Shown here piece by piece: positions 1-64,000 of a DNA stretch of 64,000 nt. The notes under the pieces are model-generated. The model saw only the letters and a list, made by a program, of their open reading frames with translations, was not told where the DNA came from and ran no database searches. The stretch spans positions 1,302,001 through 1,366,000 of the forward strand of contig NZ_SNUF01000001.1 of assembly GCF_012027305.1 (NCBI RefSeq). Direction: 5' to 3'. Both the position numbers and the translations under genes were made by a program. The stretch is from Thermococcus sp. MAR1. Lineage in GTDB: Archaea > Methanobacteriota_B > Thermococci > Thermococcales > Thermococcaceae. Each line of letters starts with the position of its first letter. Position 1 is the stretch's first letter.

Positions 1-10
1 GTGGGGCGCT

Positions 11-259
11 ATGAAGGTTAGACTCGGCTATCCAGATAGGATAGTCGAGGTAGAAGACAAGATGGTCCGTGTTTTTAAGGGCCGACTCGTAAGCGCCCCG
101 CTGAGCGAGGTCATCGGCTACTACCTCAGGGGAGAAGGACTTCTGCCGCCGGCGGTAAGGGAGATAGTCCCCGATGTCGTGAGGGTTCTCCTCAGCACCG
201 GCGAACTCCAGAACAAAGTAGCTCCGGTGGTCGAGTACAGCCAAGGCCTCAGCGGCTGA
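11..259 (+). CDS. conserved-looking hypothetical protein, 82 aa
   Basis: Short soluble protein that I do not recognise. It has no membrane segment, no cysteine and no obvious motif; the first half alternates short hydrophobic strands with charged residues and the second half (about residues 38-68) looks helical. The ATG follows GGGGCG by a few bases at the very edge of the window, so upstream context is missing. Codon use resembles the surrounding genes, which supports it being coding. It ends about 120 bp before the AMP phosphorylase and is separated from it by a clear promoter, so the two are probably not in one operon. Confidence 0.6.
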   Translation: MKVRLGYPDRIVEVEDKMVRVFKGRLVSAPLSEVIGYYLRGEGLLPPAVREIVPDVVRVLLSTGELQNKVAPVVEYSQGLSG

Positions 260-326
260 CCTTTTTACATTTCCCTGCCAAGCTTTATGAATGACTGTGC
301 TCATTTTGACGACCAATCAGTTGAAA

Positions 327-340
327 ACATTTAAGTACTC
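327..340 (+). promoter_or_regulatory. TATA box of the AMP phosphorylase gene
   Basis: The sequence GAAAACATTTAAGTA has a purine-rich BRE-like lead into an ATTTAAGT TATA element, in a gap between two same-strand genes. A start about 25 nt downstream would leave a short leader carrying the GGGAGGG ribosome site at 373-379. Confidence 0.5.
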
Positions 341-385
341 TTCTGACCAATACTGTGAACTCGTGTGTGAAAGGGAGGGATGATA

Positions 386-1897
386 ATGAAGGCCAAGGTT
401 AGGATACTCGACATGTACAGCGGGAGGTATTCAGTCTTTATCAACGAGAAGGAAGCCAAGAAGGCCAAACTCCACCCGGATGACCTCGTGAAGATAGAGG
501 CCGGAAAGAAAACCGTCTACGGAAGCGTTGTCGTGAGCAACCTCGTGAAGGAGGGGGAGATTGGGATAAGCAGGGACATACTCGGGCTCCACAGCTTCTC
601 CGAGGGAGAGGTCGTCACCGTCATACCCAGCGGTACCCCCGAGAGCGTCCGCTACATAAAGAAGAAGATGCACGGAGGAAAACTCAGGAAAGTCGAGATA
701 GAGGCGATAATCAAGGACATCGTGGACAGAAAGCTCCGTGACATCGAGATAAGCTCTTTCGTTACCTCGCTTGAGATAAACGGCCTCGACATGGATGAGA
801 TTGCCGCACTGACGATAGCGATGGCCGAGACCGGAGACATGCTCGACATAGACAGAAAGCCGATCATGGACGTCCACAGCATCGGAGGCGTCCCCGGAAA
901 CAAGACCAACATACTCGTCGTGCCGATAGTTGCAGCCGCGGGATTGACGATACCCAAGACCAGCTCGAGGGCAATCACTAGCGCCGCAGGCACCGCCGAC
1001 GTGGTTGAGGTTTTCGCAGAGGTTAGCTTTTCCCTCGACGAAATAAAGCGCATCGTGGAAAAGATAGGCGCCTGTATGGTCTGGGGCGGTGCTCTGAACC
1101 TCGCCCCTGCCGACGACATTACGATAAAGTCCGAACGCGCGCTGAGCATCGACCCAACTGGCCTCATGCTGGCAAGCATAATGTCAAAGAAGTATGCGAT
1201 GGGAAGCCAGTACGTCCTCATCGACATCCCAACGGGCAAGGGCGTCAAGGTGGAAACGGTCGATCAGGCGAGAGCCTTGGCCAGGGACTTCATAGAGCTA
1301 GGCAGAAGGCTCGGCCAGTACGTAGAGGTGGCTATAACCTACGGCGGTCAGCCGATAGGCCACACCGTCGGTCCCGCCCTAGAGGCCAGAGAGGCCCTTT
1401 CAGCACTCATGACCGGGAAGGGCCCAGGAAGCCTGATAGAGAAGGCCACCGGGCTGGCAGGCATTCTCCTTGAGATGGGCGGAGTTGCTCCGACAGGGAT
1501 GGGCAAGAAGATGGCGAGAGAAATCTTGGAGAGCGGAAAAGCCTACGAGAAGATGAGGGAGATCATAGAGGAACAGGGTGGAAACCCCGACATCAAGCCG
1601 GAGGAGATACCGATAGGCGATAAGACCTACACCTTCACGGCCCCTATCAGTGGCTACATAACCGGAATAGACAACAAGGCAATAACTGCGATAGCCAGGG
1701 CCGCCGGTGCCCCCGAGGACAAGGGGGCTGGAATAGAACTATACGTCAAAGTCGGAGAGAAGGTCAAGGAAGGCGACCCCCTATTCACGATACGCGCCGA
1801 GAGCGAGGCCAGACTCGACCAGGCAATAGTCCTTGCCAGGAGAACAGAGCCGATAAGGATAGAGGGAATGGTGCTACAGAGGATAGGGAACATCTGA
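386..1897 (+). CDS. deoA: AMP phosphorylase (archaeal DeoA family)
   Basis: Converts AMP plus phosphate to adenine and ribose-1,5-bisphosphate; in Thermococcales this is the first step of the pentose-bisphosphate pathway leading through ribose-1,5-bisphosphate isomerase to type III RubisCO. The 503-residue product has the archaeal N-terminal extension of about 85 residues, the helical alpha domain of the thymidine-phosphorylase fold, the phosphate-binding stretch [12 protein letters not shown] (about residue 168) and [14 protein letters not shown] (about 198), and the C-terminal PYNP domain. I chose the second ATG at 386 because GGGAGGG ends 6 nt upstream, whereas the ATG at 380 would overlap it; 503 aa is also the usual family length. 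The cognate isomerase and RubisCO are not in this window. Confidence 0.95.
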
Positions 1898-1898
1898 G

Positions 1899-2282
1899 TT
1901 ATTCCCTCTTTCCGTGTCTCTCGTACCATCCCCATTCTTTTTTGGAGCCAAAGGCACGAACACCTTTCTGGACTAGGGTTATACGGAGCTCTTTGGCCAT
2001 CTCGTGGGTTATCTCCCCGTGCTCCTCCATCCAGTTGATTATCTCAAGCGCCTCGTCGTCGGTCTCGCATCTCCTGAGAAAGTCTATGACGGTTGGATTG
2101 TAGCCGGAGAAGTCCCTCGCTTCCTCGTCGATGACCTTCTTCTCATCGGTTCTGTAAGCGTCTATTGGAACCCCTTCCTCCTCGAGTTCTTTCGCCAGGG
2201 CAGGAAAACGCTCCTCAAACTCCTCTTTGTCGTACTCCTGCCAAGCAAACTCGTCTATAGCTCTCTTTTTCTTTTCGTCCAT
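1899..2282 (-). CDS. DUF2095-like archaeal protein
   Basis: A 127-residue acidic, soluble protein, resembling the small archaeal family DUF2095 of unknown function. It is mostly helical and rich in Glu, Asp and Lys, with a conserved-looking central part (GYNPTVIDFLRRC, about residues 62-74). The ATG at 2282 is preceded by AGGTG at good distance; a GTG three codons upstream is possible but lies inside that ribosome site. It converges on deoA with only one base between the stop codons. Function cannot be inferred from the neighbours. Confidence 0.7.
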   Translation of the reverse strand: MDEKKKRAIDEFAWQEYDKEEFEERFPALAKELEEEGVPIDAYRTDEKKVIDEEARDFSGYNPTVIDFLRRCETDDEALEIINWMEEHGEITHEMAKELRITLVQKGVRAFGSKKEWGWYERHGKRE

Positions 2283-2343
2283 TCTCCACACCTATGGAGA
2301 ATTAGGCTTGAGAGTTTATAAACTCTGAGTGAGAGTCACTTCC

Positions 2344-2793
2344 ATGAAGGGTGCGTACTTCCTGGTTATCCATCTGCCCAAGGAGAGCGAAATAACCACG
2401 AAGGGACGCAGATTCCCACTAAAGGGTGGATACTACGTCTACGTCGGCTCCGCCATGAACTCCCTCGAGAAAAGAGTCGCCAGGCACTTCAGGAAAAACA
2501 AGAAACTTCACTGGCACATAGACTTCCTCCTGAAGGATGCGGAGCTCTTGAGGGCATACCTCATTCCCAGTGGGGAGCGGTTGGAGGAAAAGCTCTCCGC
2601 TGAGGTCTCCAGGCACGGAGAGGCCGTGAAAGGCTTCGGTGCGAGCGACGTTGGGGTGGAGACGAACCTCTACAGATTCGAGGAAGAGCCGGACGCAGTT
2701 CTGGTTGGGATACTCGAAAATCTCCGTCTGAAATGGAAAAGAATTAAAAGCGAGAGGGAAGCTATAGAATTCGGTGGAAAAAATGAAGCTTGA
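2344..2793 (+). CDS. GIY-YIG / DUF123 domain protein
   Basis: A 149-residue protein of the archaeal DUF123 group, which has a GIY-YIG nuclease-like fold. Visible signature: GGYYVYVGSA (about residues 29-38, the GIY-YIG pair as YYVYVG), then an Arg in the following helix and HWHIDFLL further on. Some relatives are fused to endonuclease III, so a role in DNA processing is suspected but activity is unproven. ATG at 2344 is preferred over an in-frame GTG at 2329; a TATA box (TTTATAA, about 2314-2320) sits 25-30 nt upstream, so the mRNA is nearly leaderless. Its end overlaps the GGGP synthase start by 11 nt, so the two are co-transcribed. Confidence 0.8.
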   Translation: MKGAYFLVIHLPKESEITTKGRRFPLKGGYYVYVGSAMNSLEKRVARHFRKNKKLHWHIDFLLKDAELLRAYLIPSGERLEEKLSAEVSRHGEAVKGFGASDVGVETNLYRFEEEPDAVLVGILENLRLKWKRIKSEREAIEFGGKNEA

Positions 2794-3544
2794 ACTGGGG
2801 AGAGTTGAGTCGTACATCCATGAAAAGCTCAAAAATGAGAAGCTTCACTTTGTTCTCCTCGATCCCGATGACGTGACGCCCGAGGAAGCCGCCAGGATAG
2901 CGGAGATGAGCGAGGAGATAGGGGTAGATGCCATAATGATAGGCGGCTCGACGGGGGCCGAGGGGGATGTCCTCGACGGCGTTGTAAAGGTCATAAAAGA
3001 GAGCTCAAACCTTCCAACGATACTCTTTCCCGGTTCCCATGGCGGGATAAGCAGGCACGCCGATGCCATATTCTTCATGAGCCTGCTGAACTCTACCAAC
3101 CCCTTTTTCATAACCGGCTCCCAGGCCCTAGGAGCCTTCACCGTCAAGCGCTACGGCATAGAGCCCATACCAATGGCGTATCTGATTGTTGAACCCGGGG
3201 AGACGGTGGGCTGGGTAGGCGATGCAAAGCCAATCCCAAGGCACAAGCCGAAGATAGCTGCCGCTTACGCATTAGCCGGCCAGTACCTCGGCATGAGGCT
3301 CGTTTACCTCGAAGCGGGAAGCGGGGCACCGCAGCCTGTTCCCCCCGAGATGATAGCGCTCGTGAAGCGCGTCATAGACGTTCCCCTCATAGTCGGGGGA
3401 GGGATAAGAACCGGGGAGCAGGCAAAGAAAGCTGTTGAAGCCGGGGCAGATATAATTGTTACTGGAACTGCCATAGAAAAAGCAGGTTCACTTGAGAAGG
3501 CCAGAGAGAAGCTGGAGGAGCTCAATAAGGGGATAAAGGGTTAG
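2783..3544 (+). CDS. geranylgeranylglyceryl phosphate synthase
   Basis: Catalyses the first ether bond of archaeal membrane lipids, joining geranylgeranyl diphosphate to sn-glycerol-1-phosphate in the cytoplasm. The 253-residue product has the family's TIM-barrel marks: LLDPDD (25-30) for Mg-binding, the strand-end YLEAGSGA (175-182), and the phosphate-binding GGGIRTGEQ (205-213) followed by VTGTA. ATG at 2783 follows GGTGG by a few bases; a GTG at 2774 is less likely. It overlaps the upstream GIY-YIG gene and, at its stop codon, the convergent gene at 3541 by 4 nt. Confidence 0.95.
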   Translation: MKLELGRVESYIHEKLKNEKLHFVLLDPDDVTPEEAARIAEMSEEIGVDAIMIGGSTGAEGDVLDGVVKVIKESSNLPTILFPGSHGGISRHADAIFFMSLLNSTNPFFITGSQALGAFTVKRYGIEPIPMAYLIVEPGETVGWVGDAKPIPRHKPKIAAAYALAGQYLGMRLVYLEAGSGAPQPVPPEMIALVKRVIDVPLIVGGGIRTGEQAKKAVEAGADIIVTGTAIEKAGSLEKAREKLEELNKGIKG

Positions 3545-3780
3545 GCCTCTGAGAGAACCCTGAAGGTTACCTTTCCGTTCTTGATTATCCTTTTGAGTTC
3601 GGAGAGGAGCTTTGGAGCGTCATCTTCGACTATCTCCATCCTGATTTCACTAATTCCCTCTGCATCGGGCGGGAAGAAGTGTATGTCCCGAATCTTGCCC
3701 CTAACCTTCTCATAAAGACGGCCCAGAATCTTCCCCCTTCCTTCGTAGGGCAATTTAATGTTGAGTTCAACGATTTGCAT
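3541..3780 (-). CDS. hypothetical protein, 79 aa
   Basis: Small alpha/beta protein I cannot name. It begins MQIVELNIKLPYEGRG, with alternating strand-helix-strand character that would suit a ferredoxin-like or ACT-like fold; no catalytic motif is visible. The ATG at 3780 follows GGTGAT. A strong TATA box (GTTATATAGG on the minus strand, about 3811-3822) lies about 35 nt upstream, so it is independently transcribed. Its last 4 nt overlap the end of the GGGP synthase gene. Confidence 0.65.
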   Translation of the reverse strand: MQIVELNIKLPYEGRGKILGRLYEKVRGKIRDIHFFPPDAEGISEIRMEIVEDDAPKLLSELKRIIKNGKVTFRVLSEA

Positions 3781-3931
3781 GCATATCACCACTCTATTCT
3801 ATGAAAGCAGGCCTATATAACCCTTTTCATGAACGGGAATTATCGAATTTTGTCCTGTGTATTCCCACCAGTTATGTCATCGACCACAAGACTTATCTTT
3901 TATCGCTTCGATTTTTATCGTGGTGATGCCG

Positions 3932-4777
3932 ATGCGTGCATTCATATCCCTCGACCTTGAGGGCCTGCCATATATAGTCAGCAGGGAGCATCTCTTCGTG
4001 AAGGGAGCACTCTACTCAGAGGCCAGGAAGATAGCGACCGAGATAGTAAAGGTCACCGCGGAAACACTACACCACGAGCTGGGTTTCGAGGAAATCATCA
4101 TAGCCGACAGTCACGGTCCTATGGTAAACATACTGCCCGAGGACACACCGGACTACATCGAGCTGGTGAGGGGCTTTCCAAGGCCGCTCAGCATGGTGGC
4201 CTTTGCAAGGGGGAGTGACGCAGCCCTCTTCCTTGGCTACCACGCCAAGGCGGGTACCGATAGAGCGACCTTCGACCACACATACAGTGGAGCATCAATA
4301 GACAGTCTGGAAATCAACGGCGTTGAAGTGAGCGAGTTCCTCCTCAACGCCTACCTCCTCGGCAGCTGGGGAATTCCCGTGATACTGGTGGGTGGAGACA
4401 GGAGGCTCATAGAGACCGACGTTAAAACCTTCACCCCCTGGGCAGTTGGTGTCCCCTTCAAGGAGTCCCCCTCGCGCTACGCCGCCAAGAGCCCCGGAAT
4501 GCGCAGGATAAAGGCCATGCTGAGGGAGGGAGTTATAGAAGCCGTTGAAAGACTGAAGAAGGAGGAGGCAAAGCCGCTCGTGACTGAGGAGCCCGTCCAC
4601 GTCAGGGTTCGCTTCCTCAGAAGCGACATGGCTGACACGGCCGAACTGCTGCCCTTTGTGAAGCGCCTTGATGGAAAAACGGTCGAGTTCGAGGCCAAGA
4701 CCGTAGAAGAGGCATACAAGGTGTTCGAGCTGCTAACCTTGGCCGCGGCTGGTGTGAACGCGATAGTGACGAGGTAA
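3932..4777 (+). CDS. M55-family D-aminopeptidase-like metallopeptidase (DppA fold)
   Basis: A 281-residue cytoplasmic peptidase of family M55, whose best-known member is Bacillus DppA, a zinc D-aminopeptidase assembling as a ring. The metal ligands are recognisable: SLDLEG with Asp8 and Glu10, ADSHG with His61, and GYHA with His104, all at family positions. ATG at 3932 is chosen because GGTGAT lies 4 nt upstream and because it places DLEG near residue 8 as in relatives; upstream in-frame ATGs would add non-homologous residues. A peptide-scavenging role fits an organism that ferments peptides, but the substrate is not evident from the sequence. Confidence 0.88.
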   Translation: MRAFISLDLEGLPYIVSREHLFVKGALYSEARKIATEIVKVTAETLHHELGFEEIIIADSHGPMVNILPEDTPDYIELVRGFPRPLSMVAFARGSDAALFLGYHAKAGTDRATFDHTYSGASIDSLEINGVEVSEFLLNAYLLGSWGIPVILVGGDRRLIETDVKTFTPWAVGVPFKESPSRYAAKSPGMRRIKAMLREGVIEAVERLKKEEAKPLVTEEPVHVRVRFLRSDMADTAELLPFVKRLDGKTVEFEAKTVEEAYKVFELLTLAAAGVNAIVTR

Positions 4778-4782
4778 CCGAG

Positions 4783-4856
4783 AAGTGTGCCCCCGGGGAG
4801 CGAAGGGGAATCACAGCTCGCCGAGGCGCTCATCCCCCGCGGTTTCCCGGGGGCAG
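4783..4856 (-). ncRNA. H/ACA guide RNA (Pf9-like, 16S rRNA pseudouridine guide)
   Basis: On the minus strand the gap between two convergent genes folds as one H/ACA hairpin. A 9-bp lower stem pairs GCCCCCGGG (4854-4846) with CCCGGGGGC (4797-4789) and is followed directly by the ACA box (4788-4786). The internal loop carries guide arms AAACCGC (4845-4839) and CGCTC (4802-4798). The upper stem holds a K-turn: GATGAGC opposite GCTGTGAT, i.e. a 3-nt bulge, tandem G-A pairs and a U-U pair. The arms are complementary to GAGCG-U-GCGGUUU, a conserved archaeal 16S rRNA sequence just before UAAUUGGA, and match the guide arms I recall for P. furiosus Pf9 RNA. A TATA-like GCTTAAG over the hef stop codon (about 4879-4885) could drive it. 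Confidence 0.85.
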
Positions 4857-4878
4857 TGTAATCTCCCCGAATCCAGAC

Positions 4879-7254
4879 TTAAGCTTTGTCCTCGTCCTCC
4901 ACGTAAGGTGCTGTTATCACCTTCCTTATCTCCCTCGCCTTCTTTTTGCCTATTCCCTCGACTTCTTGGAGCTCCTCCTCCGTGGCGGTGAAAACCCGTT
5001 CAACGTTTCCAAAGTGCCGGAGGAGCCTCTTCGCAAGTGTGGACGAGACATAGGGAAGGCCCTCAACGATGAGCCTCTGCCTCTCGGCGAGGGTTAGCGC
5101 CTTCTTCTCGCTCCTCAGCCTTACCTCCTTCTTTCTCTCCTCCTGCTCGCGCTTGGCCATGAGATATATGAACTGGGCGGTCTCCTCGGTTCCGGATGAA
5201 AACAGTATCGGCACACCCCAGTCGAGGGTCACGGCGGCTATGGCACCGCGGATGGCGTTGGGATGGACGTTCCTTATACCGTAAAGCTCGCCCTCTATGA
5301 TTATCACCGGCTTCTCGTAGGCCTTCTTTAAGCGCTCAACCTGGTCGAAGAGCCTGCCGTCTATGATGGACTGTATGAAGTCGTTGGCGCTCTTCCTTTC
5401 TATCCCGACCTCCTCGCTCACGACGTAGTCGGCAACGTCGAGGGTTCTGACCTCTATCTCCGCCCCGAGCTCCTTCAGGTGCTTTGGAACGCCGCTCCTC
5501 AGCTCGCGGCTGTCAACGTAGACGACTATCCCCTTCGGTTTTTTCACAAAGACTGGCTTTATCGGGAGCTTCTCATAGACCCCCTCCTTGGAAGGCGTGG
5601 GTTTCTCGGCCTTTTCCACTTTCTTCTCAGCTTTTTCGGGCTTTTCCTTCGGCTTCAGGAACTCATCGAGCGGGGTTATCTTCCCCTTCGAAGGCATCTC
5701 AACACGCTCCGGAACATTTTCCCTTATTTCAGCCCGGTTTGGATGAGCTTTTTCAAGTTCACGCGCTATCTTTTTTATAGCCTCGAACATGCCCTTTTCT
5801 TTTCTCCTTGAGCTCCAGTAGTAGGCTTCATCGCGCGTCCCCCTGGCCATCAGTATAACTACCCTTCCCGGCCTGTGCCTCCCGGTCCTTCCGCGCCTCT
5901 GGATGCTCCTTATGGCAGAAGGCACCGGCTCGTAGAAGACGACGAGATCGACCTCTGGAACATCGAGGCCTTCCTCGCCAACGCTCGTGGCCACCAAAAC
6001 GTTGAACTCGCCGCGCGAGAACCTGTCGAGGACTTCTTTCTGCTCCCTCTGGCTCATCCCCCGGTCGTTGCTCCTGCTCGCCTGGCCGATGAAGCGCTCG
6101 GCAGTTACTCCCTCACCGTGGAGAACCTCGACGATCTTCCTCCCGGTGTCGCGGTAGTTGGTGAAAACTATGATTTTTGAGTTCGGCTTTTTCTTCAGTT
6201 GCTCCTTAACCATCTCCAGCATGCTCTCCATCTTCGGGTGGTCGAGGCCGAGCTCCTTCGCCTGGACAAGGAGGTATATCACCTTCCTCATGCGCGGGTC
6301 TTCCATGAGCTGCCTGCTGGATTTCGTCCTCTTATCTTCGCGGAGCTTCTTGAGATAAGCCCTCAGCGCAGTCAGCCCCTGCGTCTCAAGCAGTTCTATC
6401 GCGTGCTGCAGCTTCACCGCCTTGGCCTGGTACATTCTAAGCCGGCCGAGCTCGTAGTTGCCCCGCGCGACCTCCTGGTTTATCTTCGAGCCCGCCTGGA
6501 GGACTTCCCTCTTTGAGATGTCCGGCGAGTAAGTCGAGACAAGCCCGAACTGGGCGAGGGGCTTGAGGCTCTCCTTGAGCATCTCTCGGAGGAGCTTCCG
6601 CACCTCTTTGTAGATGCCGGGAAGCTCGACCTTCACCCATTCAAAGCTCATTCTTTGCACGTAGGGTTTGACGTCGGGCGAGCTCTCCGTCCTGATCTCG
6701 ATGCGCTCTATCCCGAGGTTCCTGATTATCTCGCGTATCCTCTCCTCGTCGCTCCCGGGGGATGCCGTGAGGCCGAGCACGAGCGGGTGTTTAGCGGTTT
6801 TAAGGTACTCCCTGGCTATGAAGACGTAGGAATAGTTCCCCACCGCCCTATGGGCCTCGTCAAAAACGAGCAGAACAACGTCCTCCAAGGAGATTTTTCC
6901 GGTGAGGATGTCGTTTTCAACGGTCTGGGGCGTAGCCGTCACGATGACACTCCTCTCCCACAGCTCGGCCCTCTGCTTGGGCGAGAGCTCGCCTGTAAGG
7001 ACGTTTATCTTCTCCGGGGAGATGTCAAAGAGCCGCCTGAAGCTCTCGGCGTGCTGGACTGCCAAAGGCTTCGTCGGGGCGAGCATGAGGACTTTTCCCC
7101 CGTACTTCGAGAGCCTATAATCGGCTATGAGCATGGCTATAAGCGTCTTTCCTAACCCCGTCGGAAGAACCACGAGGCAGTTGGTGTCCTTACAGCGGGC
7201 GTAGATTACCTCCTGATAAACGCGGGGCTCGATTATATCGCGGCGGAGATACAT
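4879..7254 (-). CDS. hef: Hef helicase/nuclease (FANCM-XPF family)
   Basis: Archaeal Hef acts on stalled replication forks and branched DNA, combining a superfamily-2 helicase with an XPF-type nuclease. The 791-residue protein shows PTGLGKT (31-37), the TAT/P motif near 107, DEAH (132-135) and the C-terminal helicase motif with QRRGRTGR. After a Lys/Glu/Pro-rich linker (about 510-570) comes the nuclease domain with VGIERKSANDF, which contains the catalytic ERKxxxD, and then a helix-hairpin-helix pair at the C terminus. It is complete, slightly long because of the charged linker. The ATG at 7254 is 25 nt from the TATA box it shares with the divergent gene at 7304. Confidence 0.96.
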   Translation of the reverse strand: MYLRRDIIEPRVYQEVIYARCKDTNCLVVLPTGLGKTLIAMLIADYRLSKYGGKVLMLAPTKPLAVQHAESFRRLFDISPEKINVLTGELSPKQRAELWERSVIVTATPQTVENDILTGKISLEDVVLLVFDEAHRAVGNYSYVFIAREYLKTAKHPLVLGLTASPGSDEERIREIIRNLGIERIEIRTESSPDVKPYVQRMSFEWVKVELPGIYKEVRKLLREMLKESLKPLAQFGLVSTYSPDISKREVLQAGSKINQEVARGNYELGRLRMYQAKAVKLQHAIELLETQGLTALRAYLKKLREDKRTKSSRQLMEDPRMRKVIYLLVQAKELGLDHPKMESMLEMVKEQLKKKPNSKIIVFTNYRDTGRKIVEVLHGEGVTAERFIGQASRSNDRGMSQREQKEVLDRFSRGEFNVLVATSVGEEGLDVPEVDLVVFYEPVPSAIRSIQRRGRTGRHRPGRVVILMARGTRDEAYYWSSRRKEKGMFEAIKKIARELEKAHPNRAEIRENVPERVEMPSKGKITPLDEFLKPKEKPEKAEKKVEKAEKPTPSKEGVYEKLPIKPVFVKKPKGIVVYVDSRELRSGVPKHLKELGAEIEVRTLDVADYVVSEEVGIERKSANDFIQSIIDGRLFDQVERLKKAYEKPVIIIEGELYGIRNVHPNAIRGAIAAVTLDWGVPILFSSGTEETAQFIYLMAKREQEERKKEVRLRSEKKALTLAERQRLIVEGLPYVSSTLAKRLLRHFGNVERVFTATEEELQEVEGIGKKKAREIRKVITAPYVEDEDKA

Positions 7255-7275
7255 GTGCCTATATCCTCGGCGAAG

Positions 7276-7283
7276 TTTATAAA
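7276..7283. promoter_or_regulatory. shared palindromic TATA box between hef and the 7304 gene
   Basis: TTTATAAA is its own reverse complement and is centred at 7279.5, 25.5 nt from the hef ATG and 24.5 nt from the ATG of the divergent gene. Both sides carry purine-rich BRE-like flanks (GCGAAG and CGAGAA). One TATA element could therefore serve two leaderless transcripts. Confidence 0.6.
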
Positions 7284-7303
7284 TTCTCGGACGAAGTTAG
7301 GTC

Positions 7304-7774
7304 ATGCTCCTCACGAGACACGCCCGGGAGAGGCTCGTCAAAAGGCTGGCGAAGAGGAGAAGACCTGAAAGGATGTATTCTGCACTGTGGGACTTCCTCG
7401 ACCGCTCGCAGAGAATTGACGTGAACGAGAGGGTGGTAATCTTCACGGACGGGAGGAGGAGCCTGGTCTGTGCCAGGTTAGAATGCGAGATGCTGTCCCT
7501 TGAGGAAATCAGGCAGAGGGTTTCCGGGATTTCCGAGGCCTACGAGTGCGTCTTCTTCGATGGGAGGATTGCCAGGCATACAGTCCCCAGGAAATTTGTG
7601 GAAGGCCTTCCGGACGGAAGGTACTGCCTCTACATGAACCGGGAAAAGAAGAGCCTTTACATAGGAAGCGAAGAACCAATGCTGGTGATAACGATAAGAC
7701 CGGCAAAGAGGGAGGAAAGAAATCAGGCCTCCCCCACAGGCACGACGAATATCTCCCCAAAGGGCTCCTCCTGA
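7304..7774 (+). CDS. hypothetical protein, 156 aa, weakly DUF4258-like N terminus
   Basis: I do not recognise the full protein. The start LLTRHARERLVKRL resembles the opening of DUF4258-type small RNase/RelE-like proteins, which begin with a His-Ala-x-x-Arg helix; this is only a visual resemblance. The remainder alternates strands and helices without membrane segments. The ATG is about 25 nt from the shared palindromic TATA box. The last 52 nt overlap the 3' end of scpA on the other strand; residues after about 140 look low-complexity (ASPTGTTNIS), as if the stop was displaced into scpA. Confidence 0.6.
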   Translation: MLLTRHARERLVKRLAKRRRPERMYSALWDFLDRSQRIDVNERVVIFTDGRRSLVCARLECEMLSLEEIRQRVSGISEAYECVFFDGRIARHTVPRKFVEGLPDGRYCLYMNREKKSLYIGSEEPMLVITIRPAKREERNQASPTGTTNISPKGSS

Positions 7775-8391
7775 ATGAGGTCAACCTTGCCCATGTTGGA
7801 GAGGAACAGCAGGTAGAGGAAAGTTCTGGCCACTATCTTCGGCGTCGGATCAAAGACCAGGTCCCAGAAGTTTATCGGCTCCCTGGTTTCCCTGTACATG
7901 TTCACGACTATCTCGTGGAGCCTGTAAACGTGCTTCTCGATGTCAACGCGGAAGTCGTCGACGACGAATACCTCCTCCTCTATCTCGACCTTCTTCCTCT
8001 TCCGCGGCTTCCTCTTCTCGGCCTCCTCAAGGGCGTCCATGAGTGCATCAAGCAGGTCGTCGAAGGTGTAGTAGCGCTCGACCCTTCTGAGCGGAGGTGC
8101 CAGGGGTTCAACCTCCACCCTTATGCGCTCCTCGTGGTGCTCCTCCTCTTCCTCCTCGTCGGCGTGGAGCAGGGCTTCACTCTTCATCCTGACGAGGATT
8201 GACGCCGCTAAGATGGCCCTCGCCGAAACGCGGAGGTCGAGCTCCTTCATTTCCCTGAGTCTCTCGATGTACTTCTCGGTCAGGTCCACTATGTCTATGT
8301 TCCAGGGGTCGACCTTGCCCATCTGAACGAGCTGAAGGAGAATGTCGACGGGCGTTATCTCCTCCTCACGGCGAGATTCCATCTTTATCAC
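7723..8391 (-). CDS. scpA: segregation and condensation protein ScpA (kleisin)
   Basis: ScpA is the kleisin subunit that bridges the SMC heads in chromosome condensation. The 222-residue product has the typical N terminus, EITPVDILLQLVQMGKVDPWNIDI, here seen at residues 10-33 in overlapping pieces (VDILLQLV, DPWNIDIVDL), an acidic central linker (EEEEEHHEE) and a C-terminal winged-helix region. Its ATG overlaps the smc stop codon (ATGA type), so expression is translationally coupled to smc. No ScpB is seen next to it. Confidence 0.93.
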   Translation of the reverse strand: MIKMESRREEEITPVDILLQLVQMGKVDPWNIDIVDLTEKYIERLREMKELDLRVSARAILAASILVRMKSEALLHADEEEEEEHHEERIRVEVEPLAPPLRRVERYYTFDDLLDALMDALEEAEKRKPRKRKKVEIEEEVFVVDDFRVDIEKHVYRLHEIVVNMYRETREPINFWDLVFDPTPKIVARTFLYLLFLSNMGKVDLIQEEPFGEIFVVPVGEA

Positions 8392-11300
8392 CCGCTCAAA
8401 TGCCCGAACATCTCAGCATGCTCGGCCTCACTCCTCTTCCTTGCCTCTTCCAGGATCTTCATGGCCTTCTCAAGGCTGAGCGCCACAACTCTTGACACGC
8501 CGTTCCTCATGCTGACGCCGATTATCTTGTCCGCGTTGGCCATCATGACGTCCCTGAGGGTTATCACGATGAACTGGCTGTTCTGCGAGGCTTCTTTGAT
8601 GAGGTCTGCGACGCGCTTGACGTTGGCATCGTCGAGGTGGGCATCAATCTCGTCGAAGAGGTAGAACGGCGCCGGCTTGTAGCGCTGTATCGCGAAGACG
8701 AAGGCGAGTGCCGTTAGTGCCTTCTCACCGCCGCTCATGGCCTCTATGCGCTTGACGTCTTTTCCAGCGGGCTTGGCCTCTATCTCAAGACCGCCCGCGA
8801 AGGGGTCGTCCGGGTTCTCAAGGATGAGCCTGGCACTTCCTCCAGGCGAGAGCTTCGCGAAGAGCTCCGAGAAGTTTCTGGCTATCTCGCTGAGGGTCTG
8901 CATGAAGACGTTCCTCTTCTGGCCCTCTATCTCCTCGATGAACTCCTCTATGCTCTCCTTCTCAGCCAGAACCTGCTCGCGCTTGCTCTTCAGCTCAAGG
9001 TATCTCCTCTCAACGACCTCGAAGTCCTCTATGGCCTTCATGTTGACGGGCTCAAGGGAGCGTATCTCCTCCTCCATCTTCTCTATCTGCTCCCTCAAAG
9101 CCTCAAGCTCCAGCGGGACTTCCTTGATGCTCCTTATGAGCTTGGTGTCGTGGTGCTTCAGCTCGTCCTGCTTCTCCTTCAGCGTTGCCTCGTACTGGGC
9201 GAGCTTTATCTTGAGTGTGTTGGCCTCGATGCGCAGCTCCTGGAGCTTGGAGTTGAGCTCGTCCTTCTCTGAGCGAAGGTCTATTATCTCGTTCTTGACC
9301 TTCTCGCGTCTCTCGCGGAGCTCCTTGAGCTCGTCCTTGACGCTCTCCTCAGCCTTCCTGAGCTCCTCTAGTTCCTTCTCGAACTCCTTTATCGCGTTCT
9401 CGTTCTCGGCGATGTTGGCCTTGAGGGCGTTTATCCTGTTCACGAGCCCCTCTATCTCCTCCTCAAGGTCAGCCTTCCTCGGGAGGAGCTCCTCGTTTAT
9501 CCTTATCTCAAGGTTCTCAAGCTTACTCTCAACCTTGCTCAGCTCTTCCCTCAGCTTGCTTATCTCGTGCTCCACTTCCCTGATCTTCTGGTTCAGCTCC
9601 CTCGCCTCGGGGTTCTCAAGGGCCCTTTTGAGCTTCTCCCTCTTCTTCTCAAGCCGCTCTATCCTTCCGCGGAGCTTTGCCATGTCGCCCTTAGTTCCGT
9701 GAATCCTCTTCTCAAGAACCTCGATGAGCCTCTCGCTCTCCTCGATACCCTCCTTGAGGGCCTTATCTTCAGCGAGAAGACGCTCCATCTCCCTCTGGAC
9801 TACCTGTAGGTCCTTGCTCAGGTCGCTCTTTCTCATGCGGAGCTCAAAGAGCTCGTTCTGGAGGCCTTTAATCTCAATCTTGAGCGCATTAATTGAGGAT
9901 TCCAAAGCTTCTTTCTCGCGTTCGAGCCTCTCGACCCTCTTCCTTATCTCGTCGACGTTTACCCCGAGCTTGCCCCTCGGCCTGTAGTGGCCGCCGGTTA
10001 TCGCCCCGCTCCTCTCAAGGAGCTCGCCGCCCAGGGTCACCATGCGGACCTTCCCAATTCCCACGGTTCTGGCTTCGTCCATGTCGCTCACGATGAGCGT
10101 GTCCCCAAGGGCGTAAGCTACCGCGTTTTTGAAGCGCGGGTCGTACTGAACGACGTCCATCGCAGGGATGCCGAGCGAAGGCCTCTCGCGCATAGAACGG
10201 GGCTTTATCTTGTTGAGCGGGAGGAAGGTCAGTCTTCCGAGCTTTTTCTCCTTGAGGAGCTTGATGGCCTTCTCGGCGACCTTATCGTCCTCGACCACAA
10301 CGTTGTCGTAGTTTCCGCCGAGGGCGACCTCCACGGCTAAAGCATAGTCCTTGTCCTCGACAGTTATCAGTTCCCCGAGGGGCCCGTAGAGGCCGGGGAT
10401 GTTCTGGTTTTTGAGGAACTCCACGGCACGGTTGCCCCTCACCTCACGCTGGGCCTCGGCCTTGATGAGTTCTTCCCTGGCTTTGGAAAGCTCCCCTTCG
10501 ACCTTTCTGAGGGCTTTGGTCTTTTCCTCAAGCTCCTTCTCGGCCTTTCTAAGCCTCGCCTCCGCCTTCGACATCTTCCCGTCTATCTCCCCGAGCTCGG
10601 AGCGCTTGGCCTCAAGGGATTTCTTTGCCTCCTCGATTTTGGACTTGAGTGCATTCCTCTTGGCGTTATCCTGGGCAATCTTGGTCTTAAGGCGCTCTAT
10701 TTCCTCCTCGAACTTGCTGATATCGCTCTCCTTCATGTAGAGCTCCTTCTTGGCCTCTTCAAGTTCGTCAACGACCTTGTCGAAGTCCTGTTTGGCTATC
10801 GCAAAGTCCCTGTCTATCTCGCCGAGCTTGATGACCAGTTCGTTTTTGACGACCTCCTTCTCCTTTATCTCAGCCTTGAGCTTCTCGCGCCTCTTCGTCC
10901 AGCGCTGAATGGCATTTCTGCTCTTCTCTATCTCCTCTGAGACCTTTTTCAACTCCTCCTTGGTCTTGGCAAGTCGGTGCTGGCTGTCCTTTATCTCCTT
11001 CTGGGCCAGCTCGATGTTCTTCCTCGCCATCTCGATCTTCGACTGAACCTCGCTGATCTTCCGGGTAACCTCAAGGATGCCGTCCTCGCTCTTATCTTCA
11101 AGCTCCTTCTCGATGGCGTTCAGCTCCTTCTCTTTGGCGACTATCTCCTTGGCTATGTCCTTGAGGCGCTCCTCTATGGCAGCTATCTCTGCCTCTATCT
11201 CCTTGTCGCGGAGATTGTTCTCTTCAATCAGGGACTTCAGCTTCCGTATCTCACCAAGGAGGAGCGTCACTTTGGCCCTTTCAACGCGCTCCTTCAGATC

Positions 11301-11954
11301 GAGGTAGCGGAGGGCATCGTTGCGCTCCTTTTCGAGCTTGTCGAGCTGGGTCTTGACCTCGCGAATGAGCAGATCAACGCGCGCCAGATTCTCCTCCGCC
11401 TGCTTTAATTCCTTCAACGCTTTCTCCTTCTTCGCGTCGTACTCGGCTATTCCAGAGATTTCGTCTATGAGCATCCTCCTCTCAGTCGGGCTCATCTTGA
11501 TGAACTTGGTTATATCCCCCTGGAGAACGAGGTTGTATCCTTCGGGCGAAATCATCGCGGCGCTGAGGACGTCGAGTATGTCGCTCCTGCTTGTTCTCTT
11601 GCCGTTGAGCCAGTAGGTGCTCCTGCCATCGGGGTAAACGCGGCGCTTTATCACGACCTCGTCCTCGTCGAGGGGAAAGCCCCTGTCCTCGTTGTTGAAG
11701 TACATCGCAACCTCTGCATACTTTGCCGGGGCCTCGGTTTTTGTGCCCGCGAATATAAGGTCGCTTATCCTGGTTGCACGCATGGCTTTGGCGGAGAGGC
11801 CACCGAGAACGAAGAGAACGGCGTCACCGATGTTGCTCTTTCCAGAACCGTTGGCACCAACGATCGCTGTAAACCCCTTAGAAAGAGGGACGACTACCTT
11901 CCGGTTACCGTAGGATTTGAAACCTTTCATTTCAATCTTCTCGATGTACGGCAT
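8388..11954 (-). CDS. smc: chromosome segregation ATPase SMC
   Basis: Structural-maintenance-of-chromosomes ATPase, 1188 residues, the usual archaeal length. Walker A is GANGSGKS (33-40); long Lys/Glu-rich coiled coils flank a hinge around residues 515-660 (NIPGLYGPLGEL onward); the C-terminal head has the signature MSGGEKALTAL (from 1073) and Walker B FYLFDEID (1097-1104). It works with ScpA, encoded immediately downstream with a 4-nt overlap. The ATG at 11954 follows AGGTG, and a GTTATATAAC TATA box at about 11987-11996 provides the promoter for the pair. Confidence 0.97.
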   Translation of the reverse strand: MPYIEKIEMKGFKSYGNRKVVVPLSKGFTAIVGANGSGKSNIGDAVLFVLGGLSAKAMRATRISDLIFAGTKTEAPAKYAEVAMYFNNEDRGFPLDEDEVVIKRRVYPDGRSTYWLNGKRTSRSDILDVLSAAMISPEGYNLVLQGDITKFIKMSPTERRMLIDEISGIAEYDAKKEKALKELKQAEENLARVDLLIREVKTQLDKLEKERNDALRYLDLKERVERAKVTLLLGEIRKLKSLIEENNLRDKEIEAEIAAIEERLKDIAKEIVAKEKELNAIEKELEDKSEDGILEVTRKISEVQSKIEMARKNIELAQKEIKDSQHRLAKTKEELKKVSEEIEKSRNAIQRWTKRREKLKAEIKEKEVVKNELVIKLGEIDRDFAIAKQDFDKVVDELEEAKKELYMKESDISKFEEEIERLKTKIAQDNAKRNALKSKIEEAKKSLEAKRSELGEIDGKMSKAEARLRKAEKELEEKTKALRKVEGELSKAREELIKAEAQREVRGNRAVEFLKNQNIPGLYGPLGELITVEDKDYALAVEVALGGNYDNVVVEDDKVAEKAIKLLKEKKLGRLTFLPLNKIKPRSMRERPSLGIPAMDVVQYDPRFKNAVAYALGDTLIVSDMDEARTVGIGKVRMVTLGGELLERSGAITGGHYRPRGKLGVNVDEIRKRVERLEREKEALESSINALKIEIKGLQNELFELRMRKSDLSKDLQVVQREMERLLAEDKALKEGIEESERLIEVLEKRIHGTKGDMAKLRGRIERLEKKREKLKRALENPEARELNQKIREVEHEISKLREELSKVESKLENLEIRINEELLPRKADLEEEIEGLVNRINALKANIAENENAIKEFEKELEELRKAEESVKDELKELRERREKVKNEIIDLRSEKDELNSKLQELRIEANTLKIKLAQYEATLKEKQDELKHHDTKLIRSIKEVPLELEALREQIEKMEEEIRSLEPVNMKAIEDFEVVERRYLELKSKREQVLAEKESIEEFIEEIEGQKRNVFMQTLSEIARNFSELFAKLSPGGSARLILENPDDPFAGGLEIEAKPAGKDVKRIEAMSGGEKALTALAFVFAIQRYKPAPFYLFDEIDAHLDDANVKRVADLIKEASQNSQFIVITLRDVMMANADKIIGVSMRNGVSRVVALSLEKAMKILEEARKRSEAEHAEMFGHLSG

Positions 11955-12012
11955 GCCCTACACCTAAATTGGAGAATGATGAAGTAGGTTATATAACTTT
12001 ACCTGCAGTGGT

Positions 12013-12438
12013 TCACTCGACTATTCTGCGGAGAACGTTGAGTAGTCGGTTATCCAGGCCATCACTAACCGTGACGTAGAAGTCCGAGTTCTTCATGACG
12101 GCCATGTCCCGTATCTTGCCCACAAAGCGAAGCGTGGGTTCGACCCCGTTCTCTATCATCAGATACTCGACGGCGTCCAGAACAACGTCGGATTTCTCAC
12201 CCTGGAGCCTGTCCCACACGATCTGCTCGATGACGTGGAGCTTGGAGGGATGGACTGCGTTGGGATGGGAAACCTTGGTGATCCAGATCTGGTAAACGTT
12301 CGGAGCGTTAACCTCGAAGGGAGACCTTCTGGTTATGAGAATCTTCTTCCGGTTTGGGTTCCTCACCAGAATATCGTTAAGACGACGATAGTCCAGTATT
12401 CGTGATTCCTTTCTCAGGGGCCGCCCCCTAAACATCAT
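12013..12438 (-). CDS. DUF835 domain protein
   Basis: A 141-residue archaeal protein of the DUF835 type, recognised from VVLDAVEYLMIENG (about residues 84-97), the family hallmark that resembles a RecA/KaiC-like core strand. In other archaea DUF835 is often attached to signalling proteins; here it stands alone. Function is unknown. A TATA box (GTATAAATTG on the minus strand, about 12464-12474) is 25-35 nt upstream of the ATG. It lies just upstream of smc, but smc has its own promoter. Confidence 0.75.
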   Translation of the reverse strand: MMFRGRPLRKESRILDYRRLNDILVRNPNRKKILITRRSPFEVNAPNVYQIWITKVSHPNAVHPSKLHVIEQIVWDRLQGEKSDVVLDAVEYLMIENGVEPTLRFVGKIRDMAVMKNSDFYVTVSDGLDNRLLNVLRRIVE

Positions 12439-12490
12439 AGGCCATCACTTCGCACACATTACTCAATTTATACGGTCATGGCATTACAGC

Positions 12491-12529
12491 CACAGTAAGT
12501 TTGTCAATGTTCTTATAAACGTTACTGTG
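12491..12529. promoter_or_regulatory. inverted repeat flanking a TATA-like element
   Basis: CACAGTAA (12491-12498) and its reverse complement TTACTGTG (12522-12529) flank TCTTATAAAC (12511-12520). The surrounding 170-bp gap separates the DUF835 gene start from the end of the epimerase gene, so on the minus strand this would be a second, upstream promoter of the DUF835 gene. Confidence 0.4.
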
Positions 12530-12611
12530 TGCAATTAAATGCATCAATACTCGGACCATTGAGTTAAAGAGAAAAAGAAACTATGCACCCAAAATAGAGA
12601 GATTTCATGGA

Positions 12612-13013
12612 TTACTCTTCCCTTTCGCAGAGTTCGAGAAGCACACCCGTTACTGCCTTCGGATGGACGAACGCTATCTTCGCACCACCCGCACCTATGC
12701 GCGGCTTTTCATCTATGAGTCTGTAACCCTCTTCCTTGAGCTTCTCGAGGTGCCCCTCGATGTCCTCAACGCCGAGGGCTATGTGGTGTATGCCCTCACC
12801 GCGTTTGGCTATGAACTTGGCTATCGGGGAGTCTTCGGAAGTGGCTTCAAGCAGTTCAATCCTGCTCTCCCCAACGTGGATTATGGCAGTTCTTACTTTC
12901 TGGTCTGGCACCTCTTCAATCTCCTCGACCTTTAGGCCGAGACCCTCCCAGACCTTGATGGCCTCGTCAAGGTTCTTAACGGCTATACCAACGTGGTCTA
13001 TCTTCTTTATCAT
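12612..13013 (-). CDS. mce: methylmalonyl-CoA epimerase
   Basis: Interconverts (S)- and (R)-methylmalonyl-CoA in propionyl-CoA/succinyl-CoA metabolism. The 133-residue glyoxalase-fold protein contains both beta-alpha-beta-beta-beta modules and the metal ligands expected for the family: His7 in KIDHVGIAV, Glu53 in RIELLE, a His in GIHHIAL (about 76-77) and Glu127 in GVLLELCE. It overlaps meaB by 4 nt and follows it in the operon, consistent with joint function with the mutase subunits. Confidence 0.95.
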
Positions 13014-13969
13014 ACCTTCACCCCCAGGGCTTTTTCAAGTACAAGATCCGCGGCAGAGTAAGGGTCAACCTCCCTCCTTACGACCTTTTCTATCAGGGCC
13101 GCCACCTCTTCTTCATCGAGCCTCTCGCTTATGGCCTTGGCTATTCTGCCCGAAACTATTGTCTTGACCTCTTCCTCGGCACGGAACTTCCTCTTCCGCT
13201 CTATCTCCCCGCTCTGAACAAGGAACCCATGGTGTTCTTTTATAGCTGACCAGAGCTCCCTGATTCCCTTCATCGTTGTCGCCACGGTCTCGACTATAGG
13301 CGGCCTCCAGCCGCGCTTCTCCCAGCGCTCCTTCTCAAGGTCGAGCATGAGGTTGAGCTCGAAGTAGGTCGCATCCGCTCCTTCCTTGTCGGCCTTGTTG
13401 ATTACGAAGACATCCGCTATCTCCATAAGGCCTGCCTTTATTGCCTGCACATCATCTCCCAAACCGGGCACGGTTACGAGAACCACGGTATCGGCCGTCT
13501 TGACGATGTCAATCTCGATCTGGCCGACGCCGACGGTCTCAACGAAGATGACGTCACAGCCGTAGGCATCGAGAACCTTTATGGCATCGTTGGTGGCCTT
13601 GGCGAGTCCACCGAGGGAACCCCTGGTTGCCATGCTCCTGATGAAAACTCCGGGGTCGGTGGAGTGCCTCTGCATCCTTATCCTGTCGCCGAGCAAAGCG
13701 CCGCCGGTGAAGGGGGATGTGGGGTCTATGGCTATGACGCCTACGACCTTCCCCTCCTCCCTCGCAACGCGGATGAGTTTGTCGAGAAGGGTAGATTTTC
13801 CCGCACCGGGAGGCCCGGTTATGCCGACGATGTATGCGTTCCCCGTGTGGGGATGTATTTTCCGTATTATCTCCCTTGCCTTGTCCTCATCGTTCTCGAC
13901 GAGGGTTATGAGCCTCGCCGTCGCGCGCCTGTCCCCCTGGAGCATGCGTTCTATAAGGTCGTCTATCAT
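13010..13969 (-). CDS. meaB: MeaB-type GTPase chaperone of methylmalonyl-CoA mutase
   Basis: G3E-family GTPase that protects and reloads the B12 cofactor of methylmalonyl-CoA mutase. In the 319-residue protein I see the P-loop GPPGAGKS (52-59), [16 protein letters not shown] (about 85-100), the switch ETVGVGQ, and NKAD for guanine specificity. ATG at 13969 is chosen because GGTGG ends 3 nt upstream; GTGs at 13978/13975 are inside that site. A TATA box (CATTTATAATTT, minus strand, about 13998-14009) and a palindrome at 13980-13994 lie upstream, so it has its own promoter although the mutase small subunit is just upstream. Confidence 0.95.
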
Positions 13970-13979
13970 CGCCACCACT

Positions 13980-13994
13980 CGGACAAATTATCCA
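13980..13994. promoter_or_regulatory. palindromic operator at the meaB-mce promoter
   Basis: CGGACAA-A-TTATCCA, a near-perfect 15-bp dyad of the same type as at 14519-14533 and 47520-47534. It lies between the meaB TATA box and its ribosome site, covering the expected transcription start. Confidence 0.6.
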
Positions 13995-14016
13995 GAAAGA
14001 AATTATAAATGTTGGC

Positions 14017-14448
14017 TCATGCCGACCTGAACTTCTTGAGCTTCGTGACGTTCTCGTCTATGAAACTTATTATGTCACCGATCGGACTACCCGGGCCGAA
14101 GACCTTGGCAACCCCGGTCTTCTCAAGCTGCTCGGCATCGTCGGGTGGGATTATCCCGCCGGCTATAACGAGAACGTCCTCGTTGGGCTTTATACCGCGC
14201 TCCTCAAGGAGCCTGAGTATCTTGGGAATCAGAACCATGTGTGCGCCGGAGAGGATGCTTATTCCAAGGACGTCAACGTCCTCCTGAATGACGCTCTCCA
14301 CTATCTGCTCCGGCGTCTGTCTTATGCCCGTGTAGATGACCTCAAAACCTGCATCGCGCAAGGCCCTCGCAACGACCTTGGCTCCCCTGTCGTGACCGTC
14401 AAGTCCGGGTTTTGCAACGAGAACCCTAACCTTGGAGCGCTCGACCAT
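14017..14448 (-). CDS. methylmalonyl-CoA mutase, B12-binding small subunit
   Basis: Carries the adenosylcobalamin-binding domain that pairs with the separately encoded catalytic subunit (45759-47447) to rearrange methylmalonyl-CoA to succinyl-CoA. The 143-residue product has the cobalamin motif DGHDRG (17-22: Asp17, His19 as the lower cobalt ligand, Gly22), ISGAHM-type SILSGAHM and the GG of [14 protein letters not shown] at 14448 is preferred over an upstream ATG at 14496 because GGTGGTGG lies just ahead and TATA (CTTTAAATACG, about 14478-14488) would lie inside the longer version. Confidence 0.94.
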
Positions 14449-14518
14449 TTCCACCACCGGCTGAGTTTCTCTTTTGACGTATTTAAAGGTTGTCAAAACT
14501 CAAGGATGGGCTTTACGT

Positions 14519-14533
14519 TGGATATTTTGTCCA
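14519..14533. promoter_or_regulatory. palindromic operator upstream of the mutase small-subunit gene
   Basis: TGGATAT-T-TTGTCCA within GGGCTTTACGT-TGGATAT, about 35 nt upstream of the TATA centre of the small-subunit gene. The same extended sequence and the same distance are found at 47520-47534. It also lies just upstream of the TATA-like TTTTTAAT of the divergent PHP gene. Confidence 0.65.
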
Positions 14534-14567
14534 GAAGGCTTTTTAATCCCCCTACGGAGTTCCTAAC

Positions 14568-15224
14568 ATGCTAGACTTTCCCCACGATATGCACACTCAC
14601 TCAGCGTACTCCGACGGCGTTGGCGGGATAGGAGACAACGTTGCGGCCGCAGAGGTCAGGGGCTTGAAACTTATCGGGATAAGCGACCACAGCCACTACC
14701 TAACCGGGAAAGCCTTCAACCGATATATCCGAGAGATCCGCCACTGGGGAGAGGAGAGCGAGATAACTGTTCTGGCAGGGATCGAAGCCAATATAACCTC
14801 CGGCGGCGTCGACGTGGCCGCGGGGATTGCTGAAAAGCTCGATTACGTCATTGCCAGCGTCCACCTCTGGCTAAATGACCCGGAGGAATACATTGAGCTC
14901 GTGAAAGCTGCAATACTAGACGAGAGCGTTGACGTAATCGGGCACTTCGGGGCGAGTTTTCCGTACATCGGCTATCCCGATGAGGAAAGCTTGAGGGAGC
15001 TCATAGAGCTAGCGGAGGCAGAAGGAAAGGCCTTCGAGATAAGCTCCCGCTACCGCGTTCCAGATATGGGCTTCATAAGGGAATGCATAAGGCGCGGTGT
15101 AAAGCTGGTCTTCGCGAGCGACGCCCACAGGCCAAGGGACGTTGGGAGCGTCTCCTGGAGCGAGAGGGTTTTCAAGAAGGCGGGAGGAAAAAAGGAAGAC
15201 CTCTTGTTCGGAGAGTTATTGTAA
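14568..15224 (+). CDS. PHP-domain metal-dependent phosphoesterase
   Basis: A 218-residue PHP-superfamily hydrolase with the metal-binding DMHTHSAYSDG (7-17), GISDHSHYL (about 38-46), a GIEANI strand with its Glu, SVHLW, GHFG and the final SDAHRP. The set of His/Asp/Glu ligands is complete, so it is probably active as a phosphatase such as a histidinol-phosphatase-like enzyme, but the substrate is not indicated. The stop codon is 5 nt before the last CRISPR repeat. Confidence 0.87.
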   Translation: MLDFPHDMHTHSAYSDGVGGIGDNVAAAEVRGLKLIGISDHSHYLTGKAFNRYIREIRHWGEESEITVLAGIEANITSGGVDVAAGIAEKLDYVIASVHLWLNDPEEYIELVKAAILDESVDVIGHFGASFPYIGYPDEESLRELIELAEAEGKAFEISSRYRVPDMGFIRECIRRGVKLVFASDAHRPRDVGSVSWSERVFKKAGGKKEDLLFGELL

Positions 15225-15229
15225 GTTTG

Positions 15230-16353
15230 CTTTCAATTCTCCTAGAGTCTTATTGAGGGGGGACGTTCCGTCCCCCACACCCCCTCGAACTTAAACTCAT
15301 AAAAACCTCGGAGTTCTCCTAGAGTCTTTTATTGCAACATGAAATATGCCTCAGCGATGAGGATCTCAAAAAACCTTTCAATTCTCCTAGAGTCTTATTG
15401 CAACACCCCTACATCGCCCTCGCGCTCCTGATGTTCCTCATCTTTCAATTCTCCTAGAGTCTTATTGCAACGAGCCGCTCCCGTTCTCGGTTCAGATGCC
15501 TTCGGAGCTTTCAATTCTCCTAGAGTCTTATTGCAACGTAAGGTAATTTTTCTTGTGACTGCAACTGTTCTCTACTTTCAATTCTCCTAGAGTCTTATTG
15601 CAACTAATACAAAATCAGCGTCTGTTAGTGTTGTCCCGTTCCTTTCAATTCTCCTAGAGTCTTATTGCAACGCCGGCCTCCATTCCTGCGGCGTACATCA
15701 CAATCCCCTCTTTCAATTCTCCTAGAGTCTTATTGCAACGCGATGAAGTGATGATAGTATGCTAGTACAAAGCCAACTTTCAATTCTCCTAGAGTCTTAT
15801 TGCAACTCCATTTTCTCACCCCGTCGCGAAGTAGTCCACAACCCTTTCAATTCTCCTAGAGTCTTATTGCAACTACCCGAGCTTAAGAGAATAATACAGG
15901 AGAAACCCCACCTTTCAATTCTCCTAGAGTCTTATTGCAACTTTCCACGCGGTGGTGGATTCGGCGTGTATTGAGAGCTTTCAATTCTCCTAGAGTCTTA
16001 TTGCAACCAGGTTGGTCAGGAGAGGTTCGTGATGTTCAACGCTTTCAATTCTCCTAGAGTCTTATTGCAACCGAGGACATGGCCTACACAATCTTCGACG
16101 CAATAGTGACCTTTCAATTCTCCTAGAGTCTTATTGCAACTTATGGTGGGCCGCGTGGCTGAGCTTACCGAGTTCGACCTTTCAATTCTCCTAGAGTCTT
16201 ATTGCAACTTTGTCACGAAACTCAAGAAACCCCACCGCTTGTCCGTGTATCTTTCAATTCTCCTAGAGTCTTATTGCAACGTACAAAAAGTTGTTCCGCC
16301 AGACCCCAGAGTTCTCAAAGCACCTTTCAATTCTCCTAGAGTCTTATTGCAAC
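15230..16353 (-). CRISPR. CRISPR array, 15 intact and 2 degenerate repeats, transcribed on the minus strand
   Basis: A 30-bp repeat, reading CTTTCAATTCTCC then TAGAGTCTTATTGCAAC on the plus strand, starts at 15375, 15442, 15508, 15575, 15642, 15710, 15777, 15844, 15912, 15978, 16042, 16111, 16179, 16251 and 16324 without change. Two degenerate copies end the left side: 15307-15338 (altered first 7 bases, 2-nt insertion) and 15230-15255 (last 4 bases lost). Spacers are 34-43 nt. The minus-strand repeat ends in ATTGAAAG, identical to the crRNA 5' tag of Pyrococcus Cas6 systems; degenerate repeats on the left and a TATA element on the right agree that the leader is to the right. No cas gene is in the window, so the array must depend on proteins encoded elsewhere. 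Confidence 0.98.
15258..15276. repeat. GC-rich hairpin inside the degenerate end of the array
   Basis: GGGGGACG-TTC-CGTCCCCC is a perfect 8-bp stem with a 3-nt loop. It occupies the 51-nt interval between the two degenerate repeats, beyond the last regular spacer. On the minus transcript it would be the last structure before the terminal repeat. Confidence 0.6.
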
Positions 16354-16800
16354 AGGCTGGAATTTCCTCCCATTTGCCTAATAAGCCTCTAAAACACTCC
16401 CAATATTTAAGCCTTTCTGGAAACCGATAGAAAAGGGACTCTCATAATGCCTGAAACGGTGAGGCCAGAGAGCTCGGAAGAGTTAAAGGGGAGTCCAAGA
16501 GACTGCAAACGTTCAGTGAACAGAAAAGTTCATGTAATTTCCCGAGCACCGTGGTACGTCCAAACGCCGAAAACAGCGATATTAATATTTTAAAATCCAA
16601 AATATCCAATTTTAACAAGTTGCCGGCGTTTTCGAACCCTGCTCCTTCCCTGTTATGATTCTCGAAGAAATTTCGTTACAATCAATGCTCAAAATAGTGA
16701 CAATAAGTTATACTCTCGGAACCATAAAAAGTGATTTCCCGAGAGGCTCACCGGCGGAGTTTTAGAAACCACCCCCTCTGAAGAGAGGTATCTGAAAAAT
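16354..16800 (-). promoter_or_regulatory. CRISPR leader region
   Basis: About 450 bp without a convincing gene, AT-richer than the surroundings, directly next to the first (newest) repeat. On the minus strand GGCTTAAATATTG (16413-16401) is a good TATA element that would start transcription about 25 nt before the first repeat. Leaders of this size are known beside Thermococcales arrays. A 48-codon frame at 16447 is present but I do not think it is a gene. Confidence 0.75.
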
Positions 16801-16808
16801 AAATGCCC

Positions 16809-17369
16809 TCAGCGTGATATGACGTCAAATCCAAGCTCCCTCAGCTTCCAGACTATCTCCAGCGGGAAGCCGACGACATTGTAGTAGTCCCCTTTAATCC
16901 ACTCAACGAAGAGGCCGGCTTTTCCTTGGATTCCATAGGCACCGGCCTTGTCCATGGGCTCGCCGGTCTCGATGTAGGCCCATATTAACTCATCGTCCAG
17001 CTCGCGAAACTTGACCTCCGTGATAACTGATCCGGATATTTCTTTACCTCCATGGATTATGCAGTAGCCCGTCGTGACCCTGTGAACCCTTCCGCTGAGA
17101 AGCTTGAGCATTCTAAAGGCGTCTCCCTCATCTTTGGGCTTTCCAAGGATTTTCCCATCTATGCTGACCACCGTATCGGCGCCGATGACGGTTCCGCCCA
17201 CGCGTTCGTAAACTTCCCATGCCTTCCTCCTGGCGAGTTCCAGGGCGTACTCGGCGGGGTTTTCCAGGTCGCACTCCTCACTCGCCCTGCTCGGAATAAC
17301 CTCGAACTTATCTAGGAACCGGGCGAGTATCTCCCGCCTCCTCGGTGAGGCAGAGGCCAGAACCAGCAT
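16809..17369 (-). CDS. maf: Maf-like nucleoside triphosphate pyrophosphatase
   Basis: House-cleaning enzyme that hydrolyses dTTP/UTP or modified nucleotides to monophosphates. The 186-residue protein shows the Maf signature LASASPRRREIL (4-15), the ADTVV stretch with catalytic Asp (about 66-70), GKPKD and the C-terminal YNVVGFPL. ATG at 17369 follows GGAGGAG. The A/T-rich GATTTTTTAACC (minus strand, about 17387-17399) is the likely promoter and is shared with the sRNA on the other strand. Confidence 0.93.
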   Translation of the reverse strand: MLVLASASPRRREILARFLDKFEVIPSRASEECDLENPAEYALELARRKAWEVYERVGGTVIGADTVVSIDGKILGKPKDEGDAFRMLKLLSGRVHRVTTGYCIIHGGKEISGSVITEVKFRELDDELIWAYIETGEPMDKAGAYGIQGKAGLFVEWIKGDYYNVVGFPLEIVWKLRELGFDVISR

Positions 17370-17414
17370 GTTCTCTCCTCCGGAAAAGGGTTAAAAAATC
17401 TTGCGAGAACTTAG

Positions 17415-17474
17415 CCCGGCGATGAAGACAATTTCGCTAGCTGAGGCGTGATGAGTACCCTCGCAGCTGAGCCG
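17415..17474 (+). ncRNA. C/D box guide sRNA (23S rRNA 2'-O-methylation guide)
   Basis: All four boxes are present in order on the plus strand: C (GCGATGA, 17419-17425, one mismatch to RUGAUGA), D' (CTGA, 17441-17444), C' (GTGATGA, 17448-17454, perfect) and D (CTGA, 17467-17470). A terminal stem pairs CGGC (17417-17420) with GCCG (17471-17474). The D' guide AATTTCGCTA (17430-17439) is complementary over 10 nt to UAGCGAAAUU of the conserved 23S segment GGUAGCGAAAUUCC; the N+5 rule points to the C of that segment. The D guide is GTACCCTCGCAG, target not identified. TATA-like GGTTAAAAAATC (17389-17400) lies about 25 nt upstream. Confidence 0.82.
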
Positions 17475-17660
17475 TTACGTGGATCTTTTGAATCCCGTCC
17501 ACTTTTCGATGCTTGAAACGAGTAGGTAAACAAAGGCCAGTACCCAGAGGAAACTTCCCACCAGTAGGGCGTCTGAACCAACAAAGAACACCGACAGATA
17601 TGCAAGTAGGCCTCCAATTGCCAGAGTCCAGAAAACCCTATCCTTCCATACCCTCACCAT
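17475..17660 (-). CDS. small two-helix membrane protein E (fifth gene of tiny membrane operon)
   Basis: A 61-residue protein of unknown function: a short basic start (MVRVWKDRVF), two hydrophobic segments (about 10-26 and 31-49) and a short charged tail (SSIEKWTGFKRST) that lacks the long coiled coil of the four genes before it. ATG at 17660 lies inside the end of gene D (23-nt overlap) with a GAGAGG site ahead. It closes the operon that begins at 18561. Confidence 0.6.
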   Translation of the reverse strand: MVRVWKDRVFWTLAIGGLLAYLSVFFVGSDALLVGSFLWVLAFVYLLVSSIEKWTGFKRST

Positions 17661-17886
17661 CGTCCTCTCCCCCACTGGACTCACCTAGGATGAACTCCAG
17701 TTCGAGAATCCTGTCTTCCAGGCGCTCCAGCTCCCTCCAGATGGCGAGAAGCAGAAAGGCCAGAACAACGAAGGAAACGCCAAGGTAGAAATCCACAGCC
17801 TTCCTGTGTTCTGGCTGGGCGTACATAAGCATGGAGATGGATATGAGAAGTGCAAAGAGCGCCGAGAGATCCCTAACGAGCTTCAT
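17638..17886 (-). CDS. small two-helix membrane protein D with coiled-coil tail
   Basis: An 82-residue protein of unknown function. Two membrane segments (about 6-22 and 33-49) precede a heptad-like helix WRELERLEDRILELEF (about 50-65) and a Glu/Gly-rich acidic end. It overlaps gene C by 14 nt and gene E by 23 nt. The shared plan with genes A-C (hairpin in the membrane, charged helix in the cytoplasm) suggests they form hetero-oligomers; this is an inference. Confidence 0.65.
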   Translation of the reverse strand: MKLVRDLSALFALLISISMLMYAQPEHRKAVDFYLGVSFVVLAFLLLAIWRELERLEDRILELEFILGESSGGEDDGEGMEG

Positions 17887-18112
17887 CTCCCCTCACCTCC
17901 TCAAGCTCCTTCTTGAGCCTCTTTATTTCGCGGTTCAAAGTCGATATCTCTGATCTCAAAGTGCCTATCTCGTTCGCCACCCCGATGAATGTCCAGCCGA
18001 CGAGGGCAAAGAGCAGAACAACCATGATGACAAAGAACCATCTCACAGGATACATCAGTAAGAGGATTGAAAGGACGATTACCCCAAAGCCCCTGGTGGA
18101 GACGTCAACCAT
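17873..18112 (-). CDS. small two-helix membrane protein C with coiled-coil tail
   Basis: A 79-residue protein of unknown function. Hydrophobic segments at about 9-22 and 25-45 are followed by a long heptad helix NEIGTLRSEISTLNREIKRL (about 47-66) and KKELEEVR. ATG at 18112 is preferred to the TTG just before it; GGGAGG is 8 nt upstream. It overlaps gene B by 8 nt and gene D by 14 nt. Confidence 0.65.
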   Translation of the reverse strand: MVDVSTRGFGVIVLSILLLMYPVRWFFVIMVVLLFALVGWTFIGVANEIGTLRSEISTLNREIKRLKKELEEVRGDEAR

Positions 18113-18338
18113 CAATGGTGCCTCCCGGGCCTTTAAGAGACTCTATCTCCCCCCTTAGGGATTCGAGCTTCTCGTTGAACTCCCTCCTCATTTCGCCCAT
18201 CTTCCATACAATGAGCCCCATTGCAAGCAGGAGAGGACCAAAGAGCAGCCCGGCTTCTCTGGCAATAAGGAGAACTACCAACCCAACCCCTGCCACGACT
18301 GCCCCAACGGCCTCAAGGACGTCATACTCATTCCCCAT
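18105..18338 (-). CDS. small two-helix membrane protein B with coiled-coil tail
   Basis: A 77-residue protein of unknown function. Membrane segments at about 9-26 and 30-46, then a charged helix MRREFNEKLESLRGEIESL (about 50-68). It overlaps gene A by 11 nt and gene C by 8 nt. Confidence 0.65.
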   Translation of the reverse strand: MGNEYDVLEAVGAVVAGVGLVVLLIAREAGLLFGPLLLAMGLIVWKMGEMRREFNEKLESLRGEIESLKGPGGTIDG

Positions 18339-18561
18339 CTTCCCGGGCTTCCAAGTTCTTCAGCTCTTCAAGGGCCTTTTTCAGCTCTGCGAGTCTATCC
18401 TCGATCTCATAGACCTTAACCAGTAGGAGTACCATGATTACCAGGGGAAAGGCCAGAAGGAGTGTCCCCAGGAAGCTCATGCCCGTTGGAAGGAAGGGGG
18501 TGAGGATTAGGATAATGAAAAAGACCGCTCCAAGGGTGGCCAGCACATCGGCGGCTCCCAC
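18328..18561 (-). CDS. small two-helix membrane protein A with coiled-coil tail (first gene)
   Basis: A 77-residue protein of unknown function. Two hydrophobic segments (about 5-24 and 29-49) precede a heptad helix VYEIEDRLAELKKALEELKN (about 50-69). The start is GTG with GGTGG ahead. It is the promoter-proximal gene of a five-gene overlapping set; a TATA element (ACTTTTTATAG on the minus strand, about 18593-18603) sits about 35 nt upstream, just past the end of the PINA-like gene, so the set is an independent transcription unit. Confidence 0.65.
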   Translation of the reverse strand: MGAADVLATLGAVFFIILILTPFLPTGMSFLGTLLLAFPLVIMVLLLVKVYEIEDRLAELKKALEELKNLEAREDGE

Positions 18562-18607
18562 TTCTTACCACCATGAAAAAGAAGAAGGCAAACTATAAAA
18601 AGTTTTC

Positions 18608-20416
18608 TCAGGCGGTCGCCCAGATGGATATCCCCGCCTCGATGAGCCTTTTCAGCTCTTTTCCTATCGGCGTGCTCTTGCTGACCTTGACGAGGCCCTT
18701 CTTGCTGGGCGTTGCGGTGAAGACGTACTGCTCGCCACCGTAGAACTTGAGGGGTTTCTTCGCGTAGTCGGGTGAAACCCTCAGGACAATCGTTTTCTTC
18801 TTTTCCTCTATCTCTACGGGTATCTTTTCCTTCGGCCTCTCGGCTTCCCTCTCGGTGAAGCTCTTGACGTCGATGCTTATACCTATCCTCTTCTCCAGCT
18901 CTGTAATCCTCTTCCCCTTCTTGCCGATTATCGCAGGAATATCGAACTCGTCGGCGTAAACTATCGCCTTGTGCGGGCTTACTATCTCGACCTCGGTATA
19001 GACATCGGGCAGGAACTTCTTTATCTCCTGCTTGAGCCTCTTCTCTGCCAGCCTCAGCGCCGGGGCCTTCTCCTCCTTCTTGACGGGCACGACGCTTATC
19101 TCCTCGCCGTAAGTGTATATCTCGTACTCAAGCTCGCCAGTTTCAAAATCGCGAACCTCTATCACCGGCCTCGCTAAATCCTCCTCCCTCATGCCGCTCG
19201 GCACCTTGACGAGGTACTCCAGCGTCAGGACCTTGGCGACCCTTCCGGCCTTGATGAAGATGACGGTATCGACTATCTGTGGTATCATTCCGAGCTCCAC
19301 CCTTCCGATGAAGCGCTGGACTGCATCTATCGGCTTCGTTGCGTGCACAACTCCTACCATACCCACTCCCGCCAGGCGAAGGTCAGCGTATATCTTGAAG
19401 TCGCTCGTCTTCCTCATCTCGTCGAATATCGTGTAGTCCGGCCTCACCAGGAGGAGTATGTCACCGGTCTTCTCCATCCTGCCGCTCAGGGCAGTGTACT
19501 GGGTTATCTCTTCACCGACCTGAAGGTCGCGGGGCTTCTCCATCGTCTTGACTATCTTGCCCATGCCCGCGTACCACTCAGCCAAGGCCTGGGCAAAGGT
19601 CGTCTTTCCTTCACCGGGTGCTCCGGCGATGAGTATCCCCTCCGCCTTCTCCCTGAGGCGCTCCATGAGCTTCTCGCTCAGCTCGTAGTCCTCTATGCTG
19701 AGCTTCTTGACCGGCCTGACGGCGGTTATCTCTATCCTGTCCGCGAAGGGCGGTTTGGCTATGACTATACGGTAGTTCCTGAGCTGAACGACAGTCGCTC
19801 CGGGCTCGTCGAGCTCTATGAAGCTCTCGGGGTCGCGCTTTGCCCTCTCGACTATGTCGTCGGCTATCTCCTCAAGCTCCTCGTCGGTCAAAACCTCCTC
19901 GCCCGTCGGAACGAGCCTCCACTCGCCCGGCCTTCCCTTCTTTGCGAGGGGCCTCAGCCCGGCCTTCAGGTGAACGCTCATCGTCGTCTCGTCAAAGAAA
20001 TCCTCCAGGCGGTGCTTGACCTCTTTTCTGGCGGTCAGGTATATCACCTCTATGCCCTTGGCTATCGCTATATCCCGTTGCACCTGGTCGCCGGTTATCA
20101 GGGTGGCGCCCAGCTCCCTGGCTATCTCCCTGACTATGTTGTCTATCTCCCCGGACTTGGCCCTCTTTATCTGCCAGAGCTCGGGTCTCTCTCCATGGAA
20201 CTCCAGTATGATCCTGCCCTCGTTTGCCATTTCGCGGAGCTTCTTGAGCTCCTCGAGCCCAACGTGGCCTATCGCCTTCCCCTCGTTGGCCTGGTGCTCT
20301 ATCTCCGCTATGACCGCCTCGGGTATGATGACCTTGACCTTCCCTTCAACGCCCGCAAGGAACTGGGTCAGCCTGCCGTCAACGATCACGCTCGTATCAG
20401 CAACAAACATCCTCAT
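18608..20416 (-). CDS. PIN-domain ATPase with KH domain (PINA type)
   Basis: A 602-residue archaeal protein built from an N-terminal PIN domain (MFVADTSVIVDGR with Asp7; later GEIDN and TGDQVQRD for metal binding), a GspE/TadA-like hexameric ATPase (Walker A GAPGEGKT at 265-272; a TIFDEMRKTSD Walker B region) and a KH domain with GKKGKR near residue 500. The crenarchaeal homologue PINA is reported to move Holliday junctions and cooperate with Hjc and Hjm; the same role here is inferred. ATG at 20416 follows GGTGA; the frame upstream is open but lacks a ribosome site. Confidence 0.88.
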   Translation of the reverse strand: MRMFVADTSVIVDGRLTQFLAGVEGKVKVIIPEAVIAEIEHQANEGKAIGHVGLEELKKLREMANEGRIILEFHGERPELWQIKRAKSGEIDNIVREIARELGATLITGDQVQRDIAIAKGIEVIYLTARKEVKHRLEDFFDETTMSVHLKAGLRPLAKKGRPGEWRLVPTGEEVLTDEELEEIADDIVERAKRDPESFIELDEPGATVVQLRNYRIVIAKPPFADRIEITAVRPVKKLSIEDYELSEKLMERLREKAEGILIAGAPGEGKTTFAQALAEWYAGMGKIVKTMEKPRDLQVGEEITQYTALSGRMEKTGDILLLVRPDYTIFDEMRKTSDFKIYADLRLAGVGMVGVVHATKPIDAVQRFIGRVELGMIPQIVDTVIFIKAGRVAKVLTLEYLVKVPSGMREEDLARPVIEVRDFETGELEYEIYTYGEEISVVPVKKEEKAPALRLAEKRLKQEIKKFLPDVYTEVEIVSPHKAIVYADEFDIPAIIGKKGKRITELEKRIGISIDVKSFTEREAERPKEKIPVEIEEKKKTIVLRVSPDYAKKPLKFYGGEQYVFTATPSKKGLVKVSKSTPIGKELKRLIEAGISIWATA

Positions 20417-20524
20417 CTCTCTCACCTCAGAAGATTTCAAACTCTCCTTCTTTTGCGTTACTTCCAAAGGGGGCTATAACTAAAGGTTCATAAAGGTTTA
20501 GCCGAAAAATAAATGGGTGGGACA

Positions 20525-21262
20525 ATGGGTAGGCTGATATCCATAGCCTCCGGCAAGGGAGGCACGGGAAAGACCACAACGACGGCTAACCTCGCCATCG
20601 CCCTTGGGAAGATGAACTATCACGTCTGTGCCGTTGATGCAGACCTCACAATGGCCAACCTGAGCCTTGTCATGGGAATAGACGACGCTTACACTACCCT
20701 TCACGATGTTCTGGCCGGTAGGGCAACCATAAGCGACGCCATATACGCCACAGCTTATGAGAACGTTCACCTCGTTCCCGCGTCGATAGACTGGGAGCAC
20801 GTTATACGGGCCGACCCAAGGAAGCTCCCCGAGACGATAAAGCGGCTGAAGGATAGGTTCGATTTTGTTGTCATAGACTCCCCGGCTGGCCTTCAAATGG
20901 ACGCTATGAACGCCATGCTGAGCGGAGAGGAAGTTCTTCTCGTCACAAACCCCGAAATCTCGTGCGTTACCGACACCATGAAGGTGGGGATGGTTCTGAG
21001 GAAGGCGGGTCTGGCGATTCTGGGCTTCGTTCTGAACCGTTACGGGCGCAGCGAGACCGAAATTCCGCCCGAGGTGGCAGAGGAAGTAATGGAACTGCCC
21101 CTTCTTGCCGTCATCCCCGAGGATCCTGCCGTAAGGGAGGCGACCCTTGAGGGCGTTCCTGTGGTTGAGTACAAACCCGAATCTGAGGGCGCAAAGGCAT
21201 ACATGGAGTTGGCCGAGAGAATAGCAAGGATATCCGGCTTCAAGGCCAGGGTGATGAGATGA
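20525..21262 (+). CDS. minD: MinD/ParA-family ATPase
   Basis: A 245-residue deviant-Walker ATPase. Walker A is KGGTGKTT (11-18, with the signature Lys11), followed by DADLTMANL and the switch II VIDSPAGL. Members act in membrane-linked positioning or partitioning; archaeal MinD roles include placing polar organelles, so the precise function is open. ATG at 20525 follows GGTGGGACA; an ATG at 20513 would overlap that site. It overlaps the next gene by 4 nt. A C-terminal amphipathic helix (AERIARISGFKARVMR) could touch the membrane. Confidence 0.85.
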   Translation: MGRLISIASGKGGTGKTTTTANLAIALGKMNYHVCAVDADLTMANLSLVMGIDDAYTTLHDVLAGRATISDAIYATAYENVHLVPASIDWEHVIRADPRKLPETIKRLKDRFDFVVIDSPAGLQMDAMNAMLSGEEVLLVTNPEISCVTDTMKVGMVLRKAGLAILGFVLNRYGRSETEIPPEVAEEVMELPLLAVIPEDPAVREATLEGVPVVEYKPESEGAKAYMELAERIARISGFKARVMR

Positions 21263-22002
21263 TACTGACCTTTGTGGGGACTGCCGGAAGCGGAAAGACC
21301 ACCCTAACCCGGGCGTTTGGAAAATACCTAGAGGAAAACGGCTACACCGTCTCGTACGTGAACCTGGACACGGGCGTAAAGAGGTTGCCCTACAGACCGA
21401 ACCTCGATGTGAGAGACGATATAACGGCGTGGGAACTGATGGAGGAAGGCTATGGCCCCAACGGGGCAATAGTTGAGAGCTACGATAGGCTCCTCCCACG
21501 GGTTTCTGAGTACGTTTCTTCGATCATAGAGCTGGACGGAAAAAACGACTACGTGCTCCTAGACACCCCCGGCCAGATGGAGACGTTTCTCTTCCACGAC
21601 TTCGGCGTCAGGCTGATGGAGAACCTCCCAGAGCCGCTCACGGTTTACCTCTTTAGTCCGGAGGTGTTGAAGAAACCGACGGATTTCTGTTTCGCCAGGT
21701 TCTTTGGTCTGATGATAGAGCTGTGCCTCGGAACCACCACCGTTCCAGCGATGAGCAAGGTTGACACCGTGCGGGATCTAGAGGAGTACAGGCGGTACCT
21801 CGACGACATTGAGTACCTCACCGCCAGGCTCAGATTGGAACCCTCCACACAGGGGCTCCTCGCCTACAGGATGTGCTCGACCCTTCCGGAGCTGGCTCCC
21901 CCGACGAGGGTTCTCTACATCTCCGCCAGGACTGGAGTGGGATTCGATGACCTTGAGACCCTGGCCTACGAGCATCGCTGCACCTGTGGCGACCTGACTT
22001 AG
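21259..22002 (+). CDS. GPN-loop GTPase
   Basis: A 247-residue GTPase of the GPN family, homologous to the Pyrococcus protein whose structure defined the family. It has GTAGSGKTT (7-15), the defining GPN triplet in YGPNGAI (66-68), the switch DTPGQME and SKVD for guanine binding. Eukaryotic relatives help assemble RNA polymerase II; the archaeal role is not established. It is coupled to minD by an ATGA overlap. The C-terminal HRCTCGD contains two cysteines of unknown purpose. Confidence 0.92.
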   Translation: MILTFVGTAGSGKTTLTRAFGKYLEENGYTVSYVNLDTGVKRLPYRPNLDVRDDITAWELMEEGYGPNGAIVESYDRLLPRVSEYVSSIIELDGKNDYVLLDTPGQMETFLFHDFGVRLMENLPEPLTVYLFSPEVLKKPTDFCFARFFGLMIELCLGTTTVPAMSKVDTVRDLEEYRRYLDDIEYLTARLRLEPSTQGLLAYRMCSTLPELAPPTRVLYISARTGVGFDDLETLAYEHRCTCGDLT

Positions 22003-22123
22003 TTCATTCGAATATGAAGTTTTTGAGCGGACTTTCAGTCAGGGGAACGGATTGTGAAAACTTTTTCAATGGATAAGGAAGAAGTCTTTTGGCATCGTAT
22101 GTTCAAATCCATACGGTGAGAGC

Positions 22124-23566
22124 ATGTGCCTGATAGCCGGAGGAATCGGTGAGGGTTTAAGGGGTAGGTTCGTGAGGATGATACTCGCGGGAAAGCACAG
22201 GGGAAGGGACTCCTTCGGTGTGTGGACCGATAAGGGAGTGCTCAAATCAGAAGACTTCTCGCGCGTTGCCGAGATTCCGGACGGGATGATTGGCCTCATT
22301 CAGTGTCGGCTGGCGATGACAGGCTCCCCAGAATACACTCAGCCATTCTACAACGACCTCGCCCTCGTCCACAACGGGGAAATCTACAACCACCGCCATC
22401 TGAGGGGGTACCTGGAGGAAAAAGGTGCATCCTTCGAGACGGACGTCGACAGCGAGGTGATCCTGAGACTCATCGAGCATCTCCTTGAAAGCGGACTGGA
22501 CGTGTGGAATGCAGTTAGGAAAACTATGACCATGCTTGAGGGCGACTACGCAGTGGCCTTCAGCGACGGGGAGAGGATATACCTCTTCCGCGATCCCGTG
22601 GGTATAAGGCCGCTCTACTACTCCCCAAGGGGTTTCTTCGCATCGGAGAAGAAAGTTCTTTGGGCCATAGGCGAGGAAGCGATTCCCGTGGAACCTGGTG
22701 AGCTCGTTGTAATCTCCCGACGGGGCGTGGAGAGAAGGAAGGTCCTCACGCTCACGGAGCTGAGGAGGGTAACCCTAACTCCGGAGGGAGCAAAGCGCGC
22801 CCTTATTAATGCCCTGACTCACGCAGTTAAAGTAAGAATAGGAAAAAGAACCGGCGTTCTATTCTCCGGCGGACTAGACAGCTCCCTCATAGCTCTGCTG
22901 GCCGCTCAGCACTCCGATGTCGTCTTATACACCGCCGGCGCCGAGGGCAGCCCCGACCTGGAGTGGGCCAGAAGGGCCAGTGAGCTTCTAGGACTTCCCC
23001 TCAGGGAATACGTTTTTGACCTGGACGACGTCCGTGAGGCCGTTCCAAGGATTATCTTCGCCATCGAGGAAGCGAATCCGATGAACCTCGCGATAGGGGT
23101 CCCACTGTATTTTTCCACGAGGCTCGCAGGTAGAGAGGGCTGTAGGCTCCTCCTGAGCGGGCAGGGGGCGGATGAACTGTTCGGCGGCTATGCCAAGTAC
23201 CTCAAGGACCCAGCGCTGATGGAGAGGGATCTCCTCGAAATGGGGGAGAGAAACCTGGCCAGGGACGATAAAATATCCATGCTCAACTCCGTTGAGGGGC
23301 GCGTGCCGTTCCTTGACCTAGCGGTCGTGTCCGTCGCTCTGGGAACACCGGCTGGTGCAAAGATCGAGGACGGCGTCAGAAAGGCCATTCTTAGGAAGAC
23401 GGCCGGCGAGCTCGGTCTACCGAAGGAGATAGTCGAGCGCGAGAAGAAGGCCGCCCAGTACGGAAGCCACTCTCAAAAACTCCTCGAAAAGCTGGCGAAA
23501 AGAGAAAACTTGACCCTGAGAGAATACACCCAAAAAGTCTTCAGAGATGTTTTTAAACGTGAGTAA
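22124..23566 (+). CDS. asparagine synthetase-like glutamine amidotransferase
   Basis: A 480-residue protein with an N-terminal class-II glutaminase domain (catalytic Cys2 after Met removal; LVHNGEIYNH at 81-90; RDPVGIRPLYY) and a synthetase domain with the PP-loop SGGLDSS (248-254) and GQGADELFGGY. It should make asparagine from aspartate, glutamine and ATP. It is shorter than bacterial AsnB, as is common in Thermococcales. The 120-bp upstream gap holds a weak TATA region. The reaction is inferred from domain order; a related amidotransferase function is possible. Confidence 0.87.
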   Translation: MCLIAGGIGEGLRGRFVRMILAGKHRGRDSFGVWTDKGVLKSEDFSRVAEIPDGMIGLIQCRLAMTGSPEYTQPFYNDLALVHNGEIYNHRHLRGYLEEKGASFETDVDSEVILRLIEHLLESGLDVWNAVRKTMTMLEGDYAVAFSDGERIYLFRDPVGIRPLYYSPRGFFASEKKVLWAIGEEAIPVEPGELVVISRRGVERRKVLTLTELRRVTLTPEGAKRALINALTHAVKVRIGKRTGVLFSGGLDSSLIALLAAQHSDVVLYTAGAEGSPDLEWARRASELLGLPLREYVFDLDDVREAVPRIIFAIEEANPMNLAIGVPLYFSTRLAGREGCRLLLSGQGADELFGGYAKYLKDPALMERDLLEMGERNLARDDKISMLNSVEGRVPFLDLAVVSVALGTPAGAKIEDGVRKAILRKTAGELGLPKEIVEREKKAAQYGSHSQKLLEKLAKRENLTLREYTQKVFRDVFKRE

Positions 23567-23661
23567 ACGTTTCTGAACGTCCGTTAATATTTCGACCGCC
23601 GGGAGAGGATTTCTATCCCCCTATTTTCCTCACCCTCGAACGGAGGCAAACGATTGCGTGA

Positions 23662-23683
23662 AAAAGGCTTAAATAAGCCTTTT
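23662..23683. promoter_or_regulatory. perfect 22-bp palindrome containing the TATA box of the next gene
   Basis: AAAAGGCTTA-AA-TAAGCCTTTT is a perfect inverted repeat (10-bp arms) that includes the TATA element TTAAATAA, about 30-50 nt ahead of the ATG at 23713. A protein bound here would exclude TBP. Confidence 0.6.
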
Positions 23684-23712
23684 CCCAAGGTAGAAGCAGG
23701 TGAGAAGACGTG

Positions 23713-24912
23713 ATGGGTAAAAAAGGCCTTGTAATGTTCATCAGCTTTATCTTCATCCTGAGCTTAACACCCCTCCCCCGTGCATCCGCCGGGGAAACTC
23801 GGCTGGTCATCCTAGTCAGCGACAACGAGGCCGACTGGGCGATAGCCGGGAACGTGGCAGACCTTCTGGGGGCATACCTCGTGGTCAGCCCGTGGGGCAC
23901 CTACGATCCGGCAGTGAGCGCCGAGATACTCAGCGCTGAGCCTGAGAGGGTGATAATCGTAGGCGGCCCCGTGGCGATACCGGAGGAGTACACAAGGGAT
24001 TTTGATGAGTTTGGAATCCCGTACGAGCGCTGGTACGGCGAAACCAGGTACGAGACGAACCTCATAGTAATCCAGGCACTCAAGGAGGAGTTCCCGGAGG
24101 CTTTCAACGAGATAGGAACCGTCGTCATAGCCAACGGCCGTGATGCCCTTGCTATTGAGGGTTACCTGCGGGCCATGAAGCTTATGCCGTACGAGTTCAG
24201 AGGAAAGCCGATTCTCGTACTGACCGAGGAGGGTAGGGAAAACGTGACGATAGCCGCTCTGGAGCGCTTTATGCACGTATCCGAGGTCAAGTACGCGGCA
24301 ACCTATTCTGAGGAAAAGCCGATGTTCCCGCTGAGCCGTGAGAAGATAGACGCCTGGATGAAGAGCCACTTCGTCTCCTACAACGAGGATAACCTCATCC
24401 AGTCCCCCACGAGGGAGGAGGTTTACTCCCTGCTCATCAACGTCCAGAACAAGACGGGCCGCGCCGAGGGGCTCCTTGATGGACTCCAGATACCTCAAGC
24501 TAGAAAGAAACTCGAAGAGGCAAAGACCGCATTAAAGGCCGCATGGGACGCTTACAACTCCGGCGAATATTCCAGAGCGTACCGGCTAGCCATGATGGCA
24601 AGCTTCAACGCGGACTTCGTCATATCGCGGGCATATCGCGAGATGAGAACCGTTTACCAGGGATCGGTGAAAATGCGGCTGGGAATGGAGATACATCAGT
24701 TCGAGGTGATGGCCAAGGTTCTCAAGAGGAAGGGCTACGACGTGAGCGAACTGGAGTCCCTTATCAGCCAGGCAAAGGAGGCCCTCAAGCAGGGCAAATA
24801 CTCCCTCCTCCTCAACGAGCTAATCCCCGAGATAAAGGGCACCCTAGCCAAACTGACGACCAAGAGACCCTCACCCGGAACGCCCGGCGGAAGGAACCAC
24901 GGAAGACCATAA
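23713..24912 (+). CDS. secreted protein with a CWB2-like (cell-wall-binding repeat 2) domain
   Basis: A 399-residue exported protein. Residues 1-26 form a signal peptide (GKKG, a hydrophobic core, then ASA). Residues about 35-200 resemble the CWB2 type of putative binding domain: the repeat of LGAYLVVSPWGTY and VIIVGGPVAIPEEY is typical, where VGG-A-I is the hallmark. The rest (about 240-380) is helical, with two stretches containing ARKKLEEAKTALKAAWDAY and KEALKQGKYSLLLNEL, and ends in a Pro/Gly/Arg-rich tail. It is probably on the outside of the cell; the ligand is unknown. The first ATG follows a GTG in phase; I take the ATG. Confidence 0.78.
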   Translation: MGKKGLVMFISFIFILSLTPLPRASAGETRLVILVSDNEADWAIAGNVADLLGAYLVVSPWGTYDPAVSAEILSAEPERVIIVGGPVAIPEEYTRDFDEFGIPYERWYGETRYETNLIVIQALKEEFPEAFNEIGTVVIANGRDALAIEGYLRAMKLMPYEFRGKPILVLTEEGRENVTIAALERFMHVSEVKYAATYSEEKPMFPLSREKIDAWMKSHFVSYNEDNLIQSPTREEVYSLLINVQNKTGRAEGLLDGLQIPQARKKLEEAKTALKAAWDAYNSGEYSRAYRLAMMASFNADFVISRAYREMRTVYQGSVKMRLGMEIHQFEVMAKVLKRKGYDVSELESLISQAKEALKQGKYSLLLNELIPEIKGTLAKLTTKRPSPGTPGGRNHGRP

Positions 24913-24950
24913 GCCTTTTTAACGTCTCTTCTCCATTTTCTCCGGTCAAA

Positions 24951-25979
24951 ATGCGGATTCTGATGGTAGGACACTACCCACCCCACGGCGGAGGCGTTGC
25001 GAACCACCTGGACAACCTCGTGAGGGAGCTGAGAAGAAGGCACGAGGTTCACGTTCTCACCTACGGGCCGGTTAAGCCGAGATCATTTGAGGCTGAGTTT
25101 GTGCATCAAGTCAGCGTCCCACCGGTGTACGGGATCAGGGGGACGACCTTTGCCCTGCTGGGGGCAAAGAAAATATGCAGGCTCCACCGGGAATTTGACT
25201 TCGATTTGATTCACGCCCACTTCGTGGGGACGACCAGCTACGCCGCCGTCCTCGCGAAAGAGAGAACCGAACTGCCCCTGGTAGTCACTGCCCACGGCAG
25301 CGATCTGGAGCACACGGCAAGGCTAACCCTGGGACGGTTCTACGTCAAGAGAACACTAACCAGTGCCGATGCAATCATAGCCGTTAGCCACTGGCTCGCG
25401 GGAAAAGCCGCATCCCTTGGTGCGGGAAGGGTCAGAGTCGTGCCCAACGGAGTGAAACCTCTCCAACCGGCGGAGGGAAGGAGAGAGTACATCACGTTCA
25501 TCGGTGCGCTCAGAGACTACAAGAGCCCGGAGACGTTCATAGAGCTGGCACGCGCCCTTCCGAACGAAAAGTTTCTGGTCGTCGGCGACGGTCCCCTCAG
25601 GAGAAGGCTCCAGGCGACTGCACCTCCGAACGTCGAGTTTGCCGGCTATCGCCGCGACGTTGGCGCGGTACTGTCAAGGAGCAGGCTTCTGGTTCTGCCG
25701 TCCAAGAGAGAGGGCTTTGGGCTGGTCATACTGGAGGCCAACGCTCTCGGAGTCCCTGCCGTCGGGAGGCGTGTTAGTGCAATACCCGAGCTGATCCGGG
25801 AGGGCAAAAACGGCCTAACGTTTCGAAGCTTCGATGAGCTGGTTAATGCGGTGAAATTGTTCCTCGAACCGAAGTCTAATGCTAAAGCTGGCCACATCGG
25901 GAGGAGGATCGCAGGGTTGTACTCCTGGAGCAGAACAGCTCTGGAAGTCGAGAGGGTCTACGAGGAAGTCGCTGGGTAA
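24951..25979 (+). CDS. family 4 glycosyltransferase
   Basis: A 342-residue GT-B glycosyltransferase. The start MRILMVGHYPPHGGGVANH is typical of the N-terminal acceptor domain; the donor domain has VVGDGPLRRRL and the EGFGLVILEAN (E-x7-E) pair near residue 250. It should transfer a sugar from a nucleotide donor to a cytoplasmic-side acceptor, perhaps for a surface glycan, matching the exported protein just upstream. A TATA-like CTTTTTAAC (about 24913-24922) is 28 nt before the ATG, so the message is leaderless; a longer upstream frame overlaps the previous gene and is not used. Confidence 0.9.
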   Translation: MRILMVGHYPPHGGGVANHLDNLVRELRRRHEVHVLTYGPVKPRSFEAEFVHQVSVPPVYGIRGTTFALLGAKKICRLHREFDFDLIHAHFVGTTSYAAVLAKERTELPLVVTAHGSDLEHTARLTLGRFYVKRTLTSADAIIAVSHWLAGKAASLGAGRVRVVPNGVKPLQPAEGRREYITFIGALRDYKSPETFIELARALPNEKFLVVGDGPLRRRLQATAPPNVEFAGYRRDVGAVLSRSRLLVLPSKREGFGLVILEANALGVPAVGRRVSAIPELIREGKNGLTFRSFDELVNAVKLFLEPKSNAKAGHIGRRIAGLYSWSRTALEVERVYEEVAG

Positions 25980-26020
25980 CGTTTTTAACTGCCTTATCCC
26001 GCTGAATCCTTGGTGAGAGA

Positions 26021-27040
26021 ATGACGGTAGTAATTAACATGCGAGATGGACTTGACGAGAGGGGGATAAGAATAGCCGCGAGGTTCATACTGGGAGGAAG
26101 GCTCGTCGCGTTTCCTACAGAGACCGTTTACGGTCTTGGCGCAGATGCACTCAACGAGAACGCTGTGAGGAGAATCTTCGAGGCCAAGGGAAGACCAGCC
26201 GACAATCCGCTCATAGTTCACATCGCAGAATTTGACGACCTGAAAAAGCTCGCTGAAGAAGTTCCCAGGGAGGCAAAGCTTTTGGCTGAAAGATTCTGGC
26301 CGGGCCCCCTGACGATGGTCCTGCCCAAGAGGGGAGAGGTTCCGTACGTTACCACCGGCGGCCTCGACACAGTCGCGGTAAGGATGCCAGCGCATCCAAT
26401 AGCACTCGCCCTCATAAAGGCCAGCACTCCGATTGCGGCGCCTTCAGCAAACATAAGTGGAAAGCCGAGCCCAACGCTGGCGGAGCACGTGATAGACGAC
26501 TTCTACGGGAGAATCGAGTGCATAATCGATGGCGGCGAAACGAAGATCGGTGTCGAGTCAACGGTTATAGACCTGAGCTCAGAGAGGCCGACCCTGCTGA
26601 GGCCCGGTGGCCTGCCACTCGAGGAGATAGAGAAGGTAATAGGGGAAGTCGAGATACACCCCGCTGTTAGGGGTAAACTCGTCGATGTGGCCCGTTCCCC
26701 GGGCATGAAGTACAGGCACTACTCGCCCAGTGCTCAGGTGATAGTTGTCGAGGGGAAGAGGGAAAACGTGAAGGGAAAGATAGCCGAGCTGGTGGAGGTG
26801 TACCGTTCCAAGGGCCTGCGAGTTGGAGTCATGGCAACGGAGGAGTACGAGGCGGACGAGTTCTTCCACCTGGGGAAAACGGAGGAAGAGGTGGCGAGAA
26901 ACCTCTTCAGGGCACTCAGAGAGCTCGATAAGAGAGGCGTTGACGTGATAATCGCCGAGGGCATCGAGGAGAGGGGCCTTGGATTCGCGGTTATGAACCG
27001 CCTGAGAAAGGCAGCAGGGTACAGAATAGTATGGGCATAG
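26021..27040 (+). CDS. sua5: threonylcarbamoyl-AMP synthase (Sua5)
   Basis: Makes threonylcarbamoyl-AMP from threonine, bicarbonate and ATP for the universal t6A37 tRNA modification. The 339-residue protein has the YrdC domain (PTETVYGLGADA, about 31-42; KGRPADNPL; PSANISGKPSPT) and the archaeal/eukaryal Sua5 C-terminal Rossmann-like domain (after about residue 220). GGTGAGAGA precedes the ATG. Confidence 0.95.
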   Translation: MTVVINMRDGLDERGIRIAARFILGGRLVAFPTETVYGLGADALNENAVRRIFEAKGRPADNPLIVHIAEFDDLKKLAEEVPREAKLLAERFWPGPLTMVLPKRGEVPYVTTGGLDTVAVRMPAHPIALALIKASTPIAAPSANISGKPSPTLAEHVIDDFYGRIECIIDGGETKIGVESTVIDLSSERPTLLRPGGLPLEEIEKVIGEVEIHPAVRGKLVDVARSPGMKYRHYSPSAQVIVVEGKRENVKGKIAELVEVYRSKGLRVGVMATEEYEADEFFHLGKTEEEVARNLFRALRELDKRGVDVIIAEGIEERGLGFAVMNRLRKAAGYRIVWA

Positions 27041-27104
27041 ACAACGCTTAAATATCCCGAGCCCTTAAATTTAGCCAGCAAGCCCTGGACTTGAATCATG
27101 TGGG

Positions 27105-28292
27105 GTGAGAAATTTGCCAGCGAACGTTGGGCTAGAGGGGCCAGAAGAGCTAGAACAGCTCGCTTTCAAGAGGCTCAATGAGGGAAGAATCAAGGATGGA
27201 CTCAAATTGGTCCTTCGCGCCGCCAAAGGTTATGAGGAAGAAGGTAAAACCGAAGATGCCGCAAGGCTTTACAAGTACCTAGGATACGTTCTTCTCAAAA
27301 AGACGAAGGCCATTGAGAAGGCCCGCCCCTCCCTCCTGAAGAGCGCTTACCTGTATATCGACCTCATAGAGGAGGAAATCTCCCGGGCCGAGGTTAATCT
27401 CGATATTCTCGATGAGTACTGCTCAAACGTCCTTGAGATTTTCATGACGCTTAACGATGAGAGGAACCTTATGAAGTACGCAGAGGAGTTTGCGGCCATC
27501 TACGAGGACCTGGGCAACTCCTACCAGGACAACGATGACATACCCATGGCCATAAGGGCGTACGAGGCGGCTTACCGTTACTACAGGACCATAAACGACG
27601 TTGAGTCTTACAAGAGGCTCGCCGAGACCCTGATAACCCTCTATGGTCAGATTGCCGAGGGTAGGCTGGAGAAAGGCGATGCCAAGGGTGCGGCGGAGGC
27701 GTTCTACCGGCTTGCGGGATTCATTCGTGCCATATTCGGCTACGACATACATTTCATTGAGATGATGGACACCGCAGCCAAGAACTTCGAGAAGGCAAGC
27801 AAGGTAGCTTACTCCCAGGGTGACCTCGACGGGACGACAAGCTGCCTCGTGAAGGCTCAGTACGCGTATCTGCTTGCGAAGAACTTCAGCCGGGCCAAAC
27901 TCATCGGACTCAACACCGCGAGGATGCTCTACCAGATAGTGAGCTCCTACAGAGCCAAGGGGAACGATGAGATGGCCGCTGAGAAGCTCACCGAGCTAAC
28001 TGAAGCCCTCATTGGAATGGGCAAGCTCAACGAGGCTATGGGGACGTACAAGAGCGTTCTGGAGACCAAGAGCGACCTTAGGTTCCGGGTCAGGGTCCGC
28101 ATAGCTGCGCTCAAGCAGTTCGCGGCATCCACTGGATCGGAGGAAGTTCTGGCGGATATAGAGACCGTTGAGTACTACTTCAACAAGAAGGCCTACCTTC
28201 GGGCGCTGGAGCTGGCAGAGAACGCCATGATGAGGGAGGGTCTCAAGGAAGCCGCGAACAAAATCCACGAGGCCGAGGGAATATATCATTAG
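27105..28292 (+). CDS. TPR/SNAP-like helical repeat protein
   Basis: A 395-residue all-helical protein made of roughly ten helix-turn-helix units of TPR type, for example AIRAYEAAYRYYRTI and AAEAFYRLAGFIRAIFGYD, giving a solenoid like alpha-SNAP. It is soluble and most likely a scaffold for other proteins; partners are unknown. The GTG at 27105 is used here, but GGTGA at 27104-27108 could instead serve a TTG at 27114. CCTTAAATTT at 27063-27072 is the likely TATA box. Confidence 0.75.
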   Translation: MRNLPANVGLEGPEELEQLAFKRLNEGRIKDGLKLVLRAAKGYEEEGKTEDAARLYKYLGYVLLKKTKAIEKARPSLLKSAYLYIDLIEEEISRAEVNLDILDEYCSNVLEIFMTLNDERNLMKYAEEFAAIYEDLGNSYQDNDDIPMAIRAYEAAYRYYRTINDVESYKRLAETLITLYGQIAEGRLEKGDAKGAAEAFYRLAGFIRAIFGYDIHFIEMMDTAAKNFEKASKVAYSQGDLDGTTSCLVKAQYAYLLAKNFSRAKLIGLNTARMLYQIVSSYRAKGNDEMAAEKLTELTEALIGMGKLNEAMGTYKSVLETKSDLRFRVRVRIAALKQFAASTGSEEVLADIETVEYYFNKKAYLRALELAENAMMREGLKEAANKIHEAEGIYH

Positions 28293-28308
28293 AAAGAAGG
28301 GAAAGGTG

Positions 28309-28737
28309 TCACTGGGGCTGAGGCTTGACCTCAACCCTCGGAAGGGGTATATGGTAGGGCAGACGCATCTCCTTGGCCATCAGCATGAGGATCGGGGAAA
28401 TCTCCTTGGTTATGAAGTTGACGACCTCCGCGAAGGTCAGGGAGTCTATCTTTTTCTCATCTTCCCAGAGGTTAAGTATATCATCCATTCTATCCTTCTG
28501 GGGCGGAACGTAGAGTATCACGCCCTCGATCGCACCCTGGGCGATTTTGGGGTTGTAATCGATCTCGTATCTGAAGAGTACTTCTATCCCGTTCAGCTTC
28601 CCCGTGGGAGTGCGTATCTCTCCGAGGCGCATCTCTTTAACCTTGGGGGAGAGCCTGACCTCTATTTGGCCCTGAGGCACCGCGAGGGTAATCCTCTCGA
28701 GCTCTATTTTGGTTACGTTGAATCCCAGCACTGGCAT
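28309..28737 (-). CDS. hypothetical protein, 142 aa, possibly SecB-like
   Basis: Soluble protein with several amphipathic beta strands (ITLAVPQGQIEVRL, GIEVLFRYEIDYN, GVILYVPP) followed by a long helix (about 92-130) and a Pro-rich end (HIPLPRVEVKPQPQ). The order of sheet then long helices then a Leu-Pro tail recalls the chaperone SecB and its archaeal look-alike MJ0357, but I see no decisive motif. ATG at 28737 has GGTGAAAG ahead; an ATG four codons upstream is part of that site. It diverges from the nucleotidyltransferase gene. Confidence 0.6.
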   Translation of the reverse strand: MPVLGFNVTKIELERITLAVPQGQIEVRLSPKVKEMRLGEIRTPTGKLNGIEVLFRYEIDYNPKIAQGAIEGVILYVPPQKDRMDDILNLWEDEKKIDSLTFAEVVNFITKEISPILMLMAKEMRLPYHIPLPRVEVKPQPQ

Positions 28738-28818
28738 CTCTTTCACCACCCAAAACTGGTTCCAGCTATATAAAACGCTATCGGTAGGGCTTTAAACGTT
28801 CCGGTCGAGCTTAGCTCG

Positions 28819-29523
28819 ATGCCGCGTGAAAAAGTTGTCCGTGTCTGGGACGAGAGGGAGGTCAGCTACTCCCCCAAGAGATGGCGCTACCTCCAGGAGA
28901 AGCGGGAGAAAGCACTTGAGATTATGGAACGCCTCAGTCAGTTTGACCCACAGCTCTACGGCAGCGTCGCCAGGGGAGATGTAAGAAGGGACAGCGACAT
29001 AGATATCTTCATCCCCTACCGGGTGCCGAGCTACCTAATCGAGCTCGCTCTTGAGGGGCTTGTGAGCAGGAGAAAAATAGTCATGGCAACCCCCTGGCAC
29101 CTCATCAAGGGCGTCATCGAGATAGATGGGGAAACGACGGTCACCTTTCCATTGATCGACCCCACCGACAGGGAGCTTGAGTTCTACAGGTGGGGCGGGA
29201 TGATAGACATGTGGGGAGTGAAGACCAGGCAACGCGTCCCTGGCGTTAATAAGAAGCTAATCCTGATAATCCCCACCGAGAGGGGGCACATCGAGAGGGA
29301 AGTCATGGGAAGGGAGAGCGAGGTGGCGAGAGTTTTAGGAGTGAGCATAGACATCGTCACCGAGCGCGTTCACGTTCTGACGAGAAGGGACAGCATCGGG
29401 AGAACAGGAATCTACATCAACGAGGAAGTTCCCGACTGGATGAGCTTCGAGGAGGCTCTGAAGCTCATAGCCGACCGCGACCCAAACGTTAGGAGGAAGG
29501 TAAGGGAGCGGGGAGGGGTTTAA
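28819..29523 (+). CDS. archaeal nucleotidyltransferase-fold protein (COG1665-like)
   Basis: A 234-residue protein with a polymerase-beta-type active site: YGSVARGD (47-54) followed by SDIDIF with Asp60 and Asp62. The third carboxylate is probably in the strand EIDGETTVTF. It should transfer a nucleotide to some acceptor, which cannot be told from the sequence. TTTAAACG-type TATA at about 28790-28797 is 25 nt from the ATG, so leaderless. Confidence 0.8.
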   Translation: MPREKVVRVWDEREVSYSPKRWRYLQEKREKALEIMERLSQFDPQLYGSVARGDVRRDSDIDIFIPYRVPSYLIELALEGLVSRRKIVMATPWHLIKGVIEIDGETTVTFPLIDPTDRELEFYRWGGMIDMWGVKTRQRVPGVNKKLILIIPTERGHIEREVMGRESEVARVLGVSIDIVTERVHVLTRRDSIGRTGIYINEEVPDWMSFEEALKLIADRDPNVRRKVRERGGV

Positions 29524-29525
29524 GG

Positions 29526-29578
29526 TTGTACCATGCACAGTACAACCCTTTATAAACTCCTGTACTGCACATAGTACA
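29526..29578. promoter_or_regulatory. TATA box bracketed by two related palindromes, between convergent genes
   Basis: TTGTAC-N8-GTACAA (29526-29531 and 29540-29545) and TGTACT-N6-AGTACA (29561-29578) flank TTTATAAA (29549-29556). It has the layout of a regulated promoter, yet both neighbouring genes end here (29523 and 29605), so there is no gene for it to drive. Confidence 0.55.
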
Positions 29579-29604
29579 AGAGTGCAGAAAAGGAAATAAG
29601 AAGC

Positions 29605-30972
29605 TCAGCCCTGACAGCACTTCTCCTTCATGTGGGCCGGCAGAATCTCCTTGAAGCCCGTGTACTTCCAGATGGCTCTTGGGAGCTTTACGACCCCCTC
29701 CTCGGTCTGGAAGTTCTCAAGTATCGCCACTATCGCCCTTGAGGTTGCTATGGCCGTCGAGTTAAGGGTGTGGAGGAACCTGGGCTTCTCGTGGGTCTTG
29801 TCGCGGTAGCGGATGTTTAACCTTCTCGCCTGCCACTCGGTGCAGTTGCTCGCGCTTACAACCTCCCTGAACTTGCCCTGGCCGGCCATCCAGGCCTCGA
29901 TGTCGTACTTCTTTGCCGCAACGTATCCCAGATCGCCGGTGCAGATGTTCACAACGCGGTAGGGAATCTCAAGCTCCTGGAATATCTCCTCGGCGTTGGC
30001 TATGAGCTTCTCGTGCCACTCCCAGCTCTCCTCGGGCTTCGCATAGACGAACTGTTCAACTTTATGGAACTGGTGGACGCGAAAGATTCCCTTTGTGTCC
30101 TTTCCTGCCGTCCCTGCCTCCTTCCTGAAGCACGGGCTTATTCCAACGTAGAGCAGCGGTAAGTCCTTCCCTTCGATTATCTCGTTGGCGTGCATTCCAG
30201 CGAGCGGGTGCTCGGCGGTTGGGATCAGGTAGAGGTCCTCGCCCTCGACCTTGTATATGACATCCTCGAAGTCACCGAAGCTCGTGACGCCCTCCTCCAC
30301 AAAGCGCCTGACCATGTACGGCGGTATGACTGGAGTAAACCCTTTCTCGATGAGCTTGTCGAGAGCAAAGCGGAGGAGAGCAAGATCGAGGATGACAAGC
30401 TCGTTCATGAGGTAGTAAAAGCGCGCACCGCTGACCTTCGCGGCCCTCTCAAGGTCGGCACCGCGGAGGAGTTCAAGCATGTCAACGTGGAGCCTCGGTC
30501 TCCAGTCGAGGATTTCGTACTCCATCTTTCCGAGGCTCTGCTCCTTAAAGCTCTCAAGGAAGCCCTCCCAGACTCTCGCCCTGCCCCAGAACCTTATGGG
30601 AACGTTCTCGCTGTCGTCCTTACCGATGGGAACGGTTTCATGGGTGATGTTCGGGAGACGCCAGAGGTAGTAGTCTATCTTTGCCCTCAGTTCCTCGACT
30701 TCCTTCTCAAGGGCCTCAATCTGCTTCACTATCTCATTGCTCCTCGCAAGGAGGTCGTCTATCGGCTCGCCGGCCTTCTTGCGCTTGCCTATCTGAACCG
30801 CCAGCTGGTTGCGCTCCTTTCTGAGGGCGTTTATTCTCCTCAGGTTCTCGCGCCACTTCCTGTCGAGCTCCAGAATCTCGTCTATCCACTTGAGCTTCTC
30901 AAGCTCGCCGCGCTTTATGAGGTCACCCTTAACGAGGTCGGGATTTTCACGGATGAGCTTTATGTCCAGCAT
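29605..30972 (-). CDS. serS: seryl-tRNA synthetase
   Basis: Charges tRNA-Ser. A 455-residue class II synthetase of the common (not the methanogen-specific) type: an N-terminal coiled-coil arm (about 30-100), then motif 2 with SPCFRKEAGTAGKDTKGIFRVHQF in overlapping form (CFRKEAG, FRVHQFHKVEQF) and motif 3 (LNSTAIATSRAIVAILEN, in part). The C terminus ends CCQG. The ATG follows GGTGA by 6 nt. Confidence 0.97.
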   Translation of the reverse strand: MLDIKLIRENPDLVKGDLIKRGELEKLKWIDEILELDRKWRENLRRINALRKERNQLAVQIGKRKKAGEPIDDLLARSNEIVKQIEALEKEVEELRAKIDYYLWRLPNITHETVPIGKDDSENVPIRFWGRARVWEGFLESFKEQSLGKMEYEILDWRPRLHVDMLELLRGADLERAAKVSGARFYYLMNELVILDLALLRFALDKLIEKGFTPVIPPYMVRRFVEEGVTSFGDFEDVIYKVEGEDLYLIPTAEHPLAGMHANEIIEGKDLPLLYVGISPCFRKEAGTAGKDTKGIFRVHQFHKVEQFVYAKPEESWEWHEKLIANAEEIFQELEIPYRVVNICTGDLGYVAAKKYDIEAWMAGQGKFREVVSASNCTEWQARRLNIRYRDKTHEKPRFLHTLNSTAIATSRAIVAILENFQTEEGVVKLPRAIWKYTGFKEILPAHMKEKCCQG

Positions 30973-31046
30973 AGTCCTTCACCTGGGAGAAAAAGGTGAA
31001 GGAGTTTAAAAAAGGTTTTGATGGGGTATTTGGAGGGACGACAAAC

Positions 31047-32249
31047 TCAGCCGAAGAGAGTAACCTCGACCTCCTCTCCTGCCTCCAGTATCTCGACGTT
31101 CTCCGGTACCTCAATGAAGCCGTCGGCCTCTATGAAGCTCGTGACCGCGCCGCTTCCCTTGAGTATGGGTATCGCTTTTTCGCCCTCTACCCTGACAGGC
31201 AGGAACTGACGCCTGCCCTTGACGGAGAAGACCTTGTGGGCGAGTCTCTTCCTGACCTTTCTGACCTCGATCTCCCTTCCGAGAAGCTTTCTCAGGAGGG
31301 GTGCAACGAGCAGGGTGAAGTTGGTCAGGCAGCTGGTCGGATATCCAGGCAGGCCAAAGACGGGCTTTCCGTTGATCAGGCCGATTATCGTCGGCTTACC
31401 CGGCTGAATCGCTATGCCGTGAATCTTCACTTCGCCGAGCTCTTCGACTATCGAACTGGTCAGGTCCCTTATTCCCCCGCTCGCGCCGCCGCTGAGGATT
31501 ACCATGTCGCAGCACTCGATTCCCTTCTCTATGAGGGCCTTGAGGCTCTCGCGGTCGTCCCTGGCTATGCCTAGGAAGAGAGCCTCGCCACCGAGCTCCC
31601 TGACGGCATCTGCTATGGCGCGGCCGTTTATGTCGTATATCTGCCCGTACCTCAGCTCAGTCCCCGGGAAAACCACTTCGTTTCCTGTGCTTATCACGGC
31701 AACCCTGGGCTTCCCGAAGACTTTGACTTCCGAGAAGCCGACAGCAGAGAGAAGTGCGGTGTCCTTGAAGGTCAGCCTCCTTCCGCGTTTGAGAAGGACC
31801 TTCTCCTTCGGGATGTCGGCTCCGGCCTTCATGACGCCGAGGCCTGGATATGCCGGCTTGTAGATGATTACCTCGTCGCCTTCTCGGTCAACGTCCTCGA
31901 ACTGTATCACAGCATCGGCATTCCTGGGCAGGGGTGCACCCGTGGAGATGTAAACGCTCACACCGGGTTTAAGTTCCACAGTAGGAGTGTCCCCAGCGTT
32001 TATCTCCCCCACGACCTTCAGCTTAACCGGTTCGCTCTCGCTCGCCATGAAGGTATCCTCTGCGCGAACTGCATAACCGTCAACGGTGGCGCGGTCGAAG
32101 GGCGGGACGTTTATCGGTGATGTCACATCCTCTGCTAAAACCCTGCCCAGGGCTTCGTTCAGGGGAACGGTTTCGATTTTTGGCTCTAGCGGGAATGAGT
32201 TTATGACCTCGAGAGCCTTTTCCAGGGAAACGACCTTCAGGAACGCCAT
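31047..32249 (-). CDS. moeA: molybdopterin molybdenumtransferase MoeA
   Basis: Inserts Mo or W into molybdopterin; in Thermococcales the cofactor serves tungsten enzymes such as aldehyde:ferredoxin oxidoreductases. The 400-residue protein has PPFDRATVDGYAV (about 49-61), the linker ISTGAPLPRNADAV, the MoeA core SGGASGG and PGKPT, and GLPGYPTS. Domains I-IV are complete. A second MoeA copy is usual in this order, so the gene does not by itself fix metal preference. Confidence 0.95.
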   Translation of the reverse strand: MAFLKVVSLEKALEVINSFPLEPKIETVPLNEALGRVLAEDVTSPINVPPFDRATVDGYAVRAEDTFMASESEPVKLKVVGEINAGDTPTVELKPGVSVYISTGAPLPRNADAVIQFEDVDREGDEVIIYKPAYPGLGVMKAGADIPKEKVLLKRGRRLTFKDTALLSAVGFSEVKVFGKPRVAVISTGNEVVFPGTELRYGQIYDINGRAIADAVRELGGEALFLGIARDDRESLKALIEKGIECCDMVILSGGASGGIRDLTSSIVEELGEVKIHGIAIQPGKPTIIGLINGKPVFGLPGYPTSCLTNFTLLVAPLLRKLLGREIEVRKVRKRLAHKVFSVKGRRQFLPVRVEGEKAIPILKGSGAVTSFIEADGFIEVPENVEILEAGEEVEVTLFG

Positions 32250-32313
32250 TCCATCACCGGGAGAAAAGAGAACTCCGTTCTATAAATGGGTTGCGTAAAA
32301 GAAAACGTTTAAC

Positions 32314-32469
32314 TCACCACTCCTCCTCTTCCTCCCAGTCTTCATCCACCCATTCCTCTTCCCAATCCTCATCCTCCCAGTCCTCTTCGAGTTCCCATCC
32401 CTCCTCTTCCTCGAAGAGTTCTTCCTCCTCAAACTCCTCGACCTTCTTCTTTTTCTTAGGAGGCTGCAT
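32314..32469 (-). CDS. tiny acidic tryptophan-rich protein, 51 aa
   Basis: A short unrecognised protein. It starts with MQPPKKKKKVEEFEEEE and then is almost only Glu, Asp and Trp: about six Trp spaced 5-6 residues apart in units such as EEDW, EDEDW and VDEDW, ending in Trp. The ATG is preceded by GGGGGA and by a TATA element (GTTTATAAG, minus strand, about 32504-32513). Own promoter, ribosome site and an uninterrupted frame support expression. The basic head and long acidic Trp tail suggest binding to a basic or aromatic surface; this is inference. Confidence 0.7.
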   Translation of the reverse strand: MQPPKKKKKVEEFEEEELFEEEEGWELEEDWEDEDWEEEWVDEDWEEEEEW

Positions 32470-32599
32470 ACGTATCCCCCTTTCTACTTGCCAATAATGG
32501 CTTATAAACTTTTTTCTAAAGAATCAAAGCCTTTCGTGGCCAAAATTTTTGATTAGAACGGTTAGAAAGGTTTTTAATTGTGGAGACGTATCAGAGACC

Positions 32600-33361
32600 A
32601 TGAGAGTAGCGATCGTAACAAGCGACGCCAGGGTTTACTACCTGGCAACGAAGGTGCTGAAGGAGTACCGCATACCATTCCACAGCCTTAGGGTAGGGGA
32701 TAAAATACCCTTCGACGTCGAGGTAGTCCTGACGGGTGAGGAGGACTACTCCAGGGTAGATTTCCCAGTCAAGGTGATCGTGAGGAACGAGAACTTCATA
32801 GACGAACTCCTCGCCAAACTCGAAGGAAGGGAGAGGTTTAAAAAGATATACATAGCCATTGACCCCGGTGAGAGACCCGGCCTGAGCGTCGTCGCCGATA
32901 ACCGCGTGCTCGAGGTTCACCACCTCAAGAGCCCACGCGACGTTGAAATAATCCTCGACCTGCTGGAGAAGTATCCAGGCGCTAAAATCAAGATAGGACA
33001 CGGGGCCAAGAGGCAGAGGGTTCTCATGCTGAAAGCCCTCGCCGACCTGCTAGGATACGATTATCCAATCACCATCGTCAACGAGTCGAGGACGACCCCC
33101 AAGGTTGGGGGGATAGACGTCTCCCAGGTTCAGGACATCGTGGCGGCCATAAACATAGGCCTGCGCGAGGGAAGAGAAACGTCCATTGGAGAGCTTATAG
33201 ATGCTAAGGAGCCCACCAAGCGTGAGATTGATGACATAAAGAGACGAAGCAGGGAACTGAGCGGGAACATCACGATATCCTCAAAGCTCGCCCGTGAGGT
33301 GGCCCTGGGCAATCTGACGCTTGAGGAAGCTATAGAAAAGCAGAGGAGGCGGTCAAGATGA
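32600..33361 (+). CDS. RNase H-like fold protein coupled to cdc48
   Basis: A 253-residue protein of no named family. An N-terminal domain ([20 protein letters not shown]) looks like a Rossmann-type half. The middle carries [14 protein letters not shown] (85-98), which resembles the first strand of RNase H/RuvC-like nucleases, and NESRTTPK (about 157-164), where the Glu could be the second carboxylate. The C terminus is helical and basic. ATG at 32600 has GTTTTTAATTG at 32570-32580 as TATA; an upstream in-frame ATG would precede that box. It overlaps the cdc48 gene by 4 nt. Confidence 0.65.
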
Positions 33362-35868
33362 TTTTTGGTAAAGACGAGGAGAGGTACGAGAAGATAAAGC
33401 TCCGAGTTGCTGAGGCTTTGAAGAGAGACGTTGGAAGGGGAATAGTCCGCTTCGACCGAAAGTACCAGAAGCAGCTCGGCGTTGAACCCGGAGACATCGT
33501 CGAGTTGATTGGGGAGAGAACCACCGCCGCGATAGTCGCGAATCCCCATCCCGACGACCGCGGACTGGACATCATTAGGATGGACGGATACATCAGAAGG
33601 AACGCAGGGGTGAGCATAGGGGATTATATCACCGTCTCCAAGGCAGAGGTTCAAGAGGCGAAAAAGGTAGTTCTCGCTCCCGCCCAGAAGGGAGTTTTCA
33701 TCCAGATACCCGGCGATATGGTCAAGGGGAACCTCCTGGGGAGGCCCGTTCTGAAGGGAGACTTAATAGTGGCGAGTAGCAGGAGCGAAACCTACTACGG
33801 TGGCTCACCCTTCGACGAACTGCTCAGGGGTCTCTTCGAGACCATGCCCATCGGCTTTGGAGAGCTCAAGTTCGTCGTCGTGAACACAGTTCCAAGGGGC
33901 ATAGTCCAGATAACCTATAACACCGAGGTTGAAGTCCTCCCGCAAGCCGTTGAGGTGCGTGAGGAGGCCATTCCTGAAGTAACTTACGAGGACATCGGCG
34001 GCTTAAGCGATGCGATTCAGAAGATACGCGAGATGGTCGAGCTTCCGCTCAAGCACCCGGAGCTCTTCGAGCGCCTTGGCATTGAGCCGCCGAAGGGTGT
34101 TCTCCTCTACGGTCCACCCGGAACGGGTAAAACGCTCCTGGCTAAGGCAGTGGCCAACGAGGCCAACGCTCACTTCATAGCCATCAACGGGCCCGAGATA
34201 ATGAGCAAGTTCTACGGTGAGAGCGAGGAGCGTTTGAGGGAGATATTCAAGGACGCCGAGGAGAACGCACCGAGCATCATCTTCATAGACGAGATCGACG
34301 CGATAGCTCCAAAGAGGGAGGAGGTCGTCGGAGAGGTTGAGAAGAGAGTCGTCAGCCAGCTGCTCACGCTCATGGACGGCCTGAAGGGCAGGGGCAAGGT
34401 CATAGTCATCGCCGCCACCAACAGACCCGATGCCCTTGACCCTGCATTAAGAAGACCGGGCAGGTTCGACAGGGAGATCGAGGTCGGTGTTCCGGACAAG
34501 AAGGGCAGGAAGGAGATACTCCAGATACACACCAGGGGAATGCCCCTTGAACCGGACTACGACAAGGCCACCGTCCTCAGGGTTCTCAAAGAGCTAATGA
34601 AGAGGGAAACCTTTGAGAGGGCGAAACTGGAAAGGCTCATCGAGAGGGTTGAGGCCGCGAAGAGCGATGAGGAGGTCAAGGAGGCCCTTAAGAGCGAGAG
34701 CGAGGTCTATCCGGAGGTCAGAAGCAGATTGGTGGACAGGATGCTTGAGGAGATAGCCGAGAAAACGCACGGCTTTGTTGGCGCTGACCTTGCGGCCCTG
34801 GCAAGAGAAGCGGCAATGGTCGTCCTCAGGAGGCTCATCAACGAGGGCAAGATAAGTCCCGAGCAGGAGAGGATCCCTCCGGAGGTTCTTCAGCAGCTAC
34901 GCGTTAGAAAGGCCGACTTCTACGAGGCCCTCAAGATGGTCGAGCCTTCCGCTCTGAGAGAGGTGCTCCTTGAGGTTCCGAACGTCCGCTGGAACGACAT
35001 AGGCGGACTGGAGGAGGTCAAGGAGGAGCTGAAAGAGGCAGTGGAGTGGCCGCTAAAGTATCCGAAGGCCTTCCAGAGGCTCGGAATAGAGCCGCCGAGG
35101 GGAGTTCTCCTCTACGGCCCGCCAGGAACCGGCAAGACTCTACTGGCAAAGGCGGTCGCAACAGAGAGCGAGGCCAACTTCATCGGCATCCGCGGGCCTG
35201 AGGTGCTGAGCAAGTGGGTCGGTGAGAGCGAGAAACGCGTGAGGGAGATATTCCGCAAAGCCCGCCAGGCGGCGCCAACGGTCATATTCATCGACGAGAT
35301 AGACGCCATCGCTCCGGCCAGGGGAAGCGACATGAGCAGGGTCACCGACAGGCTCATCAACCAGCTCTTGACAGAGATGGACGGCATAGAGCGCAACAGC
35401 GGCGTGGTCGTCATTGCCGCAACCAACAGGCCCGACATACTCGACCCAGCTTTGCTGAGACCTGGGCGCTTTGACAGGCTGATACTCGTCCCAGCTCCGG
35501 ACGAGAAGGCCAGACTGGAGATACTCAAGGTCCACACGAAGCGCGTCCCCCTGGCTAGCGATGTTAACCTCCGCGAGCTGGCGAAGAAGACGGAAGGCTA
35601 CTCCGGGGCCGACATAGAAGCCCTCGTGAGGGAGGCAGCACTGCTGGCGATGCGCAGGATAATGGCCGAACTTCCATCGGAGATCGTCGAGGAGGAGAGC
35701 GAGGAGTTCCTTGAGAAACTCAGGGTTTCAAAGAGGGACTTTGAGGAGGCCCTCAAGAAGGTCAAGCCGAGCATAACCCCATACATGCTCGACTACTACA
35801 GGAACTTTGAGGAGAGCAGAAAGTCGAGGGTCGAGAAGAGGGGAGGGCCGGACTACTACACCTTCTGA
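33358..35868 (+). CDS. cdc48: CDC48/VAT-type AAA+ ATPase (copy 1)
   Basis: A double-ring AAA+ unfoldase of 836 residues that feeds substrates to proteolysis or disassembles complexes. The N domain (about 1-205, double-psi barrel plus four-stranded barrel) is followed by D1 (GPPGTGKT 252-259, IIFIDEIDA) and D2 (GPPGTGKT 587-594, VIFIDEIDA). Between HTRGMPLEP and THGFVGADL in D1 there is a charged helical insert of about 55 residues that ordinary CDC48 lacks. The C terminus ends GGPDYYTF. It is translationally coupled to the RNase H-like gene. It shares near-identical DNA tracts with the copy at 51499. Confidence 0.96.
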
Positions 35869-35943
35869 TTTCTTTTCCCTTTGGAAAAAGTTTTATACGT
35901 TGGTGCCCAAGAACTTACACGATTAAACCGAGGGGTGGCGAAA

Positions 35944-36270
35944 ATGGTCAAGATAATAGCCTCCAAGCTTAGGGACGTGGAGCTGATAACAGACACGGGT
36001 ATAAGGCTCGGCTGGGTCTATGACCTCAGCTTCGATGAGGAAACGGGTGATATTCTCGTGATAGTTGCCGAGCCGGATGAAGACCTCGATACGAGCGAGT
36101 TTGTCACCGATCACGAGGGTCTTCTCCTCATCCCGATCAGCGCGGTTAAGAGCATAGGCGAGGTAATCATAATAGACTCCAACAAGCTCGCCGTTAAGTC
36201 CAAGCTCAGAAGGGTCGGGGCGATAAAGAGGAAGCTCACGGAGGAGGAGTCAGGAACCCTTGGGGAGTGA
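35944..36270 (+). CDS. PRC-barrel domain protein
   Basis: A 108-residue archaeal PRC-barrel protein; the beta-rich pattern VKIIASKLRDVELITDTG, LGWVYDLSFDEETG and LLLIPISAVKSIGEVIII is typical. In eukaryotes and bacteria PRC barrels bind RNA-processing or photosynthetic partners; archaeal single-domain forms are of unknown role. ATG at 35944 has GGGGTGG 6-7 nt upstream, and GTTTTATACG (35889-35898) is the TATA box, so the longer upstream frame is not used. Confidence 0.83.
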   Translation: MVKIIASKLRDVELITDTGIRLGWVYDLSFDEETGDILVIVAEPDEDLDTSEFVTDHEGLLLIPISAVKSIGEVIIIDSNKLAVKSKLRRVGAIKRKLTEEESGTLGE

Positions 36271-36279
36271 TCCCTTCTT

Positions 36280-36987
36280 TTAATACCCTTCGTAGAGCCT
36301 CATGGCCAAGAACCTCGGAAGTCCGGCTTCTACTATCTTCTCCGCGGCAGAATCAACATCGTATTCCACCCGGTGGAACTCAACGTTGTCAGGGGGCTCT
36401 TTTTCGGTATCGATCAGCGCATATGCAGCCCTCCAGTCCCCGTCCCTGGGCTGGCCGACACCGCCGGGGTTTATTATTCTCCTGCCATCTATCACCCTCA
36501 GCATGGGCACATGGGTGTGGCCGACCAGGAGGTCATCCTGTCTGACGTAGCTCAAAACGGCACGAAACTCACCCTCCGGGAGCCAGGGGAAGAGGTACTC
36601 GTCCAGCGGCGCCCTCGGCGAGCCGTGGATGAGGAGATGGCTCCTACCGGTATCGTCCGTAAAGAGCTGCCTTACCGGCAGCCTCCTGAGGAACTCAAGG
36701 TTCTCCACGCTCATAACTCGCTGGTGCCACCTCACTGCCTGCCTCGCGTAGGGATTGAACCCCCACTCGGCGCCGAATGCAATAGCGTTGTCGTGGTTGC
36801 CACGGACGCAGAGGAAGGTTCTTTTCTCCATTTGCCGCCTTAAGAACTCTACGACCTCGTTTGGACTGGCTCCATATCCGACCAGGTCCCCCATGCATAG
36901 AATTGCGTCGGCGCGCCTCACCTCTCTCCAGGCGGCCTTCAAAGCTTCAAGGTTCGAGTGGATGTCGGAGATGAGGGCGATGAGCAT
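36280..36987 (-). CDS. calcineurin-like metallophosphoesterase
   Basis: A 235-residue phosphoesterase with ISDIHSNLEAL (6-16; Asp8, His10), GDLVGYGASP (33-42), RGNHDNA and LIHGSPR, then GHTHVP: the complete two-metal site of the family that includes YfcE/MJ0936-type phosphodiesterases. The substrate is unknown. ATG at 36987 places the metal Asp at residue 8 as in relatives and follows GGGGGGTC. Confidence 0.88.
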   Translation of the reverse strand: MLIALISDIHSNLEALKAAWREVRRADAILCMGDLVGYGASPNEVVEFLRRQMEKRTFLCVRGNHDNAIAFGAEWGFNPYARQAVRWHQRVMSVENLEFLRRLPVRQLFTDDTGRSHLLIHGSPRAPLDEYLFPWLPEGEFRAVLSYVRQDDLLVGHTHVPMLRVIDGRRIINPGGVGQPRDGDWRAAYALIDTEKEPPDNVEFHRVEYDVDSAAEKIVEAGLPRFLAMRLYEGY

Positions 36988-37080
36988 ATGACCCCCCATA
37001 GTTATCTGAGAAGTGAACGTTAAAAACACTTGCCGGGGAACCATACGGCAAACCGGAGAATTGGAAAAAAGGGGAGGAAA

Positions 37081-38475
37081 TCACTCCCTCCTCTGTCTGG
37101 CCTTCCACCTGCTCCAGCGGTAGAGCGCGGCTAAGGCCTTTATGGCCCTCTCCGGCTCCGGATAGGCCGGAATTCCTTCCTCGTTGAGCATGTCTATTGC
37201 CTCTTTGGCCTCTATGCCACCGACGATGGCAACGACGAGGGGCTTCTTCCTGCCGCTCTCATTGTACTCGTGTATGACTATCTTGGCCAGGTCGCGCGGG
37301 TCTAGCACAGCGGTCTGGCAGTAGAGCACTGCTATGGCGTGCATGTTCGGGTTGGCGAGGGCGTCTCTGACGGCACCCTCGTAGCTCTCGGCACCGGCCA
37401 TACCGGTGAGGTCAACCGGGTTCTTGTAGGAGCCGAAGGGCGGCATGTGGTTGGCGAAGACCTTCAGCTCATCGAGGTCATCGTAGAGGTGTAGCCCCTC
37501 CTCCTCAGCTGCATCGGTGGCCATAACTCCGATTCCGCCGCCGTTGGTGAGTATGACGAGGTTTTCTCCAGCGGGCTCCGGAAGATTGCTGAGCGTTCTC
37601 GCCCAGTCGAAGGCCTCGCCGATGGTAAGGGCCCTGAGAACGCCGCTCTGCTTGAAGGCGGCCTCGTATATCTTGTCGGCACCGGCGAGTGAGCCAGTGT
37701 GAGAAGCTGCGGCCTTGGCCCCGCGCTCGCTCCTTCCAGCCTTGATGATGATTATCGGCTTCTCCTTGCTGACCTCCTTGGCGACCTCCATGAAGCGCCT
37801 TCCGTCCTTCACGCCTTCCATGTAGATGAGAATTGCCTTGGTGTTGTCGTCCTCCTTAAAGAACTCAAGCAGATCAGCATCGTCGATGTCGCTCTTGTTT
37901 CCGACGCTGACCACTGCCGAAAGGCCGACCTTCTCAAGTATCGTCCAGCCCATGAGGGCTATTCCGAGCGCTCCGCTCTGGCTGATGAGGGCAAGGCTGC
38001 CAGGCATGACGTCCGTCGGGCCGAAGGTGGCGTTCATCTTGGCAGGCGTGTAGACGACACCGAAGATGTTCGGACCGAGGATTCTCATACCGTACTTGTG
38101 CGCTATCTCAACTATCTGCCTCTCGACCTTCTTGCCCTCCTCGCCGAGCTCGCCGAAGCCCGAGCTGATTATCGGGAGGACCTTAACGCCCCTCTTTCCG
38201 GCCTCCTCGACGACCTGCGGGACGAATTTGGCCGGAACGACGATGACGGCCATGTCAACCTCGTCCGGAACGTCGAGGATGCTCTTGTAGGACTTGAACT
38301 TCTTCCCGTTTATCTCTATCTCGACGCCTTTGATGTTAACGGGGTATATCTTCCCCTCGTAGCCATACTCCACGAGATTCTTCATGACTGCGTACCCTAT
38401 CTTGCCAGGCTTCTCAGAAGCGCCGATGACGGCGATGCTCCTGGGTCTGAAGAGAGCCTCCAAGTTTCCGTCCAT
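37081..38475 (-). CDS. ADP-forming acetyl/acyl-CoA synthetase, alpha subunit
   Basis: Makes ATP from acyl-CoA, ADP and phosphate, the main energy-conserving step of peptide and sugar fermentation in Thermococcales. The 464-residue alpha subunit has an N-terminal CoA-binding Rossmann domain (PRSIAVIGASEKPGKIGY, about 12-29), a ligase-like domain and the phosphorylated active-site His in AASHTGSLAG. A separately encoded beta subunit is required and is not in the window. Several isozymes exist; substrate range cannot be set from the sequence. ATG at 38475 follows GGTGATTGAG, and GGTTATAACC (38521-38531 region) is the TATA box. Confidence 0.94.
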   Translation of the reverse strand: MDGNLEALFRPRSIAVIGASEKPGKIGYAVMKNLVEYGYEGKIYPVNIKGVEIEINGKKFKSYKSILDVPDEVDMAVIVVPAKFVPQVVEEAGKRGVKVLPIISSGFGELGEEGKKVERQIVEIAHKYGMRILGPNIFGVVYTPAKMNATFGPTDVMPGSLALISQSGALGIALMGWTILEKVGLSAVVSVGNKSDIDDADLLEFFKEDDNTKAILIYMEGVKDGRRFMEVAKEVSKEKPIIIIKAGRSERGAKAAASHTGSLAGADKIYEAAFKQSGVLRALTIGEAFDWARTLSNLPEPAGENLVILTNGGGIGVMATDAAEEEGLHLYDDLDELKVFANHMPPFGSYKNPVDLTGMAGAESYEGAVRDALANPNMHAIAVLYCQTAVLDPRDLAKIVIHEYNESGRKKPLVVAIVGGIEAKEAIDMLNEEGIPAYPEPERAIKALAALYRWSRWKARQRRE

Positions 38476-38507
38476 CTCAATCACCTCTCGATGAAAGTTA
38501 CAGTTTC

Positions 38508-38613
38508 ACGTCCGTAAAATGGGTTATAACCTTTCCCTTCTCGTTTTGACGATAGGAAAATCGACGGACGTTAAAAAACCGAAGGTTGGGCACCGTTTAT
38601 TCAGAACGGACGT
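38508..38613. promoter_or_regulatory. three ACGGACGT boxes in the acyl-CoA synthetase/psiE gap
   Basis: ACGGACGT occurs at 38508-38515 (minus strand), 38564-38571 and 38606-38613, the last two continuing as GTTAAAA and GTTGAAACG. They lie around the TATA boxes of two divergent genes. The same octamer is present at 23577-23584 after the asparagine synthetase-like gene. Confidence 0.4.
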
Positions 38614-38669
38614 TGAAACGTCGAAACCCTTTTAGACAATGAGGGTAAACCTAAAGGGCAGGTGAGTTC

Positions 38670-39140
38670 ATGAGGGAAAACCCCACCCAGATAGAGAGGA
38701 AGATGCTTAGATGGCTGGGAATGCTCTTTGACCTGGTTGTCATGGCCCTCGGAACAATAACGATGCTCTACGTCGTCTGGATGATATACAAGCTCGCAGT
38801 AATGTCCCTCCAGCATTTCAGCCCGGAGGAGGCGCTCCACGGCATAGTGCTCATCCTGATATTCCTCGAGATGTTTGAGATAATAACCCTCTACGTCATC
38901 TACCATCACGTCCCCATGAAAAACGTCGTCGAGATCGGGGTTCTCGTCATTGTAAAGGAACTTATAGTGGCCATAGACCTGACGACCCTTGGATGGCAGA
39001 TGCTCCTGGGAATGGCGGTTCTGATAGCGGTGATGGGCTGGGTCTACACCAGGGAAAGGATGCGTGAGGACGCCCACAAGCAGTTCCTCCTCGAGCATGG
39101 AATTAAAGATACTGAGGGGAGACTCCGGGGGAAAGACTGA
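38670..39140 (+). CDS. psiE: PsiE-family membrane protein
   Basis: A 156-residue protein with four membrane segments (about 20-45, 60-80, 88-108, 112-130) and charged ends, matching the phosphate-starvation-inducible PsiE family. Function of the family is unknown even in bacteria. GGTGA precedes the ATG. It diverges from the acyl-CoA synthetase gene. Confidence 0.82.
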   Translation: MRENPTQIERKMLRWLGMLFDLVVMALGTITMLYVVWMIYKLAVMSLQHFSPEEALHGIVLILIFLEMFEIITLYVIYHHVPMKNVVEIGVLVIVKELIVAIDLTTLGWQMLLGMAVLIAVMGWVYTRERMREDAHKQFLLEHGIKDTEGRLRGKD

Positions 39141-39188
39141 GGCAAAGGCTAAATATTCTCCCTCCTACCTTTCTTTCAGGTGATGGAT

Positions 39189-40214
39189 ATGGGCGTACAG
39201 ATAGGCGAGCTCATTCCGAGGAAGGAGATAGAGCTGGAGAACCTGTACGGCAGGAAAGTTGCTATAGACGCTTTCAACGCCATCTATCAGTTCCTCTCGA
39301 CCATAAGACAGCGCGATGGGACGCCGCTCATGGACTCCCGCGGAAGGATAACCTCCCATCTGAGCGGCCTCTTCTACAGGAATATCAACCTCATGGAGGC
39401 TGGGATAAAGCCCGCCTACGTTTTCGACGGAAAGCCGCCGGAGTTCAAAAAGAGAGAGATAGAAAAGCGCCGGGAGGCGAGGGAAGAGGCGGAGGAGAAG
39501 TGGTATGAGGCCCTGGAGCGCGGCGACCTTGAGGAGGCCAAGAAGTACGCGATGCGTGCAACCAGGGTCAACGAGCAACTGATAAACGACGCCAAGAGGC
39601 TCCTTGAGCTGATGGGAATTCCCGTAGTTCAGGCGCCGAGCGAGGGTGAGGCCCAGGCCGCCTACATGGCCGCCAGAAAGAAGGTCTATGCATCGGCCAG
39701 CCAGGACTACGACTCACTTCTCTTTGGGACCCCAAGGCTGGTGAGGAACGTCACGATAACCGGCCGGAGAAAGCTCCCAGGGAAGAACGTCTACGTTGAG
39801 GTCAGACCCGAGCTCATAGTCCTGGAGGAAGCTCTTAAAGAACTGGGCATAGACAGGGAAAAGCTCATCGAAATGGCCATACTGGTCGGCACGGACTACA
39901 ACCCCGGCGGGATAAAGGGAATCGGCCCGAAAAAGGCTCTGACCATAGTCAAGCGCAGCAAAGACCCGCTGAAGAAGTACAACAAGGACAGTGAAGTTGA
40001 CCTCTACGCGATAAAGGAGTTCTTCTTGAACCCGCCGGTCACGGACGAGTACGAGCTCAAGTGGCGCGAACCGGACGAGGAGGGAATCCTCAAATTCCTC
40101 TGCGACGAGCACGACTTCAGCGAGGAACGCGTTAAGAACGGACTTGAGAGGCTGAAAAAAGCGGTAAAGGCGGGAAAGCAGGCGACACTGGAAAGCTGGT
40201 TCGGGAAGCGCTGA
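39189..40214 (+). CDS. fen: flap endonuclease FEN-1
   Basis: Removes RNA-primer flaps in Okazaki-fragment maturation and acts in repair. The 341-residue protein has the N region with Asp27 (VAIDAFN), YVFDGKPP, the I-region EGEAQAAYM with two Glu, SQDYDSLL with two Asp, and [18 protein letters not shown] with the H3TH motif. The last residues QATLESWF are a PIP box for PCNA. ATG at 39189 (MGVQIGEL) is the family start and has AGGTG upstream. Confidence 0.97.
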
Positions 40215-40229
40215 CCCTTTTTCTTTTCC

Positions 40230-41129
40230 TCAGACAGGGATCTTCAGGTTGAGCTTGTCCACGAGCTCTTTGTACCTGTTCCTGACGGTGACCTCGGTGA
40301 CGCGCGCTACCTCCGCCACCTCGCGCTGGGTTCTCTTCTCGTCCTCCAGCAGGCCAGCGATGTAGAGAGCGGCCGCGACCAGACCTGCAGGGCTCTTTCC
40401 ACTAGTCAGTCCTTTCTCGTACGCCTCGTCAAGAATCTTAACTGCCCTTCTCCTCACCTTCTCGCTCAGGCCGAGCTCGTCGGCGAACTTGTTGACGTAG
40501 TCGGTCGGTTTAACGAAGAGTTTCTTCGGTGTGAGGTTAAGGTTCCTTGCTATGAAGCGGAAGCTCCTTCCTATCTCCTTCTTGTCAACGCGCGATATGT
40601 CGGCTATCTCGTCGAGGGTCCTCGGAACCTTGAGAAGCCTGCAGGCTGCGTAAACACAGGCGGCAATAACGCTCTCAATGGAACGGCCCCTTATGAGGCC
40701 CTTTCTAACTGCCTCACGGTAGAGCCTTGCGGCTTCTTCCTCGACGTGCCTCGGGAGCTTCAGCTGGGAGGCGATTCTATCCAGCTCGCTCAAGGCGAAG
40801 GCAAGGTTACGCTCGGCGGCATCGCTGACCCTCAAGCGGGACTGCCACTTTCTAAGTCTGTACATCTTCTCACGCATCAAACCGGAAAGGTTCCTGTCGA
40901 TGCCGATGTCGGTTGAGAGGCCCTTATCGTGAAGGAGAATGCTCTCAGGAGCACCAACGCGCGCCCTCTTCTCCCTCTGGCTCGCGTCAAAGGCGCGCCA
41001 CTCGGGGCCCATATCTATGACGTTCTCCTCAATAACGTAACCGCAAACCTTACAGACAACCTCTCCCCTACCCGGGTCGTAGATGAACTCCGTTGAGCCA
41101 CAAACCGGGCAGACCCTACGCTTGCTCAC
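40230..41129 (-). CDS. tfb: transcription initiation factor B (TFB)
   Basis: Archaeal TFIIB homologue that recruits RNA polymerase to TBP-TATA. The 299-residue protein has the N-terminal zinc ribbon (Cys7, Cys10, Cys26, Cys29), the B-reader region (PEWRAFDASQREKRARVG) and two cyclin repeats with an HTH near RTQREVAEVARVTEVTVRNR. The start is GTG with GGGGGTG ahead. Thermococci usually have two TFBs; adjacency to fen resembles the tfb1 position in T. kodakarensis, as I recall. Confidence 0.95.
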   Translation of the reverse strand: MSKRRVCPVCGSTEFIYDPGRGEVVCKVCGYVIEENVIDMGPEWRAFDASQREKRARVGAPESILLHDKGLSTDIGIDRNLSGLMREKMYRLRKWQSRLRVSDAAERNLAFALSELDRIASQLKLPRHVEEEAARLYREAVRKGLIRGRSIESVIAACVYAACRLLKVPRTLDEIADISRVDKKEIGRSFRFIARNLNLTPKKLFVKPTDYVNKFADELGLSEKVRRRAVKILDEAYEKGLTSGKSPAGLVAAALYIAGLLEDEKRTQREVAEVARVTEVTVRNRYKELVDKLNLKIPV

Positions 41130-41167
41130 TCAAACACCCCCAACCGGCCGGCTATTTTATAAAGCCC

Positions 41168-41446
41168 TTATAAACCTTCTCCTTTTTTTACAACGTAGCG
41201 GAGTAACCAGGCAAGGTCCTCGCGCTTGAAGGTTATCCTCTCCAGAACCCGGACGTCCCAGTCGTCCTCAACTACGTTGGCATAGATCCAGAGGAAGACC
41301 GGATCCTCATCCGTCCCAACGTGGAGGTTCTTGTAAAGAACATCAACGGTTCCGTCTTTGTTCTTTTTCACCGAGACGGCCTTCCAGGTTTCGAGACTGA
41401 CCTCTCCCTTTTCGTCGAGTATTTTTATTATCTCCCTGGCGTCCAT
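41168..41446 (-). CDS. hypothetical protein, 92 aa
   Basis: Soluble alpha/beta protein I do not recognise. It starts with a short helix (DAREIIKILDEKG), followed by strands (VDVLYKNLHVG, VFLWIYANVVED) and ends REDLAWLLRYVVKKGEGL. It sits between PDCD5 and TFB in a string of information-processing genes, on the same strand and only 15 nt after PDCD5, so it is probably co-transcribed with the ribosomal genes. A TATA box for TFB overlaps its end. Confidence 0.65.
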   Translation of the reverse strand: MDAREIIKILDEKGEVSLETWKAVSVKKNKDGTVDVLYKNLHVGTDEDPVFLWIYANVVEDDWDVRVLERITFKREDLAWLLRYVVKKGEGL

Positions 41447-41461
41447 GGGAGCACCTTCTGA

Positions 41462-41800
41462 CTACCACTTGATCTTGAAGTCCCGCCTCGTTCTGGCGTC
41501 TATCTGCGCGAGTATCTTCTTCAGCTTGGCGTCGTCTATCGGCTCCCTTATCTGTCCGGCCTGGTAAAGCTGAACGAGAACCAGTTCAACCTGCCTCGCC
41601 AGTTCGGGGCGAACCAGCTTCACCCTACCGAGCCTCTCCCGGGCATCCTGCGTGAGAATTCTCCTCATTATGGCATCAAGCTGGGCCTCAAGCTCCATCT
41701 CCTGCCTCAAAGCTTCTTCCTGAGCCTTCTGCTGCTCAAGGTACTTCTTCTGCAGTTCCATGAGCTTCCGCTTCCTGATCTCCTCTATGTCCTCGGCCAT
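41462..41800 (-). CDS. PDCD5-family DNA-binding protein
   Basis: A 112-residue three-helix protein homologous to human PDCD5 and its archaeal relatives, found beside the S19e gene in most archaea. N-terminal helix EDIEEIRKRKLMELQKKYLE, here in part, is rich in Arg, Lys and Glu; the core DARERLGRVKLVRPELARQVE is the conserved bundle. It is described as DNA-binding; its archaeal role is unclear. Confidence 0.94.
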   Translation of the reverse strand: MAEDIEEIRKRKLMELQKKYLEQQKAQEEALRQEMELEAQLDAIMRRILTQDARERLGRVKLVRPELARQVELVLVQLYQAGQIREPIDDAKLKKILAQIDARTRRDFKIKW

Positions 41801-41903
41801 CCTCTCACCCCCATGCTAAGGTTAGACCTCCGGTTAAAAAGGTATTGGGTTTTGGGAACTGGAAAAGACCGGCAGAAATCAACAAGGGAAAGGGCCAGGG
41901 CCC

Positions 41904-42356
41904 TCAGTACTTCTTGAGCTCGGGGATCTGCCCCTCAAGCTCCTTCTTGAGCTCGGTGGCAATCTTGTCAAGGAAGCTCTGTCCCTGCGGGGTGACGATC
42001 CTGCCCTCACCCGGAACCTTCTGAACGAAGCCGGCAGCCTCAAGCTGCTGGAGGGCCTTCCTTATGATGCTCCCTCCTGCCTTGTAGAAGTGCTCCGGGG
42101 CGTGCCCGCGGTTCTTCCTGCCGCCGTACCAGGTCCTAAGGCGCTCGATTCCGACCGGACCGTCGATGTAGATCTTCCTGAAGATGCTGGCAACCCTGTA
42201 GTACCACCAGTCCTCCTGCTCAGGGATCCTCTCCTTGTGTCTTCCGGTCTTGACAAAGGGCGCCCACTCGGGCGGCTTTACAGCCTCGATCTCCTTGAGA
42301 GCCTTTGCAACCCTCTCAACGAGCAAATCACCGGGAACGTCGTAAACAGTCGCCAT
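41904..42356 (-). CDS. rps19e: 30S ribosomal protein S19e
   Basis: Small-subunit ribosomal protein, found in archaea and eukaryotes. The 150-residue protein starts [21 protein letters not shown] and contains [18 protein letters not shown] and the conserved [22 protein letters not shown] region in pieces ([13 protein letters not shown]). Its start lies 3 nt after the YhbY gene's stop, so the two are co-transcribed. Confidence 0.97.
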
Positions 42357-42359
42357 CCT

Positions 42360-42776
42360 TCAATCCCTCCCCTTCTTGAATTTCCTCCTGAATTGAGCGA
42401 TATCGAGCCTGACTTTCTTAACGGGCTTCTCCTCCCGCTTTTCCTTCGAAAGCTCCTTTCTCTGGAGCTTCCTTAAATACTTTTCCCAACCTTCCCTCGG
42501 TTTGAACAATATAAACCTTTTGCCGCGAACCTCGATGAGTTCGCTGTCGGTAAGCTCAGCTACCTTCTCGGCAAGCTGACGCCTGTCAAGCTCAGTGCTT
42601 ATGAGCGCCCCCTTCCTTATCTCAACCTTCAGGATTCCGTCCTTCTCAAGCTGGGTGTTTATCTCTTCGATGACACCCTCATCCAGCCCTCTCTTACCTA
42701 TCCAGGCTCTCGGAGGGATGTCGTAGTATCTCGCCCTTATCGCTCTTCTCACCTTTCCGGGTAAGCGTTTCTCCAT
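42360..42776 (-). CDS. YhbY/CRM-domain RNA-binding protein
   Basis: A 138-residue protein with a CRM (YhbY-like) domain in the first 90 residues, having the GKRGLDEGVIEEIN-type loop (as WIGKRGLDEG) and LIEVRGKRFILF; the basic C-terminal tail (KEKREEKPVKKVRL) may bind rRNA. YhbY acts in ribosome maturation in bacteria; placement immediately before S19e fits. ATG at 42776 follows AGGTGAGAG. Confidence 0.87.
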   Translation of the reverse strand: MEKRLPGKVRRAIRARYYDIPPRAWIGKRGLDEGVIEEINTQLEKDGILKVEIRKGALISTELDRRQLAEKVAELTDSELIEVRGKRFILFKPREGWEKYLRKLQRKELSKEKREEKPVKKVRLDIAQFRRKFKKGRD

Positions 42777-42833
42777 CTCTCTCACCTCTTAGCTCTCGCG
42801 GTCAAGGGCTTTAAAAAGGTTGGCCTTTTAAAG

Positions 42834-43229
42834 CTATTTACTGAAGAGCTCCATAGCTTCTTCTGGTGTGAAGATCTCAGGAAGCCATCCGAAGTGCTTC
42901 TTGTTGTAAGTGATCAGCGGGGCGTTGAGTTTCAGCGCCAGGGCACCTATCAGGTAATCCCTGGCGTTTTTGGAGAAGTCCCAGTGACCGATAGCGGAAT
43001 TCACGGCAAGTTCAGCGCAGGTTTCATCAAATCCCATAACTTTAATTCCCAGAGAATCGAAGATTGCCATTAACTTGCTCTTCGCTTCGGGCAGGCCTTT
43101 TCGTCGGGCGTATCTGTAGAGCAGTTCCATGTAAACGATGGAGCTCGTAAATGGTTCGAGGCTGGATTCCATTAGCCATTCCAAAAAAGTACTGTTGTTG
43201 AAGGCGTTTGTGTCCAGGACTATCTTCAT
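42834..43229 (-). CDS. vapC: VapC-type PIN toxin
   Basis: A 131-residue PIN-domain ribonuclease: LDTNAF (5-10, first Asp6), a Glu in YMELLYRYARR, and DYLIGALAL and ITYNKKHF with the later acidic residue. It overlaps the antitoxin gene by 4 nt. RNA target unknown. Placement next to ribosomal genes is common for mobile toxin-antitoxin pairs. Confidence 0.88.
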   Translation of the reverse strand: MKIVLDTNAFNNSTFLEWLMESSLEPFTSSIVYMELLYRYARRKGLPEAKSKLMAIFDSLGIKVMGFDETCAELAVNSAIGHWDFSKNARDYLIGALALKLNAPLITYNKKHFGWLPEIFTPEEAMELFSK

Positions 43230-43474
43230 TTCTCTCCCTCCAGCTCGCGAAGAGACCGCTCTATACCCCTCGCAAGTCCCTGCCTGACCTCTTCAACGGT
43301 CTCGTCTATGTCCTTTGTTATTTCGCTCAGCTCCTTAAGGAGGTCCGTTAGTTTCATCAGAACATACCTGTCCCCTTCACGAACGAAAACAACCTCGTCC
43401 CCGGCTCTTATCCCCAGTGCCTCCCGCACCTCCTTGGGGATCGTGACCTGGTATTTCTTAGTGACGACTGGCAT
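43226..43474 (-). CDS. vapB: AbrB/SpoVT-type antitoxin (VapB)
   Basis: An 82-residue antitoxin: the N-terminal swapped-hairpin DNA-binding domain (PVVTKKYQVTIPKEVREALG, GDEVVFVREGDRYVL in pieces) followed by a helical toxin-binding tail (about 45-82). It represses its own operon in known systems. ATG at 43474 is preferred because GGTGAAG lies 6 nt upstream; the ATG at 43489 is weaker. Confidence 0.88.
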   Translation of the reverse strand: MPVVTKKYQVTIPKEVREALGIRAGDEVVFVREGDRYVLMKLTDLLKELSEITKDIDETVEEVRQGLARGIERSLRELEGEK

Positions 43475-43567
43475 TACCTTCACCAACATGGTATTACATT
43501 CTTGGCCTAATAACCATTTCGGGGTGAGGTTAATAAGGAGCTCCGGACACTCAAAATGGGGATTGCC

Positions 43568-44209
43568 ATGATCGTTCACCACCTCTACTCCGGGGGCAAG
43601 GACTCAAGCTTGGCCGCGTGGATTCTAACCAAGCTCGGCTACGAGGTGAGATTGGTTACCGTCAGCTTCGGCCTCCTCGACAACTGGCGATTCGCGAGGG
43701 AGACTGCCGAACGGCTCGGCTTCGAGCACCGGGTTCTCTACCTGCCGCGCGAGGTTCTGGAGAAAGCCGCGGACATGGCAGTAAGCGACGGCCACCCGAA
43801 CAACGCAATACAGTTCATCCATGAGCAGGCTTTAGAGGCGCTGGCATCGCTTCCGGAGGTCGAGAGGGTCAGCGACGGGACGAGGAGGGACGACAGGGTT
43901 CCTTTCCTGGATCTGCCGAGGGCCCGCTCGCTGGAGGACCGCTTTGGAGTTGCGTACATAAGGCCCCTCCTCGGCCTCGGCTACAAGACGATACGGGAGC
44001 TGACAGAAAGGCTTTTCCTCGTTGAAATCCGCGAAAGCGAGGAGTTAGAAAAGGCCGACTACGAGGTCGAGCTGAGGCATCTCCTCCGCGAGAGGGGAAT
44101 CGACCCGCTGAAGATATTCCCGAAGAGGCACTACCAGTCGAGGGTTCTCGGCTGGAGGGAGAGACCTGATTCCCTACCTTTTCCAAAATCCCCGCGAAGA
44201 AATCCCTGA
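43568..44209 (+). CDS. PP-loop ATP pyrophosphatase-like protein
   Basis: A 213-residue protein of the adenine-nucleotide alpha-hydrolase fold. The PP loop is SGGKDSS (8-14); other conserved pieces are VSDGTRRDDRVPFLDLP and RPLLGLGYKTI. Such enzymes adenylate a carbonyl or sulfur-accepting base; no partner gene indicates which. The C-terminal third (HRHYQSRVLGW-like) is specific to archaeal forms. A TATA-like GTTAATAAG (about 43530-43538) lies about 30 nt upstream. Confidence 0.75.
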   Translation: MIVHHLYSGGKDSSLAAWILTKLGYEVRLVTVSFGLLDNWRFARETAERLGFEHRVLYLPREVLEKAADMAVSDGHPNNAIQFIHEQALEALASLPEVERVSDGTRRDDRVPFLDLPRARSLEDRFGVAYIRPLLGLGYKTIRELTERLFLVEIRESEELEKADYEVELRHLLRERGIDPLKIFPKRHYQSRVLGWRERPDSLPFPKSPRRNP

Positions 44210-44241
44210 TTGGGCCCGGGCTGGGAGAAGAGAAAAGGAAA

Positions 44242-44472
44242 TCAGAGCCCGCTGAGCTTTCTGACTATCGGGTTCTCGGCCTCTTCGGGAGCTATTTCTT
44301 CCACGCTCTCGATCCATATCTTGTTTCTCGGAACGCGGTGTTTACTTCCAACCTCGGAGTAGAGTATCTCAACGACATCCTCGGCCTTGAGGCCGCGGTA
44401 CTCCCTGGTGAACCTCTCCCTCTTTCCGTTCCTCTCAAAGATTCCCTTAACGCGGAAGACCTTAACCTCCAT
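44242..44472 (-). CDS. rpl18a: 50S ribosomal protein L18a (LX)
   Basis: A 76-residue archaeal L18Ae/LX protein: [25 protein letters not shown] in pieces ([16 protein letters not shown]) and the conserved [16 protein letters not shown]. It is downstream of aIF6 in the usual archaeal cluster. The genes for prefoldin alpha and FtsY, which often follow, are not here. Confidence 0.95.
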
Positions 44473-44489
44473 AGCTCACACCTCCATCA

Positions 44490-45176
44490 TCAGTCAAGGA
44501 AGCCCAGGGCTTCTTCAATCTTAACTATTTCAGGTCCGGTCGTTAGATGTCCAACGACGACACCGTGAGAGTTCGCCAGCATGCAGGAGCCAACGAAGGG
44601 AACGCCCATGTTGGCGGTTCCAATGTAAACATCGACCTTGAACAGGTCGCGGAGCCACTCGAGCTCCTCATCGGTTGCCTCGGGGTGGACTAAACCGCCC
44701 CTGTTGGTGACCACTCCAACGCTTCCAACCGCGTGGAAGTCACCTATCATGCCCCTCTCGACCTCGACGCCGAGTACATCCTCGAGCTTCCTGGCCTCCT
44801 CGCGGCTGAACTTTGCACTTATCAGGGCCGCCCTGTCGTTGGCGAGGATGAGGTTGCCGAAGGCCGTGAGGGTGCTCTGGAACGGGACTATCTCGGTGTC
44901 AATCCCATACTCCCTGAGCTGGCCGTTTATCTTCTCCAGCTCGGCGTCCCAGACGTACCAGGGAACGACGATAGCGTTGGAGTTGCCGGCCGCGAATATG
45001 CCCACTATGCGCGACTTCATTATGCTTGTCTCAATGATAGGAACCTTGAGAACCTCCCTGAGAACCTCGAGCTTCTTCTCGCCAAGGCCCTCCCTGATGA
45101 GGACTACCCTGTCGGTGGCGGTGCCGTAAACGCCCAGATACGGGGAGTTCTCAAAATCGAGCCTTTCTATGTGCAT
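44490..45176 (-). CDS. eif6: translation initiation factor aIF6
   Basis: Anti-association factor that binds the 50S subunit and prevents joining with 30S. A 228-residue protein with the five-fold pseudo-symmetric pentein fold; repeats such as NAIVVPWYVWDAEL and VVGHLTTGPEI are visible. It is between L31e and L18a as in other archaea. Confidence 0.97.
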   Translation of the reverse strand: MHIERLDFENSPYLGVYGTATDRVVLIREGLGEKKLEVLREVLKVPIIETSIMKSRIVGIFAAGNSNAIVVPWYVWDAELEKINGQLREYGIDTEIVPFQSTLTAFGNLILANDRAALISAKFSREEARKLEDVLGVEVERGMIGDFHAVGSVGVVTNRGGLVHPEATDEELEWLRDLFKVDVYIGTANMGVPFVGSCMLANSHGVVVGHLTTGPEIVKIEEALGFLD

Positions 45177-45203
45177 CTCGTCACCTCGTTAAATTAAAAG
45201 GAA

Positions 45204-45473
45204 TCAGGCGAGGGAGACCTTGGCAATCCTCTTGCCCTCTTCCTCTTCAACAACAACCTTGACGCGGAGCTTGTTGGGTGGCTTCTCCGCCCCGCGCTCC
45301 CAGAGCTTCTCGTTGACGTCGGTGCCAATTATCACTTCATCGGCCTTGGCGTGCCTGGCTATCCACTCGCGGACGAAGCGAGCAGCCCTCGGGGCCCTCT
45401 TCCAGCGCGGAACGCGCTTCTTTATCTTCTTGATGGGAACGACGAATATGACTTCCTCTCCGGGCTTGATCAT
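45204..45473 (-). CDS. rpl31e: 50S ribosomal protein L31e
   Basis: An 89-residue basic archaeal/eukaryal large-subunit protein: [20 protein letters not shown] and the later [19 protein letters not shown] are family motifs. It follows L39e with about 10 nt between. Confidence 0.96.
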
Positions 45474-45483
45474 CTAAATCACC

Positions 45484-45639
45484 TCACTCCTTAAGCTTGG
45501 TTCTTCTCCACATCCTTCTCTTCGGGTGGGTCATGACCTCTCTGTTGGTCTTGACGATGACCCAAACCGGAATGCGCCTGTTCTGCTTGGCGGCCTTGGC
45601 AAGTCTGAGCTTCTTCGCAAGCGGCTTGTTTCTCGCCAT
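45484..45639 (-). CDS. rpl39e: 50S ribosomal protein L39e
   Basis: A 51-residue very basic protein: [20 protein letters not shown], then [13 protein letters not shown] and [15 protein letters not shown], matching L39e exactly in length and motifs. It lines the exit tunnel. ATG is preceded by GGAGGTG. It is the first gene of the L39e-L31e-aIF6-L18a operon and short enough to be missed by automatic calling. Confidence 0.97.
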
Positions 45640-45758
45640 AACTACACCTCCCGGGATTATCATGATGCCTGTTGATGCTTTGGGATAGCATTTTTAAGCT
45701 TTTTCGTGGGGTTTCAAGGTTTTCCACGATAGAAATAGAGGGAGAGAAAAGTCCACCC

Positions 45759-47447
45759 TCAGAACACCAGCGGAGCGCGATACTCGCCCCAGACCTCACG
45801 GAGGACGTCGGTGACCTCTCCGAGTGTTGCCAAATGGCGGTGGGCCTCGATGATGTAGGGCATGAGGTTCTCGTCCTCGGTTTCGGCAGCCTTCCTAAGC
45901 CTGTCCAAGGCCTCCTCGACCTTCTTGTTATCGCGCTCAGAGCGGAGCTTCTTGAGCCTCTCTATCTGCTTCTCCCTGATGCTCGGGTCCACCTTGAGTA
46001 TCTCGACGTCGAGCGGTTCATCAACTATGAACTCGTTCACGCCGACGATGATGCGCTTCTTCTCCTCTATCTCCTTCTGGACCTTGTAGGCGCTCTCGGC
46101 AATCTCCTTCTGGATGTAGCCCCTCTCGATGGCCCTCATCATGCCGCCCATCTTCTGGATCTTCTCGATGTACTTCAGAGCTTCATCATAGATGTGGTCC
46201 GTGAGCCACTCGATATAATAACTACCTCCGAGCGGGTCTATGGTGTCAACGACGCCGCTCTCGTAGGCGATGATCTGCTGGGTTCTGAGGGCTATCCTGA
46301 CGCTCTTTTCGGTCGGCAGTGAAAGGGCCTCATCGTAGGAGTTGGTATGCAGGCTCTGGGTTCCGCCGAGGACGGCAGCCAAAGCCTGAATAGCAACCCT
46401 CACGATGTTGTTCTCCGGCTGCTGGGCGGTGAGGGTTGAGCCTGCCGTCTGGGTGTGGAAGCGCAGGAGCATTGAGCGCGGGTTCTTGGCGTTGAACCAC
46501 TCCTTCATTATGTATGCCCAGAGCCTTCTGGCAGCTCTGAACTTGGCTATTTCCTCAAGGAAGTTGTTGTGGGCGTTGAAGAAGAAGCTCAGCCTTCCGG
46601 CGAACTTGTCAACGTCCATGCCCCTGTCTATCACCGCTTTGACGTACTCTATACCGTCCGCCAAAGTGAAAGCGACCTCCTGGACGGCGTTGGCGCCGGC
46701 CTCACGGATGTGGTAACCGCTTATCGAAATCGGGTTCCACTTGGGGACGTTCTCGGCGCAGTACATGATGATGTCGGTCGTAAGGCGCATGCTCGGCTGG
46801 GGCGGGAAGATGTAGGTGCCCCTGGCTATGTACTCCTTGAGGATGTCGTTCTGGACCGTTCCGCGGAGCTGGTTCTGGGCAACGCCCTGCTCTTCGGCAA
46901 CGAGGATGTACATCGCGAGGAGGTTTGCCGCGGTCGAGTTGATGGTCATGCTCGTCGAAACCTTGTCGAGAGGGATTCCGTCGAAGAGGACGCGCATGTC
47001 CCAGAGTGAGTCGATGGCGACGCCGACCTTTCCGACCTCGCCCTCGCTCATCGGGTGGTCGGAGTCGTAGCCTATCTGGGTGGGCAGGTCGAAGGCGACG
47101 CTGAGACCGGTCTGCCCCTGTTCGAGGAGGTACTTGTAGCGCCTGTTGGACTCCTCAGCGGTTCCGAAACCGGCGTACTGCCTCATCGTCCAGAACCTGC
47201 CGCGGTACATGGTGGCGTAGACGCCGCGGGTGAACGGGTACTCACCGGGGAAGCCGAGCTTTTCGAGGTAATCCCAGTCCTCACCGAGGTCAGCCGGAGT
47301 ATAAACCCGCTTTATCTCAAAGCCATCATCGGTCATGAACTTCTCCTTTCTCTCGGGCCTTTTCTCGATGAACTTTTTGACCGTCGTTTCCTCCCAGCGC
47401 TTTTCCTCCTCCCTAATCTTCGCGAGCTTCTCCTTATCGAAGGTCAT
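45759..47447 (-). CDS. methylmalonyl-CoA mutase, catalytic large subunit
   Basis: Binds methylmalonyl-CoA in a TIM-barrel-like domain and with the separate B12-binding subunit performs the radical rearrangement to succinyl-CoA. The 562-residue product has [13 protein letters not shown]-type start region (as [10 protein letters not shown]), [21 protein letters not shown] in pieces ([23 protein letters not shown]), [19 protein letters not shown] in pieces and [11 protein letters not shown]. It lacks a B12 domain, so it is not a fused mutase. ATG at 47447 follows GGTGG. Upstream are a TATA box (GCTTTTTATAGG, minus strand, about 47479-47490) and the palindrome at 47520-47534. Confidence 0.97.
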
Positions 47448-47519
47448 GCCTACCACCTGCCCCTATTTGGGCGCCGGCCTATAAAAAGCTTTTACATAAC
47501 TAAAGGTAGGGCTTGACGT

Positions 47520-47534
47520 TGGATAAATTATCCA
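47520..47534. promoter_or_regulatory. palindromic operator upstream of the mutase large-subunit gene
   Basis: TGGATAA-A-TTATCCA is a perfect 15-bp dyad, preceded by GGGCTTGACGT. It is about 36 nt upstream of the TATA centre of the large-subunit gene, as at the small-subunit gene. Confidence 0.65.
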
Positions 47535-48356
47535 TCAGTCGGGGAAGTCGAGGTTTATGAGAACCGCCCAGGCAACGGCCAGGAAGATGGCCCCAACGGC
47601 GCCGAAGAAGACGGCGGTGTAGGCGGAGTCCCCAACGAAGGCACTCAGGTCAACCTTGTCGAACCCGGCCTTCAGCAGAACCACAGCCTGATAGCCGAGG
47701 GTGTAGCGCTCCGGGTTTTTGATGTAGGGGATCTGGGGCAGGAGGAACTGGAGAAGGAACACAACTCCGAAGGTGGCCAGCGAGGCGTAGAGCGGGCGCG
47801 TTATGATGACCGAAACCAGCATGGCCAGAGCACCAAGGAGAGCTAAAACGAGGAGTGTTGCCCCCAGGGCAAGGAGAAAGTCGGACAGACCTTCCCAGAG
47901 GCCCTTCGCGCCTGCACTGTAAACGACCGAATTGTAGAGCCAGATAACGGTATAGGGAACCCCGAAGAGAACCGCGAGGGCGCTGAGTCCGGCGAGGAAT
48001 TTGGCCGTGACAACCTCGCTTAGTCTCACCGGCCTGGCAAGGAGAAGCCTTATCGTTCCCCGGTCTATCTCGCCCGCGAGGAGGTCGCTCATGAGGATTA
48101 TCGCGATGAGCTGGCAGATTATGCCGAGCCAGTAGTTGGGGATCAGGTCGAGCATCAGCGATTGGAATGCTTTGAGCATGACGTCGACACCACTGCCTGT
48201 AGCGTTCGGGCTGAGGAGGTAGATGAACGCGGGAAAGAACGTGGCCAAGAAGAGAACCTTGAGCTTCCTTGAGCGAACCAACCTCCTGAACTCGCTCTCA
48301 AAGACCACCCAGAGGGCGCTCTGGAAGGGCTTTAGATTACCCCTCATTCCTTCCAC
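47535..48356 (-). CDS. ABC-2 type transporter permease
   Basis: A 273-residue membrane protein with about six hydrophobic segments and the typical ABC-2 motif region EIDRGTIRLLLARPVRLSEVV, here shown only in part (DRGTIRLLLARPV). It works with the ATPase encoded just upstream (13-nt overlap). Export of a lipid, drug or peptide is usual for the family; the substrate is not evident. Confidence 0.87.
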   Translation of the reverse strand: MEGMRGNLKPFQSALWVVFESEFRRLVRSRKLKVLFLATFFPAFIYLLSPNATGSGVDVMLKAFQSLMLDLIPNYWLGIICQLIAIILMSDLLAGEIDRGTIRLLLARPVRLSEVVTAKFLAGLSALAVLFGVPYTVIWLYNSVVYSAGAKGLWEGLSDFLLALGATLLVLALLGALAMLVSVIITRPLYASLATFGVVFLLQFLLPQIPYIKNPERYTLGYQAVVLLKAGFDKVDLSAFVGDSAYTAVFFGAVGAIFLAVAWAVLINLDFPD

Positions 48357-49282
48357 CCCACGTTGAAGCGCTTCATCAGGATTCTCTCCAGCGGGCTTGT
48401 ATGGGACTTGAAGAGCTTGAGTGCAAGCTTGTTCTCGGCCAGAAACATCGGAAGCTCTAAAAAGAACTGCTCCGCGAACCTCTCGTCGAGCCGCACCCTC
48501 AGTATTCCCTCTTCTTCCCAGGCTTCCCTGACGTAGACCTTATCCTTCAGAAACTCCAGGAGCTTCCCGTTGTCCGAGACGAGGACGTCGTAGTCAGTCC
48601 CCTCGACGTTCACCAGGTCCCTAACGCGCCCCTGTTCGATGAGCTGGCCGTCCTTGATCAGGCCAACGTAGTTGCAGGTCCTCTCTATCTCACTGACTAT
48701 GTGGGAGCTTATGAAGATGGTCTTCCTGGCCTTGGCCAGCTCCAGAACCTTGCCGATGAACTCCATTCTCCCGAGGGGGTCGAGGTTGCTCGTGGGCTCG
48801 TCGAGTATTAGAAGCTCAGGGTTTCCGAGGAGGGCCATGGCAAAGCTGACCCTCTGCCTCTGACCGCTTGAGAGCTCCCTTATCCTGTTAAAGGCCAGCT
48901 TTCCAACTCCCGCGTAGGCCATCAGCTCCCTCGCCTGCTTTATTGCCTCCCCCTTAGGGAGCCCAATGAGACGACCCATGTACGTCAGGAACTCGAAGAT
49001 CGTCATGTCTTCATACGCGAGGGGCTTTTCGGGCATGTAACCGACCTTCCGCATTATTTCAACCCTCTCGCGCGGCATATCGAGGTCAAAAATCCTTATC
49101 TCACCGTAGGTCGGCTTCAGAGCCCCGGTCAGCATCTTTATCGTGGTGGTCTTCCCGGCACCGTTGGGGCCGAGGAAGCCGTAGACTGCACCTCTGGGAA
49201 CCTTCAGGTTGAGATGGTACACAACGTTCATCCTGCCGAAGAACTTGGTGAGCTTTTCGGTCTCGATGATGTAGGTGGACAT
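48344..49282 (-). CDS. ABC transporter ATP-binding protein
   Basis: A 312-residue ATPase partner of the permease: GPNGAGKTT (about 38-46), signature LSSGQRQRVSFA, Walker B LLILDEPTSNLDP, and a C-terminal extension of about 90 residues common in ABC-2 exporters. The ATG follows GGTGTTGAG. The pair forms a bicistronic operon. Confidence 0.93.
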   Translation of the reverse strand: MSTYIIETEKLTKFFGRMNVVYHLNLKVPRGAVYGFLGPNGAGKTTTIKMLTGALKPTYGEIRIFDLDMPRERVEIMRKVGYMPEKPLAYEDMTIFEFLTYMGRLIGLPKGEAIKQARELMAYAGVGKLAFNRIRELSSGQRQRVSFAMALLGNPELLILDEPTSNLDPLGRMEFIGKVLELAKARKTIFISSHIVSEIERTCNYVGLIKDGQLIEQGRVRDLVNVEGTDYDVLVSDNGKLLEFLKDKVYVREAWEEEGILRVRLDERFAEQFFLELPMFLAENKLALKLFKSHTSPLERILMKRFNVGWKE

Positions 49283-49346
49283 CTCAACACCCAGAGGGAT
49301 ATCGAAACGAAGCTAAATAAGGGTTTCGGGGGTTTATATTCAAGTA

Positions 49347-50213
49347 ATAATAATAGGGAAAGTTGGCCTCGACAGCTCCGCAAAGCTCGCCTTCCAGAGC
49401 CACGCCCACACCGACCACTTCGTCAGCGGTGAGGTCATCTACTCCACCAAAGCAACCAAGTTCCTCAGCCACCTCCGGAAGGGCGGCTTCTACAGGGAAA
49501 TCGAGTTCGGGAAGAAGTTCTACCTCGGCGATTTCAAGGCGAAGCTCTATCCGGCTGGACACATGCTCGGCTCGGCAGGGATAAAGCTGTGGCTCGAAAA
49601 CGGCACGCTGTTCTACACCGGCGACACCAAGTGGTTCAAGATGAGGACTGCGGAAAAAAGCCGCTTTCCGAGGGCAGACTTCCTCATCATTGAGGCCACC
49701 TTTGGCGTTCCGCACTTCACGTTTCCAACGCCGCGGGAAGCCGAGAAAAAGCTAATCGCCTTCGTCGAGGAGGCCCTTGAGAGAGGTAGAAGACCGGTTC
49801 TCTACGTCAACCAGATGGGGAAAGCCCAGGAGGTCATGAAGATACTCGACCTTCACGGCTACACAGTCAAAGCATCGAGGGAGATGCTCAAGGTGGCGCG
49901 CGTTTATTCGAAGTTCGGGGTTAGGTTCGGCAACATCTCGGCCGACGGCGAGGTCGTCCTTCGCTCCTACCGCTCGCCCCGGGTTGAGAACTCCATCTCA
50001 CCCTGGGAGCTTACGGTTTCCGGTTTTGGACGGTTAAAGCTCAGCAACCACGCCGACTTCTGGGAGCTGGTCCGAATAGTGGAGAAGGTGCACCCGGAGA
50101 GAATTTTCACTGTTTATGGCTTTGCAGAGGAGTTCGCGAGGATTTTGAGGGGACTCGGCTACGATGCTCAGCCAGTATCCCAGAATTCCACCATGAGCTT
50201 GCCGACATTATGA
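49347..50213 (+). CDS. metallo-beta-lactamase-fold protein without a canonical start codon
   Basis: The coding frame begins with the segment IIIGKVGLDSSAKLAF and then SHAHTDHF, the metal-binding HxHxDH motif, continuing through PAGHMLGSAG, YTGDTKW and SNHADFW. This resembles archaeal MBL exonuclease-like proteins of about 290 residues. The first in-frame ATG (49563) would remove the metal site, and no ATG, GTG or TTG occurs between the upstream stop (49314) and the motif. I place the start at the ATA codon at 49347 only provisionally. A TATA element (TTTATATT, 49333-49340, or CTAAATAAG, 49313-49321) indicates it is transcribed. Non-standard start, sequencing error or 5' truncation are all possible. 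Confidence 0.6.
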   Translation: MIIGKVGLDSSAKLAFQSHAHTDHFVSGEVIYSTKATKFLSHLRKGGFYREIEFGKKFYLGDFKAKLYPAGHMLGSAGIKLWLENGTLFYTGDTKWFKMRTAEKSRFPRADFLIIEATFGVPHFTFPTPREAEKKLIAFVEEALERGRRPVLYVNQMGKAQEVMKILDLHGYTVKASREMLKVARVYSKFGVRFGNISADGEVVLRSYRSPRVENSISPWELTVSGFGRLKLSNHADFWELVRIVEKVHPERIFTVYGFAEEFARILRGLGYDAQPVSQNSTMSLPTL

Positions 50214-50475
50214 CAAAAACATGAATCCAGCAGGATAAAAACTCAAACTTTTTCCTTTGAAAGCCATTTAAACAGAGAAATCTTCCAAAAAATTGGCCAA
50301 AAAGCTAATATTTTTTAAACTCGTATAAGTTTGATGGACCCACTGTGAGTTATGGATAGCGTGGCAGTGCCTTGAATCCGCCCTGAAAAATAGGTCGGTC
50401 GTGCCAATAAGCTAAAAGGGGGTGGTAGCCAAGCGCCCCTTCCCTTCTTCTCCCATTACCCCAGGGGGTGAACCC

Positions 50476-50760
50476 ATGGAGGCCCTAACCAGACGAAGGT
50501 TTCGCCCGAAGTGGGTTACCGGGCTAAGGCCCAGGCTTGAGGAGATTATGAATAAGGGCATCGGCAGGGGTTCTCTTCTCGGGAGGGGTCGGATAGTCAG
50601 CGACATGCTCGAAGTTACGGAGCTCACGTTGGTAAAAGAGCCCAGAGAGATGGAAGTCAGGGTGGACGGAAGGGAGGTCAGGTTCGTTTATCCCCTCAGA
50701 GGAAACGAGAGCTTCGATGACGTCTACTACCCGCTCGTCCGTATGCTGAGCAACCTTTGA
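50476..50760 (+). CDS. hypothetical protein, 94 aa, upstream of hsp20
   Basis: A soluble protein I do not recognise. Basic start (MEALTRRRFRPKWVTGLRPR), a Gly/Arg-rich middle (GIGRGSLLGRGR), then strands (LTLVKEPREMEVRV, VRFVYPLRG). ATG at 50476 follows GGGGGTGA by 6 nt; an in-frame GTG at 50422 is less likely. The 260 bp before it hold a TATA-like TTTTTTAAACTC (about 50310-50321) and no other gene that I can see. Its position before hsp20 may be coincidental, since hsp20 has its own promoter. Confidence 0.6.
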   Translation: MEALTRRRFRPKWVTGLRPRLEEIMNKGIGRGSLLGRGRIVSDMLEVTELTLVKEPREMEVRVDGREVRFVYPLRGNESFDDVYYPLVRMLSNL

Positions 50761-50816
50761 TCTTTCCCCGTTCTTTTCAGATTTTAGTCACCGATGCACA
50801 TTAAAAGACGAAAAAC

Positions 50817-50857
50817 TTTATAAACCCCAAGCTTTTAGTTACTACTGGTAACCAAAA
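50817..50857 (+). promoter_or_regulatory. hsp20 promoter with Phr-type heat-shock operator
   Basis: TATA box TTTATAAA (50817-50824) is followed by TTTTAGTTAC-N5-GTAACCAAAA (50833-50857). This contains TTTA at about -10, TGGTAA (50846-50851) at the predicted transcription start and AAAA at about +10, the published element bound by the heat-shock repressor Phr of Pyrococcus furiosus. Confidence 0.85.
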
Positions 50858-50875
50858 GGTTGAGGGGGTGAGGGT

Positions 50876-51364
50876 ATGGTCTGGAGGAGGGACCGCTACT
50901 GGGACCCCTTCGACCTGATGAGGGAGATTCAGGAGGAGATCGACGCCATCTTCAGGGACGTCTTTAGGGGCCCAAGACTCTGGAGCTACCGCGAGCCAAG
51001 CGAGCGCTACGAGTTCGTCAGCGAGACCTGGCGCGAGCCATTCGTGGACATCTTCGACAGGGGAGACAGATTCGTCATAACGGTTGAACTGCCAGGAGTG
51101 CGCAAGGAGGACATCAAACTCCGCGTTACCGAGGACACCGTCTACCTCGAAGCCCAGGTGAGGCGCGAGAAGGAGCTTGAGACCGAGGGGGCAATAAGGA
51201 TCGAGCGCTACTACAGCGGCTACAGGAGGGTCATTCGCCTTCCAGAGGAGGTCATTCCAGAGAAGGCGAAAGCCAGATACAACAACGGCGTCCTTGAGAT
51301 AGAGGTGCCCAAGAAGGCCCCGAAGAAGGAGAAAGGCGAGGGCTTCGAGGTCAAGATCGAGTGA
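50876..51364 (+). CDS. hsp20: small heat shock protein Hsp20
   Basis: A 162-residue chaperone that holds unfolding proteins. The alpha-crystallin domain covers about residues 55-150 (PFVDIFDRGDRFVITVELPG in pieces, YNNGVLEIEVPKK), with a long aromatic N-terminal part (WRRDRYWDPFDLM) and a charged C-terminal tail containing VKIE. The ATG follows GGGGGTG. It has the Phr-type operator described above and precedes a CDC48 gene, the two best-known Phr targets being an hsp20 and a neighbouring AAA+ ATPase. Confidence 0.96.
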   Translation: MVWRRDRYWDPFDLMREIQEEIDAIFRDVFRGPRLWSYREPSERYEFVSETWREPFVDIFDRGDRFVITVELPGVRKEDIKLRVTEDTVYLEAQVRREKELETEGAIRIERYYSGYRRVIRLPEEVIPEKAKARYNNGVLEIEVPKKAPKKEKGEGFEVKIE

Positions 51365-51498
51365 CCTTTCGTTGTTTTCCATCTTGGCTTCGCCCCACAT
51401 TGATTTAATACCGGGCTCCGCCCCCAGCAACCCCCTGATAAAATAAAAACATTGAATCTCACGATCATCGGTCATGAAAAGTGTGGAGGTGGTGAAAG

Positions 51499-53886
51499 AT
51501 GACCGAAAAGAGAGAAGTTAAGCTCAAGGTTGCCTCTGCCTATCAGCGTGACGTTGGCAGGGGGATAGTTAGAATAGACCGCAAAGCCATGCGCGAGATC
51601 GGTGTCCAGAGCGGCGACATCATCGAGATAATCGGAACCAAGAACACTGCTGCCGTTGTGTGGCCGGCTTACCCTGAGGATGAAGGACTGAGCATCATCA
51701 GAATGGACGGAACCATAAGGAAGAACGCCGGCGTCGGCCTCGGCGATGAGGTTACCGTGAGGAAGGCCGAGGTCAAGGAGGCGAAGAAGGTCATCGTTGC
51801 ACCAACCGAGCCGATTCGCTTCGGCCACGACTTCGTTGAGTGGTTCCACAGCAGGCTCGTCGGAAGGCCGGTCGTCAGGGGTGACTACATCAAGGTCGGA
51901 ATCCTCGGCCAGGAGCTGACCTTCGTAGTCACCGCGACAACTCCAGCCGGGATAGTCCAGATAACCGAGTTCACGGAGTTCCAGGTCAGCGAGAAACCTG
52001 TTAAGGAGGTCTCCAAGACCGCCGCCCTCGGAGTCACCTACGAGGACATAGGCGGCCTTAAGGACGTCATTCAGAAGGTCAGGGAGATGATAGAGCTCCC
52101 GCTCAAGCACCCGGAGATATTCGAGAAGCTCGGCATCGAGCCGCCCAAAGGTGTCTTACTCTACGGCCCGCCCGGAACCGGTAAGACCCTCCTGGCAAAG
52201 GCCGTCGCCAACGAGGCAAACGCGCACTTCATAGCCATCAACGGGCCGGAGATAATGAGCAAGTACTACGGCGAGAGTGAGGAGCGCCTTAGGGAAGTCT
52301 TCAAGGAGGCTGAAGAGAACGCTCCGGCGATAATCTTCATAGACGAGATCGACGCGATAGCTCCAAAGAGGGAAGAGACCCACGGCGAGGTCGAGAAGAG
52401 AGTCGTCAGCCAGCTGCTCACGCTGATGGACGGCCTCAAGAGCAGGGGTAAGGTAATAGTCATCGGCGCAACCAACAGGCCGGACGCTATAGACCCGGCA
52501 CTGAGGAGGCCCGGCAGGTTCGACCGCGAGCTTGAGGTCGGCGTCCCCGACAAGGCCGGCAGGAAAGAGATACTCCAGATACACACCAGGGGAATGCCCA
52601 TCGAGCCGGAGTTCAGAAGGGGAAGGGTCATCGAGATACTGGAGGAGCTGGAGAGGAACGACGCCTACCGCGAGAGCGCCGAGAAAGCTTTGATGAAGGT
52701 CAAGAACGCGAGGGACGAGGAGATCCCGGAGATACTCAGGGGCATAGACGAGAGGCTCTACGACGAGGTCAAGGCCAGGCTCATCGATGGACTTCTCGAA
52801 GAGCTGGCTGAAGTCACCCACGGCTTCGTCGGTGCCGACCTCGCAGCACTGGCGAGGGAGGCAGCGATGGCCGCTCTGAGAAGGCTCATCAAGGAGGGCA
52901 AGATCGACTTCGAGGCCGAGCACATACCCAAGGAGGTCCTTGAGGAGCTCAGGGTCACCAGGAAGGACTTCTACGAGGCCCTCAAGATGGTCGAGCCTTC
53001 CGCTCTGAGAGAGGTGCTCCTTGAGGTTCCGAACGTCCGCTGGGACGACATAGGCGGACTGGAGGAGGTCAAGGAGGAGCTGAAAGAGGCAGTGGAGTGG
53101 CCGCTCAAGTACCCGGAGGCCTTCCTCGGGCTCGGCATAACCCCGCCGAAGGGCATACTCCTCTACGGACCGCCGGGAACGGGTAAGACTCTCCTGGCCA
53201 AGGCCGTCGCCAACGAGAGCGAGGCCAACTTCATAGCCATCAAGGGCCCAGAGGTGCTCAGCAAGTGGGTGGGCGAGAGCGAAAAGAACATCCGCGAGAT
53301 ATTCAGGAAGGCCCGCCAGGCGGCTCCAACGGTGATATTCATCGACGAGATAGACGCGATAGCCCCTAGGAGAGGCACGGACGTGAACAGGGTCACCGAC
53401 AGGCTCATCAACCAGCTCTTGACAGAGATGGACGGAATCCAGGAGAACAGCGGAGTGGTTGTCATAGCTGCAACCAACAGGCCCGACATCATAGACCCTG
53501 CCCTGCTCAGGCCCGGCAGGTTCGACAGGCTGATACTCGTTCCAGCTCCGGATGAGAAGGCCAGACTGGAGATATTCAAGGTGCACACCAGGAGAGTTCC
53601 GCTGGCAGAAGACGTCAGCCTCGAAGAGCTTGCCAAGAGAACAGAGGGCTACACCGGTGCGGACATCGAGGCGGTGGTGAGAGAGGCAGCGATGCTCGCC
53701 ATGAGGAGAGCGCTCCAGGAGGGCATCATAAGGCCCGGCATGAAGGCCGACGAGATAAGGGGGAAGGTCAAGGTGACGATGAAGGACTTCGAAAGCACTC
53801 TCAAGAAGATAGGCCCCAGCGTGAGCGAGGAGACCATGGATTACTACAGGAAGATTCAGGAGCAGTTCAAGCAGTCACGCGGCTGA
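51499..53886 (+). CDS. cdc48: CDC48-type AAA+ ATPase (copy 2, heat-shock linked)
   Basis: A 795-residue double AAA+ unfoldase: N domain (1-180), D1 with GPPGTGKT (223-230) and D2 with GPPGTGKT (557-564), each with FIDEIDA and an Arg finger region. D1 carries the same type of about 55-residue helical insert before THGFVGADL as copy 1 but of different sequence. The P. furiosus hsp20-adjacent AAA+ ATPase belongs to the Phr regulon, so heat induction is likely; I see no second clear Phr site in the 134-bp gap. GGAGGTGGTGAAAG precedes the ATG. Confidence 0.96.
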
Positions 53887-53967
53887 CAACAAGATCAGCG
53901 TTCGCGCAGGCGGGGCTGAACCCCTCAACCTTTTAACTTTTGAGACCGACTCTTCTACGGTGATCCC

Positions 53968-54465
53968 ATGAACGTTAGAAGGCTTGAGCTTCTTTTCGCG
54001 CTCACGCTGGTTCTGATGATGTACGTCTACCCGCTGGCCCTCATGGGCCTATGGCTCCTCATGAGGGAGCTCGTGGAGTATAGGGGGAGCATCAGAAGGT
54101 CGCTCATCGTTTTCATCGCCTCACTCCCCCTCTACGGGGCAAAGATAGTCCTCGGGATCTCCGGATGGAGCAGAACACTCGGAATAACTCCCGTGGAGAC
54201 CAGCCCCGCGGTGATAAACGCCGTCCACGTATTCTTCCTGGCCCTGCAGTTCCTCAGCCTGTACTTCCTCTACCGCGCCCTCTCGAGGATGTCCGACGAC
54301 ACCGGGGCGGAGATGCTGAAGACCGGCGGGCTCATGCTCCTCGTTGCCATACCACTCCACTTCGTCGCGATAACGGCCTACTTTATTGCGACGTGGATGG
54401 GGCTAGTCCTGATAATCTACGGGCTTGAGCAGACGGTCGGTCCACCAAACATCGGAAAAGCCTGA
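53968..54465 (+). CDS. multi-pass membrane protein, 165 aa
   Basis: An unrecognised membrane protein with four or five hydrophobic segments (about 8-34, 45-62, 84-105, 120-150). No motif for transport or catalysis is visible. It has its own gap of 80 bp from cdc48 with TTTTAACTTTT as a possible TATA region. Confidence 0.7.
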   Translation: MNVRRLELLFALTLVLMMYVYPLALMGLWLLMRELVEYRGSIRRSLIVFIASLPLYGAKIVLGISGWSRTLGITPVETSPAVINAVHVFFLALQFLSLYFLYRALSRMSDDTGAEMLKTGGLMLLVAIPLHFVAITAYFIATWMGLVLIIYGLEQTVGPPNIGKA

Positions 54466-54468
54466 GCT

Positions 54469-54618
54469 TCAGGCCACCCACTCAACCTCGTACTCCCTTG
54501 CTCCAAGCCTTTTCATTTCTTCCTTCGCCAGCTCTTCGGCTTTTTTGACGTCGTTAGTGGCAACTATTCTTTCCTCCGGCAGGGTGTTTTCGAAATAGTA
54601 GACTATCCTCACGAGCAT
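54469..54618 (-). CDS. 49-residue small protein, paralogue of the one at 54782
   Basis: A short protein with a strand (LVRIVYYF), a strand (RIVATND) and a helix (VKKAEELAKEEMKRLG) followed by a strand (REYEVEWVA). Identical in length to the protein at 54782-54931 and alignable without gaps over the last 32 residues with 11 identities, including A..LA..E.KR..AR..E.E. GGAGG lies 9 nt upstream and TTTTTAAG (about 54668-54676, minus strand) may be the TATA box. Function unknown. Confidence 0.65.
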   Translation of the reverse strand: MLVRIVYYFENTLPEERIVATNDVKKAEELAKEEMKRLGAREYEVEWVA

Positions 54619-54781
54619 TGGTGAGCGCCTCCATTCTTCGTTGTGAACTAATGGACATTATAACGAACTTAAAAACTTTGCTGAATGCAAAGGTTCACCA
54701 ATGTACCTAAATGGCATCAAAACCATAAGTTTGAGAACTCAAGATGAGGAAGCGTATAGAAATAGATGTGGAAACAGAGAT

Positions 54782-54931
54782 TTACTCAAGTTTCTCCAGC
54801 TCGAAGACCCTTGCGTCCTTCCGCTTTAATTCCCGAACCGCGAAACGCCTTGCCTCGTCAGCAGTGTCGGTTTCGAATATTATGGTTTCGCCGTGGTTTT
54901 CTCCACCGTGGAGTGTAAGGGCCCATTTCAT
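54782..54931 (-). CDS. 49-residue small protein, paralogue of the one at 54469
   Basis: Same size and predicted beta-beta-alpha-beta order as the protein at 54469: strand (KWALTLHGG), strand (ETIIFETD), helix (ADEARRFAVRELKRKD), strand (ARVFELEKLE). ATG at 54931 follows GGTGATACG; an upstream in-frame start would add 11 residues but has no ribosome site. Function unknown; it could be a small nucleic-acid-binding or modifier-interacting protein. Confidence 0.65.
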   Translation of the reverse strand: MKWALTLHGGENHGETIIFETDTADEARRFAVRELKRKDARVFELEKLE

Positions 54932-54995
54932 CGTATCACCGGCAGAGACTTCTCGGCGCTCCAAAACTTATAAGGTTAACGGGAAATTTATTGAC

Positions 54996-55520
54996 ATGAT
55001 GATGGTTATTCACCCAAAAGATTTAAAACGGATTATCAAAGCAGCGGAAAATTCACGGGGGGAGATATGCGGCTTCCTCTTTGGCCACAGGGACGGGGAG
55101 CGGATTGAAGTCAAGGAAGTCCGCTTCGTCCCCAACAGACTGAGTGGAGATGCCTTCGAGATGGAGCCGCTCGAAATGGTGAGGGCCATCGACGATGCCG
55201 AGAAACGGGGCCTTGAGGTGGTAGGCATCTTCCATTCCCATCTGAAGTGCCCGCCGAGACCGAGCGGCAGGGATTTAGGGGGCATGAGGCTCTGGCCGGT
55301 CGTCTGGCTGATAGTTACGTCGAAGGGCGAGGTTAGAGCATGGATTCTGAAGGAGGGAAAGGTTGAGGCGGTGGAGGTTGAGGACGAGGTTGACTCTGTT
55401 AGGGGGGATATAGAGGAACTCGCCAAGAGCGTGAGGAGGGGGATGTTCAACGGAGGAGGAACAGGGAAAGAACTCGAAGAATTGAGAATCGAAGCCCACG
55501 CACAGAGGGAACTTGATTAA
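54996..55520 (+). CDS. JAMM/MPN-domain metalloprotease
   Basis: A 174-residue isopeptidase-type metalloprotease: Glu23 in EICGFLFG, then HSH (80-82) with Ser90 and Asp93 in HLKCPPRPSGRD, the complete JAMM motif. Archaeal JAMM enzymes cleave ubiquitin-like SAMP/MoaD-type modifiers from proteins. The ATG at 54996 (three Met codons in a row) is about 27 nt after CTTATAAGG (54967-54975), so the message is leaderless. The stop overlaps the convergent mobB by 4 nt. Substrate is inferred from the family. Confidence 0.88.
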   Translation: MMMVIHPKDLKRIIKAAENSRGEICGFLFGHRDGERIEVKEVRFVPNRLSGDAFEMEPLEMVRAIDDAEKRGLEVVGIFHSHLKCPPRPSGRDLGGMRLWPVVWLIVTSKGEVRAWILKEGKVEAVEVEDEVDSVRGDIEELAKSVRRGMFNGGGTGKELEELRIEAHAQRELD

Positions 55521-56251
55521 TCGTCCCTAATCACGATCTCTATCCTTCTCCCCTCGCGGTAGCCCTTCATAGCCGAGAGCATGCCTTTGATAGTTTTCTC
55601 GACGAGCTCCTGCACCCAGTCCTTCATGGGCAATGGTTGCCCGTCTATCTTAACGGTCACCTTGGGCTTTGAGCTGAGGACAACGCAGTCCCTCAGCGTT
55701 TTCTCGCCGCTCACTATCATCCTGGCCATTTCCGCACAGCGGAAGCCGCAGAGGCCGCAGTCTATGTTGGGGAGCATGAAGGCCCTCTTCTCCACCAAAT
55801 CCGCTAGCTTTTCCGGCTCTTTGGTGGCATCTATAACCTGGAGACCATCTACCTCATCAACGCCGGCTGAGGCAATGACCCCACTCACCGCTATTGCTAG
55901 GCCGTCGTTGAGCTCCCTGACTTCATTTGCGTCCCTCGCGCATATGACCTTGGGGACGTGCTGAAGGTATTTGAACCCCTCGAGCAGGAGGAAATCGGCG
56001 GAGATCATCGAGAAGAGCGCGTTGATGTCCTTGGCGTTGAAGAGCAGTGCATCGGTATCGTTCGCCCTGAGGAGGACGGCATCGGCGACCTTTGAGAAGC
56101 GCCACGTATCGCTCCCCTCTCTGTCGAAGTCGGCGTGCATGCTCTTAGCTATTACCACCCGGTAGCCGCGTTCCTTCAAAACCTTCGCGACGGCCTCAAC
56201 CGTCGTCGTTTTCCCGCTCTTCTTGAAGCCCACGAAGGCAATGCCCCTCAT
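55517..56251 (-). CDS. mobB: MobB-like GTPase with C-terminal Fe-S cluster domain
   Basis: A 244-residue protein. The MobB part (P-loop GFKKSGKTT at 8-16; FLLLEGFKYLQHVPK) is thought to deliver GTP or assist guanylylation of molybdopterin. A C-terminal part holds four cysteines in NIDCGLCGFRCAEMAR and a later DCVV, resembling a 4Fe-4S-binding module. It is downstream of an LSm gene with 9 nt between. It supports tungsten/molybdenum cofactor synthesis together with MoeA. Confidence 0.86.
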   Translation of the reverse strand: MRGIAFVGFKKSGKTTTVEAVAKVLKERGYRVVIAKSMHADFDREGSDTWRFSKVADAVLLRANDTDALLFNAKDINALFSMISADFLLLEGFKYLQHVPKVICARDANEVRELNDGLAIAVSGVIASAGVDEVDGLQVIDATKEPEKLADLVEKRAFMLPNIDCGLCGFRCAEMARMIVSGEKTLRDCVVLSSKPKVTVKIDGQPLPMKDWVQELVEKTIKGMLSAMKGYREGRRIEIVIRDD

Positions 56252-56260
56252 CCGAATCCC

Positions 56261-56476
56261 TCACAGGAGCATTATCCAGTTGAGGTCGTCTATCTTCACC
56301 ACGAGGGCCTTTGCCCTGTTTCCCGCTATATCGACGACGTCCCTCAGGAGTATGACCTCCTCATCGAAGTCCTCCAGGATTCCGGTGAAGGAATGCTCGT
56401 TGCTAACCGCCAGGGCAACCCTCTTCCCCTTCCAGGTCTCAAGGGTCTTATCAAGCAGGTACTGCTTCTCGCCCAT
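56261..56476 (-). CDS. Sm-like (LSm) protein
   Basis: A 71-residue protein with an Sm fold: Sm1 motif WKGKRVALAVSNEHSFTGILEDFDEEVILL in pieces (GKRVALAVS, FTGILEDFDEEVILL) and Sm2-like VVDIAGNRAKALVVKIDDL. Sm-like rings bind RNA or, for some archaeal forms, tRNA. ATG at 56476 follows GGTGAGC. It is the first gene of a two-gene operon with mobB. Confidence 0.83.
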   Translation of the reverse strand: MGEKQYLLDKTLETWKGKRVALAVSNEHSFTGILEDFDEEVILLRDVVDIAGNRAKALVVKIDDLNWIMLL

Positions 56477-56538
56477 GCGCTCACCTCCAGAAACCAAAAG
56501 CCTATAAGGCTTTTAACCGTTTCCGGTTCGGTGATAGA

Positions 56539-57369
56539 ATGAGGTTCGTCACGAAGAGTGAGGCTGTGAAGAAATCCTTTTTCGAGGATCTGAGGAAAGC
56601 TGGAATAAAGTTCGAGCTTCATGAGAGACTTGGATACGAGGCGTTCGTGGGGTACCTGCTCGAGGGGACCCTTGAGGAGATAAGCGCGCAGATAGACGTC
56701 ATAGAGGGGGCAGACAGGGAGGCCCTCAGGGAGGGCTTCGTCTCCTTCAGGGAGAGCCTCAACCACATACTTGAGCACATCAAGGTCGGCGAGAGGTTCG
56801 AGACGCTCCTTCAGGAGGGCCCATGGGTGGCTGAACTCCTCGACCAGCTCACAAGGAACGGGGCAATAGACTACAGCGACGGCGTCATCAAGCTGAAGGA
56901 AGGAGTTGACGTCACGAAGCTCCGCTTCGAGTTTAAGTTCCCCTTTAACCTCGTCCACAGCCCCGAGAGCGCCGAGAGGATAGCCAAGCAGTTCGCGTTT
57001 ACAGACCTAACCATGGAGTACGAGTTCGAGATACTCGAGCTGGACATAGGCAAAATAAACACCCTCGGAAAGATCGCAGCGCGCTACTTCCCCGAGGATT
57101 ACCTCCTCAGGGTCTACTTCGCGCTGATAGGCCGCTCGATTCTCTCTGGGGAGATACTCAAGTCCCTCGGCAACGAGAAGGTTCCTGAGGAAGACCTGGT
57201 CAAGGCGTTCGTGAGGGCCTCACCCATCTCGATACCCACGGAGAAGGGAACCCTCGTCATCAACTACTCCCCAAAGGCCGTCGAGGAGGTTCTCCGCTTC
57301 CTCAAGAGGGCAGGCTACATCGAGATAAAGGCTGGAAAGGTGAAGAAGCTCAGGGACCTAAACTCATAA
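56539..57369 (+). CDS. hypothetical protein, 276 aa
   Basis: A soluble, mostly helical protein with no cysteine that I do not recognise. The middle third has strands (GVDVTKLRFEFKFPFNL, LTMEYEFEILELDIG) and the C-terminal 60 residues (SPKAVEEVLRFLKRAGYIEI) look like a winged helix, which suggests a DNA- or protein-binding role. CTATAAGGC-type TATA (about 56500-56508) overlaps the LSm gene's own upstream region, so the two divergent genes share a short promoter. Confidence 0.7.
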   Translation: MRFVTKSEAVKKSFFEDLRKAGIKFELHERLGYEAFVGYLLEGTLEEISAQIDVIEGADREALREGFVSFRESLNHILEHIKVGERFETLLQEGPWVAELLDQLTRNGAIDYSDGVIKLKEGVDVTKLRFEFKFPFNLVHSPESAERIAKQFAFTDLTMEYEFEILELDIGKINTLGKIAARYFPEDYLLRVYFALIGRSILSGEILKSLGNEKVPEEDLVKAFVRASPISIPTEKGTLVINYSPKAVEEVLRFLKRAGYIEIKAGKVKKLRDLNS

Positions 57370-57422
57370 TTTATTTTTGATTTTTTGTTATTGAAAACTT
57401 AACTTGGAATGTAAACGGTTGT

Positions 57423-57528
57423 ATATCCCCCAATGGGATATGTTAAAACATGAACAATTATTTGGAAACAGAACGTCACGTTATTTAGATTTTCGACGCT
57501 CTTGTTTTCTGTTTTTAACTGTTAAAAA
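57423..57528. promoter_or_regulatory. two inverted repeats in the AT-rich region before the Na+ symporter
   Basis: ATATCCC-CCAAT-GGGATAT (57423-57441) and TTTTTAAC-T-GTTAAAAA (57512-57528) are perfect dyads. The TATA box is GATATATAC (about 57551-57559) and the start is at 57596, so the second palindrome lies about 25 nt before the TATA box. The 225-bp gap is much richer in A and T than the genes around it. Confidence 0.45.
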
Positions 57529-57595
57529 ATTATAACAACTTCGAGAAGAAAATGATATATACTATCAAATCTCCAATGGACTGAGGTGGTCTTCC

Positions 57596-58885
57596 GTGAA
57601 CAGAATGAGTCTTGGATATCTAAGCTTGGTCGTGGCGGCCTTTATGATAGGTCTCGGAAACATATGGAAGTTCCCGGCCCTGGCATTCCAGCACGGACTT
57701 GGAGGAATAATAGTGTACGTAATCTTCGTCGCAATGATGATTCCCCTTATAGCGGTTGCCCTGGAGAGCACCAAACACAAGAGGTATGAACTGCTCGAAT
57801 ATTACCTAAAGGAGTACCAAAGGCCCGCGTTTGGCTTCATGTTCCTACTGTTCAACATACTCCTCTTGAGCTACTATTCGATAGTCGGGGGATGGACCCT
57901 CAGTTCTCTGGTCATTGAAGACGTTACCTCCAGTTTTACCGGGAACATCATTACTTTGCTCTTCGTCTTTGCACTGCTGATATTGATACTGGTCAGGGGA
58001 AGGGAGAAAACGCTTGACGTTATGGTTATCTCCGTTGGTCTGTTTTTCCTGGCAGTTGTAGCCACGATAATCGGCATGTACACTACCGTTCCGGACAAAG
58101 GGGCAATAGGACACTTCATAGGACAAGCGTTTGCATGGAAAGGAATAAGCGGCACGACCATCAAAGATATGGCAGTGCAAGCCGCATATTCCGTGAGTCT
58201 CGGTATGGGTTTCTACCTAATCCTCGGTGCATTCCTTCCAGATGAGATATCGGGAACAAAGCTCGCTTCTATTGGAGTGGCCCTTGATACGTTTGCCTCA
58301 ATATTGGCCACCTTTGTCATCGCAATGGTCCTCGCGGTTGACCCGAGCATACCAATCCAGGGGACGGCATTGCTCTTCCAGGGGCTTCCACGGGTGATGC
58401 TTGATATCCTAAAACTTCCAGCTCTCCTATACCTCCTCAGCTTCGCGGTCTTCCTTGCGGCACTGTCAAGTATGATCCCAATTGGAGAGACCATCGTGAG
58501 AATATACGAGGAGTTCACGAGACTCCCCAGGGAGAAGGCAGTTATTATCATCATCGGAGCAACCGCGGTAATTGGTCTCGCAAACGTTTTTGGAATGCAC
58601 TTCGGCGTTGACACCATTACCGTTCTTGACGGTGCGGTGTCCACCTTCGTCCTCTTTGGAGGGATAATAGCCGCTTGGGCGGCGATAGAGCACAGGGAGT
58701 ACGTTCCAAAGGAGGTAAAAAACGCCGCGTATCCAGGCATTGTCCTTGTGGGAATACTTGGACTTTATTCGCTATTCCACATGATTAAGGGAGGACAGTA
58801 CGTCTCGTTTGTGCTTTTGGTCGGCATAGTTGGAATGGCCCTTGCGTTGAATGGCAAGCTAAGGGATTATCTTGAGGCAAGGTAA
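57596..58885 (+). CDS. sodium-dependent neurotransmitter-type symporter (NSS family)
   Basis: A 429-residue secondary transporter with about 11 membrane helices. The family hallmark MIGLGNIWKFPALAF (about 17-31) and the unwound helix-1/6 sequences identify it as an NSS (LeuT-type) carrier for amino acids or related amines driven by sodium. The GTG at 57596 has GAGGTGG 6 nt upstream; the ATG at 57605 is 15 nt from it and less likely. The C terminus ends 7 nt before the end of mptE on the opposite strand. Confidence 0.92.
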   Translation: MNRMSLGYLSLVVAAFMIGLGNIWKFPALAFQHGLGGIIVYVIFVAMMIPLIAVALESTKHKRYELLEYYLKEYQRPAFGFMFLLFNILLLSYYSIVGGWTLSSLVIEDVTSSFTGNIITLLFVFALLILILVRGREKTLDVMVISVGLFFLAVVATIIGMYTTVPDKGAIGHFIGQAFAWKGISGTTIKDMAVQAAYSVSLGMGFYLILGAFLPDEISGTKLASIGVALDTFASILATFVIAMVLAVDPSIPIQGTALLFQGLPRVMLDILKLPALLYLLSFAVFLAALSSMIPIGETIVRIYEEFTRLPREKAVIIIIGATAVIGLANVFGMHFGVDTITVLDGAVSTFVLFGGIIAAWAAIEHREYVPKEVKNAAYPGIVLVGILGLYSLFHMIKGGQYVSFVLLVGIVGMALALNGKLRDYLEAR

Positions 58886-58891
58886 AGTACT

Positions 58892-59587
58892 TCAGAGCGT
58901 TCTTACCTTTGCTTTTCCATTTTTCTTCAGCCATTCCAGCAGTTCCTTTGCGAACTCAAACTTCTTCCTCTTGCTCTCCCAGACCGGAACGTGCTCCCTC
59001 AAGCCGGGCTTGCTCCACCTCCCCACGGTCTCGCCGAAGTCGAAGCCGACGAGGATTATTTCCCTCGCCCCCAGTTCCTCTGCCAGAAAAGCGGCCCTGT
59101 CGCCGTCAGTAAAGCCGCCGAAGTTGTAAACTATGTCCAGCGGTTCAGTCTGGGTCGTTCCCAGTATCCTAGAGAAGAGCGGCACGTAGGCGGTCAGTTT
59201 ATCCACGTTGTCACCGTGCGCATGGACCACCATGAACGCTCCCCGGTCGTTTGCCAGCTTCAGATCGGGAATCCTGCCGTCGAGGTCGGAAACGATGATG
59301 TCGGGCACCATATCATGCTCGAGGAGCGCTGATGTTGCCCCATCGGCCGCTATAAGAGTCCCATCTGAGAAGTCGTGCTCTGCCAAAGCATTCTCCAGAC
59401 TTGGACCGCAACCGAAGACGTAGACCCTTTTCCCGACGACGGTGGCTAACTCATCCCTCAGGATGTACTCATCACCCTCAAGGAGCAGTGCCCTCAGGAT
59501 TCTGGCGGATCTTCTGTCTCCCTCCACCGAGTACCCCATCTCCCGAACGATGCGGAGGTAGAAGGGCCTCCATTCTTCCCAGTCCAT
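58892..59587 (-). CDS. mptE: 6-hydroxymethyl-7,8-dihydropterin pyrophosphokinase MptE (DUF115)
   Basis: The 231-residue DUF115 enzyme makes the activated pterin used for methanopterin/folate-type cofactors in archaea. Visible: VFGCGPSLENAL (P-loop-like, about 54-65), LIAADGATSALLEH (about 73-86), DIIVSDLDGRIPDL and the C-terminal VGFDFGETVGR. ATG at 59587 is used; a longer upstream frame has no relatives and overlaps the promoter of the divergent ABC operon. TATA: GTTGATATATTC on the minus strand (about 59607-59618). Confidence 0.9.
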   Translation of the reverse strand: MDWEEWRPFYLRIVREMGYSVEGDRRSARILRALLLEGDEYILRDELATVVGKRVYVFGCGPSLENALAEHDFSDGTLIAADGATSALLEHDMVPDIIVSDLDGRIPDLKLANDRGAFMVVHAHGDNVDKLTAYVPLFSRILGTTQTEPLDIVYNFGGFTDGDRAAFLAEELGAREIILVGFDFGETVGRWSKPGLREHVPVWESKRKKFEFAKELLEWLKKNGKAKVRTL

Positions 59588-59717
59588 GGGTAAAGATGGA
59601 GACGGAGAATATATCAACTTTATCCCCGCCCCAAGTTCGAACTTCGTCGGTTCGATAATGAACACTACGAAAGGTTTAAATCCATGGATGTTCGTAAATA
59701 TCCATCGGTGACACCTT

Positions 59718-61277
59718 ATGCGACGGCAGTACGCGACATTGGCTCTGGTGTTTTTGGTTGTTTTTTCTGTAGTCGCCAGCGGCTGCATCAGCGGCGGCGG
59801 AGGCGGCGGTGAAGAGCAGCCAACGACGATAGTCATAGGAGTCACTGATAAGGTGACTGACCTCGATCCGGCCAACGCCTACGACTTCTACACCTGGGAG
59901 GTCCTCAACAACGTCATGGAGGGCCTGGTGAAGTACAAACCAGGAACCCTCGAAATCGAGCCGGCTTTGGCCGAGAGCTGGGAGGTCAACGAGGACTCTA
60001 CCGTTTGGACCTTCCACCTGAGGAAGGACCTTAAATTCGCGGACGGAACCCCCCTAACAGCTAAGGACGTTGTTAGGAGCATTGAGAGGGTAATGACCAT
60101 CCAGGGTGACCCGTCCTGGCTCGTTACGGACTTCGTGGACAAGGTGGAAGCCAAGGACGATTATACTGTTGTCTTCTACCTCAAGCAGCCCACCGCATAC
60201 TTCCTGGCCCTTCTCACGACCCCGCCGTACTTCCCGGTCCACCCCGACTACGCCCCGGACCAGATACAGAGCGACCAAACAGCTGGCGGTGCGGGTCCCT
60301 ACAAGATAACCAAGTGGGTGCGCGATGAGGAGCTCGTCCTCGAGGCCAACCCGAACTACTACGGCGAGAAGCCCAAGACAGAAAAGATAATCATCAAGTT
60401 CTACCGCGACGCGTCAACTATGCGCCTCGCCCTCCAGAACGGTGAGATAGACATCGCCTGGAGGACGCTCAGGCCGAGCGACATAGACAGCCTGAAGAAG
60501 GACGGAAACTTCAACGTCATAGAGGTTCCGGGTGGGTTCATCCGCTACATCTGCCTCAACACCAAGAACGACCCAACGAGCAACGTCAAGGTCAGGCAGG
60601 CGCTTGCTGCAGCAGTCAACAGGCCGGAGATAGCCCAGAAGGTCTTCATGGGAACTGTCGAGCCCCTCTACAGCCTGGTTCCGAACGGAATGTGGAGCCA
60701 CAAGGACGTCTTCAAGGATAAGTACGGCGACGGCAACCTGGAGCTGGCAAAGAAGCTCCTAAGCGAGGCCGGCTACTCCGAGAGCAACCCGCTGGAGATA
60801 CAGCTCTGGTACACGCCGACCCATTACGGCGACACCGAGGCGGACCTCGCCCAGATACTCAAGGAGCAGTGGGAGAAGACCGGAATGATAAAGGTCACCA
60901 TCAAGAGCGCCGAATGGGGAACCTACACAGACTACGCCAGGAACGGCCAGATGCAGGTCTACCTGCTCGGCTGGTATCCGGACTACCTCGACCCCGATGA
61001 CTACACCACGCCGTTCCTCAAGACCGGCGCCAACAAGTGGGCGGGAACCGGCTACTCCAACCCGACGATGGACGACCTCTTGAGCCAGGCCCAGAGGCTC
61101 AGCGACCAGAACGAGAGGACGAAGCTCTACGAGCAGGTTCAGGACATACTCGCCCAGGACGTTCCGTACATACCGCTGATACAGGGCAAGCTCTTCGTGG
61201 TGACCCAGAAGAACGTCAAGGGAGTGACCATAGGCCCGGACATGATATTCCGCTACTCGACCCTCTACAAGGAGTGA
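59718..61277 (+). CDS. ABC transporter substrate-binding lipoprotein (SBP family 5)
   Basis: A 519-residue extracellular solute-binding protein. The N terminus is a lipoprotein signal (positive start MRRQ, hydrophobic core, VASGC with Cys23) followed by a Gly-rich linker (SGGGGGGEE). The mature part is of SBP_bac_5 type, as in DppA/OppA (RKDLKFADGTPLTAKDVV and AAVNRPEIAQKVF are typical). Substrate may be peptides or oligosaccharides. GGTTTAAATCC (about 59671-59681) is the TATA box. It begins a four-or-more-gene operon. Confidence 0.93.
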   Translation: MRRQYATLALVFLVVFSVVASGCISGGGGGGEEQPTTIVIGVTDKVTDLDPANAYDFYTWEVLNNVMEGLVKYKPGTLEIEPALAESWEVNEDSTVWTFHLRKDLKFADGTPLTAKDVVRSIERVMTIQGDPSWLVTDFVDKVEAKDDYTVVFYLKQPTAYFLALLTTPPYFPVHPDYAPDQIQSDQTAGGAGPYKITKWVRDEELVLEANPNYYGEKPKTEKIIIKFYRDASTMRLALQNGEIDIAWRTLRPSDIDSLKKDGNFNVIEVPGGFIRYICLNTKNDPTSNVKVRQALAAAVNRPEIAQKVFMGTVEPLYSLVPNGMWSHKDVFKDKYGDGNLELAKKLLSEAGYSESNPLEIQLWYTPTHYGDTEADLAQILKEQWEKTGMIKVTIKSAEWGTYTDYARNGQMQVYLLGWYPDYLDPDDYTTPFLKTGANKWAGTGYSNPTMDDLLSQAQRLSDQNERTKLYEQVQDILAQDVPYIPLIQGKLFVVTQKNVKGVTIGPDMIFRYSTLYKE

Positions 61278-61324
61278 TTTCCTTCTTTCACTCCTTTTTG
61301 TCTCAACTTTAAAGGGGTGATAAC

Positions 61325-62344
61325 GTGGCCAGGGGACTTGGGCAATACATAATAATCAGGGCGCTGATGATAATCCCCACGATCCTCATTCTCTACACCC
61401 TCGTGTTCTTCTTCCTGAGAATCCTTCCCGGAAACCCCGTTATGGCAGTCGTGGGAACGAAGAACATTCCCCCGGAGCAGCTGGAGCACCTGATGCACAT
61501 GGCCGGGCTGGACAAGCCCCTCTACGTCCAGTACTTCGACTACCTCAAGGGCGTCCTCCACGGCGATTTCGGCGTTACTCTGGCGTTTCCAATGGGGAAG
61601 CCCGTGTGGGACTACATAGCCCAGCGCTTTCCGGCGACGCTTGAGCTGGCCCTCTGGGCCTTCACCGTCAGCGTTCTCCTCGGCCTCCTCACGGGAGTGA
61701 TAGGGGCAACGAAGAAGGGGACGAAGACCGACAGTGCCATGAGGGTCTACAGCATCGTCGCATACACCCTCTTCATACCCTGGTTCGGCATGATGCTCCA
61801 GTACCTCTTCGGAATCCACCTGCACTGGCTGCCCACTTCGGGCAGGCTCGACCCCGGAATAAACCTTCACGCGGTAACAGGCCTCTACGTCCTGGACAGC
61901 ATAATAACCGGGAACTGGGACGCGCTGGTGAGCTCGGTGAGGCACCTGATTCTGCCCGCTTTGACACTCGGAATCGTTCTCAGCGGTGCCTACACGAGAC
62001 TGGTGAGGAACAACATGGTTGACGTCCTCAGTCAGGACTTCATAAGGGCCTACCATGCGAGGGGGGTGGAGGATAGAAAGGTCATGTGGTACGCGCTGAA
62101 GAACGCCTTCATACCCGTCGTTACCCTCATGGGACTCCAGTTCGCCATACTCCTCGGCGGTGCGGTTCTTACCGAGACGACCTTCAGCTGGCCGGGAATG
62201 GGAACGTTCCTCGTGGACAGGATAGACTACCGCGACTACAACGCCATACAGGGCGCGGTGATATTCTTCGCCTTCTTCGTAGGGATCATCAGCCTCATAG
62301 TGGACATAGTCTACGCACTCCTCGACCCAAGGGTGAAGTACTGA
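61325..62344 (+). CDS. ABC transporter permease (DppB type)
   Basis: A 339-residue inner-membrane permease with about six helices and the EAA-loop near DFIRAYHARGVEDRKVMW. The start is GTG with GGGGTGATAAC ahead, 47 nt after the binding-protein gene. Forms a heterodimeric channel with the next gene. Confidence 0.94.
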   Translation: MARGLGQYIIIRALMIIPTILILYTLVFFFLRILPGNPVMAVVGTKNIPPEQLEHLMHMAGLDKPLYVQYFDYLKGVLHGDFGVTLAFPMGKPVWDYIAQRFPATLELALWAFTVSVLLGLLTGVIGATKKGTKTDSAMRVYSIVAYTLFIPWFGMMLQYLFGIHLHWLPTSGRLDPGINLHAVTGLYVLDSIITGNWDALVSSVRHLILPALTLGIVLSGAYTRLVRNNMVDVLSQDFIRAYHARGVEDRKVMWYALKNAFIPVVTLMGLQFAILLGGAVLTETTFSWPGMGTFLVDRIDYRDYNAIQGAVIFFAFFVGIISLIVDIVYALLDPRVKY

Positions 62345-62354
62345 GGTGGTGGAG

Positions 62355-63203
62355 ATGGAGATAGCAGGAAAACTTACCGAGTTCGTCTTTGGAAAGAAGC
62401 CCGGCAGGGGTATGCTCATCTTCGGCATAATCATCGTCCTCATTGTGGTCATGATGGCCCTCTTCGCCCCCTGGATAGCACCCTACGACCCAACGCAGAG
62501 CAGCGACGACGTTTTTGCCCCGCCAAGCTGGAACCACCTAATGGGCACCAACAGGCTCGGCCAGGACATGTTCTCCAGGATAGTCTGGGGCTCAAGGGTC
62601 GTCCTCTACGTCGTATTCATAGCGACGCTGCTCTCGATGGCGATAGGAATTCCCCTCGGACTGCTATCCGGCTACCACGGTGGGAAAATCGACAGAACGC
62701 TGAGCGTGATAATGGACAGCATCTACGCGTTCCCGGCTTTGATCCTCGCGATGGTCATCGCGGTGGTTCTGGGCCCGAGTCCAATAAACACGGCCATAGC
62801 GATAAGCTTCGTCTACGTGCCGACCTACTTCAGGATGGTTCGCGGGCAGACACTCAGCTTCACCGGCCAGCTCTTCGTTGAAGCAGCTCACGCGATAGGA
62901 GCGAGGGACAGGGAGGTCATGTTCAAGTACATCCTGCCCAACCTCGCACCGACGATACTCGTCGTCTTCACCCTGAGTGTAGCAGATGCAATACTGACGG
63001 AGGCCGGCCTGAGCTTCCTCGGCCTGTCGGTGACTCCTCCAACCCCGGACTGGGGATACGACCTGCGCGTCGGCCAGCCGTTCCTGCTCGACGGCTACTG
63101 GTGGCTGGTCTTCTTCCCGGGAATAATGATAATGCTCCTGGCCATGGCCTTCGCGCTGATAGGAGAAGCCCTCAGCGAGAGGCTCTCCCTTGGAACGAGG
63201 TGA
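62355..63203 (+). CDS. ABC transporter permease (DppC type)
   Basis: A 282-residue permease with the N-terminal cytoplasmic OppC_N stretch (GTNRLGQDMFSRIVWGSR in part), six helices and an EAA-like EAAHAIGARDREVMFKY. ATG at 62355 follows GGTGGTGG; a GTG at 62346 is part of that site. It starts 10 nt after the dppB stop. Confidence 0.94.
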   Translation: MEIAGKLTEFVFGKKPGRGMLIFGIIIVLIVVMMALFAPWIAPYDPTQSSDDVFAPPSWNHLMGTNRLGQDMFSRIVWGSRVVLYVVFIATLLSMAIGIPLGLLSGYHGGKIDRTLSVIMDSIYAFPALILAMVIAVVLGPSPINTAIAISFVYVPTYFRMVRGQTLSFTGQLFVEAAHAIGARDREVMFKYILPNLAPTILVVFTLSVADAILTEAGLSFLGLSVTPPTPDWGYDLRVGQPFLLDGYWWLVFFPGIMIMLLAMAFALIGEALSERLSLGTR

Positions 63204-63208
63204 TGTGA

Positions 63209-64000
63209 ATGTTACTTGAAGTCAAAAACCTTAGCATCTACTACTACACCCTCGCCGGGGTCGTCAAAGGGGCCGAAAAAGTTACGTTCAGCATAGGCAG
63301 GGGAGAGTGGGTCACCTTCGTCGGGGAGAGCGGAAGCGGAAAATCTACCGTCGCCCACGCGGTAATGAACCTGGTTCCTTCCCCGGGGAAGATAGTCTCG
63401 GGAGAGGTCATCTTCGAGGGAAAGGACCTCCTCAAGCTCAGCAAGGACGAGCTCAGGCAGATCCGCGGAAAGGACATCAGCATGATATTCCAGGACCCGA
63501 TGACCAGCCTCGACCCCCTCAGGAAAGTCGGCGACCAGATGGTCGAGGTCATGACCGTCCACGGTATCGAGGAGGATGAAGCTAAAGAGAGGGCGAAGGA
63601 GCTCCTCGAGAAGGTCAACCTTCCGCGGGACAGGCTCGACTACTATCCACATCAGCTTTCAGGAGGGCAGAGGCAGAGGATAAGCATAGCGATGGCGATG
63701 GCCTTCAACCCGAAGCTGCTCATCGCGGACGAGCCGACTACTGCCCTAGACGTTATCGTGCAGGACTCCATAATGGACCTCATAGATGCCCTCAAGGCCG
63801 AGGGAACGAGCATCTACTTCGTTACCCACGATATATCTCTTGCAGCCGAGAGGAGCGACAAGATAGCCGTCATGTACGCGGGGAAGCTCGTTGAGTTCGG
63901 AACCGTTGAACAGATAGTCGAGAACCCGCTCCATCCGTACACAAAGGCGCTCATCGAGGCGGTTCCAGATCTCTGGAAGGAGAGCGAGGTCAGGGCGATT
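63209..64000 (+). CDS. ABC transporter ATPase (DppD type), cut by the window end
   Basis: The first 264 residues of an OppD/DppD ATPase: Walker A GESGSGKST (39-47), SMIFQDPMTSLDPL, the signature LSGGQRQRISIAM, Walker B LLIADEPTTALD and the switch VTHD. The frame stays open at position 64000 in VPDLWKESEVRAI, where the Cys-containing C-terminal part of DppD would follow. ATG follows GAGGTGATG, 5 nt after dppC. Confidence 0.94.
   Translation, partial: MLLEVKNLSIYYYTLAGVVKGAEKVTFSIGRGEWVTFVGESGSGKSTVAHAVMNLVPSPGKIVSGEVIFEGKDLLKLSKDELRQIRGKDISMIFQDPMTSLDPLRKVGDQMVEVMTVHGIEEDEAKERAKELLEKVNLPRDRLDYYPHQLSGGQRQRISIAMAMAFNPKLLIADEPTTALDVIVQDSIMDLIDALKAEGTSIYFVTHDISLAAERSDKIAVMYAGKLVEFGTVEQIVENPLHPYTKALIEAVPDLWKESEVRAI

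What the first reader, a model, noticed from the sequence alone, without database searches (positions are those of the whole stretch)
17475..18603. Operon of five overlapping tiny membrane proteins with coiled-coil tails
Five consecutive genes of 61-82 residues overlap each other by 8-23 nt behind one promoter. Each encodes two membrane helices; four then have a 20-30 residue charged heptad helix. They are similar in plan but not obviously in sequence, so they look like parts of a hetero-oligomeric membrane complex assembled through the tails. None belongs to a family I know. Neighbours are a PIN-ATPase and a MinD-type ATPase, which act on DNA and membranes, but the operon has its own promoter.
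Basis: partly seen in the sequence, partly recalled or inferred. Interest (0 to 1): 0.7.

Follow-up and report, generated by a model that had tools for sequence, protein, structure and literature searches.

The report
Shuffling operon of tiny membrane proteins
In heat-loving Thermococcus archaea, one spot on the chromosome holds one to five tiny membrane proteins of no described family, always in the same order but with members lost and versions swapped between species, which suggests fast-changing optional membrane parts rather than one fixed five-part machine.

Summary
Five overlapping minus-strand genes (A 18328-18561, B 18105-18338, C 17873-18112, D 17638-17886, E 17475-17660) lie behind one conserved archaeal promoter; each encodes a two-helix membrane hairpin, and A-D end in a heptad helix. 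Overlaps are 11, 8, 14 and 23 nt. All five frames are real genes: residues are conserved, most dN/dS estimates lie between 0.1 and 0.5, and overlap lengths are conserved. No family passes a Pfam or NCBIfam cut-off, and no relatives were found outside Thermococcus and one sister genus, or in viral contigs.

The interpretation as one five-part complex does not fit comparative data. Of 61 genus genomes about 35 keep some of the locus and only four keep all five intact; the rest keep ordered subsets (ABE, BC, B, CD, D, E and others). Alleles reassort: all four combinations of two A types and two C-D-E types occur among close relatives. The flanking PIN-ATPase is 97% identical where A is only about 45%.

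Best reading: a modular, dispensable, fast-evolving accessory operon of hairpin/coiled-coil proteins that mostly self-associate and act separately at the cytoplasmic membrane, possibly in conflict with viruses or neighbours. The function is inferred, not shown.

The parts
18593..18607 (-). archaeal promoter (BRE/TATA GAAAACTTTTTATAG) of the operon, directly after the PIN-ATPase stop codon
   Evidence: Near-identical element in front of the first cassette gene in most loci, whether that gene is A, B, D or E, and in recognisable form in the sister genus
18567..18572 (-). Shine-Dalgarno-like GGTGGT before gene A
   Evidence: GGTGGTAA conserved close to the start codon of the first gene in most loci
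18328..18561 (-). gene A: 77 aa, two membrane helices, heptad tail (residues about 49-67)
   Evidence: ORF; orthologues in 12 loci plus one remnant; dN/dS 0.15-0.53
18105..18338 (-). gene B: 77 aa, two membrane helices, heptad tail; invariant W45 K46 G48
   Evidence: ORF; 22 genomes; AlphaFold2 model with helices 7-25 and 30-68, pLDDT 75
17873..18112 (-). gene C: 79 aa, two membrane helices, longest heptad tail (a mostly Ile, d mostly Leu, GCN4-like)
   Evidence: ORF; 17 genomes, one frameshifted; tail matches solved coiled coils
17638..17886 (-). gene D: 82 aa, two membrane helices, heptad tail then acidic end
   Evidence: ORF; 13 genomes, one frameshifted
17475..17660 (-). gene E: 61 aa, two membrane helices, no heptad tail in this genome
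   Evidence: ORF; 19 genomes including broken copies; tailed orthologues in the sister genus
17418..17472 (+). C/D box small RNA sR39, antisense, just past the E stop; downstream boundary of the cassette
   Evidence: Rfam RF01122, 76 bits, E 3.3e-18; at the same place in empty sites of other genera

Best explanation
A chromosomal cassette between the PIN-ATPase gene and the C/D RNA sR39 plus maf, driven by one conserved promoter. It encodes up to five small proteins, each a membrane hairpin with both ends inside the cell; the second helix runs on into a cytoplasmic heptad helix that most likely self-associates into small parallel coiled coils. The proteins act mostly independently, so lineages keep different ordered subsets. 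Members are lost repeatedly and alleles are replaced by recombination with edges in the conserved flanks. Shown: the genes, their order, the promoter element, gene-content variation, allele reassortment and purifying selection. Inferred: topology, self-association, and the role. The role I think most likely is a dispensable membrane device that alters the envelope against lineage-specific threats (viruses or neighbours), because the turnover resembles that of conflict loci.
For: Content is always an ordered subset of A-E, with families confined to this locus in 115 class genomes. PIN is 97% identical between genomes whose A proteins are 43-45% identical. Mosaic: G059 resembles G058 in A and B (92 and 88%) but G000 in C, D and E (84, 87, 92%), nucleotide identity switching between about 90% and about 50%, and all four A-type/E-type combinations exist. 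Different subsets sit in close relatives on the PIN tree. Broken copies are common. Tails carry 2.6-5.2 Lys+Arg on average, loops 0.1-0.4 (1.4 for D), which puts both ends inside. Heptad registers, and C-tail likeness to GCN4-type coils; second helix continuous with the tail in the B model. A precedent for hypervariable, recombining membrane-protein islands in Thermococcales is VARTIG (PMC8416519).
Against: dN/dS is mostly below 0.5, with no sign of positive selection in pairwise averages. The external loops are short and in A and C hold conserved prolines, so they do not look like recognition surfaces. No PADLOC hit and no viral relatives. No toxin or effector is linked. A is always found with B, and C with B or D, so partial partnership is not excluded.
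Confidence: 0.4

Rival explanations
1. One reading: a hetero-oligomeric membrane complex of all five proteins held together by the heptad tails.
For: Fixed order, translational overlaps of conserved length, shared plan, A always with B and C always with B or D; four genomes keep all five intact.
Against: Most loci have one to three members, and B, D or E alone occur; A-B and C-D-E alleles reassort; no consistent heterotypic charge matching; E has no tail in this genome.
Confidence: 0.15
2. Accessory regulators or scaffolds of an ordinary membrane enzyme or transporter encoded elsewhere, evolving fast simply because small hydrophobic helices and heptads tolerate change.
For: Purifying dN/dS, mostly 0.1-0.5; conserved residues at helix ends; membrane segments explain more of protein variability in Thermococcales (14%) than in some other lineages (PMC9425974).
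Against: Between-allele nucleotide identity falls to about 50% with edges at conserved flanks, which is more than drift of one orthologue; no conserved partner gene at the locus.
Confidence: 0.3
3. A decaying ancestral operon: remnants kept by chance with little present function.
For: Frameshifted or truncated members in several genomes (A in G017, C in G058, D in G015, E in G026, G107, G110) and many losses.
Against: Intact members are under purifying selection, and the promoter is kept in front of whatever gene remains in most loci.
Confidence: 0.15

Closest known systems
VARTIG hypervariable islands of Thermococcales (PMC8416519)
   Same: Restricted to Thermococcales; many small membrane proteins; content differs between relatives; recombination between species
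   Different: No Ig-domain protein at the head here, a fixed chromosomal site and a fixed gene order; sequence relationship to VARTIG membrane proteins was not tested
LapA domain (Pfam PF06305), membrane hairpin with a helical tail
   Same: Two membrane helices then a heptad tail; weak match of C over the second helix and tail (E 0.0011, below cut-off)
   Different: The match covers only TM2 plus tail and is below the curated cut-off; LapA is a bacterial LPS-assembly protein
FtsL and Rz-like spanins (one helix plus coiled coil)
   Same: Weak matches of C over TM2 plus tail (FtsL E 0.0002; spanin PHROG E 2e-5)
   Different: One membrane helix; FtsL score far below the curated cut-off; an unrelated Thermococcus TM-plus-coil protein scores highly against A and C in the same way

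Membership tests
LapA domain (PF06305) | score above the Pfam gathering cut-off | tested here: not met
   C: 19.3 bits against a cut-off of 28; no hit for the others
FtsL (NF049847 / TIGR02209) | score above the NCBIfam cut-off | tested here: not met
   C: 21 bits against 50, and 15.2 against 42.45
VARTIG module | large Ig-domain protein at the 5' end of the operon | tested here: not met
   The operon begins with a small membrane protein gene right after the PIN-ATPase; no large gene lies between PIN and maf
VARTIG module | variation driven by recombination between species | tested here: met
   Mosaic alleles and four A/E combinations
Known anti-phage defence proteins (PADLOC) | match to a PADLOC model | tested here: not met
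   No hit for any of the five at E 0.1
Virus-borne small membrane proteins | relatives on viral contigs | tested here: not met
   Five scans of IMG/VR, no relative
One paralogous family A-E | full-length profile similarity above generic TM-plus-coil background | tested here: inconclusive
   A-B 95%, A-C 94%, B-C 81% over 62-76 columns and above 30 regional shuffles, but an unrelated TM-plus-coil control reaches 92-93% with A and C

The most novel reading that the evidence does not exclude
An allele-shuffling membrane system of Thermococcus in which separate hairpin/coiled-coil modules are swapped between species, as in loci for kin discrimination, superinfection exclusion or immunity to rivals' membrane-active agents, with a fixed promoter and landing site acting as a stable platform.
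Probability: 0.2. Interest if true: 0.7.

Novelty: new variant of a known kind. Interest (0 to 1): 0.45.

Why it matters
The five protein families match no curated family, yet they show purifying selection, a conserved promoter, and turnover like that of conflict loci. They are small, they occur in a genus that includes species with genetic systems (own knowledge), and nature supplies one-, two- and three-gene versions, so the question of what a fast-changing set of tiny membrane proteins does in an archaeon becomes directly testable.

Tried and rejected
Pfam, NCBIfam, PHROGs and PADLOC searches gave no hit or only TM-plus-coil matches. Weak genome hits of A and C outside the locus (E about 1e-4) were, in the two read in this genome, 67-71 aa one-helix coiled-coil proteins next to unrelated genes. 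Profile-profile paralogy of A-E looked strong until a control scored about as high. The B model against the PDB gave no match below E 1, as expected for a bare hairpin; the C model is one straight helix with pTM 0.33 and says nothing about the hairpin. A viral origin was looked for and not found. The phylum search turned out to cover the same 115 genomes as the class search. The one genome-contig scan used a narrow peptide pattern and found only two Thermococcus MAGs, so distant relatives elsewhere cannot be fully excluded. Literature searches found no description of this operon.

Full report
1. The observation. On the minus strand between the PIN-ATPase gene (18608-20467) and maf (16809-17369) there are five overlapping ORFs, which I call A to E: A 18328-18561 (77 aa, GTG), B 18105-18338 (77), C 17873-18112 (79), D 17638-17886 (82), E 17475-17660 (61). 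They overlap by 11, 8, 14 and 23 nt. Each family has two hydrophobic segments, best seen across orthologues. A-D go on into a heptad helix; E here does not, but its orthologues in the sister genus do.

2. They are real genes. I used the PIN-ATPase to find the locus in 107 of 115 genomes of the class and read 80 of the intervals behind it. Profile classification gives loci that are always an ordered subset of A-B-C-D-E. Each family has 6-16 invariant positions. Pairwise dN/dS is mostly between 0.1 and 0.5; the few higher values come from near-identical pairs with very small dS or from the most divergent A alleles. The B-C junction keeps the same 8-nt overlap in every locus but one, where C is frameshifted.

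3. The promoter and the site. GAAAACTTTTTATAG, a pyrimidine-rich stretch and GGTGGTAA lie directly after the PIN stop. This block is conserved in front of A, B, D or E, whichever is first, and in recognisable form in the sister genus. Some loci with B, C or E first lack it (for example G003, G039, G036, G046, G042). The downstream edge is the C/D box RNA sR39 (17418-17472, plus strand, E 3.3e-18). In genus g4 and in some Thermococcus genomes the site is empty: PIN, sR39, maf. The cassette therefore sits in a defined place between conserved features.

4. Gene content. Counting copies that look intact (a hand tally): ABCDE in four genomes, ABCD two, ABDE one (C frameshifted), ABE one, ABC one, AB three, BC six, CDE one (contig end), CD two, B four, D two (one at a contig end), E eight. 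Broken copies also occur: A in G017, C in G058, D in G015, E in G026, G107 and G110. On a tree of the PIN gene, close relatives carry different subsets; for instance G028 (E), G017 (remnant A), G026 (ABCD plus broken E) and G014 (E) form one group. This points to repeated independent loss from a larger ancestral cassette. B, D and E can stand alone. A is never without B, and C never without B or D, which may reflect real pairing or just loss of adjacent stretches.

5. Allele exchange. The sharpest result is the mosaic among five close relatives whose PIN sequences are 97-99% identical. In A, {G000, G019} and {G058, G059, G035} form two classes, about 82-93% identical in DNA within and 45-60% between over most of the gene. 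In C-D-E, {G000, G059} oppose {G019, G058, G035}, with E about 42-53% between classes. All four combinations exist, so recombination between the A-B part and the C-D-E part is required. Identity returns to 95-97% around sR39 for all pairs without G035. Between-class dS for A, C and E (about 1.0 to saturated) exceeds that of PIN (0.35-0.55), so the alleles are older than the split of these genomes, or were imported.

6. What this says about mechanism. A and C-D-E alleles occur in either combination, and most lineages live with one to three members, so an obligatory five-part complex is unlikely. A crude count of g-e' charges gives C the best match to itself (+4 to +6 of 6 in most genomes, +2 in G026) and no consistent heterotypic preference. 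Charges place both ends in the cytoplasm. The B model shows helices 7-25 and 30-68, so the second membrane helix runs straight into the tail (pLDDT 75, alignment of only three sequences). I therefore favour hairpins that self-associate through the tails and act independently. That they serve in conflict is an inference from turnover; against it are purifying dN/dS, short conserved loops, and the absence of any defence or viral relative.

7. Relation to known things. No Pfam or NCBIfam model reaches its cut-off. Matches of C to LapA, FtsL and spanins cover only the second helix and tail, and an unrelated Thermococcus protein matches A and C in the same way. VARTIG islands (PMC8416519) are a precedent for recombining membrane-protein islands in Thermococcales, but this locus lacks the Ig-domain gene and has a fixed order. 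Whether A-E descend from one ancestor is undecided.

Noticed in passing
window 17418-17472 (+): C/D box small RNA sR39 (Rfam RF01122, E 3.3e-18) lies antisense just past the end of gene E and marks the cassette boundary; a simple pattern did not find it in several cassette-bearing loci.
   Followed up: partly
window 15219-16354: CRISPR array: about 17 copies of a repeat CTTTCAATTCTCCTAGAGTCTTATTGCAAC at 64-77 nt spacing, beyond maf.
   Followed up: partly
PIN-ATPase in G030, G027, G006, G060, G043, G094, G097, G098 and others: The ORF is about 1200 aa and its match is split at residues 271-272, inside the Walker A motif GEGKTT (268-273), which looks like an intein in the P-loop.
   Followed up: partly
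PIN-maf interval of G009, G010, G008, G045, G042 and others: A different gene of about 125 aa (MKYDVVIIPESFHRFDKHNMEHICPP...), apparently soluble, occupies the same interval, in some genomes together with gene E.
   Followed up: no
L096 2782-2985; L097 2660-2875: Two related one-helix coiled-coil proteins of 67 and 71 aa (PSGWISIILGL...) elsewhere in the genome; similar small proteins seem to give the weak hits in many Thermococcaceae.
   Followed up: no
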